Assembly (NCBI RefSeq): GCF_016862895.1
Contig: NZ_BONV01000002.1
Coordinates: forward strand, 248,001 to 312,000
Length of the DNA: 64,000 nt
Direction: 5' to 3'
Source: Planotetraspora kaengkrachanensis
GTDB lineage: Bacteria; Actinomycetota; Actinomycetes; Streptosporangiales; Streptosporangiaceae
In this document: positions 1-64,000 of the stretch, one piece after another
Layout: each line of letters starts with the position of its first letter
How positions within the stretch are numbered: position 1 is the stretch's first letter
The notes under the pieces: generated by a model
The model's database searches: none
The model's input: only the letters and a program-made list of their open reading frames with translations
What the model was told of the DNA's origin: nothing
Translations under genes and position numbers: made by a program

Positions 1-1
1 G

Positions 2-364
2 GTCTCCGCCCGCGTCCGCCCGGGCCGTCCGGGTGACGGACGCGGCAAGGCGTTCACGGCCGCCGACGCTGACGTCGACGTGGTGACGATCGCCGTCCGT
101 GACGACGGTCAGGGGATCGACGCGTCCGAGCGGGCCCAGGCGCTGCGGCGGTTCTGGCGGTCGCCGCGGCACCAGAACGTGCCCGGGACCGGCCTGGGCC
201 TCGCGATCTGCGCCGACCTGGTCGGGGCCGCCGGAGGCGAGCTGCGACTGGAGGACGGCCTGCCGCGACCTGACGGCTCCGGGCACGGATTCGCCGCCGT
301 GGTCGCGTTGCCGGCCGTTCCGCGGGAGACGCCGTCCGACGCCACGGGTCCGTCGCCCGTCTGA
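2..364 (+). CDS. Sensor histidine kinase, C-terminal ATPase domain (5' end outside window)
   Basis: The reading frame is open from the left edge, so only the last 120 codons are visible. They carry the end of a GHKL-type ATPase domain: a G1 box (DDGQGID) and a G2 box (GTGLGLAICADLV), which bind ATP in two-component sensor kinases. The H-box, sensor and membrane segments would lie upstream. It converges with the TAXI-type binding lipoprotein at 410-1369. In Actinobacteria such lipoproteins are sometimes paired with a sensor kinase, so the two may form one ligand-sensing unit; that pairing is inference. The family call is firm, the input signal unknown. Confidence 0.85.
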   Translation, partial: VSARVRPGRPGDGRGKAFTAADADVDVVTIAVRDDGQGIDASERAQALRRFWRSPRHQNVPGTGLGLAICADLVGAAGGELRLEDGLPRPDGSGHGFAAVVALPAVPRETPSDATGPSPV

Positions 365-409
365 GGGCACTTGGTCGCCGGCTCGTCGCCTGCTCGTCGC
401 CGTTCCGGG

Positions 410-1369
410 TCAGCGCTTGCGGTCGCGGAACCAGACCGCCGCGCCCGGATGAAGCGGGATCGACGAGGTGGATATCCCAGTGCGCACATTGATCTGCCAC
501 GCCTCGGGAACGGCCTCGGCGTCGTCGCGCCCGCGGGAGGTGATCGTGCCGGTGTGCGTGAAGATCGTGTCGGTGATGGCGTAGACCAGGTCGTCGGGCA
601 GGTCGTTGCGCGCGAGGAGCACGTTCGGCACGGCGACGGTGCGGGTGGCGGGAACGCCGGCGTAGGCGGTCGCGGGGATCATGGCCGGGGTGTAGGGGCC
701 GGGGAACGCCGAGAAGAGCGCGTCGGCCTGCGCGTCCAACGGGATCAGCCGGATAGGGTGCCGCTTCGCCAGCTCCGTGATGGCGGGTGTCGGGACGCCG
801 GTCAGCGAGAACATCGCGTCGATCTCGCCGTCGCGCAGCGCCGCCGCCGACGCCGCCTGGCTGAGGTACCGGCCGTCGGCGTCGACCCGGCCGAGTTCCA
901 GGACCCGCAGCGACGTGAACTCCGTGCCGGAGTCGCGGGCGCCGAGCGATATGCGGCTGCCCGCGAGATCCCGGAACTCCTCGATCGCGGAACCGGCCAT
1001 GACGACGAGATGCAGGTGGCTGTCGTAGAGCCGGCATATCGCCGACAACCCCTCGGGCGCGCTGCCGTCACTTGTGATCAGGGCGTCCAGGCTCGTCAGC
1101 CCGAGGTGCACCTCGCCGGCCCGGAGCATCCGGATGTTGTCCGTCGACGCCCCGCTCGGCACGGTGACCACCGTGGCGCCCGGCACCTTCTCGGAGATGT
1201 GCTCGGCCAGCGCACCGCCGATGCGGCGATACACCGCCCCCGCCGGTCCGGTGGCCAGTCGCAGCCGGACCTCGTCGGACTTGGGCTGCTGCGAGCAACC
1301 GACGAGCAGCCCGCCGGCGGCCAGGAGCACCGCCCTCCGGCTGAGCCGTGACTCCGGATTCAGCGCCAT
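410..1369 (-). CDS. TAXI-family solute-binding lipoprotein
   Basis: This is an exported binding protein of the TRAP-associated extracytoplasmic (TAXI) family. The start has a twin-arginine-like SRRAVLLAAGG stretch and a lipobox LVGC with Cys25, so it should be a membrane-anchored lipoprotein. The mature part begins with the typical LRLATGPAGAVYRRIGGALA segment and continues with a TVPSGASTDNIRML motif. The length of 319 aa is normal. No TRAP membrane subunit is visible here, though one could lie left of the window. The convergent neighbour is a sensor kinase, so the protein may present a ligand for sensing rather than uptake. Ligand unknown. Confidence 0.88.
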   Translation of the reverse strand: MALNPESRLSRRAVLLAAGGLLVGCSQQPKSDEVRLRLATGPAGAVYRRIGGALAEHISEKVPGATVVTVPSGASTDNIRMLRAGEVHLGLTSLDALITSDGSAPEGLSAICRLYDSHLHLVVMAGSAIEEFRDLAGSRISLGARDSGTEFTSLRVLELGRVDADGRYLSQAASAAALRDGEIDAMFSLTGVPTPAITELAKRHPIRLIPLDAQADALFSAFPGPYTPAMIPATAYAGVPATRTVAVPNVLLARNDLPDDLVYAITDTIFTHTGTITSRGRDDAEAVPEAWQINVRTGISTSSIPLHPGAAVWFRDRKR

Positions 1370-1450
1370 GCCGAGATGATACGGACGGCGGCCCGGCTCA
1401 AGCCGCCCGTGTGGAGACTGGAGCGCTCCGGGTTCGCAGGGCTCCGCTGT

Positions 1451-3463
1451 TCACCGGCATTCGCGGAGGGCGGCGAGGTGGTCCGCGACCGGGCCCAGGG
1501 AGAGCAGGCCGCTGCCCGCTCCCGCAAGTTCCCCGGCCGCGGGAGCGAGGGCGTCGCGGGCGCGCAGAATCGCCTCCCGGTCGCCGACGATGACAGCGGC
1601 CCTCGCCACCAGGCACCACATCGCCTCCGTCAGCAGGTCGCGCGGCGGGGCCGGGACCTCGCGCAGCGCCGCAGCCGCCTCCCTGTGGTGGCCGCCCGCC
1701 GCCAGGAGGAAGGGACGGACCCACGGTTCGTACGGCCCCCAGTCCGTCCCGTCCGTCTCGGGTGGGGCCCGATGGGGACGCCGGCGGCCATCAGGGCACA
1801 GGGGCAGGCCGCGTCGCGCCCGCATGCACAGCAGGGCCAGAGGCAGCAGCCCCCGCTCCAGGCCAGGCATGCCGGCGCCGTCAAGGCGGGCGGCGGCCTC
1901 ACGATAGGCGGTCTCCGCCTCGTCCGCCGTCGCCTTGCCGGTCGTGTCCAGCCGTAGTGCCCGGTACCAGCCGGTGAACACGCCGACGAGTGGCCGCTCA
2001 TGCCGCTGCGCCAGCCGTTCCACGGCGGCCGCGTGCCGATCGGCGCCGGCGAAGTCCCCGAGGGCGCAGCGTGCCTGCAGGCGGACGAGGTGGCCGAGGA
2101 TCTCGTAGGTGGACAGGCCGTGCCGGGCCGACAGCGCCACGACCTCGGCGCCTATCTCGTCGCGGCGACCGGCCAGGCCCGTGCGGTGGAAACTCTGCAT
2201 GAACACGCCGTTGAGCACGAAGACCAGCAGCGCGGGGTCGTCCAGCCGCCGAGCGATCTCCTCCGCCTGTCGAGCCGCCTCATCGCCACGCGTGGCAGGG
2301 CCGTGCGGTTCCGGGACACCGCTCCGTGACTCCAGGGCGATCGTGGCGAGCAGGCGGGCTCGGGTGGCGTCGGGGGCGGTGGGCGGGAGGGCGGCCAGGG
2401 CGCGTTCGGCTGCCGCGACGACCTGCGCCGCCTGCGCCGGGTCGTCCGAACGGGTCCAGATCGCCGGCACGTCGTAGGACCCGATCACCCGCGCGGTCAG
2501 CTCGGCGTCGCCCAGTTCCTCCGCCGCCGCGACCGCCGCCACGCGGTGCCTGCGCGCCGCCGACAGCCCGGCGCCGCCGGTCAGAGCCAGGTCGCGCATC
2601 AGGCTGACCGTCGACTCCAGCCGCGCCCTGGCGCCCGACGGCACGCTGCGGTCGTAGGCGGCCGCCGCCTGCGCCCACACCGACCCCGCCGCGTCCGGCG
2701 CCGGGTCCAGATGGGGCGCATGGTGGAGGATGTCGGCCTCAAGGCCGCGCAGGCGCGGCCCCGGGTCCACGCCCAGGTGCTCCACCAGCAGGGTGCGCGC
2801 GCGGCGAAGGACCGCAAGGGCGTCGCCCTGGCGGCCGGCGCGGTACAGCGCCAGGGCCAGCAGCCGCCATGCGTCTTCCCGCCACGGATGCTCGGCCACG
2901 TGCGCGTCCAGATCGGGTACCGCCTCGGCCGCCGGCCCCATCGCCAGCCGCGCCTCGGCCTGCCGTTCGACTGCGTGTAGCCGCAGCTCGGCCAGCCGTG
3001 ACCGCTCCGCCACCGCCCACGCCTGATCGGCGAAGTCGGCGTACGCGGGCCCACGCCACCAGCCCAGCGCCTCCTCCAGCCGCTCGATGGCCCCGTCGGC
3101 CGGCTGCGTCGCGGCGGCGGCGACCGCCCGCTCGAAGCGCCAAGCGTCCACCGCGTCGGGGCCGGCGTGCAGGACGTACCCCGGCCCTTCTGTGACCAGC
3201 AGCCGCGGCGCGGACCGGGGCGGCCGGTCGGGCTCAAGCGCGCGCCGCAGCGCCGCGACGAACGTCCGCACCGCGCCCACCGCGCCCTCCGGCGGGTCGT
3301 CCTCCCACAGGTCGGCGACCAGACGGGAAACGGGCACGACCCGCCGGCGGGCGACGATCAGCCGGGCCAGCACCGCCCGATGCCGAGGCCCCTTGACGTC
3401 GATCACGCCCCCGGCCTCGTCCCAGGCCGTGACCGGCCCCAGCACCCCGAACTCGACCCGCAC
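1451..3463 (-). CDS. SARP/AfsR-type transcriptional regulator with BTAD domain
   Basis: Residues 1-95 form an OmpR-like winged helix (VRVEFGVLGPVTAW, then a KGPRHRAVLARLI recognition region), followed to about residue 245 by a bacterial transcriptional activation domain. The remaining ~420 residues are alanine-rich helical repeats of TPR type without an NB-ARC Walker motif, so this is a mid-sized SARP. I chose the GTG at 3463 because GGAAGG lies 11 bases upstream and SARPs usually begin right at this strand; an ATG at 3505 would add 14 residues. It is transcribed away from the hydrolase at 3573, a plausible target. SARPs usually activate secondary-metabolite genes, but no biosynthetic core genes are nearby. 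Confidence 0.85.
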   Translation of the reverse strand: MRVEFGVLGPVTAWDEAGGVIDVKGPRHRAVLARLIVARRRVVPVSRLVADLWEDDPPEGAVGAVRTFVAALRRALEPDRPPRSAPRLLVTEGPGYVLHAGPDAVDAWRFERAVAAAATQPADGAIERLEEALGWWRGPAYADFADQAWAVAERSRLAELRLHAVERQAEARLAMGPAAEAVPDLDAHVAEHPWREDAWRLLALALYRAGRQGDALAVLRRARTLLVEHLGVDPGPRLRGLEADILHHAPHLDPAPDAAGSVWAQAAAAYDRSVPSGARARLESTVSLMRDLALTGGAGLSAARRHRVAAVAAAEELGDAELTARVIGSYDVPAIWTRSDDPAQAAQVVAAAERALAALPPTAPDATRARLLATIALESRSGVPEPHGPATRGDEAARQAEEIARRLDDPALLVFVLNGVFMQSFHRTGLAGRRDEIGAEVVALSARHGLSTYEILGHLVRLQARCALGDFAGADRHAAAVERLAQRHERPLVGVFTGWYRALRLDTTGKATADEAETAYREAAARLDGAGMPGLERGLLPLALLCMRARRGLPLCPDGRRRPHRAPPETDGTDWGPYEPWVRPFLLAAGGHHREAAAALREVPAPPRDLLTEAMWCLVARAAVIVGDREAILRARDALAPAAGELAGAGSGLLSLGPVADHLAALRECR

Positions 3464-3572
3464 CGCAGCAACCGCCTTCCCCGGCAGCCACGGTAGCGCG
3501 CTCATCGGATGCTCATTCGCGCCCCGCACGCTGGAAGCCGACCGGATCGGCCATCGCAAAGGAGCGCAAATC

Positions 3573-4442
3573 ATGATCACCGGGTTCGACCACCGGCGCG
3601 TCCCCGTCGCAGACGACGTGTCGCTCAACGTCGCCGTCGCGGGCTCAGGCAGCCCGATCGTGCTGCTGCACGGCTTCCCCCAAACCCATCTCATGTGGCG
3701 GCACGTCGCCGCCGACCTGGCCGCCGACCACACCGTGATCTGCCCCGACCTGCGCGGGTACGGCGACAGCGACAAGCCCGCCGAGGCCGGAGCCCACACC
3801 TACGCCAAGCGGACCATGGCCGCCGACGTGGTGACGCTGGCCCGATGGCTCGGCCACGAGCGGTTCGCGCTGGCCGGGCACGACCGCGGCGCCCTCGTCG
3901 CCTTCCGCGCCGGCCTCGACCACCCGGCGGCGATCACCCATCTCGCCTGCCTGGACGTGCTGCCGACCCTGGACATGTGGGACGTGCTGCACGGCGCGGG
4001 CGCCGCCGTCGCCTTCCACCTCTACCTGATGGCGCAGCCACCCGGGCTGCCCGAGCGCATGATCGCCGCCGACGCGGACGGCTTCTTCAGCCACTTCCTC
4101 GACCTGTGGACCGGCGACCCGCAGGCGATCCCGGACGACGTCCGCGCCGCGTACCTGGAGGCGTGCCGCCAGGCGATCCCCTCGATCGTCGCCGACTACC
4201 GCGCCTCAGCCGGCATCGACATCGAGCACGACCGGGCCGACCGGGAGGCGGGCAGAGGGCTGCGGATGCCGGTCACCGTGCTGCAGCAGGACTGGGGCGC
4301 CGCACTCGGCTACGACGCGGCGGCGCTGTGGCGCGCCTGGGCGCCCGATCTGCGGCACGAGACCGTCACCTGCGGCCACTTCATGGCAGAGGAGGCCCCG
4401 GACGACATCGCCAAGGCCCTGCGCGCCCTGCTCACCCGCTGA
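3573..4442 (+). CDS. Alpha/beta hydrolase of the haloacetate dehalogenase/epoxide hydrolase group
   Basis: A 289-aa alpha/beta hydrolase with oxyanion motif HGFP (33-36), nucleophile elbow GHDRGA (Asp104), acid Asp128 in CLDVLPT and catalytic His269 in CGHF. An Asp nucleophile is typical of dehalogenases and epoxide hydrolases. It resembles fluoroacetate dehalogenase in overall motif order, including Arg105, His149 and Tyr209, but the second carboxylate-binding arginine (DRGxR) is Leu108 and the fluoride-pocket tryptophan after His149 is Leu150. Defluorination is therefore doubtful and another ester or epoxide substrate more likely. AAAGGAG stands before the ATG. Divergent from the SARP gene. 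Confidence 0.85.
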   Translation: MITGFDHRRVPVADDVSLNVAVAGSGSPIVLLHGFPQTHLMWRHVAADLAADHTVICPDLRGYGDSDKPAEAGAHTYAKRTMAADVVTLARWLGHERFALAGHDRGALVAFRAGLDHPAAITHLACLDVLPTLDMWDVLHGAGAAVAFHLYLMAQPPGLPERMIAADADGFFSHFLDLWTGDPQAIPDDVRAAYLEACRQAIPSIVADYRASAGIDIEHDRADREAGRGLRMPVTVLQQDWGAALGYDAAALWRAWAPDLRHETVTCGHFMAEEAPDDIAKALRALLTR

Positions 4443-4481
4443 GACACGAAATGCCGTCGACAACGCTGTTGCCGGCCACCT

Positions 4482-4982
4482 ATGTTGCAGACCATGGCAG
4501 CCAGCCCCAGCATGGGTCAGTGCGACTGCGGTGCGACCGCCGGCCCGCTGGGTGGGTGCGTGGACTACTACCACGCGATCCTGGCTGAAGAGCAGGCCGA
4601 TCCTCAGATGTACAGGTGGCACACGCCTGTGGTCTGCGCATATCTCCTGCAGCATCCTTCCAGAGCCCATGAGAAATACCTCGACGGTCAGTTCCGCCAG
4701 CTACAGCTCTACATGGACAAGGGCATCGACGCACTGCTCCGCGTGGCGGCACATCAGGTGGCACGAAACAAGCACGGGGCACGGTCGAGCTACGACATGG
4801 CGCCCTTCGCGGAGTACGCGCCGCTCCCGCAGAGCGGATCCCCGGGACCCTTCCGCGCCACCTTCTGCGGGTTGCCGTTCAGGGACGGCAGCTTCGTGTC
4901 CGATGGGCATCTGGCATACGGACGCCGCATCGAAATCATTGCCGAAGCGACCGTGGAATCCTGGAGAACCCTCCAGACCTGA
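4482..4982 (+). CDS. DUF5946-type protein of unknown function
   Basis: A 166-aa soluble protein. The N-terminus has a CDCG knot (Cys14, Cys16) and Cys26, then YYHAILAEEQADP and a WHTPVVCAYLLQHP stretch. This order matches, from memory, the uncharacterised DUF5946 family seen mainly in Actinobacteria and Bacteroidetes. The clustered Cys and His could bind a metal, but that is only suggested by spacing. No good ribosome-binding site decides between ATG 4482, 4494 and 4512. It lies 39 bases after the hydrolase and may be co-transcribed with it. Confidence 0.7.
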   Translation: MLQTMAASPSMGQCDCGATAGPLGGCVDYYHAILAEEQADPQMYRWHTPVVCAYLLQHPSRAHEKYLDGQFRQLQLYMDKGIDALLRVAAHQVARNKHGARSSYDMAPFAEYAPLPQSGSPGPFRATFCGLPFRDGSFVSDGHLAYGRRIEIIAEATVESWRTLQT

Positions 4983-5312
4983 CGCTCGTCCAGGTCGTCG
5001 ACCCAGAGGCGGGCGCAGGTCCTGAGGACGCTCATCGATACCCGATGAAGTTTGATGGGATTTCATACTTTTACGGTAGATATATGAGTTTAAATCCGAA
5101 AGAACGCTCTTTCTGATTAGAGGGAAACTCCTGCTGATCATCAACACCATCGGCAAGGGCGGCATGCGCTTCTCTCGTGGCCGTCCAGCGGCGTGAGTGA
5201 CTCGGGGTGCGCGGCGGCAGCGGAGGGATTTGGCTAGAGATTGGGCAAATGCGTTCTTCCCTCTCATCGATAGCCGACCGCACGCATTTAGCCTGGTATC
5301 AGGGGCGCGAGC
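4983..5312. other. 330-bp intergenic segment with an AT-rich core
   Basis: No ORF with actinobacterial codon bias is seen here. Positions 5041-5120 are strikingly AT-rich for this genome. They include a small hairpin (GAAAGA, ACGC, TCTTTC at 5098-5113) that could be a weak terminator, and several TATA-like stretches suitable for the promoter of the sensor kinase at 5313. A regulatory region is the simplest reading. Confidence 0.45.
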
Positions 5313-6680
5313 ATGAGGATGCCATGGCGCCGCTGGTCGGTGCGGACTTCTTTGACCTTGGCGACGGCAGTCGTGATGACGGCCCTGTGCGCGATCATCA
5401 GCATGCTGATCCTGACGTCCGCCCATGCCGACCGCACGGCCGAGCGCAATCGCCTCAATCAGAATGCGGGCATGCGGGCGGGGACCCTGCAGGCCACCCA
5501 TCAGCTTCCCCCCGTCGTCGACGATCCGTCGGTGTCCGCCCTTCAGGTCATCGACCCCAGGGGCCGGATCGCCGCGGCGAGCCCCAGCATGATCGGCCGG
5601 CCGCGAATGGCGTGGTTCTACCCGCCACCCGGGCAACGCCTGGGCTCGGGGCAGACCATGTGCGACGTGCCCGGCTTCGGGAACGCGTGCATGCTCGTCT
5701 CGGTCCAGCGGGCCCCCAGGAAGGACGGCTACTGGATGATCTACACGGCCGCCCCCGCCTACCCATGGCTCGTCAGCGGCCGGCTCCTGGCGAGTCTGCT
5801 CGTCGGATCCGGGCTCGTCGTCGCGGTCACGACGCTCGGCGCACGCCGGATCGTCGGCCGGTCGCTCGAGCCGGTCGAGGCCACCCGCGCGCAGCTACGC
5901 AAAATCACCTTGACCGACCTCGGGCACCGCGTGCCGGTGCCCGAACCGCGTGACGAGATCCGCGACCTGGCCTGCACCGTGAACACCACCCTGAACCTGC
6001 TGGAGACCGCGCTGCACCGAGAACGGCGCCTGACCGCCAACGCCTCACACGAACTGCGCAGCCCCATCACCGCGATGCGCACCCAGATCGAAGAGGCGCT
6101 CCTGCATCCCGCGGAGACCGACTGGCCGGCCATGGCCCGATGCGTCCTCAACAGCGTCGACCGCCTGCAGACCATCGTCACCGACCTGCTGCAGCTCACC
6201 CGCATCGACGAGGGCGAGGCCGGCGCGATGACACCGGTGGACCTGAGTGACATGGTGAACCGCGAGCTGGCCGGCCATCCCCGCACGGTGCACATCGTCT
6301 CCGACCTCCACCCCGCACTGGTCCGGGGCGACCCGTTCAAGCTCGCGCGGTTGTTCACCAACCTCCTCGACAACGCCGAACGCCACGCCGCCTCGGCCGT
6401 AACGGTTCGCGTCGGCCGTGACGACGGTCAGGCCGTGCTCGAGGTCCATGACGACGGCCCCGAACTTCCCGCCGATCAGCGTGACGTGGTGTTCCACCGC
6501 TTCGGCCGGACGGACACCGCGGGCGCCAAGGACCGTACGGACTCCGGCCTCGGGCTGCCGCTCGCCCGGGAGATCGCCGGTCTCCACGGCGGAACCCTCA
6601 CTGTCGAGGATTCCGACCGCGGCGCACGTTTCGTCGCACGCCTCCCCCTGCACGACCCGCCGCACCGGCACGCCGGGTGA
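5313..6680 (+). CDS. Membrane sensor histidine kinase, orphan
   Basis: A 455-aa two-component kinase. Membrane segments at about 14-36 and 155-176 enclose an extracytoplasmic sensor of ~120 residues with two cysteines (117 and 126) that could form a disulfide. A HAMP linker follows (about 177-230), then the dimerisation/phosphoacceptor motif NASHELRSP with His246, an N-box LDNAERHA, a G1-like DDGPEL and a G2 box SGLGLPLAREIAGLHGG. The domain set is complete, so it should autophosphorylate. No response regulator is adjacent on either side, which makes it an orphan. Signal unknown. Confidence 0.93.
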   Translation: MRMPWRRWSVRTSLTLATAVVMTALCAIISMLILTSAHADRTAERNRLNQNAGMRAGTLQATHQLPPVVDDPSVSALQVIDPRGRIAAASPSMIGRPRMAWFYPPPGQRLGSGQTMCDVPGFGNACMLVSVQRAPRKDGYWMIYTAAPAYPWLVSGRLLASLLVGSGLVVAVTTLGARRIVGRSLEPVEATRAQLRKITLTDLGHRVPVPEPRDEIRDLACTVNTTLNLLETALHRERRLTANASHELRSPITAMRTQIEEALLHPAETDWPAMARCVLNSVDRLQTIVTDLLQLTRIDEGEAGAMTPVDLSDMVNRELAGHPRTVHIVSDLHPALVRGDPFKLARLFTNLLDNAERHAASAVTVRVGRDDGQAVLEVHDDGPELPADQRDVVFHRFGRTDTAGAKDRTDSGLGLPLAREIAGLHGGTLTVEDSDRGARFVARLPLHDPPHRHAG

Positions 6681-6731
6681 GCCACGCGCGGAGCCTGGAA
6701 CCCGGCGACGTGACGAGCACCGCCGCACAGG

Positions 6732-7532
6732 TCACAGGACGTCGGCGATTCCCGGCTCGAGCCAGCGGACGACGGACTTCGAACCGGGATCGGCGGCCAG
6801 CGTGCCGCGCAGGTGTTCCGGTGATTCGGAGAAGTGCGACCAGCCCTCGTAGTGCACGGGAACGGCCACTCGCGGACGCGCCAGGGCCAGCAGCTCGACG
6901 GCGTCCCGGCCGTCCATGGAGTAGCGCAGGCGGCCGGTCTGCCGGAAGCGGACGCTGCCGAGGTGGAGGACAAGGACGTCGACGTCCATCTCCCGAGCGA
7001 TCCGGCGGAGCGGGCGGTTCAAAACGGTGTCACCCGTCATCCACACCGCGACGCCCGGCCGGTCGCCGACGGCGAGGGCGAATCCGACCACGTCTCCGGC
7101 GACGGGACGGCTCAAAGGCGGTCCATGCCGGCAGGGCGTGGCGGTGACGGTCAACGGCGGCTTTCCCGGTGCGGTGAGTCTTGTCGTCTCGCCCGCAGTG
7201 AGGCCGCGGGTGTCGGGCAGGGCCAGACGCCGTGCCCCAGACTTCGTCGTCACGACCGTGGTCGCGCCGGGGAGCAGTGATCGGCCGAGGTCGTCGAGGT
7301 TGTCGGCGTGGTGATCGTGGCTGAGCAGAATCACGTCGACGGGGCCCACGTCCTCGGGCGCCAGGGCGGGGCCGTGCTGCTTGACGGACGAGGTGCCCCA
7401 CCCGAATCCGTACCGCCGGCCTGCCGGGTCGAAGGTGGGGTCGGTGAGGATGCGCCAGCCGTCCAGCTCCACCAAGACGGTGGGCCCGCCCACGTGGGTG
7501 ATGGTCGTTGTGGGCGGGCCTCCCTTCGCCAT
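6732..7532 (-). CDS. Metallo-beta-lactamase-fold hydrolase (UlaG-like)
   Basis: A 266-aa protein with the metal-binding signature SHDHHADNLD (His72, His74, Asp76 and a neighbouring histidine), a downstream His in CRHGP, the Asp of MTGD and the terminal His of VPVHYEGW. The N-terminal ITHVGGPTVLVEL strand and LTDPTFD motif match the UlaG/YcbJ-like branch, whose members cleave lactones or phosphodiesters, or are uncharacterised. I start at ATG 7532 rather than further upstream because it sits 5 bases after the stop of the hydrolase gene at 7538, as in an operon. Substrate unknown. Confidence 0.85.
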   Translation of the reverse strand: MAKGGPPTTTITHVGGPTVLVELDGWRILTDPTFDPAGRRYGFGWGTSSVKQHGPALAPEDVGPVDVILLSHDHHADNLDDLGRSLLPGATTVVTTKSGARRLALPDTRGLTAGETTRLTAPGKPPLTVTATPCRHGPPLSRPVAGDVVGFALAVGDRPGVAVWMTGDTVLNRPLRRIAREMDVDVLVLHLGSVRFRQTGRLRYSMDGRDAVELLALARPRVAVPVHYEGWSHFSESPEHLRGTLAADPGSKSVVRWLEPGIADVL

Positions 7533-7537
7533 GCGGG

Positions 7538-8377
7538 TCACTGGTCCCCGTGGGTTCCGCGGGAGGAGGACGTCGCGTGCTCCAGCGCCCAGGCCAGACC
7601 GTAGTCGGCCACGGCCTCCCAACCGGGTGCGCCACAGGTCCAGTGGTCACGGCCCTCGAACTCGTGGTACTCCGTGAGCGCGGGCGACTTCTCGTAGTGC
7701 CTGGCGTTCGACCTGTTCACCGACGGCGGCATGATGTGGTCCTTCTCGCCGCCGATGAACAGGAGCGGAGCCCGGTCGGCGGAGTAGTCGACCCACGTGT
7801 CCTGGTGTCCGGGCTTGAAGTTCGCGAACAGCCCGTACTCCCACACCCAGTTGCCCGGGGCCGCGATGGCGTAGCGGTCCCAGACCTTGCGCGAGTCCTC
7901 CTCGGTGAGGGTGTTGGTGAACGCGTAGTGGAACTCCTCGGGAGTGAAGGCGACGGCCCTGTGCCGGTTGGCCGGGTTCTTCAGCGCCGGGAACAGCGAC
8001 TTCACCTGCGACAGCGGGTTGACCCGGACTCCCTCGGTGGGCGCGGAGTCGATGACCACCCCCGCGGATCCCAGCCCGCGGGCCAGGAGCAGCTGGGTGA
8101 GCGTGCCGCCGAACGAGTGACCCATGATGATGGGCGGGGTCGGGACGGCCTCGATGACGGCGGCGAGGTGGTCGACGGTCTCGGGGACGGTCAGTTTGGC
8201 GATGAGGTCCGGGTTCTCGCGGAGCGCCTCGACTTCGATCTCGAAGCCCGGATAGCCGGGGGTGAGCACGGTGAAGCCCTTGGCCTCGTAGTACTCGACC
8301 CAGCTCTCCCAGCTGCGGGGCGTCATCCAAAGGCCGTGAACGAGCACGACGGTGTCGGGACGGATGCTGTGGTTCAT
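7538..8377 (-). CDS. Alpha/beta hydrolase
   Basis: A 279-aa serine hydrolase: oxyanion region VLVHGLWMTP, nucleophile elbow GHSFGG (Ser88), an acidic residue in IGGEKDH, and a late histidine in FEGRDHW. No signal peptide, so cytoplasmic. It is the middle gene of a minus-strand run: chloroperoxidase-like hydrolase (9238-8414), this gene, then the MBL-fold protein. Its closest character is that of generic esterase/lipase-like hydrolases often found with non-haem chloroperoxidases. Substrate unknown. Confidence 0.87.
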   Translation of the reverse strand: MNHSIRPDTVVLVHGLWMTPRSWESWVEYYEAKGFTVLTPGYPGFEIEVEALRENPDLIAKLTVPETVDHLAAVIEAVPTPPIIMGHSFGGTLTQLLLARGLGSAGVVIDSAPTEGVRVNPLSQVKSLFPALKNPANRHRAVAFTPEEFHYAFTNTLTEEDSRKVWDRYAIAAPGNWVWEYGLFANFKPGHQDTWVDYSADRAPLLFIGGEKDHIMPPSVNRSNARHYEKSPALTEYHEFEGRDHWTCGAPGWEAVADYGLAWALEHATSSSRGTHGDQ

Positions 8378-8413
8378 GAGGTCTCCTTCGGCAGGCAGGG
8401 GTGCGGTGTCGAT

Positions 8414-9238
8414 TCAGGCGTCGATGAACTCGAGCAGGTCGGCGTGCAGGCGGTCGCGGTCGGTGTCCGGCAGAGCGTGTCCGCTCCCTTCGTACATCTT
8501 CAGGACGGCTCCGTCGATTAGTCCTGCCGACCGCTTCCCCCCGACCTCGAACGGCACGATCTGGTCGTCGTCGCCGTGGACGACCAGGGTGGGGACGTCG
8601 ATCTTCGCCAGGTCCGGCCGGAAGTCGGTGGCCGAGAAGGCCGCGATGCACTCGTACGCGGCCCGGTGCCCGCACGCCATGCTCTGCAGCCAGAATGCGT
8701 CCCGGAACCCCCGGTCGACGTCCTGCCTGCGGTTGTGCCCGAAGAACGGGCCGTCGGCCAGATCGCGGTAGAGCTGGGACCGGTTCGCGGCCTCGCCCGC
8801 GCGGATGGCGTCGAAGGTCTCGATCGGCAGCCCCTCGGGATTGTCGTCGGTGCGCAGCATCAACGGCGGGACGGCCGACACGAGGACCACCTTGGACACC
8901 CGGCTGGTGCCGTGCCGGCCGATGTAGTGGACGACCTCCCCGCCGCCGGTCGAGTGACCGACCAGGGTGAGGTCCCGCAGGTCGAGGTGTTCGATCAGGC
9001 AGGCCAGGTCGTCGGCGTAGGTGTCCATCTCGTTGCCGTGCCAGGTCTGCGACGAGCGTCCGTGGCCCCGCCGGTCGTGGGCGATCGCACGGTGCCCGTT
9101 CCTCGCGAGGAAGAGTGCGGTCGCCTCCCAGGCGTCGGAGTTGAGCGGCCAGCCGTGGCTGAGCAGAACCGGGGATCCTTCGGTCCCCCAGTCCTTGTAG
9201 AAGATCTTGGCTCCGTCGTCGGCGGTGACGTAGGGCAC
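8414..9238 (-). CDS. Alpha/beta hydrolase of the non-haem chloroperoxidase/arylesterase family
   Basis: A 274-aa protein with the family pattern: [22 protein letters not shown], nucleophile elbow VGHSTGGGE (Ser96), acid in [10 protein letters not shown], and catalytic His in [10 protein letters not shown]. Family members are cofactor-free esterases that also perform perhydrolysis or halide oxidation in vitro; the physiological role is usually unknown. The 36-base gap to the next gene downstream suggests co-transcription. A LAL regulator gene lies about 100 bases upstream on the same strand. Confidence 0.9.
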
Positions 9239-9341
9239 CGTGGCCTCCTTTGGCTCGATGGGTGAATCGAGCGTGCCGCCGGTGCCCCCTCTCGTGGACC
9301 ACGTGATCCACGTAGTCGCTCAGTGGTCGCTCAGGGGTCAC

Positions 9342-12086
9342 TCAGCCGTCGGCGGCGTCCAGCCTGTCCGCGAGCTGACGCCGTGAGGAGATGCCGAGCT
9401 TCTGGAACACTTTGCGCAGGTGGTAGTCGACAGTGTTCGCACTGATGAAAAGGTTGGCCGCTATCTCCGGATTCGTGTGTCCGACCGCCGCCAGCCTGGC
9501 GATGGTCGACTCCTGAGCGGTCAGATCGGGTGTCCCGGAGTCGGTGTGGGCCACCGGCTTCGCTCCGACGGCCTCAAGCTCGGCGCGAGTCCGTGGGACG
9601 AACATCTGGGCGCCGCTGTGGTCGAAGTGCTGGAGTGCCACCTGTAGCTGCTCGCCCGCTTCACGGCGACGCCTCATCCGCCTCAGCCACTCGCCGTACA
9701 GCAGATGGGCACGGGCGAGGTCGATCTGCGCACCTGTTCGCCCAAGCGCCTGGACCGCGGCCACGAAGTGGGATTCCGCAACCGAGTCCTCACTTGTCAG
9801 CGCTCGAGCGCGCTCGGCGACCCCTCGGCACCACAGCGAGTCGTTCGCCGCCGCCCGCTCCATGAGCAGGTCGACGTACGGCTCTGCCTCGTGCGCGCGT
9901 CCGCTCCGGACCGCCGCTTCGACGAAGTCGGGGTACTGAAGGGGTGTCACCTGGAGAAACGGGTCCTGGATCAGCGGCTTGAGGCAGTCGTAGGCGTCAC
10001 GGTAACGGCCTTCGGCGAGGTCGCGGAGGCCGACGGCCGCGATCGCGGAAGCGCCGACACCACCGAAGCCGACGGCGTTCGCACCGTCCGCGACGGCGAG
10101 GACGACATGGCGCGGCGAACCGGTCCACGCCATCAGGGCGGCGTTGATCACATTCTCCGCGTCGTAGCCCATCGCCCGCCGTACCTCGCGGACCTGTTCG
10201 ATGGCCTCCTCGGCCCGTCGCACGGTCCCACCGTTCAACTCGGACAGTGACGTGGCCCACATCAACGCGTCGAGGGCCTGCAGCGCCCCGGCCTCCCGCG
10301 CCGCCGCGGAGGCCCGGGCGAGCGCGGACCTGCGACCGGCGTCATCCCACAGGAAGGTCCCCAGCGCCGCGATCACCGAACCCATGTGCATCATCTCGCG
10401 GTTCGGCAACTTCACGATCGCATCGAACGCCGCCCTGGCATGGGGAACCGCCTCCGCGTAGGGCCGCAGGATGAGCGACCCGAGGCCCGCCAAGATGATC
10501 GTGTCCGGTCCGCCGCCCAGCTGCGACGCGGCCTCGATGCGCAGGCCCAGGGCGTCCTGCGAGACACCGCGCATGAGCCGGTCGGCGACCGCACAGGACT
10601 CGAAGGCCCTGAGGAGGGCCCGTTGTTCACGTTCGGTGTCGAGTCCGTGGAACTCGTCCGCGGCGCGGGCGAGTTCGGCCGCCGCAGGCAGCAACACGGC
10701 CGGATCCGCCGTGAACATGCCGAGCGCACAGCGAACGACGATCATCCGCCCGCGATCGACGCGATCGGCGGAGTCGGCGTCGACCCTCTCGAGCAGCTCG
10801 TGGGCTATCTGGGCGGCGCCCACGGCGAGCGCGGCCTCTGCCGCGCCGACCAGGCGCGAGTCCTTGACGCGGCCGGGCGGAGTCAGCTCCGCGGCGCGGG
10901 TCAGAATGCTCGCCCGGGAAGCGAAACCGCCACGACGCGCGGCGAGGTCTGCCGCGTGCTCCAGCCGGTCGGCCACGTGCGCGTCCGTTCCCAGCGTGGC
11001 CTTCGCGGAATGCCATGCCTCGAGCTCGACCATCCCGTGCTGGTCCGCTGCCCCGGCCAGGGCGCGGTGGGCTCGCCTGCGGTCCGCGCCCGAGGCGGCG
11101 TTGTAAACGGCGGATCGCACCAGCGGGTGCCGGAACCGGACCGTTTCCCGCAGCTCCACCAGCCCGGCGGCCTCGGCCTGATCCAGCACGTCCTCACCGA
11201 GACCCATCGCGCGTGCCGCGGACGTGATGAAGTCGATGTTGCCCGTGGTGTCAGCGGCGGCCAGCAGCACCCACTGCTGGACCTCGTCGTCCGTCTCCCG
11301 CACCCGCCGCGCGTAATGCGCCTCGAGACGACGGCCCACCGGGATCGGATCGTTGCCGAGGCCCAGACCGCCGAGCTCCTGCGCGGACAGGCCTTCGGCG
11401 AGATCGATGAGCGCGAGCGGATTCCCTCCCGTGGCCCGCGCGATCGCGGCCGCCGAGGCCGGGTCGATCGGAGCGGCGAGCGACCGGCTGAGAAGAGCCG
11501 TGGCCGACTCCTGATCGAGCCCGCCGAGAGCCAACTCGGGAACACCGCCCATCCGCGCGGCGACGGTTTCCTCATCCCTGGCGGCGAAGAGCATCGCGAC
11601 CGGCTCGACGGCGATACGCCGAGCCACGAAGGCCATGACCTCCAGGCTCTCCTGGTCCAGCAGGTGTGCGTCGTCCACCGCACACAGGACGGGAGTCTCG
11701 GCGGCGGCCGCGGCGAGCAGTCCGAGCACTCCCAGTCCCACCAGGAAGCGATCGGGTGGCGGGCCGTCGGCGACCCCCGAGGCGACCTCGATCGCCTGCT
11801 GCTGGCGGTCGGAGAGCGCGGGTAAGTGCTCACTCAGCGGGATGGTCAGCCGCTGGATGGCCGCGAAGGGAAGCGTCATCTCCGACTCGAAACCGTCGAG
11901 GCGGAGCAGTGACAATCCGGCCGCGCCGGCAGCGGACGCCTCGAGCAGCGCGGTCTTCCCGATCCCCGGTTCTCCGGTGATCAGGAGTGATCCGCCGCGG
12001 CCGTTGCGCGCGTTGCCGAGCAGGAGGCCCAACCTCCGCCGCTCGTCGTCGCGACCGAATAGTCCCCCGGTTGTGATCATGCCCAT
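9342..12086 (-). CDS. LAL-type LuxR transcriptional regulator with AAA-like ATPase
   Basis: A 914-aa regulator of the large ATP-binding LuxR (LAL/MalT-like) class. Walker A GEPGIGKT is near residue 39, a Walker B-like CAVDDAHLLD near 135, a long helical middle with TPR character, and a C-terminal LuxR helix-turn-helix (TAQESTIARLAAVGHTNPEIA, then NTVDYHLRKVFQKLGI). I start at ATG 12086, just ahead of the conserved LFGRDDERR motif; the open frame upstream overlaps the divergent promoter. It stands between alpha/beta hydrolase genes on both sides, so these are its likely targets. The inducer is unknown. Confidence 0.92.
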   Translation of the reverse strand: MGMITTGGLFGRDDERRRLGLLLGNARNGRGGSLLITGEPGIGKTALLEASAAGAAGLSLLRLDGFESEMTLPFAAIQRLTIPLSEHLPALSDRQQQAIEVASGVADGPPPDRFLVGLGVLGLLAAAAAETPVLCAVDDAHLLDQESLEVMAFVARRIAVEPVAMLFAARDEETVAARMGGVPELALGGLDQESATALLSRSLAAPIDPASAAAIARATGGNPLALIDLAEGLSAQELGGLGLGNDPIPVGRRLEAHYARRVRETDDEVQQWVLLAAADTTGNIDFITSAARAMGLGEDVLDQAEAAGLVELRETVRFRHPLVRSAVYNAASGADRRRAHRALAGAADQHGMVELEAWHSAKATLGTDAHVADRLEHAADLAARRGGFASRASILTRAAELTPPGRVKDSRLVGAAEAALAVGAAQIAHELLERVDADSADRVDRGRMIVVRCALGMFTADPAVLLPAAAELARAADEFHGLDTEREQRALLRAFESCAVADRLMRGVSQDALGLRIEAASQLGGGPDTIILAGLGSLILRPYAEAVPHARAAFDAIVKLPNREMMHMGSVIAALGTFLWDDAGRRSALARASAAAREAGALQALDALMWATSLSELNGGTVRRAEEAIEQVREVRRAMGYDAENVINAALMAWTGSPRHVVLAVADGANAVGFGGVGASAIAAVGLRDLAEGRYRDAYDCLKPLIQDPFLQVTPLQYPDFVEAAVRSGRAHEAEPYVDLLMERAAANDSLWCRGVAERARALTSEDSVAESHFVAAVQALGRTGAQIDLARAHLLYGEWLRRMRRRREAGEQLQVALQHFDHSGAQMFVPRTRAELEAVGAKPVAHTDSGTPDLTAQESTIARLAAVGHTNPEIAANLFISANTVDYHLRKVFQKLGISSRRQLADRLDAADG

Positions 12087-12202
12087 GACGCTAAGCCACC
12101 CACCCGGACGGCACCAAGCCCGGGAACTACGAACATCACGTGGTCCGGCGCACGGGTCGACCGGCCGACGATGTGCGGGTCCCTCCGACCCGAGGAGTCC
12201 CC
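12087..12202. promoter_or_regulatory. Divergent promoter region between LAL regulator and secreted hydrolase
   Basis: The two genes start back to back with 116 bases between them, so both promoters must lie here or in the gene ends. I see no clear consensus hexamers. The arrangement is typical of a regulator controlling its divergent neighbour. Confidence 0.4.
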
Positions 12203-13084
12203 ATGACTTCCCGCAGTTCCCAGTCCGGCGCACCTCCGCGCTCCCGTCCGCGACGCCGGTTGCTCGGGACGATCGCCGGCGCCGCCCTCATGGGCGGGCT
12301 CGCCCTCACCGGGGCCACCGCCTCGGCCAACGCGTCCTCCGCCCCCCTCACCGCCGCCGCACAGACGCACCGGACGCCGTCGGTGAAGCCGACGATCGTC
12401 CTGGTACACGGCGCCTTCGCCGACTCCAGCGGCTGGAACGCCGTCACCGGCCGGCTGCTCGCCGCCGGCTACAAGGTGGTCGCGTTCTCGAATCCGCTCC
12501 GCGGGCCGCAAGCTGACGGTGAGTACCTCCGTCAGTTCCTGACCGCCGTCGACGGCCCCGTCGTGCTCGTCGGGCATTCGTACGGCGGCGCGGTGATCAG
12601 CAACGGCGCCACGGGAAACCCGAACGTCAAGGCGCTGGTCTACGTGGCGGCCTACGCGCCGGACCAGGGCGAGAGCGTCGCGGCCGCGAACACGCTGGGC
12701 GGCGGCCACACCGACGTGACCGACCACCTCATCGTGCGGCCCTACCCGGGCGCGACCCCCGGAGACGGAGACGCCTCCATCGACCCCGCCTACTTCCACA
12801 GCCTGTTCGCACAGGACCTCCCGCGGAGCACGACCGGCGTGATGGCCGCGACGCAGCGGCCCGGCGCTTTGGCGGCGCTCGTCACGCCGTCCGGTCCGCC
12901 CGCGTGGAAGTCGGTGCCGAGCTGGTACCTCGTCGCCCGGCAGGACAAGATCATCCCGCCCCAGGCCGAGCGCGCGATGGCGAAACGGGCCGGGGCCACG
13001 ACCGTCGAGATCGACAGCTCCCACGTCGCGATGATGAGCCACCCCGACGCGGTGACGAAGTTGATCCTGCGGGCCGCCCGCTAG
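12203..13084 (+). CDS. Secreted alpha/beta hydrolase with probable Tat signal peptide
   Basis: A 293-aa protein beginning at ATG 12203, preceded by GAGGAG. An arginine-rich start (PRSRPRRRLLGTIAG) followed by a hydrophobic run and an ASANASS cleavage region suggests export, possibly through the Tat pathway. The mature domain shows VLVHGAFADSSGW, nucleophile elbow GHSYGG, acid in ARQDKIIPP and His in DSSHVAMM. This pattern is common in esterase-like proteins annotated as salicylate-esterase or EstC-like. It is divergent from the LAL regulator with about 116 bases between the starts. Confidence 0.88.
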   Translation: MTSRSSQSGAPPRSRPRRRLLGTIAGAALMGGLALTGATASANASSAPLTAAAQTHRTPSVKPTIVLVHGAFADSSGWNAVTGRLLAAGYKVVAFSNPLRGPQADGEYLRQFLTAVDGPVVLVGHSYGGAVISNGATGNPNVKALVYVAAYAPDQGESVAAANTLGGGHTDVTDHLIVRPYPGATPGDGDASIDPAYFHSLFAQDLPRSTTGVMAATQRPGALAALVTPSGPPAWKSVPSWYLVARQDKIIPPQAERAMAKRAGATTVEIDSSHVAMMSHPDAVTKLILRAAR

Positions 13085-13112
13085 CCGTGCCGTCCGCCGC
13101 CGAGGTGACCGC

Positions 13113-13231
13113 CGTGATCATGCACAGGTTCGGGGACACGCCGTACGGCCAGCATGAACGCACCCCGTGATCATGCAAAGGTTCGGCGAAACACCCTGCG
13201 ACCTGGGCGAACCACGAGCGTGATCATGCAC
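13113..13231 (+). repeat. Three direct repeats with exact 53-bp period in a 352-bp gene-free stretch
   Basis: The 12-mer CGTGATCATGCA occurs at 13113, 13166 and 13219, exactly 53 bases apart each time. In the first two copies the match extends over about 27 bases (through AGGTTCGGnGAnAC, three mismatches); the third copy diverges after the first 13. The stretch 13085-13436 otherwise has no gene I can support. The core TGATCA is palindromic. The period, short repeat and unequal copies do not fit a CRISPR array; a decayed tandem duplication or repeated protein-binding site is more likely. Confidence 0.7.
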
Positions 13232-13436
13232 GAAACGCGCGCGTACACGGTGTCGAAGGTCTCCGGGTCGCCGACGCCTCCGTGATGCCATCTCGTCTCT
13301 GCGAACACCAACCCCACCGTCTACGCGATCGCAGAACGCGCGGCGGAGCTCCTCAGGCTCCGCTGACCACCTGCGCCGCCCGCCCGCGTCCCTCTGCCGG
13401 TGAGATCCGGACGGGGATGCGGGCGGTCACCGGCGT

Positions 13437-14408
13437 TCAGCTCGAATGGCCGATGCTGATCACAACGTTTCCCGTTTTCCGGCCTGTTTCCACGTACCGG
13501 TGGGCTTCGAGGATCTCGTCCAGTGAGTACCGCCTGTCGATGACCGGCTTGAACCGCCCGGACTCGATCAGTTCCTTGAAATAGCGAGCCGTCGCCTGGT
13601 CGTGCTTCGGCAGCGGGAACTTGACCTTCTTGCCGCCGAGCAGCGGAGTGATGAGCGCCAGGATCGGATTCTGCGACCACGGGCCCAGGTCACCCACGAC
13701 AAAGACTCCGCGTGGTTTCAGCAGCCGCCTGCATCGCCAGAACGTGCTCTTGCCGACCGCGTCGATGACGAAGTCGTATTTCCTCTCGTCCCTCGTGAAG
13801 TCTTCTGTCATGTAGTCGACGACCTTGTCGGCGCCCAGGGTCCTGACGAGCTCCACGTCCTTCGTTCCGCAGACCGCGGTGACTCCGGCGCCGATGCTCT
13901 TCAGGAGCTGGACCGCAGCCGAGCCGATGGCCCCGGTCGCGCCGTAGACCAGGACGTCGTGGCCGCGCTCGATCTTCGCCGCCCTGATCACCGAGAGGGC
14001 GTAGTGCGACCCCTCGGTGCTGGGGGCGGCCTCCTCGAAGGTCAGTCCTTCCGGCATCGTCGCGAGGGTTCCGTCATGCGCAACCGTCATGTATTCGGCG
14101 TGGGCCCCGAATCCGGCGTCGTTGTAGCCGAACACCCTGTCGCCGACGGCGAAGGATGTGACGCCGGCGCCCAGCGCGTGGACTTCTCCCGCGAACTCGT
14201 TCCCGAGAATCCTCACGTTCGGCCTGATCAGCCCGGTGAAGAATCGCCACAAGAATGGCTTGGCCGCCCTCAGCGCGCAGTCGGTGCGATTGACCGTCGT
14301 CGCGTGGACTTTGATGAGAAGTTCGCCGTCCTTGGGCGAAGGCTTCTCCACTTCTGTGACTGTTACCACTTCCGGCGGACCGTACCTGGTGCGGAATGCG
14401 GCCTTCAT
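13437..14408 (-). CDS. NAD(P)-dependent medium-chain oxidoreductase (quinone oxidoreductase-like)
   Basis: A 323-aa zinc-independent medium-chain dehydrogenase. The GroES-like N-terminal part has NRTDCALR and GNEFAGEV, with no GHE zinc signature. The Rossmann motif is VYGATGAIGSAAVQLL near residue 155, and a CGTKDVELVRTLGADKVVDY segment selects the cofactor. The family reduces quinones or enones with NADPH. The gene stands alone between the repeat region and a divergent membrane protein. The substrate cannot be deduced. Confidence 0.88.
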   Translation of the reverse strand: MKAAFRTRYGPPEVVTVTEVEKPSPKDGELLIKVHATTVNRTDCALRAAKPFLWRFFTGLIRPNVRILGNEFAGEVHALGAGVTSFAVGDRVFGYNDAGFGAHAEYMTVAHDGTLATMPEGLTFEEAAPSTEGSHYALSVIRAAKIERGHDVLVYGATGAIGSAAVQLLKSIGAGVTAVCGTKDVELVRTLGADKVVDYMTEDFTRDERKYDFVIDAVGKSTFWRCRRLLKPRGVFVVGDLGPWSQNPILALITPLLGGKKVKFPLPKHDQATARYFKELIESGRFKPVIDRRYSLDEILEAHRYVETGRKTGNVVISIGHSS

Positions 14409-14662
14409 GCCTGCATTCTAACCACGCACGAAGTTTTGATTTCCGGCCATGAACGGGCCCGGCGAAGAAGGCTCTGCCCCTTGAAGCCGGCGATCCCGGC
14501 CGGCGCCGAACCGGCGAGAAGCGGTCATGGGCCCCGCCCGAGCCGTCGAACCGGCCCCTCGGGAGCACAGGCGCCCTGGTTCGGACGGCGGCGTCACCAC
14601 GTGGTGAGGTCACCCTCTACCATCGGTTACATCTGTGAACAGCAAGGCAAGGCACCATATAG

Positions 14663-15457
14663 ATGGCCGTACTACCTCCGCCGTCAGTAAGTAAGCGTTA
14701 TCGCGGCCGCTCCGGACCTCTCTTCGGTCTTGATCGTGAGAACACCCGCGTCCTGCTCCTCCTGCTGCTGACTTCGGTCACCGGTGCGGTCGACGCCGCC
14801 AGCTACCTCGGCCTCGGTCAGGTGTTCACCGCGAACATGACCGGCAACGTCGCGATCATCGGATTCGCCGCCGGTGGAGCCGCTCTGCCGTTGCTGAATT
14901 CCGCGATCGCCCTCGGCGCGTTCATCGTCGGCACCATCGCCGCGGGACGGATCGTACGGCGTTGCGACATCACGGCCACCTGGCCGCGACAACTGACGGT
15001 CTGCGTAGGCATCACCTTCGCGATGCTGCTGTCGGTGTTCCTCCTCTGGGTGACACAACCGAGGGCGCCGGCGCCGCACGTGATCGCACCTCTCCTGGCG
15101 TTCGCGATGGGCGTCCAGGGAGCCGCCACCAAGAAACTGTCCGTCGCCGACCTGCCGACGACGGTCGTCACCAGCACCCTCACCGGCCTCGGAGCGGACT
15201 CACGACTCGCGGGCGGAACCAGCGTCCGCTGGCGCCGCCGCGCGGGCGCGGTGGTCGCCCTGCTGGCCGGCGCGCTCGCCGGCGCCGGGCTCTTTCAGCT
15301 TCGCGAAGCCTTCGCGCTGGTCCCCGGCCTCGCGGCACTGGCGATCGTGCTCACCGCGTCGCGACTCCTCCCAGATCGGGAACTCAGCCAGGACCTGCGA
15401 TCAGGAGAAGTCGTCTCCCCGGGCACGGGATCCGCGCCCGGACGGCACGCGTCATAG
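14663..15457 (+). CDS. DUF1275 (YoaK-like) membrane protein
   Basis: A 264-aa protein with about six hydrophobic segments. The family hallmark is near the N-terminus: LTSVTGAVDAASYLGLGQVFTANMTGN. DUF1275 proteins are inner-membrane proteins of unknown function, distantly related to transporters. The C-terminal ~30 residues are polar. It is monocistronic as far as can be seen: divergent from the oxidoreductase and separated by 374 bases from the GH2 gene. Confidence 0.88.
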   Translation: MAVLPPPSVSKRYRGRSGPLFGLDRENTRVLLLLLLTSVTGAVDAASYLGLGQVFTANMTGNVAIIGFAAGGAALPLLNSAIALGAFIVGTIAAGRIVRRCDITATWPRQLTVCVGITFAMLLSVFLLWVTQPRAPAPHVIAPLLAFAMGVQGAATKKLSVADLPTTVVTSTLTGLGADSRLAGGTSVRWRRRAGAVVALLAGALAGAGLFQLREAFALVPGLAALAIVLTASRLLPDRELSQDLRSGEVVSPGTGSAPGRHAS

Positions 15458-15562
15458 GGATCGAACCGCGCATCTCCGGCGCCTGGGCCGGATGCCGGGC
15501 CCGACGATAACGAGTTGGCAACGTCGGTCCCGCACGACTATCGCCACCCTCACCCGGTGAGG

Positions 15563-15621
15563 TTGACTCCCGGCTTGGCACTACTAACGCGCGTTACTAG
15601 TGGAGGTTGTTAACGCTAACA
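15563..15621 (+). promoter_or_regulatory. Two LacI/GalR-type operators upstream of the GH2 gene
   Basis: The first operator (15581-15600) is a 20-bp palindrome with one mismatched pair around TAACGCGCGTTA. The second (15608-15621, TGTTAACGCTAACA) is 12/14 symmetric and fits the general LacI-family form TGWNANCGNTNWCA. TTGACT (15563) and TTGGCA (15575) just upstream could serve as -35 boxes. The likely binder is the LacI-family protein encoded convergently at 18281-19258. The rest of the 15458-15831 gap holds no supportable gene. Confidence 0.75.
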
Positions 15622-15831
15622 GAGCTCCGAGGAGCCTCAGCACCAACCGGCCGTGCCGGTCGCCGCCGCTCCCTCACCGCGGGATTCCTGAGCAGCGAAT
15701 CGCATCAGTCCATCGGTTCACCGGCGAGCGGCGGCTTTCCGACTCATGAGCGACCACGCGATGCCGCCTCGGCATTCGCGTCGGTGGCGCACGCCTCCAC
15801 AACCGCACACCCCCACAGAAACGGAGTCCCC

Positions 15832-18204
15832 GTGAGCAGATCGAATGCCGCTCGCCCCTGGCCGATGCGGGTTCTCGGCAAAGGATTACCGGCCGTGGTG
15901 GCGGCGATCGGGCTGATCGCCGGCCCCGCCGCACCTTCGTTCGGCCAGTCGGCAGGCCTCGCCCCCACGCACGAAGGGAAGCCCGGCCGGCCGACGTTCG
16001 AGGCGGGGTATCTCAACGGCGTTTCCGGCCCTGAGCCGGCGAAGACGGTCAGCCTCGCCGGAACCTGGGATTTCACACCGCTGACGAACACCGTCTGTAC
16101 CGGCGGCGGCCCGTTCGGCACGACCACCGGCCCCATGACGTGCGTCGACTCGGCCGCGAGCGGGAAACGGACCACGATCCAGGTCCCCGGCGGCGGGTGG
16201 CTGAAGCAGGGCTACGCCGATCTGTCCAGAGCCGTCTACAGCCGGACGATCCGGGTGCCAGACGTCGCCGCAGACCAGGTCACCCGGCTGACCTTCGGCG
16301 CCGTCAACCACCGGGCGACCGTCAAGGTCGACGGACGCACCGTCGGCACCAACGTGACGTCGTACACCGCGTCCACGTTCGACCTCACCGGCTTCGTCCG
16401 ACCGGGCGGAACGCACCGCATCGACGTCACGGTCGAGGGTCGAAAGGCGCTCGTCGGCCCCGACGGCCGCTATCTGGTCCCCGAAGGGGCCTCCTGGTCG
16501 GACGACGTCGCCCAGGGCATCTTCCGTTCGGCCGACCTCGAGGTGCTCCCGGCCGTCTCCGTCACCGACGCGGTCGTCCGTACCTCGGTGAGCAAGCGTC
16601 AGCTGAGCTATGACGTGTCCATCGCCAACCGCACGTCCCGGCCGCAGCGGGTCACCCTGAGCGGTGCGCTCAGTTCGTGGAACCGCGAGCACTGGAACTA
16701 TCCCTCGATCCCCCGCCGCGACGTGACCGTCCCCGCCGACACGACGATCACGGTGACCGTCGCGCTGCCATGGCGTGCGGGCCCGGATTCGTTCTGGTGG
16801 CCCAACGTGCCCTACCGCGAGGGCTACCGGGCCCAGCTGCATGATCTGCACCTCGCGGTCACCACCGGAGACCGACACGCGAAGCCGTCGACGTACGACG
16901 TCCGGTTCGGGTTCCGTGAACTGGCCCAGGCCGGCGACCACTACGAACTCAACGGCGTGCGGGTGAATTTCCGCGGGGACAGCCTGCAGGGCGCGAACTA
17001 CGACAACATCGACCACCACGGCCGCAGCGACGCGTACGACACGTTCCCCGGGTTCCTGAAGCCGTCACGGGGCAACGGCGGCTGGCCCGAGGCGGTGGAC
17101 GACTACCAGCGCCTGAACTACAACAGCGTGCGGATCCACCAGATCCCGGCGACGCCGTACATGCTCGACGTCGCCGACGAGATGGGCCTCATGATCCAGG
17201 ACGAGACCGCGATCCGCGGCTCGAACAACCGCGAGAACTTCGACGCCGGCCGGGACAACATGGTCGATCACCTGGCCGCCCTCGTCCAGCGCGACCGCAA
17301 CCACGCGTCGGTGCTGCGATGGAGCCAGGCCAACGAGCCCCAGGTGCAGTTCTTCGCCAACCCCGGCGCAGGACCCGCCTTCGACGAAACGCTCTACCAG
17401 ACCGTCATGCGGTACGACACCACGCGGCCGATCAGCACCGACGGCGAGTCACCCGACCTGCCTCATGACAACTACACCGTCTTCTGCCACTACCACGGCA
17501 ACTCATTCGGCAAGTACGACGAGAGCATCTGCGACGGACCCACCGGCAAACCGCACGGCCAGGGCGAGTTCATCTGGTCCGCCGACAGCACCCCGCAAGG
17601 GCTGACCTGGTTCGGCACCGCCACCATGCGCATGCGCGAGCAGGGCGGATCCGAGGCCCGCCCCTACACCCTGCTGTCCGGTTGGGCCTCGCACATTCCC
17701 GGCGTGAAACGGACGGACATGCAACTGGAGGCCGGCTATCCCAACGGTCCCCACCCGATCTACGGCGAAGACAACCTTCCCAACCCCTGGGCGAACCCCA
17801 CCATCCGCCTCATCCAGAACGCCTTCAATCCCGTCGCGGTGATCGACTCCGCTTTCTGGGATGCCAACAAGCTGTCGAACGAGGCCGGCGCGTGGCCGAC
17901 CACGCCCGCGGTCATCACGCCCGGCCCCACCACGCGCCGGCTCACGGTGTTCAACGACACCTTCTCCGGTGAACGCCTGACCGTCTCGTGGAGCCTGCGC
18001 GCCGGTTCCGCGAGCGGCCGTCCGGTCGCCCAGGGCAGCGCCGACCTGAAGGTCGCGCTCGGCGGCCGGCAGCAGTATCCGATCACCTTCGCCACTCCGG
18101 CCACCGGCCGACCCCTCTATCTCGACATCACGGTCAAGAAGCCGGGCGAGGGAACGCTGTTCCACGACGCGAGCACGGTGTTCCAGGTGAAGCCCTCAGC
18201 CTAG
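15832..18204 (+). CDS. Secreted glycoside hydrolase family 2 protein (beta-galactosidase-like)
   Basis: A 790-aa exported glycosidase starting at GTG 15832 with GGAG upstream; the open frame further 5' runs through the operators and is unlikely to be translated. Signal peptide about 1-40. Domains in order: N-terminal jelly-roll sugar-binding domain (about 60-230), Ig-like sandwich, then the TIM barrel with GVRVNFRGDSLQG, a RIHQIP strand, acid/base Glu in the SQANEPQ motif and a probable nucleophile Glu in GQGEFIW. GH2 enzymes remove beta-galactosyl, mannosyl, glucuronyl or related residues from polysaccharides. Two LacI-type operators precede it and a LacI gene follows, so expression is probably sugar-induced. 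The exact sugar is not deducible. Confidence 0.88.
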   Translation: MSRSNAARPWPMRVLGKGLPAVVAAIGLIAGPAAPSFGQSAGLAPTHEGKPGRPTFEAGYLNGVSGPEPAKTVSLAGTWDFTPLTNTVCTGGGPFGTTTGPMTCVDSAASGKRTTIQVPGGGWLKQGYADLSRAVYSRTIRVPDVAADQVTRLTFGAVNHRATVKVDGRTVGTNVTSYTASTFDLTGFVRPGGTHRIDVTVEGRKALVGPDGRYLVPEGASWSDDVAQGIFRSADLEVLPAVSVTDAVVRTSVSKRQLSYDVSIANRTSRPQRVTLSGALSSWNREHWNYPSIPRRDVTVPADTTITVTVALPWRAGPDSFWWPNVPYREGYRAQLHDLHLAVTTGDRHAKPSTYDVRFGFRELAQAGDHYELNGVRVNFRGDSLQGANYDNIDHHGRSDAYDTFPGFLKPSRGNGGWPEAVDDYQRLNYNSVRIHQIPATPYMLDVADEMGLMIQDETAIRGSNNRENFDAGRDNMVDHLAALVQRDRNHASVLRWSQANEPQVQFFANPGAGPAFDETLYQTVMRYDTTRPISTDGESPDLPHDNYTVFCHYHGNSFGKYDESICDGPTGKPHGQGEFIWSADSTPQGLTWFGTATMRMREQGGSEARPYTLLSGWASHIPGVKRTDMQLEAGYPNGPHPIYGEDNLPNPWANPTIRLIQNAFNPVAVIDSAFWDANKLSNEAGAWPTTPAVITPGPTTRRLTVFNDTFSGERLTVSWSLRAGSASGRPVAQGSADLKVALGGRQQYPITFATPATGRPLYLDITVKKPGEGTLFHDASTVFQVKPSA

Positions 18205-18280
18205 GATCCGCCGGAACGCAGGTCCGGCCGGGCGCGTGGCCGCGCGTCCGGCCGGGCGTGGCGCCGGGCGGCCGCGACGC

Positions 18281-19258
18281 TCACGTGGACGAGCGCGGGA
18301 CTACCTGGAGGAGAGCCGAGGTGAACGCGACGGGCGATTCGCGGCCGGACAGGACCGCCACGATCTCTTCGGCACGGTGGCGGGCCACCTCGGGCAGGTC
18401 GAAGCAGACCGTGGTGATCGGCGGAGCCGCCAGCCGTGCGGTGGGGATGTCGTCGACGCCGACGACCGCCAGGTCTCCGGGGGCGGCGAGACCGTGCTCG
18501 CGCATGCCCGCGAGCACCGCGATCGCGGTCTCATCGTTGAAGGCGCAAACGCCGGTGACGGATCTCTCGGTCCACCCGGCCACCGCCTGGGCCGCCCGCG
18601 CGATCTCCAGGCTGGTGCTCAGCACCACTGGACGCTCGAGCCCGGCGTCGAGGCAGGCCTCGACGACGCCGTCCAGCCGGGCCTCGGCCATCGACCGCAG
18701 ATCGGGATGCTCCGGCATCGCGTAGCCGAGCCGACGATGCCCGCGGCCGATCAGGTGGTCGGCCTGCAGCCGGCCGATCGGCTGCAACGCGAGGGAGGCG
18801 CCGGCACGCGCCGGAAGCACCACGTCGGCGCCCGCCCGATAAAGGGCTTGGACGGTGTCCTCGTCGAACGAGTCGAAGCCGATCACCACGGACGCGTCCA
18901 CGGCCGCGCACACATCCGGCAGGGGCCGACCGCGTGCGCCCGCGAGGTGGGTGACCATGGTCAGGCCGTGTCCCGCGAGGGCGCCGGCGAGTTCCTCGAT
19001 GAAACGGCTGATGCCCGCGCCGATCGGCAGATCGGGGACGGCGAGCAACACGATGTCGCTCCGTCCCGCGGCCAGGGAACGCGCGGATGCGCGGGGGCGG
19101 TAGTCGAGACGCTCGGCGGCTTCGAGGATGCGACGGCGGGTCTCCTCCGGGATGGAGTATCCGGGCTTGTCGTTGAGCACGAAGCTCACCGTGGTCCGGG
19201 AAACGCCCGCGGCCTGGGCGACGTCCGCACTGGTGACGCGCTTGGCTGCCGGTGTCAT
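18281..19258 (-). CDS. LacI-family transcriptional repressor
   Basis: A 325-aa regulator starting at ATG 19258 (GAGGAG upstream). The N-terminal helix-turn-helix is VTSADVAQAAGVSRTTVSFVLN with the hinge helix RPRASARSLA; the rest is a periplasmic-binding-protein-like effector domain ending in VVGVDDIPTARLAAPPITTV. It is convergent with the GH2 gene, whose promoter carries two LacI-type palindromes, so it most likely represses that gene until a sugar ligand binds. Confidence 0.93.
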   Translation of the reverse strand: MTPAAKRVTSADVAQAAGVSRTTVSFVLNDKPGYSIPEETRRRILEAAERLDYRPRASARSLAAGRSDIVLLAVPDLPIGAGISRFIEELAGALAGHGLTMVTHLAGARGRPLPDVCAAVDASVVIGFDSFDEDTVQALYRAGADVVLPARAGASLALQPIGRLQADHLIGRGHRRLGYAMPEHPDLRSMAEARLDGVVEACLDAGLERPVVLSTSLEIARAAQAVAGWTERSVTGVCAFNDETAIAVLAGMREHGLAAPGDLAVVGVDDIPTARLAAPPITTVCFDLPEVARHRAEEIVAVLSGRESPVAFTSALLQVVPRSST

Positions 19259-19511
19259 GGTCTCCTCGTCGCGGTGCTCGGCCTCGCCCCCTCGATCAGC
19301 TGACATGGGCGGACTCGACAGTAATGTACCTAGAGGTCACCTCGGCTTCCCTCACCTCTTTCAAGACGATCGAGGCGATCAATCTTGCCGGGCGCCACGG
19401 GGGTATGGCCGCCCGCAGGCCCCCGCCCAGCTCAGGGGCTCAGGAGCGCGACATAGGGTTGCTGGTGAGAGGACAAGACCTTCTGCTCCGCACGCGATGG
19501 AGGTGAGCCGC

Positions 19512-19868
19512 ATGGAAGTCTTCGAAGCCTCGACCGAACATCGCCCTCCATTCACGATCATCAGGGCACGTGGAGAGCTCGACATCGCCGCTGAACCTGC
19601 ATTTCACCAACAGGTCGAGGCGATCGTGGCCCAGGAGCCGCAGCGCCTTGTCTTCGACCTCAGCGAGCTCCGCTTCATGGACAGTTCCGGCCTGCGCGTG
19701 ATCCTCGACGTCTACAGACGCCTCGGGATGGGCGAGCGGGTCGTCGTATGCGGCCTCTCTCCACGCCTCCGGCGGATCTTCGACGTGACCGGGATCACCG
19801 GCCGGGTCGGAGGCATCACGGCATACGAATCACTGGACGACGCGCTCAAACACGGCGCCAGAGGATAG
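19512..19868 (+). CDS. STAS-domain anti-sigma factor antagonist
   Basis: A 118-aa single STAS domain. I chose ATG 19512 because GGAGGTG lies six bases upstream. The phosphorylatable serine is in RFMDSSGLRVIL, the hallmark of SpoIIAA/RsbV/BldG-like anti-anti-sigma factors, which release a sigma factor when dephosphorylated. No anti-sigma kinase gene is adjacent, so its partner is elsewhere. It may act in the general stress or differentiation network. Confidence 0.9.
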   Translation: MEVFEASTEHRPPFTIIRARGELDIAAEPAFHQQVEAIVAQEPQRLVFDLSELRFMDSSGLRVILDVYRRLGMGERVVVCGLSPRLRRIFDVTGITGRVGGITAYESLDDALKHGARG

Positions 19869-19974
19869 CCGGGCCAGGCGCGACAGCTCCTGCGACGCCG
19901 GTGGCGTATGCGGCCGGTGGCCTTTACATCGTAGATTCCCTCTTGACGCCGGACCCCGCGGTTAGGCTTCCCAC

Positions 19975-20580
19975 GTGAGCTTGATCGCCCTGCGGCGCGC
20001 CCTGACCGAGCCTGCGACCCCCGGGATCGGCCCGCTGCCGGAGGACGTCACCCGCCTGCTCCTCGACCTGGAGGCGCCGCCGCGCCTTGCCGCGCACCTG
20101 CGGGCCGTCCACGACACCGCGCGCGGTCTCGTCGACGCGTTCGGCGAAACGCTCCCCCGGTTGCGGTTCGACCGCGAGGAGGTCCTGTTCGGCGCCGCCA
20201 CTCACGACGTCGGCAAGGTGATCCACACCGGCGAGCTGTCCGGACCGGGCCACGCGCATGAACAGGCCGGATACGAACTGCTCCGCACTCACGGCGTGGA
20301 CGCCCGCCTCGCGCGCTTCGCCAGGAACCACGCGACGTGGACGGCCGCCGACATCAGTACGGAGGACCTCCTGGTCAGCCTCGCCGACAAGATCTGGAAG
20401 GCGAAACGGGTCGGCGACCTCGAAGACCGCGTCGTCGAGCGGATCCGCCGGGACTGCGGGGGAAGTCCCTGGGAGGCGTTCATGGCTCTCGACGACGTCC
20501 TGGACGCACTGGCGCGGGATGCCGACGACCGGCTCGCCTTCCAGGCCCGTCATCCGATCACCGTGGTTACCGGCCCCTGA
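19975..20580 (+). CDS. HD-domain metal-dependent phosphohydrolase
   Basis: A 201-aa soluble protein starting at GTG 19975. The HD-domain metal ligands are visible in order: His46, His77-Asp78 (ATHDVGK), the histidines of GHAHEQAGYELL and the later NHATW. HD-domain proteins hydrolyse phosphate esters of nucleotides or signalling molecules; the exact substrate is unknown. It ends 30 bases before a perfect palindromic terminator shared with the convergent phosphoesterase gene. Confidence 0.85.
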   Translation: MSLIALRRALTEPATPGIGPLPEDVTRLLLDLEAPPRLAAHLRAVHDTARGLVDAFGETLPRLRFDREEVLFGAATHDVGKVIHTGELSGPGHAHEQAGYELLRTHGVDARLARFARNHATWTAADISTEDLLVSLADKIWKAKRVGDLEDRVVERIRRDCGGSPWEAFMALDDVLDALARDADDRLAFQARHPITVVTGP

Positions 20581-20610
20581 GTGCACCGGACAGGGAGGGC
20601 AGGGAAACCA

Positions 20611-20640
20611 GACGGCCCGCGGGGATCCCCGCGGGCCGTC
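20611..20640. terminator. Perfect 30-bp palindromic bidirectional terminator
   Basis: A GC-rich palindrome without mismatch (left half GACGGCCCGCGGGGA) lies between two convergent genes ending at 20580 and 20659. It can form a long stem from either strand. No U-tract follows, as is common in actinobacteria. Confidence 0.85.
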
Positions 20641-20658
20641 CTGTGAGTTGTGCGGAGG

Positions 20659-23406
20659 TCAGCCGTCGTTCTCCGACGACGGGATCGCGGCGCCGGGCAC
20701 CTGGTCCGGCGCGTAGATCTTGTCATCGCCCGGGTAGGGCTTCTTCCAGTCGTGCGCCTCGTACCACGAGAAGCGGTTCATCTGCTCGGGGGCGGCGGAG
20801 TCGGCCCGGGCGCTGGGCCCGGTGAAGGACTGCTGCGACTTCCAGGCCCCCCACTTCTTCGCGATCTCCTGCTTGTCCGCCGGCACCTTCGCCGTCGGCG
20901 CGGCCGCGGCGGCCGGGTCCTGCGGGGCCGGGACGTCCGCACCGCAGGACGGCAGCTTCGTGCCCGACAGACCCAGGGTCAGCGAGGTGCGGTTCGGGAG
21001 GAAGGTGAACGGCGTGTAGTCGGGCGTGTTGGTGAAGGCCGCAGTCATCGGGGTGGCGGCGGTGTCCTTCTGGTTCATCGGGTGGATCCCGAGGATCTGC
21101 TCGATGGTGCGCATCATGCTGATCTGCGTGTAGTAGTGGCTGTCGACCTTGCCGTGCTGGGCCCAGGGGCTGATGATCTGGACCGGGGCACGGTGTCCGT
21201 CGACGTGATCGGTGCCGGCCTGGGAGTCGTCCTCGACGACGAAGATCGCCGAGTCCTTCCAGTACTTGCTGTGCGAGATCTCGTCAACGATCTTGCCGAC
21301 GGCCAGGTCGTTGTCGGCGACCTGTGCGGCCCCGTTCACCGGGCCACCGGTGTGGTCGCTGGAGAGCCAGAACATGTTCAGGTTCGCCGGCCCGTTGGCC
21401 TCGAAGTCCTGCTTCCAGATCTGGTACCGGTAGATGTCCGGGACGCTGGTGTCGAACTTCGGGAAGCCGTGCACCGACACGTCGTTGAGCGACGGGATCG
21501 GCGAGGACGAGTCCAGGGTGTAGGCGGTGCCCTGCCCGGTCGCGTCCATGTTCTTGGTGTCGCAGTACAGGTTCTGCCAGGTGGCGGCGGCCGGCTTGGT
21601 CAGGAACTGGTGGAACTCGCCGAAGTCACGCACGGTGTTGCCCGCCGCCTGCGCGCCGGTCCAGATGAAGCCGGTCCGCTGGTGGCCGAGAGCGTCGTCC
21701 TCGGTGTCGTAGCTGCGCAGGTACTCGCCGGCCGAGGACTCGGTGTACTCCGGGTTGTCGGCCTGCATCAGCCAGTTGTGACCCTCGGCGGAGTTGGTGC
21801 CGATGTCGTAGGTGTTGTCGTACAGCCCGAACTGCTCGGCCAGCGCGTGCTGGTTCGGCGTGACGTTCTCGCCGTACTGGGCCAGCGTCGGGTCGCCGTT
21901 GCCCTGGGGGATGTCACCGAAGACCTGGTCGTAGGTCCGGTTCTCCTTGACCAGCAGGAAGACGTGCTTGATGGTCGACGGGTCGCCGAGTCGCTTCGGG
22001 ACCGCTTCGGCCTTCTGCTTGTTGCCGTGGGCCAGCTTGAGGTCGTTCTTGCCCCAGCCGTTCTGCTCGAAGACCGTGTCCGTGTACTTGCCGATCTCCT
22101 TGTCGGACGGCAGCTTGAACCGCGTCAGGCTCGACGTCGTGTCGTGGGTACCGTGCCCGGCCGCGGTCGTGGGACGGCGGGCGTCGATGCCACGGGTGTT
22201 GGAGACGACCACGTCGTCGCCCACGGTGGTGATCTCCGCGGGGAAGTAGTCCGTCGGGAGCAGGCCGACGTAGCTGACCGGCTCCTGCGGCTTGGTGTAG
22301 CGGTAGACGGCGACCGCGTTGGCGCGGCCGAGCGTCACCAGCAGGTGACCGTCGTCGGTGAGCGTCACCGCGTCGGGCTCGTAACCCACCGAGGCCTCCG
22401 GCCACGGCTGGGTGGCGATGGTCTGGACGACCTTGCCGCGCTTGGTGTCGATGACCGACACGTCGTTGGTGGCGGTGTTGGTGACGAACACCGCCCCGTT
22501 CTTGGCGTACACGGCGGTCGGGTGCAGACCGACGTCGATGCTCGCGGGGGCGGCGGCCGGGTTGGACAGGTCGATCACGCTGACCGTGCCGGTGGTGGTG
22601 GCACCGGTGTTCGGGTCGGCCGGCACCTGGGTGCCGTACGAGTTGATCGTGGTCTCGCCGGGCTTCGCCGGACGCCCGCCCTCGTTGCTGACGTACAGCT
22701 TGTCCCCGACCATGACCATGCCGCGCGGGGCGTTGCCCACTGCCCAGCTCTGCTTGACGGCCCCGGTCACCGCGTCGAGCGCGACCACCCGGTTCTGGCC
22801 GTTGACCGCCGCGTACACGGTGGAGCCGTCGGCCGAGAAGACCGCCGCGGCCATCAGCGCGTGCTTGGAGCCGTCCGCCGGGATCTTGAGGTCGACCGGG
22901 TTGGTGACGCTGCCGTCCGCGTTCACGTCGAGCCGGGTGTAGCCGTCGGTCCGGCCCAGCCACAGGTGCTTGCCGTCGGGCGAGTACGTGGGGCCTTCCT
23001 GGCCGACGTCGGTGCCGCTGAGGCGCGGGGTCGACGACGCGGAGTTGCTGACGACCTGCTGCACTTGCCAGGTCTTCAGGTCGACGATCGCGAGCGCCGC
23101 CCCACCGTCGGTGACCGCGGCCGCGAGGTGGGTACCGTCCGGACTGACCGAGGACGACATGATCTTGCCGTTGTTGATGACGAGGCGGTCACCGATCGGC
23201 TTGATGTACTGGTCGCCGGACACGACCAGGCCCTTGTCGGTGGTCTGGCCGACCTGGTCGGTGCCGAACATCCCGGTGTTGGCGTAGGCGATGCCCCCGC
23301 CGGCGACGACGAGAGCGGCGGTGGCGGCTGCCAGGAGGTTGATCCGGCGGCCGGTGGGTCGAAGTCCGAAACGGTCCTTCGTGACGCGCTGACGCGTGAC
23401 GTGCAT
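20659..23406 (-). CDS. Secreted bifunctional beta-propeller/phosphoesterase
   Basis: A 915-aa exported protein. An N-terminal membrane or signal segment (INLLAAATAALVVAGGGIAYA, about 22-42) precedes a YncE/YVTN-like beta-propeller (about 60-460; repeats such as VSVIDLSNPAAAP and DVSVIDTKRGKV). A phosphoesterase domain of the phospholipase C/acid phosphatase superfamily follows, starting LLVKENRTYDQVFGDI and containing SAEGHNWLMQAD and a VVEDDSQAGTDHVDGHR metal-binding region. This architecture is annotated as bifunctional YncE/alkaline phosphatase family protein. It begins 4 bases after the ABC permease stop, so it belongs to the ABC operon. Probable role: extracellular phosphate-ester cleavage; substrate unknown. 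Confidence 0.88.
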   Translation of the reverse strand: MHVTRQRVTKDRFGLRPTGRRINLLAAATAALVVAGGGIAYANTGMFGTDQVGQTTDKGLVVSGDQYIKPIGDRLVINNGKIMSSSVSPDGTHLAAAVTDGGAALAIVDLKTWQVQQVVSNSASSTPRLSGTDVGQEGPTYSPDGKHLWLGRTDGYTRLDVNADGSVTNPVDLKIPADGSKHALMAAAVFSADGSTVYAAVNGQNRVVALDAVTGAVKQSWAVGNAPRGMVMVGDKLYVSNEGGRPAKPGETTINSYGTQVPADPNTGATTTGTVSVIDLSNPAAAPASIDVGLHPTAVYAKNGAVFVTNTATNDVSVIDTKRGKVVQTIATQPWPEASVGYEPDAVTLTDDGHLLVTLGRANAVAVYRYTKPQEPVSYVGLLPTDYFPAEITTVGDDVVVSNTRGIDARRPTTAAGHGTHDTTSSLTRFKLPSDKEIGKYTDTVFEQNGWGKNDLKLAHGNKQKAEAVPKRLGDPSTIKHVFLLVKENRTYDQVFGDIPQGNGDPTLAQYGENVTPNQHALAEQFGLYDNTYDIGTNSAEGHNWLMQADNPEYTESSAGEYLRSYDTEDDALGHQRTGFIWTGAQAAGNTVRDFGEFHQFLTKPAAATWQNLYCDTKNMDATGQGTAYTLDSSSPIPSLNDVSVHGFPKFDTSVPDIYRYQIWKQDFEANGPANLNMFWLSSDHTGGPVNGAAQVADNDLAVGKIVDEISHSKYWKDSAIFVVEDDSQAGTDHVDGHRAPVQIISPWAQHGKVDSHYYTQISMMRTIEQILGIHPMNQKDTAATPMTAAFTNTPDYTPFTFLPNRTSLTLGLSGTKLPSCGADVPAPQDPAAAAAPTAKVPADKQEIAKKWGAWKSQQSFTGPSARADSAAPEQMNRFSWYEAHDWKKPYPGDDKIYAPDQVPGAAIPSSENDG

Positions 23407-23410
23407 GAAA

Positions 23411-24769
23411 CTATTCCTTCGTGGTGCTTGTGAGCAGGTCGACGTTCCCGTCGAACTGCCACAGGGGGTTGGGCGCGTCCCCGTTGGGGGTGCGCACCTG
23501 GAAGTAGCCGTTCACCTCCTTGGGTCCGTCTCCGTCGGCGACGTACCGCCCGTCCGCGGTGACGTCGAGCTGGTAGATGGCGTTGCCCACGGCGGTGGCG
23601 CCGGGGAGGCGCCAGGTCACGACGCACCGCCAGTCGTTGCCCGGCCCCTCGTCGGAGACCTGGGAGTCGCCCTTGTCGCAGGTCGCGGCGGCCTGCAGCT
23701 GGGCCTCGGTGACGTCGGGGCGGTGGAGCTCCTGCGTCTGCAGCCGGTAGAGGTGGCCGTACACCGTGGCGAGCGAGTCCTGCAGCTTCCCCTTCTCGAT
23801 CCCCGAGCCCGTCGCCGGGGTCGCGACCGCGATCACGCCGATGGCGACGGCGACCAGTGCGGCCAGCGGCAGCGCTCCCGTCACGAGTACGCGCCGGCCC
23901 GACCCCTCGTACGTCAGGTCGGTGAAGTCGCGGCGCAGGAACAGGCGGTAGGCCAGCGCGGTGGCGACTACCGCCCACACGAGGCTCACCACGAGGCCGA
24001 TGAGGAGCGGGCCGGTCTGCGCCGGGCTGGTGAAGAGCCCGCGCCAGGCGAGGAAGGCATGGCTCGGCAGGGCCAACTGCACGGCCACCGGCAGCGGGAG
24101 CAACTGCACGAGCTGCAGTGCGAGGGCGAGGAGTACGGGAATCAGCAGTCCCATCGGGGAGCGGCCCAGGGCCACCGAGCCGAGGAGGCCGACCGCGGCG
24201 AACGCCAGCGTCGGCGCCAGCGCGCAGGCCCAGGCGAGCAGGACCTTGCCGACCGCGTCGGCGGGGGCGAGGAGGTGGCCGTCCAAGCCGACGAGCGGCC
24301 GGTTGCCGACCGCGGCCAGGCCGCCCGCGATGCCCGACGCGGTCAGGCCGACGACGAGCAGCAGGATCACGGTGAGGCTGGCCAGGGTCTTCGCCATGAA
24401 GATCCGCTGCGGAGAGCGGACCGCCACGAGAAGGTGGCGCCACGTGCCCAGCCGGTCCTCGACGGCGAAGACGTCGCCGGCGACCAGCGCCGTCAGCAGC
24501 GGGAGCGCCCAGGTGCACGAGAAGTCCAGCACGACCAGCGACCCCGCCCAGCCGGTCGCGTTCATCAGACGGCCGAAGACCGTGTCGGCGGGCAGCGAAC
24601 TCTGCAGGCTCACCGCGGCCACGAAGCCCGCCGGGCCGATCCAGCAGGCGAGCAGCAGCAGGCGGATCCGCCACTGGGATAGCAGTTTGACCAGCTCGAA
24701 CCGGTAGCCGTGCAGCACGGGCGCCGGCCGGGCGGCCGCCCGGGGCTGGGTGACGGTGGCGGTCATCAC
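23411..24769 (-). CDS. ABC transporter permease with extra C-terminal domain
   Basis: A 452-aa membrane protein. The first ~310 residues hold six or seven hydrophobic segments of an ABC-2-type permease, for example VLLLLVVGLTASGIAGGLA-like helices. After a last membrane segment (about 300-322) come ~125 polar residues with two cysteines (ATCDKGD and WRCVV), predicted outside the cell and perhaps disulfide-linked. The start overlaps the ATPase stop as ATGA, indicating translational coupling. The appended domain is unusual for a permease and may contact the secreted phosphoesterase encoded next. Confidence 0.85.
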   Translation of the reverse strand: MMTATVTQPRAAARPAPVLHGYRFELVKLLSQWRIRLLLLACWIGPAGFVAAVSLQSSLPADTVFGRLMNATGWAGSLVVLDFSCTWALPLLTALVAGDVFAVEDRLGTWRHLLVAVRSPQRIFMAKTLASLTVILLLVVGLTASGIAGGLAAVGNRPLVGLDGHLLAPADAVGKVLLAWACALAPTLAFAAVGLLGSVALGRSPMGLLIPVLLALALQLVQLLPLPVAVQLALPSHAFLAWRGLFTSPAQTGPLLIGLVVSLVWAVVATALAYRLFLRRDFTDLTYEGSGRRVLVTGALPLAALVAVAIGVIAVATPATGSGIEKGKLQDSLATVYGHLYRLQTQELHRPDVTEAQLQAAATCDKGDSQVSDEGPGNDWRCVVTWRLPGATAVGNAIYQLDVTADGRYVADGDGPKEVNGYFQVRTPNGDAPNPLWQFDGNVDLLTSTTKE

Positions 24770-25734
24770 AGGTTCTCCTGATCGGTCTTCGCAGGCACGG
24801 TGCCGGTTCCGGTCAGGGCCAGGAACGCGGCCTCGAGCGGTGTCACCACAGGCCCGAGTTCTCGGAGCGCCACGCCGGCGTGCACGAGTCGCACGACCAG
24901 TTCGTCGACAGCCGGCACCGGCCCGCGTACGACGACGTCGGCGTCCAGTCGCTGACCGTGCTCGGAGCCGGAGACGACGCGGAGCCCGGGTGTCTCCGAC
25001 GCCAGCCGGCGGGCAGCCTCCGGGTCAGAGGTGACCAGGCGGTAGTCGAGTTCTCCGCTCTCGGCGGCGAGCTTGCTCAGCGGCCCGGAGAAGACGACCC
25101 GTCCGGTGGCGAGGAGGGTGACCTCGGAGCACAGCGCGGCCAGGTCGTCCATCCGGTGGCTGGACAGGACCACCGCGGTCCCCTCCGCGGCGAGGCGGGT
25201 GAGGACGCGGTGCACGTGGTGCTTACCGGCGGGGTCCAGACCGTTGGCGGGCTCGTCGAGGACGAGCAGGCGTGGTGCGGTGAGCAGCGCGGCGGCCAGC
25301 CCGAGCCGCTGGCGCATCCCCAGCGAGAAGCCTCGGACACGGTCGTCGGCGACGTCGGTGAGCCCGACCTGCTCGAGGGCCTCGTCGACGCCGGCGGTGG
25401 AATCGGCGTCGTACCGGCGCAGCGAGGCCAGGGCCGAGAGGTTCTGCCGCGCGGAGAGCGAAGGATAGAGCCCGGGTCCGTCCACGAAACCCGCGACGCC
25501 CTCGGGGACGGCCAGCGTCCGCCCGACCGGCGTACCCAGGATCTCGAGGCTGCCGCCGTCCGCGACCGCCAGTCCCAGCAGCAGACCGAGGAGCGTCGTC
25601 TTGCCGGCGCCGTTCGGGCCGACCAGGCCGTGGATCTGCCCACTCGCCACGTCGAGGTCGACGCCGTCGAGTGCGACCACATCACCGAACGCCTTCGTGA
25701 TCCCGCGAGCCCGGGCTGCGGGGGTCCTGTCCAT
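24766..25734 (-). CDS. ABC transporter ATP-binding protein
   Basis: A 322-aa ATPase with Walker A GPNGAGKTTLLG, signature SLGMRQRLGLAAALL, Walker B LLVLDEPANGLD and a switch His in LSSHRMDD. The C-terminal ~100 residues form an extension seen in export-type ABC-2 ATPases. First gene of a three-gene operon with the permease and the secreted phosphoesterase; GGGAG precedes the ATG. Transported substrate unknown. Confidence 0.95.
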   Translation of the reverse strand: MDRTPAARARGITKAFGDVVALDGVDLDVASGQIHGLVGPNGAGKTTLLGLLLGLAVADGGSLEILGTPVGRTLAVPEGVAGFVDGPGLYPSLSARQNLSALASLRRYDADSTAGVDEALEQVGLTDVADDRVRGFSLGMRQRLGLAAALLTAPRLLVLDEPANGLDPAGKHHVHRVLTRLAAEGTAVVLSSHRMDDLAALCSEVTLLATGRVVFSGPLSKLAAESGELDYRLVTSDPEAARRLASETPGLRVVSGSEHGQRLDADVVVRGPVPAVDELVVRLVHAGVALRELGPVVTPLEAAFLALTGTGTVPAKTDQENL

Positions 25735-25742
25735 GTCGGTCT

Positions 25743-25908
25743 CCCTTAGCTTGATCGTCAGCTAGGGAACCTAAGGATCTCGGTTGGCCTCAGTAAGACA
25801 CGTGGTCAAACATTGGGAAAATGAAATTTAACCCGCTATATGCCATTTAACCTGGCGATAACCAACTCACCCATTTGATATGCCGTTTAACCGGACGCTA
25901 ACCAATTC
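25743..25908. promoter_or_regulatory. AT-rich control region with inverted repeat and 40-bp direct repeats
   Basis: Between the ABC operon and the methyltransferase (25735-26154) there is no gene I can support. Just upstream of the ATPase start is an inverted repeat (CCCTTAGC and GCTAGGG, 25743-25767). Further up lie two 40-bp direct units at 25839 and 25879 (TATGCCnTTTAACC, then TAACCAA; 25/30 identical over the first 30 bases); a third TTTAACC is at 25826. In so GC-rich a genome this AT-rich repeat is likely an operator array for the ABC operon. Confidence 0.5.
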
Positions 25909-26154
25909 GACCCGGCCATCGCGCGGGCCGGACGGCCGACCCCTCATCAGGCCCGACATGGCTTCCGAGTAGATTTGCCCCCGCTTACGGCGGGTCGAAT
26001 ACCGCACCGCCACGCAGCTTCGCGGAGGCGCTGCGCCGTCAATCGAACTGGCGCGAGACTGACGCCTGCGGGATCACTGGACCCGGCGGAAGTTCCCGAA
26101 CGCACCGATCCTGAGTGCCGGACACACTGATCCCGCGTCCGGCACGATGATCAC

Positions 26155-26757
26155 ATGACAGAGGAGAACGGCAGGCGGTGGAACCACAACATCCACTACC
26201 ACCCCCGCATCCTGCGCGCGATCCCTGACGGCGCACAGCATGCCCTCGACGTCGGCTGCGGCGAGGGCATGCTCGCCCGCGAAATCCGGCGGAGCGTGCC
26301 GCGCGTGACCGGAATCGACCTCCACGCGCCCAGCATCGACCAGGCCCGCGAGCACCCGGATGACGTGGGCTACGTCCTCGGCGACTTCCTCACCCACCCC
26401 TTCGAGCCCGCCTCGTTCGACGTCATCGCATCCGTGGCCACCCTGCACCACATGGACGCCGTCACGGGGCTGACCCGCATGCGCGACCTGCTGCGTCCCG
26501 GCGGCGTCCTGGCCGTCGTCGGCCTCGCCCGCAGCACCATGCCCGCCGACCTGCCGCGCGATCTCGCCGCCGTCGCCGTCAGCACCTTCCACCGGGCCAC
26601 GAAGGGCAAATGGGAGCATCCATCCCCCATGGTGTGGCCGCCACCGGCGACGTACCGGCAGATGCGGGCGCTGGCCGCCGAGGTCCTGCCCGGCTCCCGC
26701 TATCGCCGTCACCTCCTGTTGCGCTACAGCATCGTCTGGCGCAAGCCTCAGAACTGA
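26155..26757 (+). CDS. Class I SAM-dependent methyltransferase
   Basis: A 200-aa enzyme with the SAM-binding motif LDVGCGEGMLA (31-41), acidic strand end GIDLHAPS, motif II-like FDVIASVATLHHMD and post-motif LRPGGVLAVVG. This is the methyltransferase-11 type. The substrate-binding residues give no clue to the acceptor, which may be a small molecule. It stands alone, convergent with the winged-helix gene. Confidence 0.9.
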   Translation: MTEENGRRWNHNIHYHPRILRAIPDGAQHALDVGCGEGMLAREIRRSVPRVTGIDLHAPSIDQAREHPDDVGYVLGDFLTHPFEPASFDVIASVATLHHMDAVTGLTRMRDLLRPGGVLAVVGLARSTMPADLPRDLAAVAVSTFHRATKGKWEHPSPMVWPPPATYRQMRALAAEVLPGSRYRRHLLLRYSIVWRKPQN

Positions 26758-26826
26758 GCGTCCCGGCGCGGCGGCTCGAGCCGGCGCCGGCCTTCTCCAT
26801 GAGGCCGTGCCCGCACGCTTCCACGA

Positions 26827-27171
26827 TCAGGACGTGGGCTTGCCTGCCTCACCCGCTGCGGTGCCGACTTCGTTGCCGGCGAATATGGCGATCAGCGCCC
26901 GTACGTCGTGGTCCGCTTCGGCAGGATGGCGGAACGGCCGGCCGGGATCGATGGAGTAGGCGTTGCGGCGGCCCACCCGCGACCGGGTGAGGTATCCGGC
27001 TTCCTCCAGGTCGGCGATGATGAGCTGGGCGGCGCGTTCGGTGATGCCGATCTCGTCGGCGATGTCGCGGATCCGGATGTCGGACAGGCGCGCGATGGAG
27101 ATCAGCACACGCGCATGGTTGGTCAGGAAGGTCCATGGCTTGCGATCTTCGGTTTCTCCTGGGGCCTTCAC
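26827..27171 (-). CDS. Winged-helix transcriptional regulator (MarR/ArsR-like)
   Basis: A 114-aa protein, GTG start. A single winged helix is visible: ARLSDIRIRDIADEIGITERAAQLIIADLEEAGYLTRSRVGRRNAYSI, quoted here only as the span about 27-74; the wing is RVGRRNAY. No metal-binding cysteines as in ArsR metal sensors. It is divergent from the response regulator at 27325 and may control it or itself. Confidence 0.82.
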   Translation of the reverse strand: MKAPGETEDRKPWTFLTNHARVLISIARLSDIRIRDIADEIGITERAAQLIIADLEEAGYLTRSRVGRRNAYSIDPGRPFRHPAEADHDVRALIAIFAGNEVGTAAGEAGKPTS

Positions 27172-27244
27172 CGACCACCTCGCTGTTCGGGCGACTTCCT
27201 TGGTGGGGCTAGTCTACGAACGTCATTGGCGAATAAGATTTCGC

Positions 27245-27265
27245 GTAACCGCATACGTACGTTAC
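27245..27265. promoter_or_regulatory. Inverted repeat in divergent promoter region
   Basis: GTAAC and GTTAC form a symmetric pair with 11 bases between (21 bp in total), inside an AT-richer stretch between the winged-helix gene and the response regulator. It could be the operator for the winged-helix protein. Confidence 0.4.
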
Positions 27266-27324
27266 TCGTCCCGAGGATATTCCATGACGCGACGAGCCTG
27301 CCGTTCGAAGGAGGGCGATCAGGA

Positions 27325-27756
27325 ATGCCCGCGCAGGACGGGAAGCCCTACGACGTGCTGGTGGTCGAAGACGACCCTGGAGATCAGTTACTGATCGAGG
27401 AGGCGCTCACCGCCGAAGGCCGGCTCCGCTCGATCGTGCGAGCTCCCGACGGGCTGGCCGCGCTGGAACACCTGCGGTCCGCCGAGCGGCACCCGGACCT
27501 GATCATGCTGGACCTGAACATGCCCCGCATGGGCGGCGCCGAGCTCTTGAGCATCCTGAAGACCGACGACCGGCTGCGCGTCATCCCCGTCGTGGTGCTC
27601 ACCACCTCCTCCGCCCCCGAGGACATCTCCGACGCGTACCGGCGTCACGCCAACGCCTACGTGATAAAGCCGGCCGACTTCGACGAATTCACCCAGGCCG
27701 TGCAGAACATCGACACCTTCTACAACGCCATCGCCGCGCAGATCCCCCAAGACTGA
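27325..27756 (+). CDS. Single-domain response regulator (Rcp1/CheY-like)
   Basis: A 143-aa receiver domain without output domain. The acidic pocket is VVEDDPGD (Asp16, Asp17), the phosphoacceptor Asp63 in LDLNMPRMGG, the switch Thr in VVLTTSS and Lys115 in VIKPADF. The extended NxPxMxG loop and C-terminal helix match the Rcp1 type, usually served by phytochrome-like or PAS kinases. ATG 27325 is chosen, with GGAGG upstream. No kinase is adjacent; it may deliver phosphate to another protein. Confidence 0.93.
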   Translation: MPAQDGKPYDVLVVEDDPGDQLLIEEALTAEGRLRSIVRAPDGLAALEHLRSAERHPDLIMLDLNMPRMGGAELLSILKTDDRLRVIPVVVLTTSSAPEDISDAYRRHANAYVIKPADFDEFTQAVQNIDTFYNAIAAQIPQD

Positions 27757-27787
27757 ACGGCTGCCGCGCAGGGGGCGTCGGACCGAA

Positions 27788-27812
27788 GGGGCCCGCCGGC
27801 ACGGCGAGCCCC
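27788..27812. terminator. Possible bidirectional terminator
   Basis: GGGGC and GCCCC arms enclose a GC-rich inner stem-loop between the convergent response regulator and CopD-like gene. The stem is imperfect. Confidence 0.45.
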
Positions 27813-27827
27813 TGGTCACCGGTGCGT

Positions 27828-29054
27828 CTACGCTCCGACGAGGTCGTCGGGTTCCCTGCTCATCGTGACGGCGGCCGACGCGGTCCGGCTGCGGGCGATG
27901 CGCCCCGACACGCGGTGGCCGGCGATCATGACGACGATTACGGCGACGGTCTCGGCGGTGCCCCAGGTCCAGGTGGACGCGCTGACCTCCTTCGCCGGTA
28001 TCTTCGGCAGCTCCACCGTCGCGGACGTGGCGTGCTCGGCCGCCTCGGCCTGGAACGCCTGGTTGCGGGCCGAGCCGTGCAGGAAGGGCGCGACGAACAG
28101 AACCGTCATGCCGAGCAGCAGTTCCACCGCCAGCAGGGCGGGGAACCGCCGGAGGAGGATGGTCCGCAGGCTTGTCCGGTCACCGCCCGCGCGCAGGGCG
28201 TCGATGCGGGGGTGAAGCCAGAACTGGTTGAACACGCCGAGCAGCAGCATGGTGCCGAAGATGAGGATCTTCACGCCCAGCACCTGGCCGTACATCGTGG
28301 TGAACAGCTGCTTGGGGCCGTCGACGTGCTCCCAGTACAGGAACAGGCCGGACAGCATGATCGCCGCCACACAGCTCATCGCGAGCGCGGAGAACCTGCG
28401 GATGACCGCCGACCAGAAGGCGCCCTGTGCCGCCTTCGGGGCTGCGCCGGACAGGGCGAGCAGCAGCAGTCCGGCCAGCCCGCCTATCCAGGCCGCGCCA
28501 CCGAGCAGGTGCACCATCCAGATCAGGGTCTCGAAGGCGGTCCGGCCCCAGTCGTCGGGCGCCTTGGCCGGGAACTTGGTCATGCCGAGCGACACCGCTC
28601 CCGCGGCAAGGCCGACGCCGAGCAGCCACGACCTCGCCCGGCTGCCGGCCGGCGCCCGGAACGTGAGTGGGGCGACCACCGCGGCGCCCGCCAACGCGAG
28701 GGTGACCTCCAGCCCGGACAGCAGTCCGGCGCCGCTTCCGTCATAAAGCGAGTTCCAGGCCGCGGCGTAGTCATATCCGACGGACTTCGACGCTCCGTGC
28801 GCGAGGTCGGTCAGCACGGCGGGAACCACCAACACTCCGAGGACGACCGCGGCTCGCGCCAGTCGTACGGTGACGGGGGCGAGCGCGTCGGAGTCGACCC
28901 GCCGGGCCGCCGGCCCCGCGGCGAAAAGCGCAAGCGCGGTCAAACCGACGAACCCCATCAACGTGATCCACGTCGTCCACGCCACGGCGGAGTCGGAGAA
29001 GGGACCCAGCGGCGTCGGGGGCGGTGGAACCGCCGCCACGGTCGCTAAAAGCAC
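27828..29054 (-). CDS. CopD-like copper resistance membrane protein
   Basis: A 408-aa integral membrane protein, GTG start after GAGG. About nine or ten hydrophobic segments, with conserved features of the CopD domain such as WMVHLLGGAAWIGGL (histidine in membrane) and SGLFLYWEHVDG. CopD proteins carry copper across the inner membrane, in Actinobacteria often for cytochrome oxidase maturation. No CopC domain is fused or adjacent. A DtxR/IdeR-like iron box lies 40 bases upstream, so expression probably answers to iron. Confidence 0.86.
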   Translation of the reverse strand: MLLATVAAVPPPPTPLGPFSDSAVAWTTWITLMGFVGLTALALFAAGPAARRVDSDALAPVTVRLARAAVVLGVLVVPAVLTDLAHGASKSVGYDYAAAWNSLYDGSGAGLLSGLEVTLALAGAAVVAPLTFRAPAGSRARSWLLGVGLAAGAVSLGMTKFPAKAPDDWGRTAFETLIWMVHLLGGAAWIGGLAGLLLLALSGAAPKAAQGAFWSAVIRRFSALAMSCVAAIMLSGLFLYWEHVDGPKQLFTTMYGQVLGVKILIFGTMLLLGVFNQFWLHPRIDALRAGGDRTSLRTILLRRFPALLAVELLLGMTVLFVAPFLHGSARNQAFQAEAAEHATSATVELPKIPAKEVSASTWTWGTAETVAVIVVMIAGHRVSGRIARSRTASAAVTMSREPDDLVGA

Positions 29055-29094
29055 AGCTCACCTCGGAAATCAGGTCAGGGAGTTAGAAAGCAAC

Positions 29095-29113
29095 TTAGGT
29101 TAGGCATATCTAA
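29095..29113 (-). promoter_or_regulatory. DtxR/IdeR-type iron box upstream of the CopD-like gene
   Basis: The 19-mer TTAGGTTAGGCATATCTAA matches the actinobacterial iron-regulator consensus TTAGGTTAGGCTAACCTAA at 16 of 19 positions, and its outer arms CTTAG/CTAAG are perfectly symmetric. It lies 41-59 bases upstream of the GTG start at 29054, where a repressor would block the promoter. Confidence 0.8.
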
Positions 29114-29264
29114 GTTCCCCGATCAACGTGATGAGCTTCACCGCCCGCTCGCTGAACCGGCGGCCACCTTTTCACGTACGGCGCCCCGCGCCGGAACGGA
29201 GTCGAACCGCGCACGGCGTCACGCCGCCGCACACCAGAGGACGACGACAAGCCGGGAGACAGCG

Positions 29265-29300
29265 CTGAGGGCGAGCACCGGAGCCGGTGCTCGCCCTCAG
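29265..29300. terminator. Strong hairpin terminator
   Basis: CTGAGGGCGAGCACCGG and its exact complement form a stem of at least 15 bp with a tiny loop, downstream of the large phosphodiesterase gene that ends at 29371 on the minus strand. The rest of the 29055-29370 gap contains the iron box and nothing else recognisable. Confidence 0.88.
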
Positions 29301-29370
29301 TCAGGCCGTCTCGCCCGTCAGTCCGCCCGGGAGCGGATCCGCGGCGGCCGTATGCCGCTGTCGGTCGCGG

Positions 29371-32300
29371 TCACTTTCCGCCGCCCGCGGACGGCACGAC
29401 CTCGATGGTCTTCGAGGTCGTGACCGGCGCGAGCGAGCTGTCGTCGGTGTAGGCACGCATCGAGTCGTTCGTCACCGACACGGTCACCGAGCCACGGTGC
29501 AGCGCGGTGAGCGTACGGGTCAGCGGGTCGAAGATCGCGACGATCTTGTGTGACTTGCGGGCCTTGTCGACGGCGTCCTTCCCGCTGCCGATCGCCAGGT
29601 TGGACGAGCCGCTCCAGTGAACCGACATCGGGTAGCGCAGCGGCACCACCCGCGTGCCCGCCGACACGCCCTGCGGCTGCACGATGCTGCCCGAGAGCTG
29701 CGCCGCCTTGCCCACCTCGATCGAAGCCGGGGTGTCGAGCGTGATGGACTGCGCGAAGGCGCGCACGTCGGCCTCGAGCCACTGCTGGTCGGCGTCCCGC
29801 CGCGCGTCGACGGACCAGTCGACCCACCCGGTGAAGCCGCCGCGGTCCGGCGTGCCGTACGGGTCCTTGCCCGACGACGGCAACACCATGTACGGGACGC
29901 CCTCGAGCCGGTGGACGTCGGCGATCTGGGCGTGGGACCCGACCATCGCGGCGCCCTTGCCCGAGGAGTCGCGGAAGTCCGTGAGCATGTTCTCGATGAG
30001 CGCGGCCTCGTCGCGGTCGCCGAGCTGGCTGGACTTCGTCTCGGCGGGGTCGTCCACGGGATGGTGGGCGAACACCAGGACATTGTGCACCGACTTGTCC
30101 TTCTCGGCGTCGGCGAGCGCCTTCTGCATCATCGGGAGCTGGTCCCACGCCGACCCGCGCAGCGACCCGAGGGAGCTGGCGAGAAGGATGAACCGGGTGC
30201 CCTTGTGGTCGAACGTCCGGTACGGCCGGCCGAACTCGTTGGTGAAGTTCGTCAGGTCGGACTGGGTGTTGTTGAGGCCGTACGACTCGTGGTTGCCCGG
30301 CACGTAGTAGCAGGGGATCTTGCCGGTGTTCGGGTTCGGCGTGCTGTTCTCGCCCGGCTCCTGGCCGACCGGGATGAGGTCGCAGCCGGCGTCGGTGAGC
30401 ACCTGGCGGGCCAGCGCGAGGTCCTGCGGCAGGCCGCGGTCGGTGATGTCGCCGTTGAGCACGAGCAGGTCCGGCCTGGTCTTGCGGATCCGCTGGATGG
30501 CGGCCGTCGCGACCTGGGTCAGCGCCGGGTTGTCGGCCGTGAACTGCACGTCCGACAGCGTGGCGAACTGCCACGTGTCGTGGCCATCGAGCAGCGAGCC
30601 GTCGCCGGAGACGAGCGGGTCGGCCCGCAGGCCGGGCTGCGCGGGCAGGTCGATCGACGTCGGGACGTCCGCCTCGACGCGGTCCAGGACGAACGTGCCG
30701 GCCTTCTGCTGGGCGACGCTCGTGTTGATGCCCTGGAAGCCCGAGAACGAGATCGGGAACGCCGTGTTCGCGGGCAGCGTGAACGTCGCGTACTGCCAGT
30801 CGGCGCTCGGGGCCAGGGCGGTGCCGTAGACACCGCCGCTCTTGCCGTTCGCGTCGTAGTAGGCCATGTAGGTCAGGCCGTTCGGCACGCTGATGCTCGA
30901 CTTGATCCGCACCCGCAGGCGCAGCGGCTGGCCGGGCACCGGAACGCGCTGCGCCGACGACGCCGCCGTGATGCCGACGTTGCGCATCGCGTTGAAGTCG
31001 ATCCGCAGACCGTCGGGGTCCGCCGAGAACGTCGTGGCCGCGGTGCTGTTGTTGCGCCAGCGGGCGAGCACGTCGTCGTCGAAGTCGTAGACCGTCCTGG
31101 TCTGGACGCCGACCGTGATCGGAAGCTGAGCCGACTTGCCGCCGACCGAGACCGTGAGGATCGTGCCCGCGGCGGTAAGCGGGGTGATCTTCAGCTTGCC
31201 GTCGACGGGCTGGATGTCGACGACGCCGTGGTCGTAGTCGAGCGTGAGGTCACGCGGGTCGATCGGGGCCGAGTAGCCCTGGCCGTCGCGGCCGGTCACG
31301 GCGACGGTGACCGCGTGGTCGGGCGTCGCGTCGGCGATCGACAGGCGCTGGGACGACAGCTCGACACCGTCGACCGGGCCGAGGACGGTGACCTTCTCCT
31401 TCGCCGTCTCGTGTCCCACCTTCGCCTCGACCGTGATCGCGCCGTGCTCCTTGGCCGGGACCGCGATCGTGCCGTTCTTGACGGTCGCTCCGTGCGCGGA
31501 CCACCGCACGGACTTCTGGTCGACCTTCACCGGCGCCTGGTGGTTGTCCACGCCTGCCGCGACGAACGCGCGGTGCAGCCCCGGGAAGACCTTCACGCCG
31601 CCGTCGGCCGAGGCCGCGCCCGGCGCGGGCTTGACGAGAAGGTCGTGCAGCCTGCCGTCGCCCTTCGCGACGAACACCCCCACGCCGTTCGGGTCGTTGC
31701 GCTCGTGGCCGTCGGACGGGACGTTGCGGACGGTCGCGGCGTCCTCGCCGAGCGCGCGGGCGACCATCGTGGTCGAGCCGCCGCCGTCGAGGTTGACCGC
31801 GGTCTGCACGCCCATCGCGGCCAGGTCGCGCGCCTCCTTGTCGATTCCGACGCCGCCCTTGCCGGTGCCGCCCGGGCCGTCCCAGGTGGCGAGCACGAGC
31901 GTGTGGCCGCCGTCCTTGAAGCCGAGCGCGGTGCGCGGGGCGATCGAGGGGTCGAGGCCGTCGACGACCTTGCCGCCGGAGACGATGGTGCCGCCGTTGC
32001 CGAGCGCGAACTTCATCGTCTTGGCAGCGGTGTCGGCGAGCGCGTAGCTGAGCTTCACCGGGTCGCCGGGCTGCAGCGCCCGGATCGCGGCCGCCGCCGC
32101 TCCACGCCCGACGAGCACGAATCCGTCGCCGGGGATCGTCCCCGAGCCGGCGGGGCCGTTCGGCGTGACCGACACGACCGAGCCGCTCTCGACCAGCACC
32201 TCGGCGATCTGGTCGTTGGCCACGTTCGTCAGGCCGCGGTTGCGGCTGTAGTCGCCCCACGCGGAGGTGAACGCGATCAGGCCGTCCGCGGGCACTCCCC

Positions 32301-32859
32301 CGCCGTTGGCGGCGTTGATCGTCAGAACCTTGTGGTCCGCGCCCGCGAAGTTCGCGGATGCGTCGACCGTGAGGTCCACGAGCTGCGCGATGCCGTCCTC
32401 GCTGACGCCGACGTGCGGGCGGCCGCCGATGTCGGCGGTCTTGACGAGCTGCCCGTTCTGGATCTCGCCACCGAGCGCCGCGTTGGAGTTGCCGATGTCG
32501 AAGAACTCGCCGTTGACGCCCGCGACCGCGCCGGCCTTGTTGGCGGCCTCACTGAGCGGCCCGCCGGACGCGACCGGTCCGGAGGTCAGCAGGTCCGTGC
32601 CGACCGCGCCGTTCGACAGGTCCACGGTCAGGAACTGCGCGTCGTACCAGCCCTTCTGGTCGAGGGCCTTCACGTGCCGCAGGTCGATCCCGGGGCCGAT
32701 CTTCTCGGCCGTGTTGATCAGGGGGATTCCGCCGGTGACCGGCGCGGGCTGACCGCTGTCCGCGTAAGCGGCGGCAGGTGCGACCACCATCGTGACCGCG
32801 ACGGCGAGCGCCGGCAGCAGTGTCCTCGTACGCCGATGGTTCAAGACCATCAATTTCAT
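29371..32859 (-). CDS. Secreted phosphodiester glycosidase-metallophosphoesterase fusion
   Basis: A 1162-aa exported enzyme. Signal peptide 1-34 (ends AAAYADS). Residues about 60-400 form a phosphodiester glycosidase (NAGPA-like) domain with GVNGEFFDIG and the signature AVNLDGGGSTTM. Ig-like and carbohydrate-binding-like beta-domains follow (about 400-740). The C-terminal part is a calcineurin-type metallophosphoesterase with SDVQFT, LNGDITDRG, PGNHES, FAHHPVD and GSHAQIADVH metal motifs, followed by a short bacterial Ig-like tail. NAGPA domains cleave sugar-phosphate diesters; a linked phosphatase would then free phosphate. Likely target is teichoic-acid-like polymer or phosphoglycan, by inference. 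Strong terminator follows. Confidence 0.88.
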   Translation of the reverse strand: MKLMVLNHRRTRTLLPALAVAVTMVVAPAAAYADSGQPAPVTGGIPLINTAEKIGPGIDLRHVKALDQKGWYDAQFLTVDLSNGAVGTDLLTSGPVASGGPLSEAANKAGAVAGVNGEFFDIGNSNAALGGEIQNGQLVKTADIGGRPHVGVSEDGIAQLVDLTVDASANFAGADHKVLTINAANGGGVPADGLIAFTSAWGDYSRNRGLTNVANDQIAEVLVESGSVVSVTPNGPAGSGTIPGDGFVLVGRGAAAAAIRALQPGDPVKLSYALADTAAKTMKFALGNGGTIVSGGKVVDGLDPSIAPRTALGFKDGGHTLVLATWDGPGGTGKGGVGIDKEARDLAAMGVQTAVNLDGGGSTTMVARALGEDAATVRNVPSDGHERNDPNGVGVFVAKGDGRLHDLLVKPAPGAASADGGVKVFPGLHRAFVAAGVDNHQAPVKVDQKSVRWSAHGATVKNGTIAVPAKEHGAITVEAKVGHETAKEKVTVLGPVDGVELSSQRLSIADATPDHAVTVAVTGRDGQGYSAPIDPRDLTLDYDHGVVDIQPVDGKLKITPLTAAGTILTVSVGGKSAQLPITVGVQTRTVYDFDDDVLARWRNNSTAATTFSADPDGLRIDFNAMRNVGITAASSAQRVPVPGQPLRLRVRIKSSISVPNGLTYMAYYDANGKSGGVYGTALAPSADWQYATFTLPANTAFPISFSGFQGINTSVAQQKAGTFVLDRVEADVPTSIDLPAQPGLRADPLVSGDGSLLDGHDTWQFATLSDVQFTADNPALTQVATAAIQRIRKTRPDLLVLNGDITDRGLPQDLALARQVLTDAGCDLIPVGQEPGENSTPNPNTGKIPCYYVPGNHESYGLNNTQSDLTNFTNEFGRPYRTFDHKGTRFILLASSLGSLRGSAWDQLPMMQKALADAEKDKSVHNVLVFAHHPVDDPAETKSSQLGDRDEAALIENMLTDFRDSSGKGAAMVGSHAQIADVHRLEGVPYMVLPSSGKDPYGTPDRGGFTGWVDWSVDARRDADQQWLEADVRAFAQSITLDTPASIEVGKAAQLSGSIVQPQGVSAGTRVVPLRYPMSVHWSGSSNLAIGSGKDAVDKARKSHKIVAIFDPLTRTLTALHRGSVTVSVTNDSMRAYTDDSSLAPVTTSKTIEVVPSAGGGK

Positions 32860-33096
32860 TGGAACCTCGGGTGAAGAGATGCAACGGAGGCGACGCCCCC
32901 GCTACGCCCAGTTCGATCAAGGCGCGCACCCGATTAAAAAGATCAACCAAGAAGCCTGTGTGACGCCACCACGGGCATGCGATGAACCCTGGCGGAAGAG
33001 GTGACGTAGGCCGTGATGTTCGTCGGGTCAGACGGGCTCGACCCCGGGCTGTGCCATGGCCCCCGTCCCCCCGGGGCCGCCCGCACGATGGGCACG

Positions 33097-33474
33097 TCAG
33101 GAAAACTGCGCGAGGGCCTGGTCGTGCATGCGGTCAAAGCTGATCTTGAAGTGCCGCCCGTCTGGCGTGACGAGACCGATGACGACCCAGTCCGCACCGT
33201 GTGCCGACTGGATCTCGACGGTGGCCCCTGCCCGTGGGACAGTCCTGCGCAGGACCTTGACGTCCCTGTCGATGGTGTGAACCACCTGCTGATCCGAGAT
33301 CGTCAGGTAGCCGCCGATCCAGCCGTGGTGACTGTCGATCGAGGTGAAACCATGGATCAGGCCGGGAACGGTCACCGAGCCATCGGCATGCACTCTGGCG
33401 CGAGGCATTCCCCACCGACGTGGAGCCCAGCCAAGGAGACTGCTGAGCAGGCCGCCGAGGATTTCGCCGAGCAT
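33097..33474 (-). CDS. Hypothetical protein
   Basis: A 125-aa ORF with good actinobacterial codon bias but no family I recognise. A short amphipathic N-terminal stretch (LGEILGGLLSSLLGW) is followed by a beta-rich part (GSVTVPGLIHGFTSID, WIGGYLTISD, ADWVVIGLVTPDGRHFKISFD) that could be a PH-like or lipocalin-like barrel. Start ATG 33474 lacks a clear ribosome-binding site. The neighbours give no functional hint. Confidence 0.6.
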   Translation of the reverse strand: MLGEILGGLLSSLLGWAPRRWGMPRARVHADGSVTVPGLIHGFTSIDSHHGWIGGYLTISDQQVVHTIDRDVKVLRRTVPRAGATVEIQSAHGADWVVIGLVTPDGRHFKISFDRMHDQALAQFS

Positions 33475-33590
33475 GATCCCAAGCTACGTTCCAGCGGGAG
33501 GTCGGCTGCGGCACCATGGGCATGCTCGAGGTGTGACCAGTCCGGCGACATGTCCATGATCATCCCAGCGTCGGACCGACACGTGACGAC

Positions 33591-34094
33591 CTAACTGTTG
33601 AAGGAATCCTCGTAGGCTTTGCGGATCTTGGCGCCGCCGTACTGTCCCGGAGGAATGCACACCGGGCATCCGCATGGAGGTCTGCCGTGCGCGTCCGGCA
33701 TGTAGCGCCATCCGGTCACCCGGTTCACTCGCCGAACCCGGTGGATCTCCCTGACATGAATGGGCCGGGGGACGAACAACTCGTATCCGCGGGCATCCTC
33801 CCGCCCTGCCACCAGAGCTGCGGCCTCCGCGCCGGCAAGTTGAATCGGAACAGAGTTGTAGTGCCCGACCCACACCATCTCGTCGTCCGGGATGCGGAAG
33901 TGCACGGCGACGAAGGTGCGCTGACCGCCGCGCCGCAGCTCGCGCCCCCACTGGTAGGTCATCTGGTAGGAGGGCGTCACCGGCACGCAGTAGACGCCGG
34001 TCCCGCCGCCGCGCCCGTGACTTTCCGCACGAATCCCAACCCGTCGCACGGAACGGATGTTCTTGGCCGCGGTGAGGTGCACCAGCAAGGTCAT
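33591..34094 (-). CDS. Conserved protein of unknown function, possibly ADP-ribosyltransferase-like
   Basis: A 167-aa cytoplasmic protein, ATG with GAAGG upstream. The N-terminus LVHLTAAKNIRSVRRVGIRA, then GVYCVPV and SYQMTYQW, recalls the H-x-T, tyrosine and glutamate motif order of KptA/DarT-like ADP-ribosyltransferase folds; a candidate third motif is YELFVP (Glu104). A C-terminal PCGCPVC cysteine cluster (140-145) may bind zinc. The resemblance is by eye and weak; RNA 2'-phosphotransferase, toxin or an unrelated fold are all possible. No antitoxin-like partner is beside it. Confidence 0.6.
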   Translation of the reverse strand: MTLLVHLTAAKNIRSVRRVGIRAESHGRGGGTGVYCVPVTPSYQMTYQWGRELRRGGQRTFVAVHFRIPDDEMVWVGHYNSVPIQLAGAEAAALVAGREDARGYELFVPRPIHVREIHRVRRVNRVTGWRYMPDAHGRPPCGCPVCIPPGQYGGAKIRKAYEDSFNS

Positions 34095-34131
34095 CGGTTC
34101 GCCTTCGCGCTCTGTGCGAGCACTCAGAGGC

Positions 34132-34161
34132 CGCGCCCACGGCGAGGTCGCCGTGGGCGCG
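34132..34161 (-). terminator. Hairpin terminator after the NlpC/P60 gene
   Basis: CGCGCCCACGGCGA pairs perfectly with TCGCCGTGGGCGCG, just downstream of the stop at 34167 on the minus strand. A very stable stem without U-tract. Confidence 0.82.
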
Positions 34162-34166
34162 AACCG

Positions 34167-35216
34167 TCAGTTGCCCGAGGTGAGGTACCGAACCGCGCCC
34201 CAGTAGTCGCTGTTGAAGCGCACTGGAGTGATCCGGACCGGGGTCGCGGCGTCGTACGCCTCGATCATCTGCTGGTCCCCGATGTACATGGCCACGTGGT
34301 AGATCGAGCCGGTGCCGTTGTTGCGGGCGTAGAAGATCAGGTCGCCGGCTTGCAGGTCGGCCCGGTCCACCTTGGTGCCGCCGCCGAAGGTCGCCTGGGG
34401 GCCGGAGTCGCGCGGGATGGAGATGCCGTTGGCCTCGTACACGGTGGAGGTGAAGCCGGAGCAGTCGAAGCCGAACCCGGCCCGGCCCGCCCACAGGTAC
34501 GGCACGTTGAGGAACTTCTTCGCGTAGTTCACCAGGTCCGCACCGGTCGGGCGGGGGATGTCCGATTCCGAGTCGTACACGGTGACGTCACCGGCGGCGA
34601 GCCACTTCGCGCCGTCGCCCGGGGTGAAGACGAGGACGGAGTCGCCGACGCGGGCGAGCTCCGGCAGCCGGGTGTTCGCGCTGATCTTCAGCGCCTTCGA
34701 CCGCCGCCCGAGGTCGTTGTAGAGCCACGTGGCCGGGGCCCGGTTCACCAGCGCGAAGGGACGGTTCTCGGCCACAGCGGCGTAACCGGGGCTGCTGGTG
34801 AGCTGCGCCTTCGGCACCCAGCCCGGGTAACCCAGGGAGTTCTTCGGCGTGGCCTGGCCCGGCACCGCCACCTCGGCCCAGTCGCCCTGCTGGGCCACCA
34901 CGTAGACGGGACGGCCGTAGAGGACCTGCGTCTGGGTCAGGTTGCCGCTCGTCAGGCCCCGCTTGTCGTCCACCGTCATGCCGGCGAGCCACTTCTCGGG
35001 GTCCACCGGGTCGGTCAGCGCGGGGGCGTCGATCGGACGCGGGCTGTCAGGGCTGGTCCAGACGGTCGCCACGGACACGTCCACATAGGCGATGGGCGGG
35101 GTCGCGGGGGCGGTCTGGGCGCCGGCGGCCGGCGCGAACGCGACCGTGGCGGCGACGCTCGCCGCCGCGACCGTGACCGCCGCGAGCCTGCGGCCGAAGC
35201 GGAGCTTGCGAATCAT
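34167..35216 (-). CDS. Secreted C40 (NlpC/P60) cell-wall peptidase
   Basis: A 349-aa exported peptidoglycan endopeptidase. I chose ATG 35216 (AAGGAAC upstream) because the signal peptide starts here (RKLRFGRRLAAVTVAAASVA, ends AAGAQT). Two SH3-like stretches span about 45-210 and the NlpC/P60 domain about 225-349, with catalytic Cys in GFDCSGFTSTVYE, a His in YHVAMYIGD and a third polar residue downstream. Such enzymes cut D-Glu-diaminopimelate bonds of stem peptides during growth or turnover. Monocistronic. Confidence 0.92.
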   Translation of the reverse strand: MIRKLRFGRRLAAVTVAAASVAATVAFAPAAGAQTAPATPPIAYVDVSVATVWTSPDSPRPIDAPALTDPVDPEKWLAGMTVDDKRGLTSGNLTQTQVLYGRPVYVVAQQGDWAEVAVPGQATPKNSLGYPGWVPKAQLTSSPGYAAVAENRPFALVNRAPATWLYNDLGRRSKALKISANTRLPELARVGDSVLVFTPGDGAKWLAAGDVTVYDSESDIPRPTGADLVNYAKKFLNVPYLWAGRAGFGFDCSGFTSTVYEANGISIPRDSGPQATFGGGTKVDRADLQAGDLIFYARNNGTGSIYHVAMYIGDQQMIEAYDAATPVRITPVRFNSDYWGAVRYLTSGN

Positions 35217-35702
35217 GGGGTTCCTTTCATCGCAGTGGGAGGGGATTTCCTGCGGCACCGCGGGCGAGCCCGGTGATGCCGAGTCCATGGAGGGCGGAGG
35301 TCCGGTACCGCCGGACACCACCGGCGGGACCTCGTCGTGCACGAGGAACGCGGGCGTCCGGGCTGCGGTGCGCCGTGCGCGGGACCGCGGGCCCGATCAG
35401 AGTCGCGGAGTGCGGCTGTCGTACGCGTAGGCCGGCGGGTGCCCGTTCCCGTTCCCTCACCACTGACCGCCCCCTCCCGATACCGAACGGCCCAGCCATC
35501 TTGATCACTAAAGGGCCGAAAAAACAAGACTCTTCGCCAATTTCGGTCAGTCTCTAACACAAGAGCCCTGAGGGAACAGAAAGTGACGAAGAGGACACGA
35601 AAGCAGGGTAAGAGGCCGCCGACCTGGCACCACGCGGCGCCACGCACGACACCGCGTCGAGCCGCCCGGGCGACGGCGCCCGAGCTGGAGGTCCAGGATT
35701 AT

Positions 35703-35736
35703 CTGGCCGATCGGTCAGAACTGTCCGATCGGTCAG
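35703..35736 (+). promoter_or_regulatory. Tandem 16-bp palindromic operators for TetR-MMPL operon
   Basis: CTGGCCGATCGGTCAG (35703-35718) and CTGTCCGATCGGTCAG (35721-35736) are near-identical; each has seven of eight symmetric pairs, and they are 18 bp apart. They end 13 bases before the GTG of the TetR gene, so binding would block transcription of the regulator and the transporter. Confidence 0.85.
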
Positions 35737-35749
35737 ATAGGGTTCTGCC

Positions 35750-36298
35750 GTGACACGCTCCGCGACCGCCCTGCACGCGGAAATCCTCGAGTCGGCCGCG
35801 CGACTGTTCGCGGCGCACGGCTTCCGCGGGACGTCCTTGCAGGACATCGCGTCGGACGCGGGCTGCTCCAAGGCGTCCCTGCTGTACCACTTCACCAACA
35901 AGGACGCGATCTTGACGGAGTTGCTCACCCCCGCAGGAAGGGAGATGGCCGAACTCGAGGAGAGACTCGCCGGGCTGGACGGCAAGGACGCCGCACGGGC
36001 GGCCGTGGCCGGGCTCGTGGATCTGTCCCTGCACTTCCGGCGGCAGGTCAAGATACTCGTGCAGGACGTCGACTCCCTGATCAACCGTCCGGAACTGCCG
36101 GACGTGTACGCCCTCACCGAACGACTGGTCGACGCGCTGACCGGCCGTTCGCCAACCCCGCAGGCCCGGGTCTGGGCGTGGATGGCGATGGTGGGGATCT
36201 TCCTGACGAGCGCCGCCGAACACGCGCTCCCCGACTCCGCACTGCGCGCGGAGCTGACCCGCGGCGCACTGCGCACGCTGGGCCGCGGTACCGACTGA
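35750..36298 (+). CDS. TetR-family repressor of MMPL transporter operon
   Basis: A 182-aa regulator, GTG start. The N-terminal helix-turn-helix includes ILESAARLFAAHGFRGTSL and SKASLLYHFTNKD; the rest is the helical ligand-binding domain. Two tandem palindromes directly upstream are its probable operators (autoregulation). The MMPL transporter gene follows 34 bases later in the same direction, so this is a classic self-controlled efflux cassette. Ligand unknown, perhaps a lipid-like or antibiotic molecule. Confidence 0.93.
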   Translation: MTRSATALHAEILESAARLFAAHGFRGTSLQDIASDAGCSKASLLYHFTNKDAILTELLTPAGREMAELEERLAGLDGKDAARAAVAGLVDLSLHFRRQVKILVQDVDSLINRPELPDVYALTERLVDALTGRSPTPQARVWAWMAMVGIFLTSAAEHALPDSALRAELTRGALRTLGRGTD

Positions 36299-36332
36299 CC
36301 CTGTCGATCTTCCGAAAAGAGACCCCCCGCTC

Positions 36333-38507
36333 ATGGCAACCCTGCTGTACCGGCTGGGCCGCTTCTCCTTCCGCAGGCGCGGACGCGTGGCCACCGCGTG
36401 GCTGCTGCTGCTCGCGCTTCTGGGCCTGGCCGCCGCCGTCTTCCACGGTCCGTCCAGCGACGAGTTCACCATGCCCGGCACCGAGTCGCAGCGTGCGCTG
36501 GACGCGCTGTCCAGAGAGTTCCCCCAGGCCAGCGGGGCCACCGGCACGATCGTCATCGCCGCCGCACAGGGGCGGAAACTGGACGCCGCCGGGGTCGCGC
36601 CGGTGGTCAGGGAGGCGTCCGCCGTCCCCGGCGTCATCGCGGCCCTGGACCCGTTCCGGGCCGGCGCGGTCTCCCCCGACGGCCGCTACGCCCTGGTCCA
36701 GGTCCAGTTCGACCGGGACGTCCAGGACATCACCGACGCGCAGCGTGAGGCGTACCTGAAGGCCGGCTCCTCCGCCGCGGGGCTGCGGGTGGAGCACGGC
36801 GGCGACGTCATGACCAGCACGCCCGAGGTCGGAGGCTCGGAAGGGATCGGCGTCCTGATCGCCGCGGTGGTGCTGGTCCTCACCTTCGGCTCGCTGGTGG
36901 CCGCCGGCATGACCCTGCTCAACGCGCTCATCGGCGTCGGGACCGGCATGGCCGGCCTGTTCGCGCTCAGCGGTGTCATCGACCTGACCTCCGTCACGCC
37001 GGTGCTGGCGCTGATGCTGGGCATGGCCGTCGGCATCGACTACTCGCTGTTCATCACCTCCCGCTACCGCCAGTTCCTGGCCGAGGGCATGGACCGCGAA
37101 GAGGCGGCGGGCCGGGCGACCGGCACCGCCGGATCCGCGGTCGTGTTCGCCGGCGCCACCGTGGTGATCGCGCTCGCCGGCCTGTCGGTCGTCGGCATCC
37201 CCTTCCTGAGCGTCATGGGCCTGGCCGCCGCCGGCACCGTGGCCGTCGCCGTGGTCGTCGCCCTCACGCTGCTGCCCGCCTTCCTGTCCTATGCCGGCGC
37301 TCGCGCCCTGCCGCGCAGGCAACGCACCGGCCAGAGCGCGAGCACGGGCGGCGACGGCTTCGGGTACACCTGGGGGCGGGTCGTCACCCGGCTGCGCGTG
37401 CCGATCCTGCTGGCCGGGATCCTCGGACTGGGCGCGCTGGCGCTCCCCGCGAAGGACCTGCGGCTGGCCCTGCCGGACGCGAGCACCGCCGCACCCGGCT
37501 CACCGGCGCGCGAGGCATACGACCTGACCAGTGAAGGATTCGGCGAAGGCTTCAACGCCCGTCTTGTCGCCGTCGTCACGGCCGCCGACCCTCAGGCAAC
37601 GGCCGCAGCCGCCGGGCAGGCCGCCCAACTGATCCAGGGAACCGGCGGCGTACTGGCCGTGGCGCCACCGCGGACCAACGCCGCCGGTACCACGGCATTG
37701 CTCACCATCATCCCGAAGACCGGGCCGACCGACGCGGCCACCGAAGACGCCGTCCACGCCATCCGCACCAAGGTCGCCGCCATCACGACCGCGGAGATAG
37801 CCGTGACCGGCGCGACCGCGGTGGGCATCGACATCTCAGCGAAGCTCGCCGAGGCCATGCCGGTCTACCTGCTGCTGGTCGTGGGCCTGTCGGTGCTGCT
37901 GCTGATGCTGGTCTTCCGTTCGATCCTGATACCGGTCAAGGCGGCGCTGGGGTTCCTGCTCACCGTCGGCTCGACCTTCGGCATAACCGTGGCGATCTTC
38001 CAGCAGGGACGTCTGGCGAACCTGTTCGGCGTCGACGTGCCGGGGCCGCTGGTCAGCTTCCTGCCGATCCTGCTGGTCGGCATCTTGTTCGGGCTGGCCA
38101 TGGACTACCAGGTCTTCCTGGTCTCACGGATGCGCGAAGACCATGTGCGCGGCGACACCCCCCGCCAGGCAGTGATCAACGGCATGGGGCACAACGCCCG
38201 TGTCGTCACCGCCGCCGCTCTGATCATGACGGCCGTTTTCGGCGGGTTCGTGTTCATGGACAACGCGATCATCAAGTCGATGGGCTTCGCGCTGGCCATC
38301 GGGGTGCTCATCGACGCCTTCGTGGTCCGGATGGCCCTCGTCCCCGCGGTGACGTCCATGTTCGGCCGCGCCGCCTGGTGGCTGCCCCGCCCTCTGGACC
38401 GGGCGCTGCCCAACCTCGACGTCGAGGGCGAACGGCTACGCCACCACCTCGCCTCCACCACCCCGGAGAAGGCACTCGACCGGCTGAGCCTCGACGGCGG
38501 CGACTGA
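36333..38507 (+). CDS. MMPL-family RND transporter
   Basis: A 724-aa membrane protein with two repeated halves, each with a first membrane helix, an external domain and five helices. Proton-relay motifs GMAVGIDYSLFITSRYR (about 235) and ILFGLAMDYQVFLVSR (about 590) are intact. Length matches the single-unit MMPL class, which exports lipids, glycolipids, siderophores or drugs. Its TetR neighbour and tandem operators point to substrate-induced export. A bidirectional terminator follows. Confidence 0.94.
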   Translation: MATLLYRLGRFSFRRRGRVATAWLLLLALLGLAAAVFHGPSSDEFTMPGTESQRALDALSREFPQASGATGTIVIAAAQGRKLDAAGVAPVVREASAVPGVIAALDPFRAGAVSPDGRYALVQVQFDRDVQDITDAQREAYLKAGSSAAGLRVEHGGDVMTSTPEVGGSEGIGVLIAAVVLVLTFGSLVAAGMTLLNALIGVGTGMAGLFALSGVIDLTSVTPVLALMLGMAVGIDYSLFITSRYRQFLAEGMDREEAAGRATGTAGSAVVFAGATVVIALAGLSVVGIPFLSVMGLAAAGTVAVAVVVALTLLPAFLSYAGARALPRRQRTGQSASTGGDGFGYTWGRVVTRLRVPILLAGILGLGALALPAKDLRLALPDASTAAPGSPAREAYDLTSEGFGEGFNARLVAVVTAADPQATAAAAGQAAQLIQGTGGVLAVAPPRTNAAGTTALLTIIPKTGPTDAATEDAVHAIRTKVAAITTAEIAVTGATAVGIDISAKLAEAMPVYLLLVVGLSVLLLMLVFRSILIPVKAALGFLLTVGSTFGITVAIFQQGRLANLFGVDVPGPLVSFLPILLVGILFGLAMDYQVFLVSRMREDHVRGDTPRQAVINGMGHNARVVTAAALIMTAVFGGFVFMDNAIIKSMGFALAIGVLIDAFVVRMALVPAVTSMFGRAAWWLPRPLDRALPNLDVEGERLRHHLASTTPEKALDRLSLDGGD

Positions 38508-38539
38508 GGACGTCGCCGCAGCAGGCCCCGTATGCACAT

Positions 38540-38569
38540 GTGGGTGGTCCGGCACGGGGGACCACCCAC
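38540..38569. terminator. Bidirectional hairpin terminator
   Basis: GTGGGTGGTCC pairs with GGACCACCCAC across an 8-base loop, between the convergent MMPL and DUF664 genes. Confidence 0.85.
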
Positions 38570-38603
38570 GACGCCTCGTTCGCCGGGTACGGCGGTCAGG
38601 TGC

Positions 38604-39176
38604 TCAGGCAGATGATCGGCTGTGCATCGGGCGCCATCCGGCCGGAGGATCCTCACCGACCCGCCCGTCCACGGCCTCACGGAGCAGGTCGGCGTGCCCG
38701 GTGTGCCGGCCGTACTCCTCGATCAGGTCACAGACGAGCCGGCGCAGGCTGGCACGGCGGCCGTCGGACGAGGACACGTGGGCGAGCCCGTCGAGTCCGC
38801 CCTCGGCCAAGGCCGCTTCGAGCCTGGCGCGGGAGCGTTCGACGGCGCCGTCCCAGAGCGCGTACAGCTGTTCGGGGGTGTCATCGGCGGCGGAGACGAA
38901 CTCCCAACCTTCACTGCCGTCGTGCGCCTCCCACTCCGCGCCGATCGACTTCCCGGTCAGCTTGGTCATGAAGGTGTAGTCCTCCACCAGGGCGAGATGC
39001 TTGAGCAGGCCGCCGATGGTCAGCGAGGAGGCGCCGACGCGGGCCTGCAGGCCGGCCGCGTCAAGGCCGTCGGCCTTCCAGAGGAAGGTCGTGCGCAGGC
39101 GGTCGAGCGCCCCGATGAGGTGCTCGATCTCGGTGCCCGCAAGAGGCGGTTCCCACGGAGTGTCGTCGTCGGTCAT
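38604..39176 (-). CDS. DinB/DUF664 family protein (mycothiol-dependent transferase type)
   Basis: A 190-aa four-helix-bundle protein starting at ATG 39176. The three metal-ligand histidines of the DinB fold are in LKHLALVED (about 55) and EYGRHTGHADLLRE (about 160). This pattern is the DUF664 branch, which in Actinobacteria includes mycothiol-dependent S-transferases. Cytoplasmic detoxification is plausible but the substrate is unknown. The upstream part of the open frame has non-coding character. Confidence 0.87.
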   Translation of the reverse strand: MTDDDTPWEPPLAGTEIEHLIGALDRLRTTFLWKADGLDAAGLQARVGASSLTIGGLLKHLALVEDYTFMTKLTGKSIGAEWEAHDGSEGWEFVSAADDTPEQLYALWDGAVERSRARLEAALAEGGLDGLAHVSSSDGRRASLRRLVCDLIEEYGRHTGHADLLREAVDGRVGEDPPAGWRPMHSRSSA

Positions 39177-39357
39177 GGGCGCCACCGTAGACGGCATTGC
39201 GGACGTTCCACGTCCGGATATGAGCGGGACATGCACGGAGTCCCGACGCCCGCAAACAGGGGCGCCCGCCTCCTTTGCCGAAGCCGTGCAGCAGGCCCGG
39301 AACCGTGGCGAGAGGCACGACAGCTCGAACTCCTTCTCGTGAGGCCGGTGCGCGCGG

Positions 39358-39978
39358 TCAGGCGGGAAACGCACGGGCGACCGCGGACGCGGCCTCGTCG
39401 AGCATCGACCGCACGCGCGCGGCCGCCTCAGACGGGCTCAGTCCCGCGACCGCCGCGCGGGCCTCAGAAGAGGTCGCCAACCGGATGATCCCGACGAGCT
39501 GGATCGCGTGCATGCGCAGGTGAGGCGTCGTCTCGGTGCCCGCTTCACGGGCGAGTTCGACGGTGATCCCGTCCTCGAAGTCGGCCCACATCCGCAACAG
39601 GCCCGACCGGAGCGCCGCCGATTCGCCGTAGGCGCGGTGAAACCCCTCCAGGCCCCGATCGGCCTCATCGCCGTCGAGCGTCGCGATCAGCACGCCCGCG
39701 ACCACGCCGGCCGCCGCCGTTCCCGCCGGACGCCCGGCCAGGCCCGCGAGCACGGCCTCGATCAGCCGCGTGTCGGCGAAGGCGAGGTCCTCCTTGGACC
39801 GGAAGTAGACGAACAGCGTCTTCACGGACACGTTGGCGGCGTCCGCGATCTCCGCCACGGTCACCGCGTCGAAGCCGCGCTCCTCGAACAACCTCTCGGC
39901 GGCGTCGATCAGCGCCTGACGGGTGAGTGCCTTCTTGCGTTCCCGCAGCGGGGACTTCATGTCGGCGGCCATGCGCAC
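39358..39978 (-). CDS. TetR-family repressor divergent from DHA2 exporter
   Basis: A 206-aa regulator. The helix-turn-helix covers AAERLFEERGFDAVTVAEIA and ANVSVKTLFVYFRSKEDLA. The frame allows GTG 39978, ATG 39972 or ATG 39960 as start; none has a decisive ribosome-binding site. It is transcribed away from a DHA2 exporter whose promoter contains a palindrome, the TetA/TetR-like arrangement. Half-sites GTGAGT occur at the operator and, inverted, just upstream of this gene, consistent with autoregulation. Confidence 0.92.
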   Translation of the reverse strand: MRMAADMKSPLRERKKALTRQALIDAAERLFEERGFDAVTVAEIADAANVSVKTLFVYFRSKEDLAFADTRLIEAVLAGLAGRPAGTAAAGVVAGVLIATLDGDEADRGLEGFHRAYGESAALRSGLLRMWADFEDGITVELAREAGTETTPHLRMHAIQLVGIIRLATSSEARAAVAGLSPSEAAARVRSMLDEAASAVARAFPA

Positions 39979-40037
39979 ACTCTAACTCACTTTTCACAGT
40001 CAGTTTCCTTAATCAGCCATAGCGAACATACAGCGAG

Positions 40038-40066
40038 TTGACATGAATAGGTGAGTGACTTACCTT
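40038..40066 (+). promoter_or_regulatory. Promoter with embedded operator for exporter/TetX-like operon
   Basis: TTGACA (40038-40043) and TACCTT (40061-40066) are separated by exactly 17 bases, a near-ideal vegetative promoter. The 15-bp palindrome GGTGAGTGACTTACC (40050-40064, one mismatched pair) overlaps spacer and -10, so repressor binding would exclude polymerase. A second, wider symmetry pairs ATAGGTGA (40047) with TCACCTAT (40077). Confidence 0.85.
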
Positions 40067-40099
40067 TCCTAGGCATTCACCTATCGAAGGAGGTCGACC

Positions 40100-41551
40100 G
40101 TGACGTCGACCATGCGACAACCACCACTCACCCACCGCGCGATCATGGTGATCCTGGTCCCCCTGACGCTCGTCCTGTTCATCTCGAACCTGGATCAGAC
40201 GATCGTCGCGACCGCCCTGCCGACCATCGGCGCGGACCTGGGCGGCGCCGACCAGATCGCCTGGGTTGCGTCCGCCTACCTGCTCACCAGCGCGGTGACG
40301 ACCCTGCTCTTCGGCAAGCTCGGCGACATGTTCGGCCGAAAGCGGATCTTCCAGCTGTCGATCGTGATCTTCCTGGTCGGCTCGATCCTGGCGGCCGTCT
40401 CGGGCGACATGGCCTGGCTGATCGTCTTCCGCGGCTTCCAGGGCATCGGCGGCGGAGGCCTGAACTCGCTCGTGATGGCGATCGTCGGCGACATCGTGCC
40501 CGCCCGGCAACGGTCCCGCTACCAGGCCTACACCGGGATCGTCGCGACGCTCGCCCTGATCGCTGGGCCGTTCCTGGGGGGTCTGTTCGCGGACACGATC
40601 TCCTGGCGCTGGATCTTCTACATCAACGTCCCGATCGGCGTGCTCGCGGTCGTGATGGTCGCGCTCCGCGTGCACCTGCCCAGGCTCGGCGACCGGCGCG
40701 GTCGGGTCGACGTCACGGGCGGACTGCTCGCCACGGTCGTGACGACGGCGGCCCTGCTGCTCGCCACGCTCGGCGGCGTCCGATACGCCTGGGACTCTCC
40801 GATGGTGATCGCTCTGGCCGGCGTCGCCGTCGCGGGCCTCGTCGTCTACATCCTCGTCGAACGCCGGGCTGCCGAACCGATCACTCCGCTCACCCTGTTC
40901 CGATCGAGCGTCTTCACGATCTCCTCGATTCAGTTCGCGTTCGCGTCCCTGGTCCTGTTCGTCGCCATGCTGTACGTCCCTCTGTTCCTGCAGACCGTGC
41001 AAGGCCGCTCCGCGTTCGCGGCGGGGCTGTTCCTGATCCCCATGCTCGCCGGCCTCGTCGTCGCCACGGCGATCGCCGGGCCGATCATCACGAGGACGGG
41101 CCGCTACAAGCTCTTCCCTGTGGCCGGGTCCGCGCTTACCGGCCTGTCGATGTGGGCGGTCGGATTCGCGGGCCAGGACACCCCGGCGTGGGCGGTCATC
41201 GTGCCCCTGACCCTCGCCGGTGCGGGAATGGGGTTCATGATCCAGGTCGCGTTGCTGGCCGGGCAGAACGCCGTCGAGCACCGGCACCTGGGCACCGCGA
41301 CCGGCGCGCTGAACTTCTTCAAGAGCATCGGCGGGGCGTTCGGCGCGGCCGTCTTCGGCGCCCTTCTCGCCGAAGGCCTGGGCGCCCACCCCAGCCTCGC
41401 CTCGACCACGGACGCGTTCCAGTCGGTGTTCTTCTGGTCCACCCCCTTCATGGCCGTCTCCTTCGTCCTCGCCCTCGTCATGCGGGAGAAGCCGCTGTCT
41501 GACGCGATGATCGAGATCGCCGAAGGCAAGGTCGAGGTCCCCGAGTACTGA
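40100..41551 (+). CDS. DHA2-family multidrug exporter (MFS, 14 membrane segments)
   Basis: A 483-aa drug:proton antiporter starting at GTG 40100 behind AAGGAGG. Signatures: NLDQTIVATALPTIGADLGG in the first helix, motif A GKLGDMFGRKRIF, and motif C GPFLGGLFADTISWRWIFYINVP. DHA2 pumps export antibiotics, dyes and quaternary amines. The divergent TetR, the operator in the promoter and the following TetX-like monooxygenase suggest an inducible cassette that pumps out and inactivates one toxic compound. Confidence 0.95.
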   Translation: MTSTMRQPPLTHRAIMVILVPLTLVLFISNLDQTIVATALPTIGADLGGADQIAWVASAYLLTSAVTTLLFGKLGDMFGRKRIFQLSIVIFLVGSILAAVSGDMAWLIVFRGFQGIGGGGLNSLVMAIVGDIVPARQRSRYQAYTGIVATLALIAGPFLGGLFADTISWRWIFYINVPIGVLAVVMVALRVHLPRLGDRRGRVDVTGGLLATVVTTAALLLATLGGVRYAWDSPMVIALAGVAVAGLVVYILVERRAAEPITPLTLFRSSVFTISSIQFAFASLVLFVAMLYVPLFLQTVQGRSAFAAGLFLIPMLAGLVVATAIAGPIITRTGRYKLFPVAGSALTGLSMWAVGFAGQDTPAWAVIVPLTLAGAGMGFMIQVALLAGQNAVEHRHLGTATGALNFFKSIGGAFGAAVFGALLAEGLGAHPSLASTTDAFQSVFFWSTPFMAVSFVLALVMREKPLSDAMIEIAEGKVEVPEY

Positions 41552-41618
41552 GCCCCAGCTCACAAGCTCCGCATCCCGCGGACATCCCCACCGACATCCC
41601 CACAGAAAGGAACGCGTC

Positions 41619-42770
41619 ATGCCCACGACACAGGCTCTCGGCCAGCTGGAGATCGTCATCATCGGCGCAGGCCCCGCCGGGCTCGCAACCGCCCGGCTAC
41701 TTCACTTGGCAGGAGTGGGCGCCCGTGTGCTCGAGCGGGACACCGACCGCCTCGCCCGGACCCAGGGCGGCTCGCTCGACCTCGGCGTGAACACCGGACT
41801 GCGCGTGCTCTCCGCCGCCGGGTTGACGGCCGAATTCGAGCGCCTCGCCCGCCCCCAGGGGCAGCACACCGCCTACTTCGACACCGAGGGCACTGTGCTG
41901 CTGACCACCGACGAGTCCGACGAGGACGAGACCCGGCCCGAGATCGACCGGCTCGAACTGCGCTCCCTGCTGCTCGACTCGCTTCCCGGCGGGACCGTCG
42001 AGTGGGGCCGCAAGGTCACCTCGGTCGCCAGGGCCGGCAACCAGTGGGGGCTCGCCCTCGACGACGGGGACACGGTCGAGGCCGACCTGGTGATCGGCGC
42101 CGACGGCATCAACTCCAGGACCCGCCCGGTGGTCACCGACGAGGCTCCGGCGTACACGGGGGTCACGTTCATCGCCGGCGAGATCGCCCGTCCGCTGCCC
42201 GGCTCGTACGCCGCCGAGATCGTCGGCGAGGGCGCCGGGCTCGTCCTCGGGTACGGCAAGGCGTTCCTGTGCCAGCGGAACGGCGACGGCTCGATCCGCG
42301 TCTACTTCGCCCAGCGCCGCGACCAGGATCCGAGCCGGACGGCCGGGAGCACGCTCAGGGAACCCGGCTTCATCCGCGCCGAACTGGACCGCGAGTTCCA
42401 GGAGTGGTCGCCGCGGATGCGCGGCATCCTCGACGAGGTGGAGAGCGAGTTCGTCTGGTGGCCTCTCTACACCGTTCCCGTACGGCAGCGCTGGCTGCGG
42501 CGCGGCGGGCTCACCCTGATCGGCGACGCGGCGCATGTGATGCCCCCGTTCACCGGGCAGGGCGTCAACATGGGGCTCGTCGACGCCCTCGAGCTCGTCA
42601 CCGCCCTCACGTCCGCCGAGCACGTCGACGTGGACGCGGCGATCGGCGCGTACGAGACGTCGATGCTCACCCGGATGGAGGAGGAGGTCGCCGCCACGCA
42701 CGCGGTCCAGGACGTTCTGCTCTCCCCCGACGGCCCTGGCGCGTTGCTCGCGATGGCGTCCCATGACTGA
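41619..42770 (+). CDS. TetX-like FAD-dependent monooxygenase
   Basis: A 383-aa flavoprotein hydroxylase. FAD-binding GAGPAGLATARLL (16-28), DG motif GADGINSRTRP and GD motif GDAAHVMPPFTGQGVNMGL are intact. Beyond general hydroxylases it shares with TetX the QGGSLDL segment, the ETRPEIDRLELRSLLLDSL stretch and the DALEL/ETSML C-terminal pattern. TetX inactivates tetracyclines by 11a-hydroxylation; whether this enzyme does is inference. AAAGGAA precedes the ATG, 67 bases after the exporter, so they are probably one operon. Confidence 0.88.
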   Translation: MPTTQALGQLEIVIIGAGPAGLATARLLHLAGVGARVLERDTDRLARTQGGSLDLGVNTGLRVLSAAGLTAEFERLARPQGQHTAYFDTEGTVLLTTDESDEDETRPEIDRLELRSLLLDSLPGGTVEWGRKVTSVARAGNQWGLALDDGDTVEADLVIGADGINSRTRPVVTDEAPAYTGVTFIAGEIARPLPGSYAAEIVGEGAGLVLGYGKAFLCQRNGDGSIRVYFAQRRDQDPSRTAGSTLREPGFIRAELDREFQEWSPRMRGILDEVESEFVWWPLYTVPVRQRWLRRGGLTLIGDAAHVMPPFTGQGVNMGLVDALELVTALTSAEHVDVDAAIGAYETSMLTRMEEEVAATHAVQDVLLSPDGPGALLAMASHD

Positions 42771-42911
42771 GCCGGGTGCCGGCGATCGCCGACCCCGGCG
42801 GGACCGCGCTTTCCGTGGTCGTAGGCCCGCTGTCGGCCCCGTCCCGCGCGGCGCCCGCCGGGCTGATGCGGGAGGACGCGTGCCGGTTCTGTACGCGCCC
42901 AACTTCCCGCG

Positions 42912-43439
42912 TTACTTGGGCGCGCTCACCACTGGGACGTCGACCTTGTCCCAGAAGCTGACCGTCTCGTCCTTCTTCTCCTCCTCCAACTCGTCCTCGT
43001 CGTCCTCGTCCAGAGGGGCCGCCCAGCGGGACGGCATGAGGACGGGGATGAACAGGGCCACGCCGAGCAGGCCGTACACGCCGCTGGACAGCAGCGTGGT
43101 CATGCCCTTGCCTGCCAGCACGAGTTCCGCCTGGAAGGCGGAGCCGGTGGGAACCAGGCCGGTGGCCGTCGAGGCGTCGAGGACGTACACCACGGTCCAG
43201 GCCAGCAGCGCCAGCGCCGGGACCAACGTCGCCATCGGCGACGTGCGCAGAGCCAGCACCAGCCCGAGGAGCACGCCGGTCACGACCATCACGCCGACGG
43301 CGATCAGCATCCGCGTGTCCGTGGCCGGGTCGAGGTGTTGTGAGACTCCCCGAACCAGTTCCTGGGCGGCCCAGCCGCCTCCGGCAAGCAGAACCGCCGC
43401 GACGACCACACCGACGAGGAAGCCGAAAAAGTGTCGCAT
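42912..43439 (-). CDS. Small membrane protein with acidic C-terminus
   Basis: A 175-aa protein starting at ATG 43439 behind AAGGAGG. Four hydrophobic segments (about 5-25, 45-65, 72-92 and 110-130) are followed by a strongly charged tail, DEDDEDELEEEKKDE. No family recognised. The tail is cytoplasmic if the N-terminus is inside. Transcribed away from nothing obvious; the kinase gene upstream on the same strand is about 200 bases away. Confidence 0.75.
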   Translation of the reverse strand: MRHFFGFLVGVVVAAVLLAGGGWAAQELVRGVSQHLDPATDTRMLIAVGVMVVTGVLLGLVLALRTSPMATLVPALALLAWTVVYVLDASTATGLVPTGSAFQAELVLAGKGMTTLLSSGVYGLLGVALFIPVLMPSRWAAPLDEDDEDELEEEKKDETVSFWDKVDVPVVSAPK

Positions 43440-43641
43440 AACCACCTCCTTGTGAGAGGACCCTCGGGGGTGGGGCCCTTTTCGGTTCGCCGCAACGTTA
43501 CCGACAGAACACCACAAACCGCACCCAGTTCGGACGATTCGTCAATCTTTCCTGTCAGATGTCGTCCGAAGCCGCACCTTGTCGGCATGCCCGTGGAATG
43601 TTCCATACCGGTCTCGCGGAACCGCGAATCGGCCCGGGTCG

Positions 43642-44511
43642 TCAGGCGGCGGGGGCGCTCAGCGGCAGGCGCAGGATGAAGCCGGCCCCGCCGATCGCGG
43701 CCTGGTGGACGTGCAGGGTGCCGTCGTGGGCGGTGGCGATGTCCCGGGCGATGGCCAGGCCGAGGCCGGTGCCTCCGCGGTCGCGACTGCGGGCGGCGTC
43801 GAGGCGGACGAACCGCTGGAAGATCCGCTCTCGGTCGGCCGGGGGCACGCCGTCGCCGTCGTCGCTCACCACCAGCTCGGCGTGCGTCACCAAGCGGCGG
43901 AGCCGTATCCGTACCTGGCTGGCGGCGTGCCGCTGCGCGTTGTCCAGCAGGTTGGTCAGCACCCTTGCGATCTGTCCCGGCACGGCGTCGACGACGACGA
44001 GGTCGGCCAGATTCAGGGCCACCGGGTGGCGATCGGCGCGCCGGCCGATCTCGGTGCGGATCAGGTCGGTCAGGTCGACGCGCTGAATGGCCTGGGGTGC
44101 GGCGGCGCCCAGCCGGGCGAGCAGGAGCAGGTCGGTCATGATGCCCTGAACCCGATCCAGGTCCTCCAGCGCGTGCCCGATCAGGTCGGGCAGGTCGATG
44201 TCGCGGGGATGCATCTGGGCCTCCTCCAGACGCACGCGCAACCCGGCCAGCGGGGTGCGCAGCTCGTGGGAGGCGTCGGCGGCGAACTGGCGTTGCCGCT
44301 GCAGCGCGTGTTCGGTCGAGGCTTTGGCCTGCTCCAGACGTCCGAGCGTGTGGTTGATGATGCGCGTCAGTTGGGCGATCTCGCCGGAGCCCGGCGGTTG
44401 CGGGATGCGGGTGCTCAGGTCGCTGACGTTGATCGCGGCGAGTTGCGCGCGCAGGAGCTGGATCGGGTCCGGCTTCCGTCCTGTGTCCGTCGCTTCGGCG
44501 AACACGTTCAT
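43642..44511 (-). CDS. Histidine kinase lacking sensor and membrane segments
   Basis: A 289-aa kinase: a HAMP-like linker (about 20-65), H-box ADASHELRTPLAG (His82), N-box LDNAQRHA, G1 DDGDGVPP and G2 GTGLGLAIARDIA. The catalytic parts are complete, but no membrane helix precedes the HAMP region and a TGA stops the frame five codons upstream of ATG 44511. It looks like a membrane kinase that lost its N-terminus. It could be a decayed gene or a soluble kinase. No response regulator is adjacent. Confidence 0.82.
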   Translation of the reverse strand: MNVFAEATDTGRKPDPIQLLRAQLAAINVSDLSTRIPQPPGSGEIAQLTRIINHTLGRLEQAKASTEHALQRQRQFAADASHELRTPLAGLRVRLEEAQMHPRDIDLPDLIGHALEDLDRVQGIMTDLLLLARLGAAAPQAIQRVDLTDLIRTEIGRRADRHPVALNLADLVVVDAVPGQIARVLTNLLDNAQRHAASQVRIRLRRLVTHAELVVSDDGDGVPPADRERIFQRFVRLDAARSRDRGGTGLGLAIARDIATAHDGTLHVHQAAIGGAGFILRLPLSAPAA

Positions 44512-44710
44512 TTCAGCTGCCCCCTCAGGCGGTCATCGCCGATACCAGGTCGCATCGGCAGGTGACGGAGCCGACGCGGTGCTTCGAACCGAGCTGCCGC
44601 CGCGCCCTCGCGGTCGGCGGCGAGCCGCCCGGCGCTGTCCGTCGGCGCTCCAGCGGAAAGATCGACGGCGTTCTCCCCGTCCGTCGTCATCCGGGTGAAA
44701 TAATTTCAAA

Positions 44711-44723
44711 TGATACCGTATCA
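44711..44723. promoter_or_regulatory. Palindromic operator upstream of MarR gene
   Basis: TGATACCGTATCA is a perfect 13-bp palindrome about a central C, 13 bases before the first possible ATG of the MarR gene. Its first nine bases recur upstream of the nitroreductase. Confidence 0.8.
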
Positions 44724-44753
44724 AACGTTAGCATCATGGGTAGTATGGTCTCT

Positions 44754-45239
44754 ATGACCTCTGACACCCCCCACGGAACCGCCGCTTCGCGTGCGACCGA
44801 CCGCCCTGGGGACACCTCGCCTTTCGCTCTCGGCCTGCTGCTGCGCCAGGCACACTGGCGCGCGGCCACGGTGATGACGGAGGCGCTTCGGCCGCTCGGC
44901 ATCGAGTTGCGGCATTTCGCCGTGCTGCTCGTGCTGATCGACCGCGGAGCCACGGTACAGCGGGACTTGGCGACGGCGACGGGATCGGACAAGGCGGGAA
45001 TCATGCGCGTCGTGGACGATCTCGAGCGCATGGGGCTGGCCGTACGCAAGAGCGTTCCGGGAGACCGGCGGGTGAAGTCCGTGGAGATCACACCTGCGGG
45101 CGTCGAGCTCTTCGACACCGCCCACGTGGCGGCGGAACCGCTCGCTGAGAGTCTGGTCGCCCAACTGGGGCCCGGCGAGGCCGAGCAACTGAGGGATCTC
45201 CTGACCCGGTTCGCCTATCCCCCGGGCACCGAGGCGTAA
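44754..45239 (+). CDS. MarR-family transcriptional regulator
   Basis: A 161-aa regulator (ATG 44754; ATG 44745 and 44736 are possible). The winged helix includes TVQRDLATATGSDKAGIMRVVDDLERMGL and the wing SVPGDRRVKSVEITPAG, given here as the span about 65-120. MarR proteins respond to phenolic or electrophilic ligands and oxidants. A perfect palindrome upstream suggests autoregulation, and the same half-site ahead of the nitroreductase at 45494 suggests that gene is also in its regulon. Confidence 0.92.
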   Translation: MTSDTPHGTAASRATDRPGDTSPFALGLLLRQAHWRAATVMTEALRPLGIELRHFAVLLVLIDRGATVQRDLATATGSDKAGIMRVVDDLERMGLAVRKSVPGDRRVKSVEITPAGVELFDTAHVAAEPLAESLVAQLGPGEAEQLRDLLTRFAYPPGTEA

Positions 45240-45426
45240 GGCCGGCCGCGCCGCCGGACGGCGAGGTCTAAACCCGCCGCACGCCGGGCGCCTGGGCGCA
45301 CCCCCTCCCGGGCCGCTTCACGACGGCCGTCCCGCTCGGACGACGCCGACGTTCATTCCCGATCCCGTACGAACCGTCCTCCTCGCGACGGTGTGAGGCT
45401 CGCCACGCCCACTAAAAAGTATTGGA

Positions 45427-45469
45427 TGATACTATTATGAGTGATACCGTCATAAACATGACAGTATCC
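45427..45469 (+). promoter_or_regulatory. MarR-like half-sites upstream of nitroreductase
   Basis: TGATAC occurs at 45427 and 45442 (here within TGATACCGT, identical to nine bases of the MarR-gene operator), and the inverted GTATCC at 45464. The stretch is AT-rich and 25-67 bases before the GTG start. Confidence 0.6.
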
Positions 45470-45493
45470 GCGCATGGAGGGATGAGGAGGTAG

Positions 45494-46189
45494 GTGATCT
45501 TGGACGTCTATGAGGCAGTCACGAGCCGGCGGGCGGTGCGGGGATTCACCGACCGGCATGTCCCGAGGGAGGTGCTGGAGCGTGTGCTGTCCGCCGCGGC
45601 GTGGTCGCCGTCCGGGTCGAACCTGCAGCCGTGGCACGCCTATGTGCTGACCGGTGCGCCGCTGGCCGAGCTCAAGAAGCGCGCCCTCGAGCGCGTGGCC
45701 GCGGGCGCCCCCGGGGACGAGCGGGAGTACGAGACGTACCCGCCCGCGCTGAAGTCCCCCTACCGCGAGCGCCGATTCGCCTTCGGCAGGGAACGCTACG
45801 GAGAACTCGGAATCGCGCGCGAGGACTGGGCGGCGCGCCAGCGGGCCGCCGCTGCGAACTGGGACTGTTTCGGTGCGCCCGCCGCCCTGTTCTGCTACAT
45901 CGACCGCGAACTGGGCCGGCCCCAATGGGCCGACGTCGGCATGTATCTGCAGACCGTCATGCTGTTGCTCCGCGCTGAAGGGCTGCACAGTTGCCCGCAG
46001 ATGGCGTGGTCGGTGTATCGCAGAACCGTCGCGGAGATCCTGTCGCCGCCGGAAGGACTCATCCTCTTCTGCGGCATGTCGATCGGGTTCGAGGACGTCA
46101 CGGTGGGTTGCGCCCGTACGGGCCGGGCCCCGCTCGAGGAGACGGTCACGTTCGTCGAGGGTTCGGTACTGCGATCACACGCGGCGTGA
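45494..46189 (+). CDS. Nitroreductase-family FMN oxidoreductase
   Basis: A 231-aa enzyme, GTG start behind GAGGAGG. The FMN-binding N-terminus AVTSRRAVRGFTDRHV and SAAAWSPSGSNLQPWHAYV, and a late GLILFCGMSIGFED, mark the nitroreductase fold. Family members reduce nitro groups, quinones or enones with NAD(P)H. MarR-like half-sites upstream suggest induction by aromatic or electrophilic compounds. It lies 55 bases ahead of the aldo/keto reductase operon and may be co-transcribed with it. Confidence 0.92.
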   Translation: MILDVYEAVTSRRAVRGFTDRHVPREVLERVLSAAAWSPSGSNLQPWHAYVLTGAPLAELKKRALERVAAGAPGDEREYETYPPALKSPYRERRFAFGRERYGELGIAREDWAARQRAAAANWDCFGAPAALFCYIDRELGRPQWADVGMYLQTVMLLLRAEGLHSCPQMAWSVYRRTVAEILSPPEGLILFCGMSIGFEDVTVGCARTGRAPLEETVTFVEGSVLRSHAA

Positions 46190-46244
46190 CGAGGCCGTTC
46201 CGCGCCCGGGGTACGCCCCGTAGGCACCACGTCAAGGGAGAGAC

Positions 46245-47123
46245 ATGACCGACCAGTTCCGCCTCGGTGGCGACCTCACGGTCGACCGGCTCGGCTTGGG
46301 CGCCATGCGCCTGCTCCGGGGCGGCCCGGGCGCACCCGCCCGCGACCCCGAGACCGCACGCGCCGTCCTGCGCCGCGCCGTCGAGCTCGGTGTCACCCAC
46401 ATCGACACCGCCCACTTCTACCGCGGCGAGGACGGCTCGGCGGGCGCCAACGCCCTGATCCGCGAAGCCCTGTCCCCGTACCCGGGCGGCCTGGTCATCG
46501 CCACCAAGGTCGGCCCGGTCTTCGGTCCGGACGGCCCTCGCCAGGGCACCGCCGCCGAACTTCGGCCACAGGTCGAGGCCAACCTGGAAAGCCTGGGCCT
46601 GGACCGCCTCGACCTGGTCTATCTGCGCATCGGCCTGGCCGGTGCCCCGCACGGAGAGTCGCTCGCCGAACGCTTCGCGGTGCTCGCCGCACTGCGTGAG
46701 GAGGGCCTGATCCGCCACCTGGGCGTCAGCAACGTCGTCGCCGCCCATCTCGCGGAGGCGCGCACGATCGCTCCTGTCGCGGCCGTCCAGAACAACTTCC
46801 ACATCGCCGAACGCGACGAGACGGCCGTCCTGGACGCCTGCGCGCGATCCGGCATCGCCTTCGTCCCCTTCTTCCCCCTCGGCGGGGGCAGGGCCGACAT
46901 CGACGACCCCGGCCTCGCCAAGGTGGCCGGACGGCACGGCGCCACCACTCGTCAGGTCGCCCTGGCCTGGCTGCTGGCCCTGTCCCCGGTCACCCTGGCC
47001 ATCCCCGGCACCGGTTCGGTGGCCCACCTCGAGGAGAACCTGACGGCCCGGTCGATCACCCTCACCGAGGAGGACCTCGCCGACCTGCCGCGAGTATCCG
47101 CCCGGATGAGAGGGGGATCATGA
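46245..47123 (+). CDS. Aldo/keto reductase (YdbC-like)
   Basis: A 292-aa NADPH-dependent (beta/alpha)8 barrel oxidoreductase. Catalytic Asp and Tyr are in THIDTAHFYRG and the Lys in VIATKVG. The usual catalytic His after the fourth strand is replaced (LDLVYLRIG), as in the YdbC branch, where an Arg stands at that place. Its stop overlaps the patatin start as ATGA. Substrate unknown, probably an aldehyde or ketone. Confidence 0.92.
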   Translation: MTDQFRLGGDLTVDRLGLGAMRLLRGGPGAPARDPETARAVLRRAVELGVTHIDTAHFYRGEDGSAGANALIREALSPYPGGLVIATKVGPVFGPDGPRQGTAAELRPQVEANLESLGLDRLDLVYLRIGLAGAPHGESLAERFAVLAALREEGLIRHLGVSNVVAAHLAEARTIAPVAAVQNNFHIAERDETAVLDACARSGIAFVPFFPLGGGRADIDDPGLAKVAGRHGATTRQVALAWLLALSPVTLAIPGTGSVAHLEENLTARSITLTEEDLADLPRVSARMRGGS

Positions 47124-48064
47124 GGGTTACATATCGCCGGAAATCGACCGGCCTGCACGCCCTTCCCCGTCCCGTGGCGGTGGTGGTGGGGGGCGGAGGA
47201 GTGCTTGGAGCCGCGCATGTCGGAATCGGGCACGCGTTGGAACAGCGAGGATTCGTCCCGGACCTGATCATCGGGACCTCGGTGGGCGCCCTCAACGGAG
47301 CGGTCGCGGCCGCCCACCCGGGCGAGGCCGCACCATGGCTGAATCGCGTGTGGACGCACGTGCGTCGCCGTGAGGTGTTCCCGCTCGGCTACCTGCCCTC
47401 GCGGGCCGGTATCTGCTCCGATCGCGGCCTGCGCACCCTGATCGCCCGGGCAGGGCTGCCGCCGCGGATCGAGCAGCTGAAGGTACCTTTCACCGCGGTC
47501 GCCATGGATCTGGCGACCGGCGCCCAGGCGCTGCTCGACCACGGAGATCTCGAATCCGCGCTGCTGGCCAGCGCCGCCATTCCGGGGGTCCTGCCCCCGG
47601 TGAATCGGGACGGCCGGACGCTCGTCGACGGCGGGATGATCGCCTACGTCCCGGTACTGGCGGCCCTTCAGTCAGGAGCGGCCAGCGTGGTGGTGCTGGT
47701 GACCGGGCCGGAGAGCCGGCCGCTGCGCCCGGCCGTCCCGCCCCGGCGGGCCGCCGCGGTCGCCGCCAGGGCGCGGCTGCTGCTGTGGCACCATCAGATC
47801 GAGCGCGACCTGCACGAGGTGTCCCGGCGGATTCCGACCGTCGTGCTGCCGACCGGCATCGAGGACTGGCCCGCCCCGTGGGACTTCGGCCATTCACAGC
47901 GGCTGATCAATACCGCCTCCCTCGCGGCGGGACGGTTTCTCGACGAGCTGCGCATCAGCGGGCCAGGCCTGTACCGGGCCGATGGTCCTTCTGCGACCTC
48001 GGCCGGTCCGGGCCAGGTGCGGACCGCCTCCGTATCGGGCTCCTTGTCGGGGGTCGGCCGGTGA
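47120..48064 (+). CDS. Patatin-like phospholipase
   Basis: A 314-aa acyl hydrolase. Oxyanion loop VVVGGGGVLGAAHVG, nucleophile elbow GTSVGALNG (Ser), and catalytic Asp in LVDGGMI give the complete Ser-Asp dyad. No signal peptide. Bacterial patatins cleave acyl chains from phospholipids or other lipids. It overlaps the aldo/keto reductase upstream (ATGA) and the glycosyltransferase downstream (GTGA), so all are translationally coupled. A lipid-remodelling role is inferred. Confidence 0.92.
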   Translation: MRVTYRRKSTGLHALPRPVAVVVGGGGVLGAAHVGIGHALEQRGFVPDLIIGTSVGALNGAVAAAHPGEAAPWLNRVWTHVRRREVFPLGYLPSRAGICSDRGLRTLIARAGLPPRIEQLKVPFTAVAMDLATGAQALLDHGDLESALLASAAIPGVLPPVNRDGRTLVDGGMIAYVPVLAALQSGAASVVVLVTGPESRPLRPAVPPRRAAAVAARARLLLWHHQIERDLHEVSRRIPTVVLPTGIEDWPAPWDFGHSQRLINTASLAAGRFLDELRISGPGLYRADGPSATSAGPGQVRTASVSGSLSGVGR

Positions 48065-49275
48065 GCACCATCGCGTTCCTCAACATCGGCATGCACGGGC
48101 ACATCAACCCGACGCTGCCGGTCGTGGCCGAACTCGTCCGCCGTGGCCACGCCGTCACGTATCACACCTCGCCCGCGTTCTCGAAGGAGATCGAGGCCAC
48201 CGGTGCGACCGTGCGCCTCTACCCGGGGGGCGACCCGTCCCTCCCCGATCCGCCGATGCCGCTCACGTTGCTCGAAGGGCTCGCGCGGACCGCCGTCGGC
48301 CTGCTGCCCGCTGTGCTCTCTGATCTGCAGGAAATCCGGCCTGACCTGATCGTCCACGACTCCACCTGCCCCTGGGGCGCGGTCGCCGCCCGCGAGCTCG
48401 ACGTGCCGGCGGCGTCGTTGTTCACCATGTTCGCGTTCAACCGGCATGTGCCCAGCCCCGGCCGCGCCTCATGGGAACTGCTGGCAGCGGCGGCGACCCG
48501 GCGCAGCGATGTTCGGGGTTATCTGCGTTCGCGGTGGGGGTTGTACCGGCGCTACGACACCCGTGGGTTGCCGCTGCTCGACTTGTTGAACGTGCGTCAG
48601 CCGCTCAACCTGGTCTTCACCTCGCGCGCGTTCCAGCCCGGCGCCGACGAATTCGATCAGTCGTACCGGTTCGTCGGCCCCAGCCTCGGCGCTCGTCCGC
48701 CCGACCCGTCGTTCCCGGCCGATCGCCTGCGGGCCCCCGTGCTGTACGCCTCGCTGGGCACGGTGTTCAACGCCGGCCCGCAGATGTTGCGCGACTTCGC
48801 CACCGCGCTCGCGCCTCTGGGCGGCACTGTGATCATCTCCACCGGACAGACTGATCCGGCCGCGCTGGGTCCGCTGCCGGGCAACGTGATCGCCCGCCGG
48901 TTCGTGCCGCAACCAGAGGTGCTGGCCCGTGCTGCGCTGTTCGTCACTCACGGTGGGATGAACAGCGCCAACGAGGCCCTGCACGCGGGGGTTCCGATGG
49001 TGGTCGTCCCGCAGGGCGCGGATCAGCCGCTGGTGGCCCGGCGGGTCGTCGATCTCGGCGCCGGCCTGTCGGTCCGCACCCAGGACGCCGACGCGGAACG
49101 CGTGAACGCGCTCGCCCGGCGGCTGCTCGACGAACCACGCTTCCTGGCCGCGGCGGAAGGCTTGCGTGTCGCCCAGCGCGAGGCGGGTGGATATCTGCGG
49201 GCCGCCGACGAACTCGAGCGCTACCTGCACCGACCCGGCAGCGCCACCCGGGCGGATTCGCACCAGGAGCGCTGA
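48061..49275 (+). CDS. MGT-type glycosyltransferase (GT1)
   Basis: A 404-aa GT-B enzyme starting at GTG 48061, overlapping the patatin stop. The acceptor-side start AFLNIGMHGHINPTLPVV has the catalytic His. The donor-side signature is THGGMNSANEALHAGVPMVV followed by PQGADQPLVARRV, typical of macrolide and flavonoid glycosyltransferases such as OleD and the MGT family. The acceptor could be a lipid made or cut by the neighbouring genes, or a xenobiotic; not deducible. Confidence 0.93.
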   Translation: MSTIAFLNIGMHGHINPTLPVVAELVRRGHAVTYHTSPAFSKEIEATGATVRLYPGGDPSLPDPPMPLTLLEGLARTAVGLLPAVLSDLQEIRPDLIVHDSTCPWGAVAARELDVPAASLFTMFAFNRHVPSPGRASWELLAAAATRRSDVRGYLRSRWGLYRRYDTRGLPLLDLLNVRQPLNLVFTSRAFQPGADEFDQSYRFVGPSLGARPPDPSFPADRLRAPVLYASLGTVFNAGPQMLRDFATALAPLGGTVIISTGQTDPAALGPLPGNVIARRFVPQPEVLARAALFVTHGGMNSANEALHAGVPMVVVPQGADQPLVARRVVDLGAGLSVRTQDADAERVNALARRLLDEPRFLAAAEGLRVAQREAGGYLRAADELERYLHRPGSATRADSHQER

Positions 49276-49278
49276 CCG

Positions 49279-49770
49279 ATGTCACTCATGGTCGTCGCCG
49301 TGCTGCTGCTCGCCGGGCTGTCCGAGGCCCTCGGCCGGCTCCTGCCCCTGGTGGCGCGCCGGCCCGGCGTGTCGCGGCCCGTCGCCGCCGAGCTCCTGCT
49401 GATCGGCGCCGTGGTCGAAGGCGCCGTGTTCGCGCTGTGGCCGCTGACCTCATGGACGATCGCCGAGCTCGTGCTGTCCCCTCCGCTGTTCGGCGCCGCC
49501 GCGCTGACCTGGACACCCGGCCTGGCCGCCCCGCTGCTGCTCTCCGCCGTCCTCGCGTTTCCACTGCTCGGGCCCCTGCTGCATCTACTGCTCTTCGTGG
49601 GCGTCGGGATCGGCCTCGTGGCGCCGCTCTCCGCCATGACGGGCCTGGGCTGGTGGGCCGCCGCGGGCTGCGTGGCCGTCGCCGGCGTCGGGCTCGGCGT
49701 CGCCGTCGAGGCCGTTCGGCGCCTGGTCGCGAAGATCAGCGGCACCGGGGCACGGGAGTCGCTCGCATGA
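49279..49770 (+). CDS. Small hydrophobic membrane protein
   Basis: A 163-aa protein of almost wholly hydrophobic sequence, four or five membrane helices. No family recognised. It begins 3 bases after the glycosyltransferase stop and overlaps the hydrolase start (ATGA), so it is a constant part of this operon. It may anchor or flip the product. Confidence 0.8.
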   Translation: MSLMVVAVLLLAGLSEALGRLLPLVARRPGVSRPVAAELLLIGAVVEGAVFALWPLTSWTIAELVLSPPLFGAAALTWTPGLAAPLLLSAVLAFPLLGPLLHLLLFVGVGIGLVAPLSAMTGLGWWAAAGCVAVAGVGLGVAVEAVRRLVAKISGTGARESLA

Positions 49771-50690
49771 TCGAGTTCCCGCTCCTCGTCCTGGTGCTCG
49801 GTCCGGTCCTGCTCGCCGAGGCTCTGCTCGCCCGCTACGAGGTCATGTCGTACACGGCCGGCTGGCGGACCCCCACCACCGAGCTCCCCCACGGCATGCC
49901 CTACGCCCGGGGCGCGGACCCCGACCGTCCCCCGGACGCCTACCTGGTCTATCTGGACGGAATCGGCAAACGCCACTTCACCGACACCCGGGACGGGGGC
50001 CAGCTGGTCAAGGCCCTGATCGCCGGAGCACCGGAACTGCGGGTGCTGGGCCAGGTGCAGCCCTACTCCCCCCTGGCCGACCCGCTCGTCAACCGGCCTG
50101 TGTGGGAGTGGCTGCGCCACCGCATCGGGCTCGTGCTGTTCCTGCACAACGTCATGCAGATCTTCGTCGCCGCCGACCACCGATACCGTCCCCTGTACAA
50201 CCGCGCCGTGGGCACCCAGATCGCCGGCCACCTGCGCCTCGCCGGTTACCGGCCCGGCAGCGGCACACCCGTGGTCCTGCTCAGCTACAGCGGCGGCGCC
50301 CAGGTCGCCACCGGCGCGGTGGAGAAGCTGCACACCCTGCTCGGCGCCCCGCTCGTACTGATCACTCTCGGCGGGTTCCACAACGGCGCCAACGATCTCA
50401 CCCACGCCGGTCATCTGCATCGGCTCACCAGCGCCGGCGACTGGATCGAGCGGGTCGGCACCTGGATGTTCCCTCAGCGCTGGCGGCTGTTCCGCAACAG
50501 CGGATGGAACCGGGCCCGCCGCGCGGAAAAGATCACCGTGCACCGGCTCGACCCGGCCACCCACATCGGGCAACACAGCTACATCAGCCCGCAGGCGCGA
50601 CTGCCTGACGGCCGCACCTACCTCGACCACACCGCCGACACCGTGATCGCACTCATCCGCGCCCACCGCGACCGCGGTCCACAGAGGTGA
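49767..50690 (+). CDS. Alpha/beta-hydrolase-like protein
   Basis: A 307-aa protein starting at ATG 49767 with a hydrophobic N-terminal helix (FPLLVLVLGPVLLAEALLA) that probably anchors it in the membrane. YLVYLDGIGK and the elbow-like LLSYSGGAQVATGA (Ser) suggest an alpha/beta hydrolase core; a late His in DHTADTVI could complete it. I do not recognise a specific family. It closes the five-gene coupled operon and is convergent with the ABC transporter genes, 15 bases apart. Confidence 0.75.
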   Translation: MIEFPLLVLVLGPVLLAEALLARYEVMSYTAGWRTPTTELPHGMPYARGADPDRPPDAYLVYLDGIGKRHFTDTRDGGQLVKALIAGAPELRVLGQVQPYSPLADPLVNRPVWEWLRHRIGLVLFLHNVMQIFVAADHRYRPLYNRAVGTQIAGHLRLAGYRPGSGTPVVLLSYSGGAQVATGAVEKLHTLLGAPLVLITLGGFHNGANDLTHAGHLHRLTSAGDWIERVGTWMFPQRWRLFRNSGWNRARRAEKITVHRLDPATHIGQHSYISPQARLPDGRTYLDHTADTVIALIRAHRDRGPQR

Positions 50691-50705
50691 TGGGTCTCGG
50701 GACGG

Positions 50706-52361
50706 TCAGCCGACTCCCAGGGGCGTGGCCGGCGGTGCCACCTGGGGCGTCAGGCGTGGGATCGCGGCGAGCAGTTCGCGGGTGTAGTCGTGCTGGGGAT
50801 CGGTGAACACGGTGCGCACGTCGCCTGACTCCAGCACCCGCCCGTCCCGCATGACCAGCACCCGGTCGCTCGCGTGGTAGACGACGCCGAGGTCGTGCGA
50901 GATGAACAGGTACGCCACGCCCAGCCGGGCCTGCAGGTCGGCGAGCAGGTCGAGGATCTGCGCCTGCACAGAGACGTCCAGCGCGGACACCGGCTCGTCG
51001 CAGACGATGACCTCCGGTTCGGCGGCCAGCGCACGGGCGACGGCCACCCGCTGCCTCTGCCCGCCGGACAGTTCCAGCGGCCTCCGCCGAAGATGCCCGG
51101 CGTCGAGCGCGACCATCTCGAGCAACTCGACCGTGCGCTCCCGGCGGGCGCCGCGTGGGTGACCGGCGGCGCCGAGCGCCTCACCGATGACTCTTTCGAC
51201 GGTGAATCGCGGGTCGAAGGAACCGAGTGGATCCTGGTACACGATCTGCAGCCGACGCCGATGGGCGCGCCGCTGCTCAGGGGTGAGCGCGGGCCACGGG
51301 GTCCCGTCGACGTGGACTTCGCCGGCGTCCGGCGTCTCCAGGCCCAGCAGGAGCCGGGCGGTGGTGCTCTTGCCGGAGCCCGACTCCCCCACGATGCCCA
51401 GCGTCTCGCCGGCCCGCAGAGTCAGCGAGACATCCTCGACCGCGACCCGCGCGACGCCGTCCGGTCCCGGGAACGACTTGCGCAGCCCGACGGCGGCCAG
51501 AACGGGTCTGCCAGGCTGCGCCGCAGCGGGAGGTGAGACCGGCGCGGCGGCCGCAGGCCGTTCCACCGTCGAGAGCCACGTGCCCTTCGCGTGCGCGGAC
51601 GGCACCGCGGCCAGCAGCGCCTTCGTGTACGGGTGCTGGGGATCCCGCAACACCGCATCGGTCGCCCCGAGCTCGACGATGCGGCCGGCCTTCATGACCG
51701 CGACCCGGTCGGCCAGCCGGGCGACCACCGCCAGGTCGTGGCTGACGATCAGCAGTCCGCTGCGGTTGCCCTTGAGCGAGCCGAGCAGATCGAGCACCTG
51801 CAGGGCCACGGTCGCGTCGAGCGCGGTGGTCGGCTCGTCCGCGAGCAGCAGCTCCGGTTCGCACGCGATCGCGGAGGCGATGAGCGCCCGCTGGCGGAGG
51901 CCGCCGGACAGTTGGTGCGGATACTGGGCGGCCCGCACCTCTGGCTCCGGCACCCCGACGGACTCCAGTAGTTCGTGTACCCGCGCGGCCCGCGCGGCCC
52001 GGTTCAATGTGGTGTGCAGGGCCAGCGGCTCGGCGATCTCCCGGCCCACCGGCCGCAGCGGGTCGAGCGAGGCCATCGCGTCCTGGAGCACGAACCCGAT
52101 CCGCGCCCCGCGCACCCGACGCCATGTCCGGTCGGTGAAACCGGTGACGTCGGTGCCGTCGAAGCGCAACCGGTCGGTGTGCACGCGGGCGCCGTACCCG
52201 GGGAGGCCGACGAGCGTACGGGTCGTCACGCTCTTGCCCGAGCCCGACTCCCCCACCAGCGCGAGGCACTCGCCGCGCTCCAGCGTGAAGGAGACTCCGT
52301 CGACGACCGTGGTGCCGTTGAACGCGACCTTCAGCCCAGCGACCTCGAGCAGGCTGGTCAT
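50706..52361 (-). CDS. Fused dipeptide-type ABC transporter ATPase (DppD-DppF)
   Basis: A 551-aa protein with two complete ATPase domains. First (1-260): Walker A GESGSGKSV, signature LSGGLRQRALIA, Walker B LLLADEPTTALD. Second (275-551): GESGSGKST, LSGGQRQRVAVA, VIVCDEPVSALD. This fusion is common in actinobacterial peptide/nickel-type importers. The ATG overlaps the stop of the permease gene (ATGA). It powers the importer whose operon starts with the flavin reductase. Confidence 0.95.
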   Translation of the reverse strand: MTSLLEVAGLKVAFNGTTVVDGVSFTLERGECLALVGESGSGKSVTTRTLVGLPGYGARVHTDRLRFDGTDVTGFTDRTWRRVRGARIGFVLQDAMASLDPLRPVGREIAEPLALHTTLNRAARAARVHELLESVGVPEPEVRAAQYPHQLSGGLRQRALIASAIACEPELLLADEPTTALDATVALQVLDLLGSLKGNRSGLLIVSHDLAVVARLADRVAVMKAGRIVELGATDAVLRDPQHPYTKALLAAVPSAHAKGTWLSTVERPAAAAPVSPPAAAQPGRPVLAAVGLRKSFPGPDGVARVAVEDVSLTLRAGETLGIVGESGSGKSTTARLLLGLETPDAGEVHVDGTPWPALTPEQRRAHRRRLQIVYQDPLGSFDPRFTVERVIGEALGAAGHPRGARRERTVELLEMVALDAGHLRRRPLELSGGQRQRVAVARALAAEPEVIVCDEPVSALDVSVQAQILDLLADLQARLGVAYLFISHDLGVVYHASDRVLVMRDGRVLESGDVRTVFTDPQHDYTRELLAAIPRLTPQVAPPATPLGVG

Positions 52362-53212
52362 GTGGTTCTCCCTTCGGAGCGGCGGCGCACTTCGCGGCCG
52401 AGCACGGTGATGGCCAGCACGGTCAGCGTGATCGCCACACTCGGCACGGCCACCAGGAACCAGTCGTTGGAGATGTACTGCAGGCCGTTGGAGAGCATGT
52501 CGCCCCACTCGGCGGCCGGCGGCTCGGCGCCCAACCCCAGGAAGCTCAGTGCGGCGCCGGCACTGATCGCGGTGCCGATCCCGATGGTGGACAACACCAG
52601 CACCGGCCGGATCGCGTTGGGCAGCACGTGCCGCCAGATCACCGTGAAGCGTTTCATGCCGAGCCCTGTGGCCGCCTCGACGAAGATGGAGCGGCGCACG
52701 ATGTGCGTCTGCGCCCGCACGATCCTCGCGTACGACGGGATGCTGGCGAACGCGACGGCGAACATCGCATTGGTGCTGCCGGCGCCCGCCAGGGTGATGA
52801 CCACCAGCGCCAGCAGCAGCTCCGGTATGGACAGCACCACGTCGATCAGCCGCATGACGACGCTCTCGGTCAACCGGCTGCCCAGCCCTGCGATCAGACC
52901 CAGCAGGGTGCCGCCGGTGACCGCGATCGCCGTCGCGCCCAGCCCCATCACCAGCGAGGGCCGGGCCCCGTAGACCATGCGGCTGAGCACGTCGCGGCCG
53001 GACTCGTCGGTTCCGAGCGGGTGAGTGCCGCCGGGCGCCAGGAAGGCCCCGTCGGCGCCGATCTCCAGGGGGTCGTGCGGTGCCAGCAGTTGCGGCACGA
53101 GGGCCGCGACCACGACGGCCGCCACGAACAGCCCCGCCAGGATCAGCCCGGGGCGCAGCCGGACGCGGCCTGCCCGCGGCAGCGCCGCATCCGTCGCGGT
53201 CAACGCGCTCAT
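52358..53212 (-). CDS. Peptide-type ABC transporter permease (DppC)
   Basis: A 284-aa inner-membrane protein with six helices, the N-terminal HPLGTDESGRDVLSRMVYGAR motif of DppC proteins and the EAA-like loop EAATGLGMKRFTVIWRHVLPN. ATG 53212 overlaps the DppB stop (ATGA); the longer open frame upstream lies within dppB and is ignored. Pairs with DppB to form the channel. Confidence 0.94.
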   Translation of the reverse strand: MSALTATDAALPRAGRVRLRPGLILAGLFVAAVVVAALVPQLLAPHDPLEIGADGAFLAPGGTHPLGTDESGRDVLSRMVYGARPSLVMGLGATAIAVTGGTLLGLIAGLGSRLTESVVMRLIDVVLSIPELLLALVVITLAGAGSTNAMFAVAFASIPSYARIVRAQTHIVRRSIFVEAATGLGMKRFTVIWRHVLPNAIRPVLVLSTIGIGTAISAGAALSFLGLGAEPPAAEWGDMLSNGLQYISNDWFLVAVPSVAITLTVLAITVLGREVRRRSEGRTT

Positions 53213-54189
53213 CGAGTCACCAGCCTCGGGTCGATGAGCGTGTACGCGATGTCCACCAGCAGGTTCACCAAGACGTAGACGAAGGCGGCGAAGACCACCA
53301 GCCCCAACACCATCGGGATGTCCTTGGTCGTCACCGCGGAGAGCATCAGCTGTCCCACCCCTTGGCGTACGAACAGCGTCTCGGTGATGACCGCGCCGCC
53401 CAGCAGTCCGCCGACCACGAAACCGGACATCGTGACGATCTGTACCAGTGCGTGGCGCAGGGCGTGCCGCACCCGGACGACGGTGTCCCGCATGCCGCGG
53501 GTGCGGGCGGTGAGGATGAAGGGCTGCTCCAGTACCTCCTCCAGTTCGCTTCGCAGGACCTGGGCGAGCACCGCGCCGATCGGCAACGCCAGAGTGAGCG
53601 TCGGCAGGATCAGCGCGCGCGGCCCGTCGTTCCCGGAGACGGGCAGGACCTTGAGGGTGAAGGAGAAGACGATGAGGAGCACGATGCCGATCACGAACGT
53701 CGGCGTCGCGGACAGCGTCAACTCCACTCCGGAGGCGATCGACCGCCACGGCCGCCTCCGCGCGGTCAGCACCGCGGCCGCGATCGCCAGCAGCACGGCC
53801 ACAACGGCCGCCGCCACCGCGAGCTGAACGGTCTGGCCGAGTTGCTCGCCGATCGCCTGGCTCACCGAGATCCGCTGCTGGTAGGACCGGCCCAGGTCGC
53901 CGTGGAGCAGGCGACCCAGGTAGTCCAGGTACTGGTGGTAGAGGGGCTGGTCCAGGCCGAGGTCACGGCGGACCTGGTCCAGCACCTCCTTGGTCGGGTT
54001 GGCCCCCTGGCCGGCCACGGTGGACAGGGCGGCGTCCCCCGCGGTGACGTGCAGCGCGATGAAGCTGAGCGTGGCCGCGCCCCACAGGACCCCCACCCCG
54101 GCGATCAGGCGTACCCCGATCCGCTTGGCGATGGCGACCGCCGTGGGGCGCACGGCGAGCCGGGTCCCCGTCGTGCCGAGGGCTGTCAT
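53209..54189 (-). CDS. Peptide-type ABC transporter permease (DppB)
   Basis: A 326-aa permease: first helix RLIAGVGVLWGAATLSFIAL, the DppB signature DQVRRDLGLDQPLYHQYLDYLGRLL and the EAA-like loop TARTRGMRDTVVRVRHALRHA. ATG 54189 overlaps the stop of the binding-protein gene. Part of the coupled importer genes. Confidence 0.94.
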   Translation of the reverse strand: MTALGTTGTRLAVRPTAVAIAKRIGVRLIAGVGVLWGAATLSFIALHVTAGDAALSTVAGQGANPTKEVLDQVRRDLGLDQPLYHQYLDYLGRLLHGDLGRSYQQRISVSQAIGEQLGQTVQLAVAAAVVAVLLAIAAAVLTARRRPWRSIASGVELTLSATPTFVIGIVLLIVFSFTLKVLPVSGNDGPRALILPTLTLALPIGAVLAQVLRSELEEVLEQPFILTARTRGMRDTVVRVRHALRHALVQIVTMSGFVVGGLLGGAVITETLFVRQGVGQLMLSAVTTKDIPMVLGLVVFAAFVYVLVNLLVDIAYTLIDPRLVTR

Positions 54190-55823
54190 TTCGTGAGCCA
54201 CGCGTAGGTGAACACGGGCGTGGCGTGCGACGTGTCGGTGATGACGCCCTGCAGCTTCCTGCTGGTCGCCCACAACACCGAGTTGTCGTAGATGGGCACG
54301 CCGGGCACCAGGTCGACCAGCCGCTGCTGGACCTTGCCGTAGAGGTCCCTGAGTTTCGCGGCGTCGGTGGTCTGGCGGGCCTGCTCCAACCAGGTGTCGA
54401 TCTGCTGGTCGGACAGATGGGACAGGTTCTGCCCCAGGCGCTTGTCGTTCGGGATGCTCTCCGTCGCGTACTTGATGTAGAGCACGTCCGGCGTGTTGGT
54501 GTGCCAGACGCCCGACAGGAGGTCGTAGTCCCCGGCGTACCGCAGCGTGGTGACCTGGGTGAGGGGCAGGAGGTTCACGTTCACCTTGAAGCCGACCGCC
54601 TTGGCCTGTGCCTGGATCAGGTTGTAGACCGGGCTGACCGTGGCGGTCTGCGTGACCGGCGACTGCGCCTCGAGGACCTTGCCGTCCTTGGTGCGGTAAC
54701 CGTCGGCGTCGCGTCCCGTCCAGCCGGCCTGGTCGAGGAGTTGGTTGGCCTTCGCCGGGTCGTACCCCGGGAACTTCACGTTCGGGTCGTAATACTGGGT
54801 GACCCGGTCGAGGAACCCGGTCGCGGGTTGCCGCTGCCCGAACCCGATCGTCTGGATGATCGCCGGCACGTTGACGGACGCGGCGAAGGCCCGGCGGACG
54901 TCGATGTCGTCGAACGGCGCACGGGAGACGTTGAAGTCAAGCGTGAACGGCCAGCCGATCCGGTTGTTGTTGTGGTATTCGAGGGCGGGGTTGGACTTCA
55001 CGGCCTGCGCGTTCTGCGCCGGCAGGTAGCCGGTGGCCTGGTACTGGCCGCTGACCAGCGAGTTGAAGCGCACCGCGTCCTGGCCCACCCAGTCGACCTT
55101 GATGCCGTCGAGGTAGGCCGGACCGCCGCGCTTGTACAGGTCGGGCGGCCAGTTGTAGTCGGCCCTGCGGGCGAAGGTGACGCTCTGGTTCTTGGTGTAT
55201 CCGGTCAGCACGAACGGCCCGGAGCCCACCGGGTGCTCGCACAGCTGGGCCGGAGTGGACTCCTTGATCGCCTTGGGTGACTCCATCCCGAGCCAGCCCT
55301 GGGCCAGCACGGTCAGGAACGGGACGTACGGCCGGGACAGGTGCACCTCGAGCGTGTAATCGTCGATGATCTTGCTGTCCTCGTACGGCGCGATGTACGG
55401 GCCGGCCAGCGGTGATCGGGTCGCCGGGTCGAGCATGTGCTCGAAGTTGGTGACGACCGCCTGGGCGTCGAACACGGCGCCGTCGCTGAAGGTCACACCC
55501 TCGCGCAGGTGGAAGGTGTAGGTCTTGGCATCGGGCGAGATCTCCCATGAGGTGGCCAGCCACGGCGACGGGTCGCCCTTGTCGTCCAGGTAGACCAGGT
55601 TGTCCGTGAGGATGTGCCCGAAGATCTGCTCGACGTCTGAGGAGATCGCGTGCGGGTCGAGGCACAGCGGGTCGAGCGACATGGACAGGTTCAGGGTGCC
55701 ACCGCGCGCCGGTTCGGCGGAGACGCCGTCGGCGGTGCCCGCCCTAGCGCCGCCGCACGCGGTCAGCAGCGACAGGCCGGCCAGCGTGGCGACGAGACTC
55801 CGGAGGGTTCTTGAGGGGGACAA
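54186..55823 (-). CDS. Peptide-type ABC transporter substrate-binding lipoprotein
   Basis: A 545-aa family 5 solute-binding protein. TTG start with GAGGAG upstream. Lipobox LLTACGG (Cys near residue 22) anchors it outside the membrane. The signature LVYLDDKGDPSPWLATSWEIS and WQ-type pocket residues show the DppA/OppA fold. Since it lies behind a flavin reductase and a sulfur-type leader peptide, its ligand may be a sulfur-containing peptide or organosulfur compound (inference). Confidence 0.92.
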   Translation of the reverse strand: MSPSRTLRSLVATLAGLSLLTACGGARAGTADGVSAEPARGGTLNLSMSLDPLCLDPHAISSDVEQIFGHILTDNLVYLDDKGDPSPWLATSWEISPDAKTYTFHLREGVTFSDGAVFDAQAVVTNFEHMLDPATRSPLAGPYIAPYEDSKIIDDYTLEVHLSRPYVPFLTVLAQGWLGMESPKAIKESTPAQLCEHPVGSGPFVLTGYTKNQSVTFARRADYNWPPDLYKRGGPAYLDGIKVDWVGQDAVRFNSLVSGQYQATGYLPAQNAQAVKSNPALEYHNNNRIGWPFTLDFNVSRAPFDDIDVRRAFAASVNVPAIIQTIGFGQRQPATGFLDRVTQYYDPNVKFPGYDPAKANQLLDQAGWTGRDADGYRTKDGKVLEAQSPVTQTATVSPVYNLIQAQAKAVGFKVNVNLLPLTQVTTLRYAGDYDLLSGVWHTNTPDVLYIKYATESIPNDKRLGQNLSHLSDQQIDTWLEQARQTTDAAKLRDLYGKVQQRLVDLVPGVPIYDNSVLWATSRKLQGVITDTSHATPVFTYAWLTK

Positions 55824-55911
55824 CTGACGCTCCTCGTGGGGGATGCGGGTACGCGGAAGTCACACCGGCCGCGCCGTCTGGGCAGCCGCCGGCGGAAAAA
55901 TGAATCGACGA

Positions 55912-56418
55912 TCAGGAATGCGGGATGAATCGGCCGAATCGGCCCTGGTGGTACAGCAGTGGCCGGTCGGCGCCGTGCACCGTCGCCTCGGAGACGAGGC
56001 CCACGACGAGCACGTGGTCGCCCACGTCCACCGTCGCGTACGGCAGGCAGACCAGGTGCACCGACACGTCGCTCAGCAGCGGCGTGGCGTGCGGACCGGG
56101 GCGCCAGCGTGTGGGCTCGGCGAACCGGTCGATGCCCTTGCGGGCGAACCTGGCGGCCAGCTCGCCCTGGTCGCTGGTGAGCACGTTGACGGCGAAGTGG
56201 TCGGCCGAACGCAGCCGGGGCCAGGTGGTCGAGGCCTGGTCCACGTAGAAGGAGACCAGCGGGGGCTCGAGGCTCACGGAGGAGAACGACGTGGCGGTCA
56301 GCCCGACGGGGATCCCCTCGTCCTGGGCCGTGATCACCACGACTCCCGCGGCGTGCGCCGCGAGCGCCCTTCTGAACTGCTCGCCGTCCACGGCCCGCCC
56401 GGGGAGGGTCTCGGTCAC
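55912..56418 (-). CDS. NAD(P)H:flavin reductase of DszD/NtaB type
   Basis: A 168-aa FMN reductase. Motifs GLTATSFSSVSLEPPLVSFYV and HFAVNVL, and the late DHVLVVGLV, mark the flavin-reductase-like split barrel that feeds reduced FMN to two-component monooxygenases (DszD, NtaB, HpaC). GTG 56418 is preferred; the stop of a 16-codon ORF overlaps it as GTGA, suggesting coupling. ATG 56487 is an alternative. It should supply FMNH2 to the LLM and DszC-like oxygenases encoded nearby. Confidence 0.9.
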   Translation of the reverse strand: MTETLPGRAVDGEQFRRALAAHAAGVVVITAQDEGIPVGLTATSFSSVSLEPPLVSFYVDQASTTWPRLRSADHFAVNVLTSDQGELAARFARKGIDRFAEPTRWRPGPHATPLLSDVSVHLVCLPYATVDVGDHVLVVGLVSEATVHGADRPLLYHQGRFGRFIPHS

Positions 56419-56465
56419 CTTCCCGCACCTTTCCCGGGAATCGGAACCACCTGAGGGGTGCTCAT
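56415..56465 (-). CDS. Possible 16-codon ORF coupled to flavin reductase
   Basis: ATG 56465 has a strong ribosome-binding site (GAAGGAG, 8 bases upstream), unlike the flavin reductase itself. The predicted peptide starts MSTPQVVPIPGK and ends GAGR; its TGA overlaps the reductase GTG. Either it is a short coupling peptide that carries ribosomes to the reductase start, or chance. Codons give no verdict. Confidence 0.4.
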   Translation of the reverse strand: MSTPQVVPIPGKGAGR

Positions 56466-56655
56466 CTGATCTCTCCTTCGCGTCCATGCCACGGTCGCCC
56501 GCTTCTGCTGCTGGGGTTTCCTGCGGGAGCCGTCGGCGGCGGCGCATGGGTGGTCACAAGGCGACCGCGGCCTCGGGCCTGTCCCCCGACGGCGTCGGCG
56601 GGGCTCGGTAAGCCGGCGGCGATGCCACCGGATCAGAAAGAGTGATGGTCAGTGA
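56466..56655 (-). promoter_or_regulatory. 5' leader between leader peptide and flavin reductase, with hairpins
   Basis: Two GC-rich hairpins follow the leader peptide in the message: CCGGCGGC/GCCACCGG (56613-56631) and CCCCCGAC/GTCGGCGGGG (56583-56603). They are candidates for an attenuator that depends on ribosome position. No U-rich tail is seen, so control may act on translation or through Rho. Confidence 0.45.
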
Positions 56656-56730
56656 TCAGCGACATTGCGCACTGGCGACGTGGCAGAGGTCCACGTGCTG
56701 GCGCCGAATCAGTCGGACATCCTGCCTCAT
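56656..56730 (-). CDS. Sulfur-operon leader peptide (24 aa), cysteine-responsive attenuation type
   Basis: This ORF is too short for gene finders. ATG 56730 to TGA 56656 encodes a peptide beginning MRQDVRLIRRQ, with core RQHVDLCHVAS and a second cysteine three codons before the stop (ending AQCR). The RQHVDL core is the known signature of actinobacterial putative leader peptides ahead of sulfate, sulfonate and cysteine genes, studied in mycobacteria as cysteine attenuators. The -10 box ends 8 bases before the ATG, so the message should be leaderless. Low Cys-tRNA would stall ribosomes at the Cys codons and raise expression downstream (inference by analogy). Confidence 0.85.
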   Translation of the reverse strand: MRQDVRLIRRQHVDLCHVASAQCR

Positions 56731-56737
56731 GCCACTC

Positions 56738-56766
56738 AATCTACGACCTCCAGGACATAAAGTCAA
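56738..56766 (-). promoter_or_regulatory. Promoter of flavin reductase-importer operon
   Basis: On the minus strand TTGACT (56766-56761) and TAGATT (56743-56738) are 17 bases apart. Transcription would begin at about 56731-56730, at the ATG of the leader peptide. Confidence 0.8.
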
Positions 56767-56790
56767 TATTTCCTACTGGTTATACATAGA
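56767..56790. promoter_or_regulatory. Shared 24-bp sulfur-locus motif, copy 1
   Basis: TATTTCCTAC followed by TGGTTATACATAGA directly abuts the -35 box of the leader-peptide promoter. It matches the segment at 58413-58436 at 19 of 24 positions. The place just upstream of -35 suits an activator. Confidence 0.65.
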
Positions 56791-56828
56791 ACTTGCCTGA
56801 TCTGGCCTCCCGCAGCGGAACCACGCGG

Positions 56829-58226
56829 TCAGTCGGACTCGTGAGCCTTGGGGCCCCGGCGGAACGCCGCACCCGGGTGGGTGTCCGGCAGCCGGTGGAC
56901 TCCGCGGCCCAGCAGGCGCTCGCGCAACGTGCTGTCGTCGTACGACGTGCGATAACGCCCGCGCCGCTGCAGTTCGGGAACGACGAGTTCGATGAAGTCC
57001 TCGGCCGTGCCAGGAGAGAGGTACTGCATGAGGTTGAAGCCCGCGGCGCCGGTCTCGTCCGCCCAGCGCTCGATCTCGTCCGCCACTCGCTCCGGCGTGC
57101 CGGCCACGAACAACGGCCCGCCCTGTCCGACACGGCCGACGGATGCCAGCACGTCCCGGACCGTGAGCCCTCTGCCCACCAGGGGGCGGATCGCGCGCTC
57201 GGTGAAGTCCCCTCCCCTCGCGACGATGTCGTCGATCGCCTCGTCGGGGTCGTAGGCCGCGAGATCGATGCCGCTGCCGCGCTGTGCCAGGAAACCTTCC
57301 GGACTGATGTGGCGTTGCAGGTCCGCCACCTTGGCGTCGGCCTCCGCCTGGGTGGGCGCGACGATCACGGAGGCGCCGGGGAAGACCTTGACGTGGTCGG
57401 GGTCGCGGCCGAAGGCGGCGGCGCGCCGCTTGAGATCGGCGATCTCCTCGCGTAGCGCTTCCAGTGACGGGGCGCCGGTGAAGACGGCCTCCGCGTGCCT
57501 GGCCGCGAAATCCCTGCCGCGTTCGGAGTTGCCGGCCTGGTAGAGCACGGGGGTGCGCTGTGGCGACGGTTCCGACAGGTGCGGCCCGGCGACACGGAAG
57601 TGCTTGCCGACGTGGTCGATCGCGTGGACCTTCGCCGGGTCGGCGTAGACCCGCGCCTCCACGTCCCTGATGACGGCGCCGTCCTCCCAGCTGCCCTCCC
57701 ACAGCTTGTAGAGGACCTCCAGGTACTCTTCCGCGATCTCGTAGCGCAGGTCGTGCTCGATCTCGTCGTCGAGCCCGAAGTTCCTGGCCGCGCTGCGCAG
57801 ATAGGAGGTGACGACGTTCCACGCCACCCGCCCCTTGGTGAGGTGGTCCAGGGTGGACATCCGGCGCGCGTGCGCGAACGGCGGCTCATAGGTGGTGGAG
57901 AACGTCACGGCGAACCCGAGATGCCTGGTCACCGCGGCCATCGCGGGCACCACGAGCAGCGGGTCGTTGGCCGGCACCTGCACGGCCTCACGAACGGCGG
58001 TCTCCGGCCCGCCTCGGTAGCGGTCGTAGAGCCCCACCACGTCGGCGAGGAAGACCGCGTCGAACAGCCCCCGCTCGAGCAGCGTGGCCAGGTCGGTCCA
58101 GTAGTCGATGTCGGTGTACCGGTGTCTGTTGTTCTCCGGATGCGTCCACAGCCCGTGCTGGATGTGGCCGACGCAGTTCATCTCGAAGAGGTTGAAGTGG
58201 ATGATCCGGCGTTCGAGGTCAGTCAC
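56829..58226 (-). CDS. FMNH2-dependent monooxygenase of NtaA/SnaA/DszA/DmoA family
   Basis: A 465-aa luciferase-like monooxygenase, GTG start. Near the N-terminus FNLFEMNCVGHIQHGLW-type sequence and FDAVFLADVVGLYDRY, then RRMSTLDHLTKGRVAWNVVT and SYLRSAARNFG, closely match DszA/DmoA, which cleave C-S bonds of sulfones or dimethyl sulfide using FMNH2. Length is normal for the family. It is divergent from the SfnB-like gene and shares the 24-bp promoter motif. Organosulfur desulfurisation is inferred from family and context. Confidence 0.9.
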   Translation of the reverse strand: MTDLERRIIHFNLFEMNCVGHIQHGLWTHPENNRHRYTDIDYWTDLATLLERGLFDAVFLADVVGLYDRYRGGPETAVREAVQVPANDPLLVVPAMAAVTRHLGFAVTFSTTYEPPFAHARRMSTLDHLTKGRVAWNVVTSYLRSAARNFGLDDEIEHDLRYEIAEEYLEVLYKLWEGSWEDGAVIRDVEARVYADPAKVHAIDHVGKHFRVAGPHLSEPSPQRTPVLYQAGNSERGRDFAARHAEAVFTGAPSLEALREEIADLKRRAAAFGRDPDHVKVFPGASVIVAPTQAEADAKVADLQRHISPEGFLAQRGSGIDLAAYDPDEAIDDIVARGGDFTERAIRPLVGRGLTVRDVLASVGRVGQGGPLFVAGTPERVADEIERWADETGAAGFNLMQYLSPGTAEDFIELVVPELQRRGRYRTSYDDSTLRERLLGRGVHRLPDTHPGAAFRRGPKAHESD

Positions 58227-58412
58227 GTTCGCTCACTGTGTGTTCCGGATGGTCTGGGCATGCGGCCCGGCCGAGCTCGTCCGGCCGGGATCTGGCAGTC
58301 CGGGTCCCCTTGGCCGCACCCGCTGAAGGGCTTCGGCGGGATGACGCCGGGCCCGACGCCCGCCGTGGGCCGTCACGCCACACCATAAGGACCCTTCCGC
58401 ACGAAAACAAAG

Positions 58413-58436
58413 TATTACCTACCTGTTTTACATGGA
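58413..58436. promoter_or_regulatory. Shared 24-bp sulfur-locus motif, copy 2, in divergent promoter
   Basis: TATTACCTAC followed by CTGTTTTACATGGA lies between the divergent DszA-like and SfnB-like genes. On the minus strand a TTGTTT-N17-TATGGT promoter begins two bases beyond it (58410-58382). The AT content stands out from its surroundings. Confidence 0.6.
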
Positions 58437-58475
58437 TTAGCCTTCCCACGTGAACACGCACGAACGGACGGCACC

Positions 58476-59696
58476 ATGAGCATCGACAGCCCACCATCGC
58501 GAGCCCCCGGCACCTCGACCGCGCATGTGATCGCGGACGACGCGGAGGCGCTGGCCGTGGCGGAGGAGCTCGCCGGCGAATTCGCGGCGGAAGCGGCGGA
58601 GCGGGACGCCCGGCGGCGACTGCCCCGGCAGGAACTGGACCGGTTGTCGGCAAGCGGACTGCTCGGGATCACCGTTCCGCGTGAACACGGCGGCGCGGAC
58701 GTGCGCGCGCGGACCGTCGCCGAAGTGTTCCGGCTCCTGGCCGCCGCCGACCCGAACATCGCCCAGATCCCGCAGAGCCACATCGTCTACGTCAACGTGC
58801 TGCGTCAGCAGGGCGACCCCGCGCAGCAGGAGTTCTTCTTCGGCGAGGTGCTGGCCGGCAGGCGCTTCGGCAACGCCCAGTCTGAGGCGGGGACGAAGCA
58901 CGTGCAGGACTGTCGGACGCGGCTCGTCCGCGCGGGTGACCACTTCGTGCTGCGCGGCGTCAAGCAGTACAGCACGGGCGCGCTGTTCGCCGACTGGATC
59001 CCGGTCCTGGCCCGTCACGAAGACGAGACACTGCACGTCGCGTACGTGCCCGGGGACGCCCCCGGGCTGACCGTGGTGGACGACTGGGCCGGGATGGGGC
59101 AGCGGACCACCGCCAGCGGCACGGTACGGCTCGAGGACGTCGCCGTGCCGCCGGAGCATGTGGTGCCCCACCACCTGACGTTCACCGGGCCGCAGTTGCA
59201 CGGCGCGCTGGCGCAACTGCTGCACACGGCCATCGACGTGGGAATCGCGGGCGGTGCGCTGACCGAGGCGGTGAAGTTCGTGCGGACCAAGGCCCGCCCC
59301 TGGTTCGAGAGCGGCCAGGAGACCGCCGCGGAGGACCCGCTGGTCATCCAGCGGGTCGGTGAACTCTCCATCAAGGTCCGCTCGGCCGAGGCGTTGCTGG
59401 TCGCGGCCGGGGAGGCGGTCGACGCGGCGCGAGCCGACCTGACCGCGGAGTCGGCCGGAGCGGCCTCGATCGCCGTGGCGACCGCGAAGGCCTACGCGGA
59501 CCCGGTCGCGGTCGAACTCGGCAGCGCCGTCTTCGAACTGGGCGGCACCAGGTCCAGCCTGGAGGGGCTCAACCTGAACCGGCACTGGCGCAACGCCCGC
59601 ACCCACACCTTGCACGACCCGGCGCGCTGGAAGGTCCAGCACATCGGCCGGTACGTACTCAACGGACAGCTTCCGCCCCGCCACGGCCTGCTCTAG
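58476..59696 (+). CDS. SfnB-like sulfur-acquisition oxidoreductase (acyl-CoA dehydrogenase fold)
   Basis: A 406-aa flavoprotein. The acyl-CoA-dehydrogenase core is visible in GLLGITVPREHGGADV, AAADPNIAQIPQSHIVYVN, FGNAQSEAG and GVKQYSTGALFADWIPV. It is close to SfnB and DszC, which oxidise sulfones or thioethers rather than acyl-CoA. The ATG overlaps the TGA of a 9-codon GTG ORF from 58450 (ATGA). First of three genes followed by an SsuD-like enzyme 8 bases on. Probably uses FMNH2 from the reductase at 55912. Confidence 0.9.
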   Translation: MSIDSPPSRAPGTSTAHVIADDAEALAVAEELAGEFAAEAAERDARRRLPRQELDRLSASGLLGITVPREHGGADVRARTVAEVFRLLAAADPNIAQIPQSHIVYVNVLRQQGDPAQQEFFFGEVLAGRRFGNAQSEAGTKHVQDCRTRLVRAGDHFVLRGVKQYSTGALFADWIPVLARHEDETLHVAYVPGDAPGLTVVDDWAGMGQRTTASGTVRLEDVAVPPEHVVPHHLTFTGPQLHGALAQLLHTAIDVGIAGGALTEAVKFVRTKARPWFESGQETAAEDPLVIQRVGELSIKVRSAEALLVAAGEAVDAARADLTAESAGAASIAVATAKAYADPVAVELGSAVFELGGTRSSLEGLNLNRHWRNARTHTLHDPARWKVQHIGRYVLNGQLPPRHGLL

Positions 59697-59704
59697 GAAC
59701 AACC

Positions 59705-60862
59705 ATGACTTTGACCTTTCACTGGTTCCTGCCCACGTACGGCGACAGCCGCGACATCGTCGGCGGCGGTCACGGACTGCCCGCGGGATCGGCCGGCGGC
59801 GCCCGGCCCGCCACCTTGGCCTACCTGCGGCAGATCGTGGACGCGGCCGAGCAGCTCGGCTTCGTCGGCGCCCTGACGCCGACCGGCGCCTGGTGCGAGG
59901 ACGCCTGGCTGACCACGGCCATGCTCGTCGAGACGACGGAACGGCTCAAGTTCCTGGTCGCGTTCCGGCCGGGCTTCATCACCCCGACGCTGGCCGCCCA
60001 GATGGCCGCCACGTTCCAGCGCCACTCGGGCGGCCGGCTGCTGCTCAACGTGGTCACCGGCGGGGAGAGCCACGAGCAGCGCGCGTACGGCGACTTCCTC
60101 GGCAAGGACGCCCGATACGCGCGGGCGGACGAGTTCCTGCACATCGTGCGGGCCCTGTGGCGCGGAGAGGTCGTCGACTTCGCGGGCGACCATCTGAGAG
60201 TCGAGGGCGCGCGACTCGACCGGCTGCCCGACCCGGTGCCGGACGTCTATTTCGGCGGCTCGTCCGCCGCGGCGGGCCCGGTCGCGGCCCGGCACGTCGA
60301 CGCGTACCTCACGTGGGGAGAGCCCCCTGCGGCCGTGGCCGAGAAGATCGCCTGGGTGTCCGGACTCGCGGCGGCCGAGGGCCGCACCCTCCGCCAGGGC
60401 ATCAGGCTCCATGTGATCAGCCGGGACACCAGCGAGCAGGCGTGGGCGCAGGCCCGGCGGCTGCTCGACGGCATCGACCCGGCCACCGTCGAGAAGGTCC
60501 AGGCAGGCCTCGCCCGCAGCGAGTCAGAAGGGCAGAAGCGGATGCTCGGCCTGCACGGCGGCAGCCGCGACGGCCTGGAGATCTATCCGAACCTGTGGGC
60601 GGGGGTGGGCCTGGTCCGCGGCGGAGCCGGCACCGCTCTGGTCGGCAGCCACACCGAGGTCGCCGACCGGATCGAGGAGTACCACCGCCTCGGCATCACC
60701 GAGTTCGTCCTCTCCGGCCATCCCCACATCGAGGAGGCGTACTGGTTCGGCGAGGGCGTGCTGCCCATCCTGCGCAGCCGCGGGCTCTGGGAGCACCCGC
60801 AGGCCCCGCAGGGCGCGGACCGGTCGGCCGCCATCCCCTTCGCCCCCGCATCCTCGAGCTGA
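59705..60862 (+). CDS. SsuD-like alkanesulfonate monooxygenase
   Basis: A 385-aa luciferase-like FMNH2 monooxygenase. FHWFLPTYGDSRDIVGG near the start, RPGFITPTLAAQMAATFQRH, and LLLNVVTGGESHEQRAYGDF strongly match SsuD, which releases sulfite from alkanesulfonates. The C-terminal EFVLSGHPHIEEAYWFGEGV is also typical. No ssuABC importer is present here, but a peptide-type ABC importer is encoded across the divergent promoter. Second gene of the oxygenase operon. Confidence 0.93.
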   Translation: MTLTFHWFLPTYGDSRDIVGGGHGLPAGSAGGARPATLAYLRQIVDAAEQLGFVGALTPTGAWCEDAWLTTAMLVETTERLKFLVAFRPGFITPTLAAQMAATFQRHSGGRLLLNVVTGGESHEQRAYGDFLGKDARYARADEFLHIVRALWRGEVVDFAGDHLRVEGARLDRLPDPVPDVYFGGSSAAAGPVAARHVDAYLTWGEPPAAVAEKIAWVSGLAAAEGRTLRQGIRLHVISRDTSEQAWAQARRLLDGIDPATVEKVQAGLARSESEGQKRMLGLHGGSRDGLEIYPNLWAGVGLVRGGAGTALVGSHTEVADRIEEYHRLGITEFVLSGHPHIEEAYWFGEGVLPILRSRGLWEHPQAPQGADRSAAIPFAPASSS

Positions 60863-60876
60863 CCCGGCGGGACGTC

Positions 60877-62058
60877 ATGACTACTCAGAACCTCCCCGCG
60901 GCCGGAGTGACGGAACTGCGGGAGCGTGCGGCGCTGATCCTGCCTGAGCTGGCAGAAGGCGCCGCCGAGCGGGAGCGCGTACGGGAACTGCCGCACGCCC
61001 AGATCCGCCGGGTCGCCCAGGCGGGGCTGTTCACCTTCCGGATCCCGGTCGAGTACGGCGGCGCGGGCTCGTCGGTCCAGGACGTGTTCCGCTTCGTGAT
61101 CGATCTCGCCGCGGCGGACTCGAACATCGCCCAGGCGGTGCGCCCGGACTTCGGCCGGGTCGAAGCGCTGCTGGCGGGACCGGAAGCCGAACGCCGCAAA
61201 TGGTTTCCCCGCTTCCTCGCCGGCGACGTCTTCGGCAACGCGGGCTGGGAGACCGGCGGCCCCAACGGGACGATCCAGTCCCGGATCACCCGGCACGGTG
61301 ATCATTTCAAGGTCAACGGCACCAAGTTCTACAGCACGGGGGCGCTGTACGCCGACTGGATCGGCACGGCGGCTCTGGACGACGACGGAGAGAAGGTGTT
61401 CTTCACGCTGCCTCGCGATCGGGAGGGGCTGCACCTCGTCGACGACTACGACGGCATCGGCCAGCGCCTCACCGCCAGCGGGACCACCAGACTCGACGAC
61501 GTCGTCGTTCATCCCGACGAGATCAGCACCCGCGACGGCGGTGAACGGCGCTCCCCCGTCACCGCCTTCCTGCAGCTCTACCTGGCCGCGGTCGAGGCCG
61601 GCATCGCACGGAACGCGCTCACGGACGCGGTGGCCTTCGTGCGCGAACTGGCCCGGCCGATCGCGCACAGCAGCGCCGCGCGCTCGGTCGACGACCCGTA
61701 CGTCCAGCACGCGGTGGGGGACATCTCCGCCCGGGCCTACGCAGCCGAGGCCGCCGTCCTGCGGGCGGCCGCCGCCATCGATCGAGCGTGGCACGAAGAT
61801 CTGCGGCCCGAGTCGCTGACCGCCGCGTCCGTCGAGGTCGCGCAGGCACAGTTCTTCGCGGTCGAAGCGGCGCTCAAGTCGGCCGAGTCGCTGTTCGACG
61901 TCGCCGGCGGCTCGGCGACCGGGCGTGCCCACAACCTGGACAGGCACTGGCGGAACGCCCGGACCGTGGCCAACCACAACCCCCGGTACTGGAAGGCGGC
62001 CGTCGTCGGCGCCTTCAGGCTCAACGGGACCGAACCCCCCACCAACGGTCTGTTCTGA
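60877..62058 (+). CDS. DszC/SfnB-like flavin monooxygenase (acyl-CoA dehydrogenase fold)
   Basis: A 393-aa paralogue of the gene at 58476, starting at ATG 60877, 14 bases after the SsuD-like gene. Core motifs: GLFTFRIPVEYGGAGS, AAADSNIAQAV, GNAGWETGG, NGTKFYSTGALYADWIG and DNLDRHWRNAR-like C-terminus. Both C-terminal halves end in LNGxxPPxxGL. DszC-type enzymes hydroxylate sulfur compounds with FMNH2 and O2. Two such paralogues suggest different substrates or successive steps. Confidence 0.9.
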   Translation: MTTQNLPAAGVTELRERAALILPELAEGAAERERVRELPHAQIRRVAQAGLFTFRIPVEYGGAGSSVQDVFRFVIDLAAADSNIAQAVRPDFGRVEALLAGPEAERRKWFPRFLAGDVFGNAGWETGGPNGTIQSRITRHGDHFKVNGTKFYSTGALYADWIGTAALDDDGEKVFFTLPRDREGLHLVDDYDGIGQRLTASGTTRLDDVVVHPDEISTRDGGERRSPVTAFLQLYLAAVEAGIARNALTDAVAFVRELARPIAHSSAARSVDDPYVQHAVGDISARAYAAEAAVLRAAAAIDRAWHEDLRPESLTAASVEVAQAQFFAVEAALKSAESLFDVAGGSATGRAHNLDRHWRNARTVANHNPRYWKAAVVGAFRLNGTEPPTNGLF

Positions 62059-62094
62059 GCTCACGGCTCCGCCGAGCCGGGCGAGCCCGCGGCG

Positions 62095-62274
62095 TCAGTC
62101 GTCGAGAGCGAGGTCGGCGGTGACCTCGGCGGCACGGTCGAGCAGCCTGAGCAGGCGGGAGTAGTCCTCGTCGCTCATCGCCTGGCGCAGCCGGGTTTCG
62201 ACCCTTCGCGACAACTCGGCGGCGGCCGCCTCGGCATGGGCTGACCAGGCGGCCTCCGCCGCCGGCTCCGACGG
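62095..62274 (-). pseudogene. Possible C-terminal gene remnant behind HxlR
   Basis: Right after the HxlR stop, the same frame stays open for 59 codons to a TGA at 62095. It encodes a protein-like helical tail (ELSRRVETRLRQAMSDEDY, then RLLRLLDRAAEVTADLALDD) resembling the C-terminus of a MarR-type regulator, but there is no usable start. It may be the remnant of a deleted regulator gene, or a former extension of HxlR. Confidence 0.35.
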
Positions 62275-62808
62275 TCAACGGGTGCGCGACGCCGTGATCG
62301 GTTCGAGAAGTCGTCGTGGCGTGTTGATCGCGTCGGACACGGGATCGTGACCGGGGTCCGTCGAATCGAATCCGGGTCCTGGTTCGATCCGGATCTCCGG
62401 GACCGGGATGACCAGACCGCAATCTCCGCAGCGCCCCTCGTGGTCGAGAAGACCTCCGTCCTGATCGTGGCGGGCGGCGCGCTTGACTCCGGACGGAGAG
62501 TAGAACGTGTCCCCCCAGTGCATCAGAGCACGCACGACCGGCCACAGTCCTTCGCCCTTGGCGGTCAGCCGGTACTCGACACCTCCGGTCGCGCCGTCGT
62601 CACGGACGAGCACGCCCTCCTGCACGAGGGACTTAAGCCGGCTGGTCAAGACGGCGCGGGGGATCTTCAGCTGAGTGACGAAGTCTCCGAACCGGCGGAC
62701 CCCGAAGAACGCGTCGCGGACGATGAGGAGCGTCCACCGCTCCCCGACGATCTCCAGCGATCGCGCCAGCGAGCAGTTGCGGTCGGCATAGGTGCTCGGA
62801 AGCGTCAT
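62275..62808 (-). CDS. HxlR-family transcriptional regulator
   Basis: A 177-aa regulator. NCSLARSLEIVGERWTLLIV (with the conserved Cys) opens the winged helix, followed by RRFGDFVTQLKIPRAVLTSR and the wing RDDGATGGVEYRLT. A C-terminal extension with CGDCG may bind metal or sense redox. Divergent from the monooxygenase at 62920; the gap contains two palindromic operators. HxlR-type regulators often sense electrophiles or quinones. Confidence 0.92.
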   Translation of the reverse strand: MTLPSTYADRNCSLARSLEIVGERWTLLIVRDAFFGVRRFGDFVTQLKIPRAVLTSRLKSLVQEGVLVRDDGATGGVEYRLTAKGEGLWPVVRALMHWGDTFYSPSGVKRAARHDQDGGLLDHEGRCGDCGLVIPVPEIRIEPGPGFDSTDPGHDPVSDAINTPRRLLEPITASRTR

Positions 62809-62828
62809 GCTCCGATTCTACCCGCCTG

Positions 62829-62889
62829 GTTCACTCAGCGAACTGGTGCGTGCTACGGTGTCCCACCAGTAGCAGTTCAGTCAATGAAC
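62829..62889. promoter_or_regulatory. Two HxlR-type operators in divergent promoter
   Basis: GTTCACTCAGCGAAC (62829-62843) and GTTCAGTCAATGAAC (62875-62889) are 46 bp apart, 12/15 identical, each with GTTC/GAAC arms. Wider arms CTACCC (62818) and GGGTAG (62891) add overall symmetry. Confidence 0.75.
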
Positions 62890-62919
62890 CGGGTAGGTCG
62901 AGCCTGAGGAGGCTGCCCC

Positions 62920-63222
62920 GTGTACCAGTTCCTCGTCTCCTTCACCGTCCAGGCGGAGCATCGCGACGACTTCGTCCGGGCGGCGAAGAAGACCGCGCGT
63001 GACTCTCTGGCGAGCGAGCCCGGCTCCCACCGGTTCGAGGTCATCGCGGACGAGAACGACCCGAATGTCTTCTACCTGAACGAGGTCTATGCGGACCTCG
63101 ACGCGTTCGACACGCACGCGAGCGGTCCTTACTTCGGCGCGTTCTTCGCCGAGGCCGGCGCCTACGCCGAGGGTCCGGCGTGGCTCATGAGAGGAAACCT
63201 CATCGGCGACGACGCCGCCTGA
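62920..63222 (+). CDS. ABM-domain monooxygenase (putative quinol monooxygenase)
   Basis: A 100-aa dimeric ferredoxin-like barrel protein, GTG start behind GAGGAGG. FLVSFTVQAEHRDDFVRAA, SLASEPGSHRFEV and FYLNEVYADLDAFDTHASGPYF match the antibiotic-biosynthesis-monooxygenase (YgiN-like) family, which oxidises quinols or anthrones without cofactor. The HxlR operators and the following NADPH oxidoreductase suggest quinone/enone detoxification. Confidence 0.9.
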   Translation: MYQFLVSFTVQAEHRDDFVRAAKKTARDSLASEPGSHRFEVIADENDPNVFYLNEVYADLDAFDTHASGPYFGAFFAEAGAYAEGPAWLMRGNLIGDDAA

Positions 63223-63262
63223 GTCCTATCCGGCGGCAACACGAGGAAATCGAGAGGCATCC

Positions 63263-64000
63263 ATGTCAGAGACCCCGAGGCGAACCCGCCGCTACGTTCT
63301 CGCGGAGCGCCCCGCCGCGCCCACCGGGCCGCTGGAGGAAGGCGTCCTGCGCTACGAGGAGGACGTTCCCGTGCCGCGGCTCGGATCAGGACAGGTTTTG
63401 GTGAAGGTCGAGTGGATGTCGCTGGACCCCGCCACCCGGAGCTGGATGAACGACACCCCGAGTTCCCTTCCGCCGTCACCGCTGGGCGAGACCATGCGCG
63501 CCCTCGGCGCCGGCACGGTGAGCGCATCGGAGCACCCTGATTTCGTGGTCGGGGAACGGGTGTGCGGATTGCTGGGCTGGCAGGAGGACGCCGTGGTGGA
63601 CGGCTCGAGCCTGCGGCGGGTGCCCGACGGCGTGCCGCTGAACGCCTCCTTGAATGTCCTGGGCATCGCCGGGCAGACCGCCTGGCTGGGGTTGCACGAC
63701 ATCGGGCGGCCGCGGAAGGGCGAGACGGTCGTCGTCACCGCGGCGGCCGGCGGCGTCGGTTCCGTCGCCGTCCAACTGGCGGTCGCCGCCGGCGCACGCG
63801 TGATCGGCGTCGCCGGGACACCGGCCAAGTGTGAGTGGGTGCGGGAACTCGGTGCCGACGAGTGCGTCGACTACCGGGAGGACGACGTGTCGGCGGCGTG
63901 CTCCCGGTTGTGCCCCGACGGAATCGACGTCGTCTTCGACAACGTCGGCGGGGCGATGCTCGACGCCCTGCTCCCGCACATGGCGGTCAACGCCCGTGTC
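63263..64000 (+). CDS. NADP-dependent oxidoreductase of PTGR/CurA type (3' end outside window)
   Basis: The frame from ATG 63263 is open to the right edge, 246 codons. VKVEWMSLDPATRSWMND at about 48-65 is the hallmark of the leukotriene-B4 dehydrogenase/prostaglandin reductase group; the Rossmann motif is VVVTAAAGGVGSVAVQLA and GIDVVFDNVGG follows. The family reduces alpha,beta-unsaturated ketones and aldehydes with NADPH. It lies 40 bases after the ABM gene and is likely in the HxlR-controlled operon. About 90 C-terminal residues are missing. Confidence 0.9.
   Translation, partial: MSETPRRTRRYVLAERPAAPTGPLEEGVLRYEEDVPVPRLGSGQVLVKVEWMSLDPATRSWMNDTPSSLPPSPLGETMRALGAGTVSASEHPDFVVGERVCGLLGWQEDAVVDGSSLRRVPDGVPLNASLNVLGIAGQTAWLGLHDIGRPRKGETVVVTAAAGGVGSVAVQLAVAAGARVIGVAGTPAKCEWVRELGADECVDYREDDVSAACSRLCPDGIDVVFDNVGGAMLDALLPHMAVNARV

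Follow-up and report, generated by a model that had tools for sequence, protein, structure and literature searches.

A leaderless leader peptide with an invariant UGU codon, and a conserved operator beside its promoter, head a flavin reductase-importer operon in Planotetraspora kaengkrachanensis, within the 64,000-nt stretch of contig NZ_BONV01000002.1 analyzed here (the window). Taken together, our data lead us to read this locus, with moderate confidence, as a two-layer sulfur-starvation switch that would control an organosulfur uptake and desulfurization cluster. We infer the cysteine control of the operon from sequence comparison. For experiments, the invariant UGU and the regulon-defining operator offer the better lead, rather than the HVDLC core of the peptide.

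A sequence-only reading of this DNA had proposed a leader peptide ORF on the minus strand, a leaderless TTGACT-N17-TAGATT promoter, and membership in the actinobacterial family of leaders that precede sulfur genes. Translation of 56730-56656 gave MRQDVRLIRRQHVDLCHVASAQCR followed by a stop, as proposed, and the promoter layout was exactly so: TTGACT, 17 nt, TAGATT, 7 nt, and the ATG at 56730 on the minus strand. The family assignment held as well, given RRxHVD-type relatives and a full-length alignment to NCBIfam NF042934 (positions 1-19 of 19, E 4.7e-5) whose 22.9 bits fall short of the curated cut-off of 27 bits. This score under the cut-off would account for the absence of the ORF from the annotation. 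Seven other Streptosporangiaceae leaders behaved similarly against NF042934, with four at 15.3-23.2 bits and three without a match. Of the proposed RQHVDL core, the leader type was right, but the family motif proved to be RRxHVD[LF]...V.SAQC. An Rfam scan of 55800-57000 returned three chance-level matches, none close to the gathering score. Coordinates are collected in Table 1.

Table 1. Features of the leader locus and the adjoining organosulfur cluster, in window coordinates
Feature	Position	Strand	Basis or remark
Leader peptide ORF, MRQDVRLIRRQHVDLCHVASAQCR then stop	56656..56730	-	Translation; sister species; NF042934 alignment; 92 related leaders
-35 hexamer TTGACT	56761..56766	-	Read directly; fixed part of operator element
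-10 hexamer TAGATT	56738..56743	-	7 nt before leader ATG (leaderless start, predicted)
Cys23 codon TGT	56662..56664	-	D+9 relative to the HVD Asp; invariant; proposed sensor codon
Cys16 codon TGC	56683..56685	-	Within HVDLC; varies among relatives
Conserved operator, consensus wwTTTCATGTAWAAC..GTAGGRAAT	56768..56794	-	Imperfect dyad TTTCAT-N11-AGGAAA; PWM 45.7
Second operator copy	58414..58439	-	Before monooxygenase, in divergent gap with sfnB; PWM 45.0
ORF2, MSTPQVVPIPGKGAGR then stop	56415..56465	-	Probable in-frame relic of MsuE/SsuE-like FMN reductase; relic homology by eye
Flavin reductase (PF01613), 168 aa from GTG 56418	55912..56418	-	SD-like GGGAAAGG upstream, inside ORF2
SBP_bac_5 substrate-binding protein	54186..55823	-	
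Dpp/Nik-type permease B	53209..54189	-	Longest ORF from 54273; ATG 54189 overlaps SBP stop; start inferred
Dpp/Nik-type permease C	52358..53749	-	Domain from about residue 204 of longest ORF
Fused importer ATPase, two ABC domains	50706..52508	-	
NtaA/DmoA-family FMN monooxygenase	56829..58226	-	TIGR03860, above cut-off
SfnB-family sulfur acquisition oxidoreductase	58476..59696	+	TIGR04022, above cut-off
SsuD-like alkanesulfonate monooxygenase	59705..60862	+	NF001939 465.7 bits, below cut-off 510
Second acyl-CoA-dehydrogenase-fold oxidoreductase, probably SfnB/DszC-like	60883..62058	+	Pfam acyl-CoA dehydrogenase domains

The suggestion to look for the same peptide ahead of orthologous operons proved fruitful. 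Leader and promoter were present in all three named sister species fetched (L017, L018, L019): the P. phitsanulokensis leader begins with GTG, that of P. thailandica is MSQDVRPTRRHNVHFCHVARGQCR, and that of P. mira is MSQDVPLTRRHHVDFGHVASAQCC, in which the first Cys is replaced by Gly. Diverged leaders precede the orthologous importer in Rugosimonospora (MNRSLRLVRRRFVDFLRVCSAGC) and in three Catellatospora loci (MKRSLRLTQRRHVDFQRVCSSGC); here the last Cys is TGT and the other Cys TGC. No leader was recognized by eye in about 500 nt at L024, L025, and L026. Two of these loci, L024 and L026 (Streptomycetaceae), share GATTCCGGGTC(C)ACCGGACAGCTCCAGCC about 300-400 nt before the importer. Judged by this conservation, the leader ORF and its leaderless promoter are genuine.

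About 40 bp of promoter DNA were common to the leader locus and a second place in the same genome, and this match gave us the search pattern ATGTANAACNNGTAGGNAATNTTGACT, comprising the operator and the -35 hexamer. Allowing at most two mismatches and using the reversed pattern as a control, we found it in 9 of 60 relatives. A search of 341 Streptosporangiaceae genomes placed operator plus TTGACT at 134 sites, spread over 97 of the genomes, and the reversed pattern at none. A weight matrix was built from these sites, and all 134 enter the operator statistics. It located two operators in the window, at 56793 (score 45.7) and 58439 (45.0); the best score among 20 shuffled windows was 14.0. Both also occur in the three sister species, where the second copy scores 38.4, 25.6, and 36.5; the weight-matrix scan found no operator in L020-L042. 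The 26-bp operator directly adjoins the -35 of the leader promoter, and a TAnnnT -10 box lies 16-18 nt past the -35 at 128 of the 134 sites. The operator thus adds a transcriptional layer that the sequence-only reading had overlooked. Its dyad, TTTCAT-N11-AGGAAA, resembles LysR-type sites. A CysR-type site was considered and set aside, as by eye the operator bears no resemblance to the Corynebacterium glutamicum CysR site (PMC2580772), an inverted repeat with a conserved TGAAtnnAAt. Neither this operator nor an invariant UGU is described in the literature searched, as far as listed titles and individual passages show. Among the papers searched for the peptide strings, HVDLC and RQHVDL were not found, and two had VDLCR or RRHVDL in unrelated contexts.

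At 92 of the 134 operator sites, a regular expression identified a leaderless peptide of the form LTRRxHVDF[G/C][H/R]VASAQC, mostly ending in SAQC[RHP]. The start codon is ATG in 91 of the 92 and lies 30 nt after TTGACT in 73, with 29 or 31 nt in the remainder. Codons for His, Val, Ala, and Arg drift synonymously despite conservation of the peptide. The sequence-only reading had stressed the Cys of HVDLC, at D+2 from the HVD Asp, as the core. This residue is not conserved: P. mira has Gly here, as do 55 of the 92 relatives (36 have Cys and 1 has Ala), and judging by these replacements it is dispensable, whereas the C-terminal Cys is kept. The last Cys is present in all 92 by the search rule, which left its codon free to vary, and that codon is TGT in 92 of 92 Streptosporangiaceae leaders. 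The stop follows exactly two codons after the UGU in 81. The regular expression missed the leaders at L052, L135, and L171, which stand among the 42 sites counted as without one; so do L074 and L101, which hold longer leader-like ORFs. The last Cys listed in these five is TGT, and 37 to 39 of the 134 operator sites have no recognizable leader.

The same codon recurs far beyond this family. Of 148 class genomes, 116 hold NF042934 matches with E no higher than 0.01, and in 96 a match exceeds the cut-off. Our class-wide sample comprised 70 NF042934 matches (30 supplied as loci and 40 chosen from the match list) plus 4 of the same genome, and 67 of these 74 leaders could be parsed by a rule that made no demand for Cys at D+9. 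All 67 carry Cys at D+9, encoded by TGT in 67 of 67, so that TGT stands at this position in 159 of 159 parsed leaders overall. The last Cys is TGT also in four Micromonosporaceae leaders. Seven of the 70 class loci remained unparsed; L196, L202, L205, and L248 show TGT, and L218, L219, and L241 were left out. Other Cys codons follow no such rule: at D+2, TGC outnumbers TGT by 62 to 15 across the 92 plus 67 leaders, and among the 67 class-wide leaders the counts are TGC 24 and TGT 6 at D+7, TGC 4 at D+8, and TGC 19 and TGT 7 after D+9. In flanking predicted genes, TGT makes up 69 of 545 and 24 of 117 Cys codons. A Fisher test of D+9 against the other Cys of the peptides gave 1e-53 for sequences that are related and hence not independent, so the argument rests instead on the spread of UGU at D+9 over about two dozen GTDB families, as tallied by family codes. 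The leader is a member of a large family of likely cysteine sensors, in which sensing seems to take place at the single TGT (UGU) at D+9.

A G-U wobble lets tRNA-Cys(GCA) decode UGU. We tentatively put forward a broader idea, with more doubt than belief, that actinobacteria share a codon-level sensor: one UGU, with UGC never in its place, set at constant spacing after a conserved motif of the nascent chain. While the peptide in the exit tunnel primes the ribosome, wobble decoding by tRNA-Cys would turn it into a graded cysteine meter, which in Streptosporangiaceae would be wired to a hairpin between stop and start codons and to the new sulfur operator.

Evidence for such a hairpin came from the conserved UGAUCACGA after the leader stop. 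In many loci the next ORF has at its start codon UCGUGAUCA, of which UGAUCACGA is the reverse complement. By a strict count (complement of at least 8 nt at an SD-preceded start, flavin reductase-internal sites left out), stop arm and start were complementary in 51 of the 92 leader loci, compared to a mean of 34.8 with arms swapped between loci and 5.0 with shuffled arms. The swapped control is high because the arms themselves are conserved. When flavin reductase-internal sites are admitted, including that of the window, the complement is found in 56 and SD+GTGATC starts in 51 of the 92. SD+GTGATC[AG] starts, again counted strictly, occur in 46 of 92 leader loci versus 4 of 42 others, and three of those four are the missed leaders L052, L135, and L171. 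A stop/start complement in about half of the 92 loci is as expected if translational attenuation operates.

Folding predictions and wider searches gave a mixed picture. Among 30 compact loci, 28 had the start codon paired with the stop arm at a probability of 0.98 or more, but masking the stalled ribosome lowered the mean predicted start pairing in the 30 loci from 0.99 to 0.72, which counts against the hairpin model. The core pairs hardly vary, and covariation support is small, with the best position (+8) showing A-U 21, G-C 16, and G-U 7 of 70. A duplex search over the whole downstream region gave no excess (mean z -0.27 versus -0.11 for control arms), and the signal shows up only when tested at start codons. 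As a class-wide feature the hairpin failed, since the complement in class-wide leaders was no better than with shuffled arms (5.94 versus 5.82, n=67). An intrinsic terminator gained no support, with no excess folding after the leader stop. In the window itself, pairing between the leader stop and the ORF2 start amounts to just 6 bp (CUGAUC:GAUCAG). The probability of pairing between the ORF2 start region and the stop arm was 0.00 in the window, P. mira, and P. thailandica and 0.26 in P. phitsanulokensis, and the folding has this region pair instead with other sequence; the longer, 9-nt complement of the window falls inside the flavin reductase, away from a gene start. For the window, the hairpin model is thus borrowed from relatives and may not apply.

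ORF2 lies between the leader and the flavin reductase, and its stop overlaps the GTG at 56418 by GTGA. It is 16 aa long in the window, whereas the sisters have versions of 63, 54, and 32 aa; in all four species it is in frame and has the GTGA overlap with the flavin reductase start. An intact SsuE/MsuE-like FMN reductase fills this slot in L085 and L158, with a like overlap, and a truncated one does so in L087. Because of its MSIVT starts and a LGAxxPTPG stretch, both noted by eye, we believe that ORF2 is probably the relic of an FMN reductase gene, kept as a translational ramp. SD-like sequence upstream of the flavin reductase GTG in the four species ruled out that this gene has no Shine-Dalgarno site of its own. 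It follows that coupling to ORF2 may not be essential and that the ramp is not proven necessary.

Gene order in the window and in the sister species bears out that the leader heads a flavin reductase-importer operon, as had been claimed. The NtaA/DmoA monooxygenase lies upstream of the leader on the same strand, and the SfnB, SsuD-like, and second acyl-CoA-dehydrogenase-fold enzymes are divergent; the cluster ends, on the far side, with a MarR/HxlR-like regulator (62275-62808, minus strand) that scores below profile cut-offs. The host genome is 8.77 Mb. The binding protein matched its nearest named loci (Planotetraspora) at 93-95%, and an NtaA/DmoA-, SfnB/DszC-, or SsuD-like enzyme occurred near its relatives in 24 of 26 loci, among them Sphingomonas, Pseudomonas, and Xylophilus. 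The two fetched stretches in which no such enzyme occurred were L035, which is cut short, and L042, which is remote. Since the importer relatives keep this company, the importer is most likely an organosulfur importer, and the sulfur ligand foretold for this Dpp-type system is very probably right. Among the 26 loci, a flavin reductase stands beside the importer in no others than the three sister species; L032 has one at another place in its stretch.

The first gene after the 92 leaders, meaning the first one recognized by the queries used, was an SsuA-like binding protein in 56, a flavin reductase in 21, an ABC ATPase in 6, an FMN reductase in 3, a monooxygenase in 2, a Dpp-type binding protein in 1, and an FAD oxidoreductase in 1, with none in 2. 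Organosulfur-type genes follow 90 of the 92 leaders, and the same target set was matched at 31 of the 42 operator sites without a regex leader. The sequence-only reading had taken the target in the window for a departure from the usual sulfur genes, a view that does not survive the finding of an SsuA-like protein or a flavin/FMN reductase first in 80 of 92 loci.

Several further arrangements were seen. After the operator, or between the leader and the flavin/FMN reductase, L073, L095, L115, L120, L167, L190, and L191 encode a small protein whose core is G[DE]x[HY]WYD[LV]PDD[DE]. In L166, L077, L190, and L191, which have no separate leader, leader-like first codons (MSQG, MSxSLTRR) of the first ORF past the operator are fused in frame to a monooxygenase, a flavin reductase, or the WYDLPDD protein, and these fusions look as if they bypass the attenuator. 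A paralogous operator before an SsuE-like FMN reductase in L056-L058 starts a different leaderless ORF, MSQDxFxARPxRGDxGR...RCRSR, with no HVD motif and one TGT codon near its end. An NF042934 leader of the same genome precedes a 2-oxoacid:ferredoxin oxidoreductase alpha-subunit-like ORF (L004; L070, 4792-6636, minus strand; by eye), an unusual target.

We propose the following course for the two-layer switch. A transcription factor, most simply an activator, would bind the operator beside the -35 and switch on both the monooxygenase and the leader operon. The transcript would begin at the leader ATG, and the ribosome reading the leader would report charged tRNA-Cys by its progress through the UGU two codons ahead of the stop. 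With cysteine plentiful, the ribosome would complete the leader and depart, and the freed leader end would keep the next ORF from being initiated. Many relatives show what this blocking structure would be, namely UGAUCACGA of the stop region paired with UCGUGAUCA at a downstream start codon. With cysteine scarce, a ribosome stalled on UGU would cover the stop region, and the next ORF could start. The start under such control in the window would belong to ORF2, which is probably what is left of an FMN reductase gene, still in frame and running into the flavin reductase start.

Other explanations account for parts of these data. Being short and under the family cut-off, the leader might be taken for a chance ORF, a reading with practically no prospect given that three sister species keep it and that leaders of its type, set at a fixed distance from the operator, occur at 92 of the 134 operator sites. 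It is very unlikely that the operator and its factor regulate alone, with the leader as the passive start of a leaderless transcript. The 37 to 39 leaderless-peptide-free sites would suit this arrangement, as would several (L103, L128, L166) at which the gene itself starts at the leaderless ATG, but it would neither conserve a peptide nor force TGT in 92 of 92. Nascent-chain arrest has a somewhat better chance, although we still think it improbable: a TRRxHVDF..V.S tail in the exit tunnel would set the UGU stall beyond tRNA-Cys shortage, possibly sensing free cysteine or another sulfur metabolite. Its appeal lies in some 14 conserved residues at a fixed spacing to the UGU, with codons drifting synonymously, and in the recurrence of UGU at D+9 in about two dozen GTDB families; classical attenuator leaders are not known for such amino acid conservation with fixed spacing. 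Several motif residues, however, are replaced in class-wide variants. Arrest and the two-layer switch can coexist.

Rho-dependent transcription attenuation, in the manner of E. coli tnaC, falls between the last two in our estimate and is a distinctly unlikely rival. Here a finished leader would expose a C-rich, G-poor stretch that the UGU-stalled ribosome hides. Consistent with this, the 0-75 nt after the stop of the 92 leaders have C at 0.39-0.43 and G at 0.22-0.26, compared to 0.35 and 0.37 upstream of the operator, and the first 100 nt show no excess secondary structure (mean z -0.13). However, C-rich spacers may be common in such genomes, and the model leaves the stop-region/start-codon complement in about half of the loci unexplained. 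Since the flavin reductase has its own SD-like sequence, we weighed the two-layer switch lower and the Rho model slightly higher. Rho was suggested for mycobacterial cys leaders in PMC1262725.

If the two-layer switch is correct, a sensing codon can be named for a widespread family whose sole annotation is "putative leader peptide," and exchanging one base synonymously (TGT to TGC) would test it. The operator would define a regulon of organosulfur use in Streptosporangiaceae, a sulfur role would fall to a Dpp-type importer for which profiles suggest peptide or nickel transport, and there would be a rule for finding leaders that score under the current annotation cut-off.

Among known systems, the closest is NF042934 itself (cis_reg_atten, actinobacteria), which shares with the window leader a short ORF before sulfur genes, a (K/R)RxxVDL core, and the Cys at D+9. 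TGT at D+9, common to the window leader and all 67 parsed NF042934 leaders, is not part of the curated definition. Unlike the NF042934 norm, Streptosporangiaceae leaders have Gly at D+2 in 55 of 92 and mostly a SAQC[RHP] C terminus and are linked to a specific operator. With E. coli TnaC and erm-type leaders, what becomes of the next gene depends on a ribosome that halts at the end of the leader. The proposed switch would share this logic, with cysteine shortage as the signal; we know of no sequence relation between those leaders and that of the window. A 2005 study predicted Cys leaders ahead of actinobacterial cys operons (PMC1262725), and mycobacterial ones were found as leaderless uORFs (Shell 2015, PMC4633059). 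According to PMC13236596, which cites Canestrari 2020, cysteine genes of Mycobacterium smegmatis are under translation attenuation. The mycobacterial uORFs Ms5788A and Ms4527A are leaderless, precede sulfur genes, and have Cys near the stop (PMC4633059), and the window peptide matched their profiles weakly, at 16.2 and 12.7 bits (curated 45 bits). In contrast to them, it has no polycysteine tract but two separated Cys, one of them unconserved, and it comes with another operon type and a separate operator. The Rhodobacterales uORFC-8-2 cysS attenuator (PMC8632094) likewise has a leader with Cys codons close to an RNA switch, but with tandem Cys, UGC dominant, and an intrinsic terminator, whereas the leaders studied here have one UGU each, and folding past their stop shows no excess.
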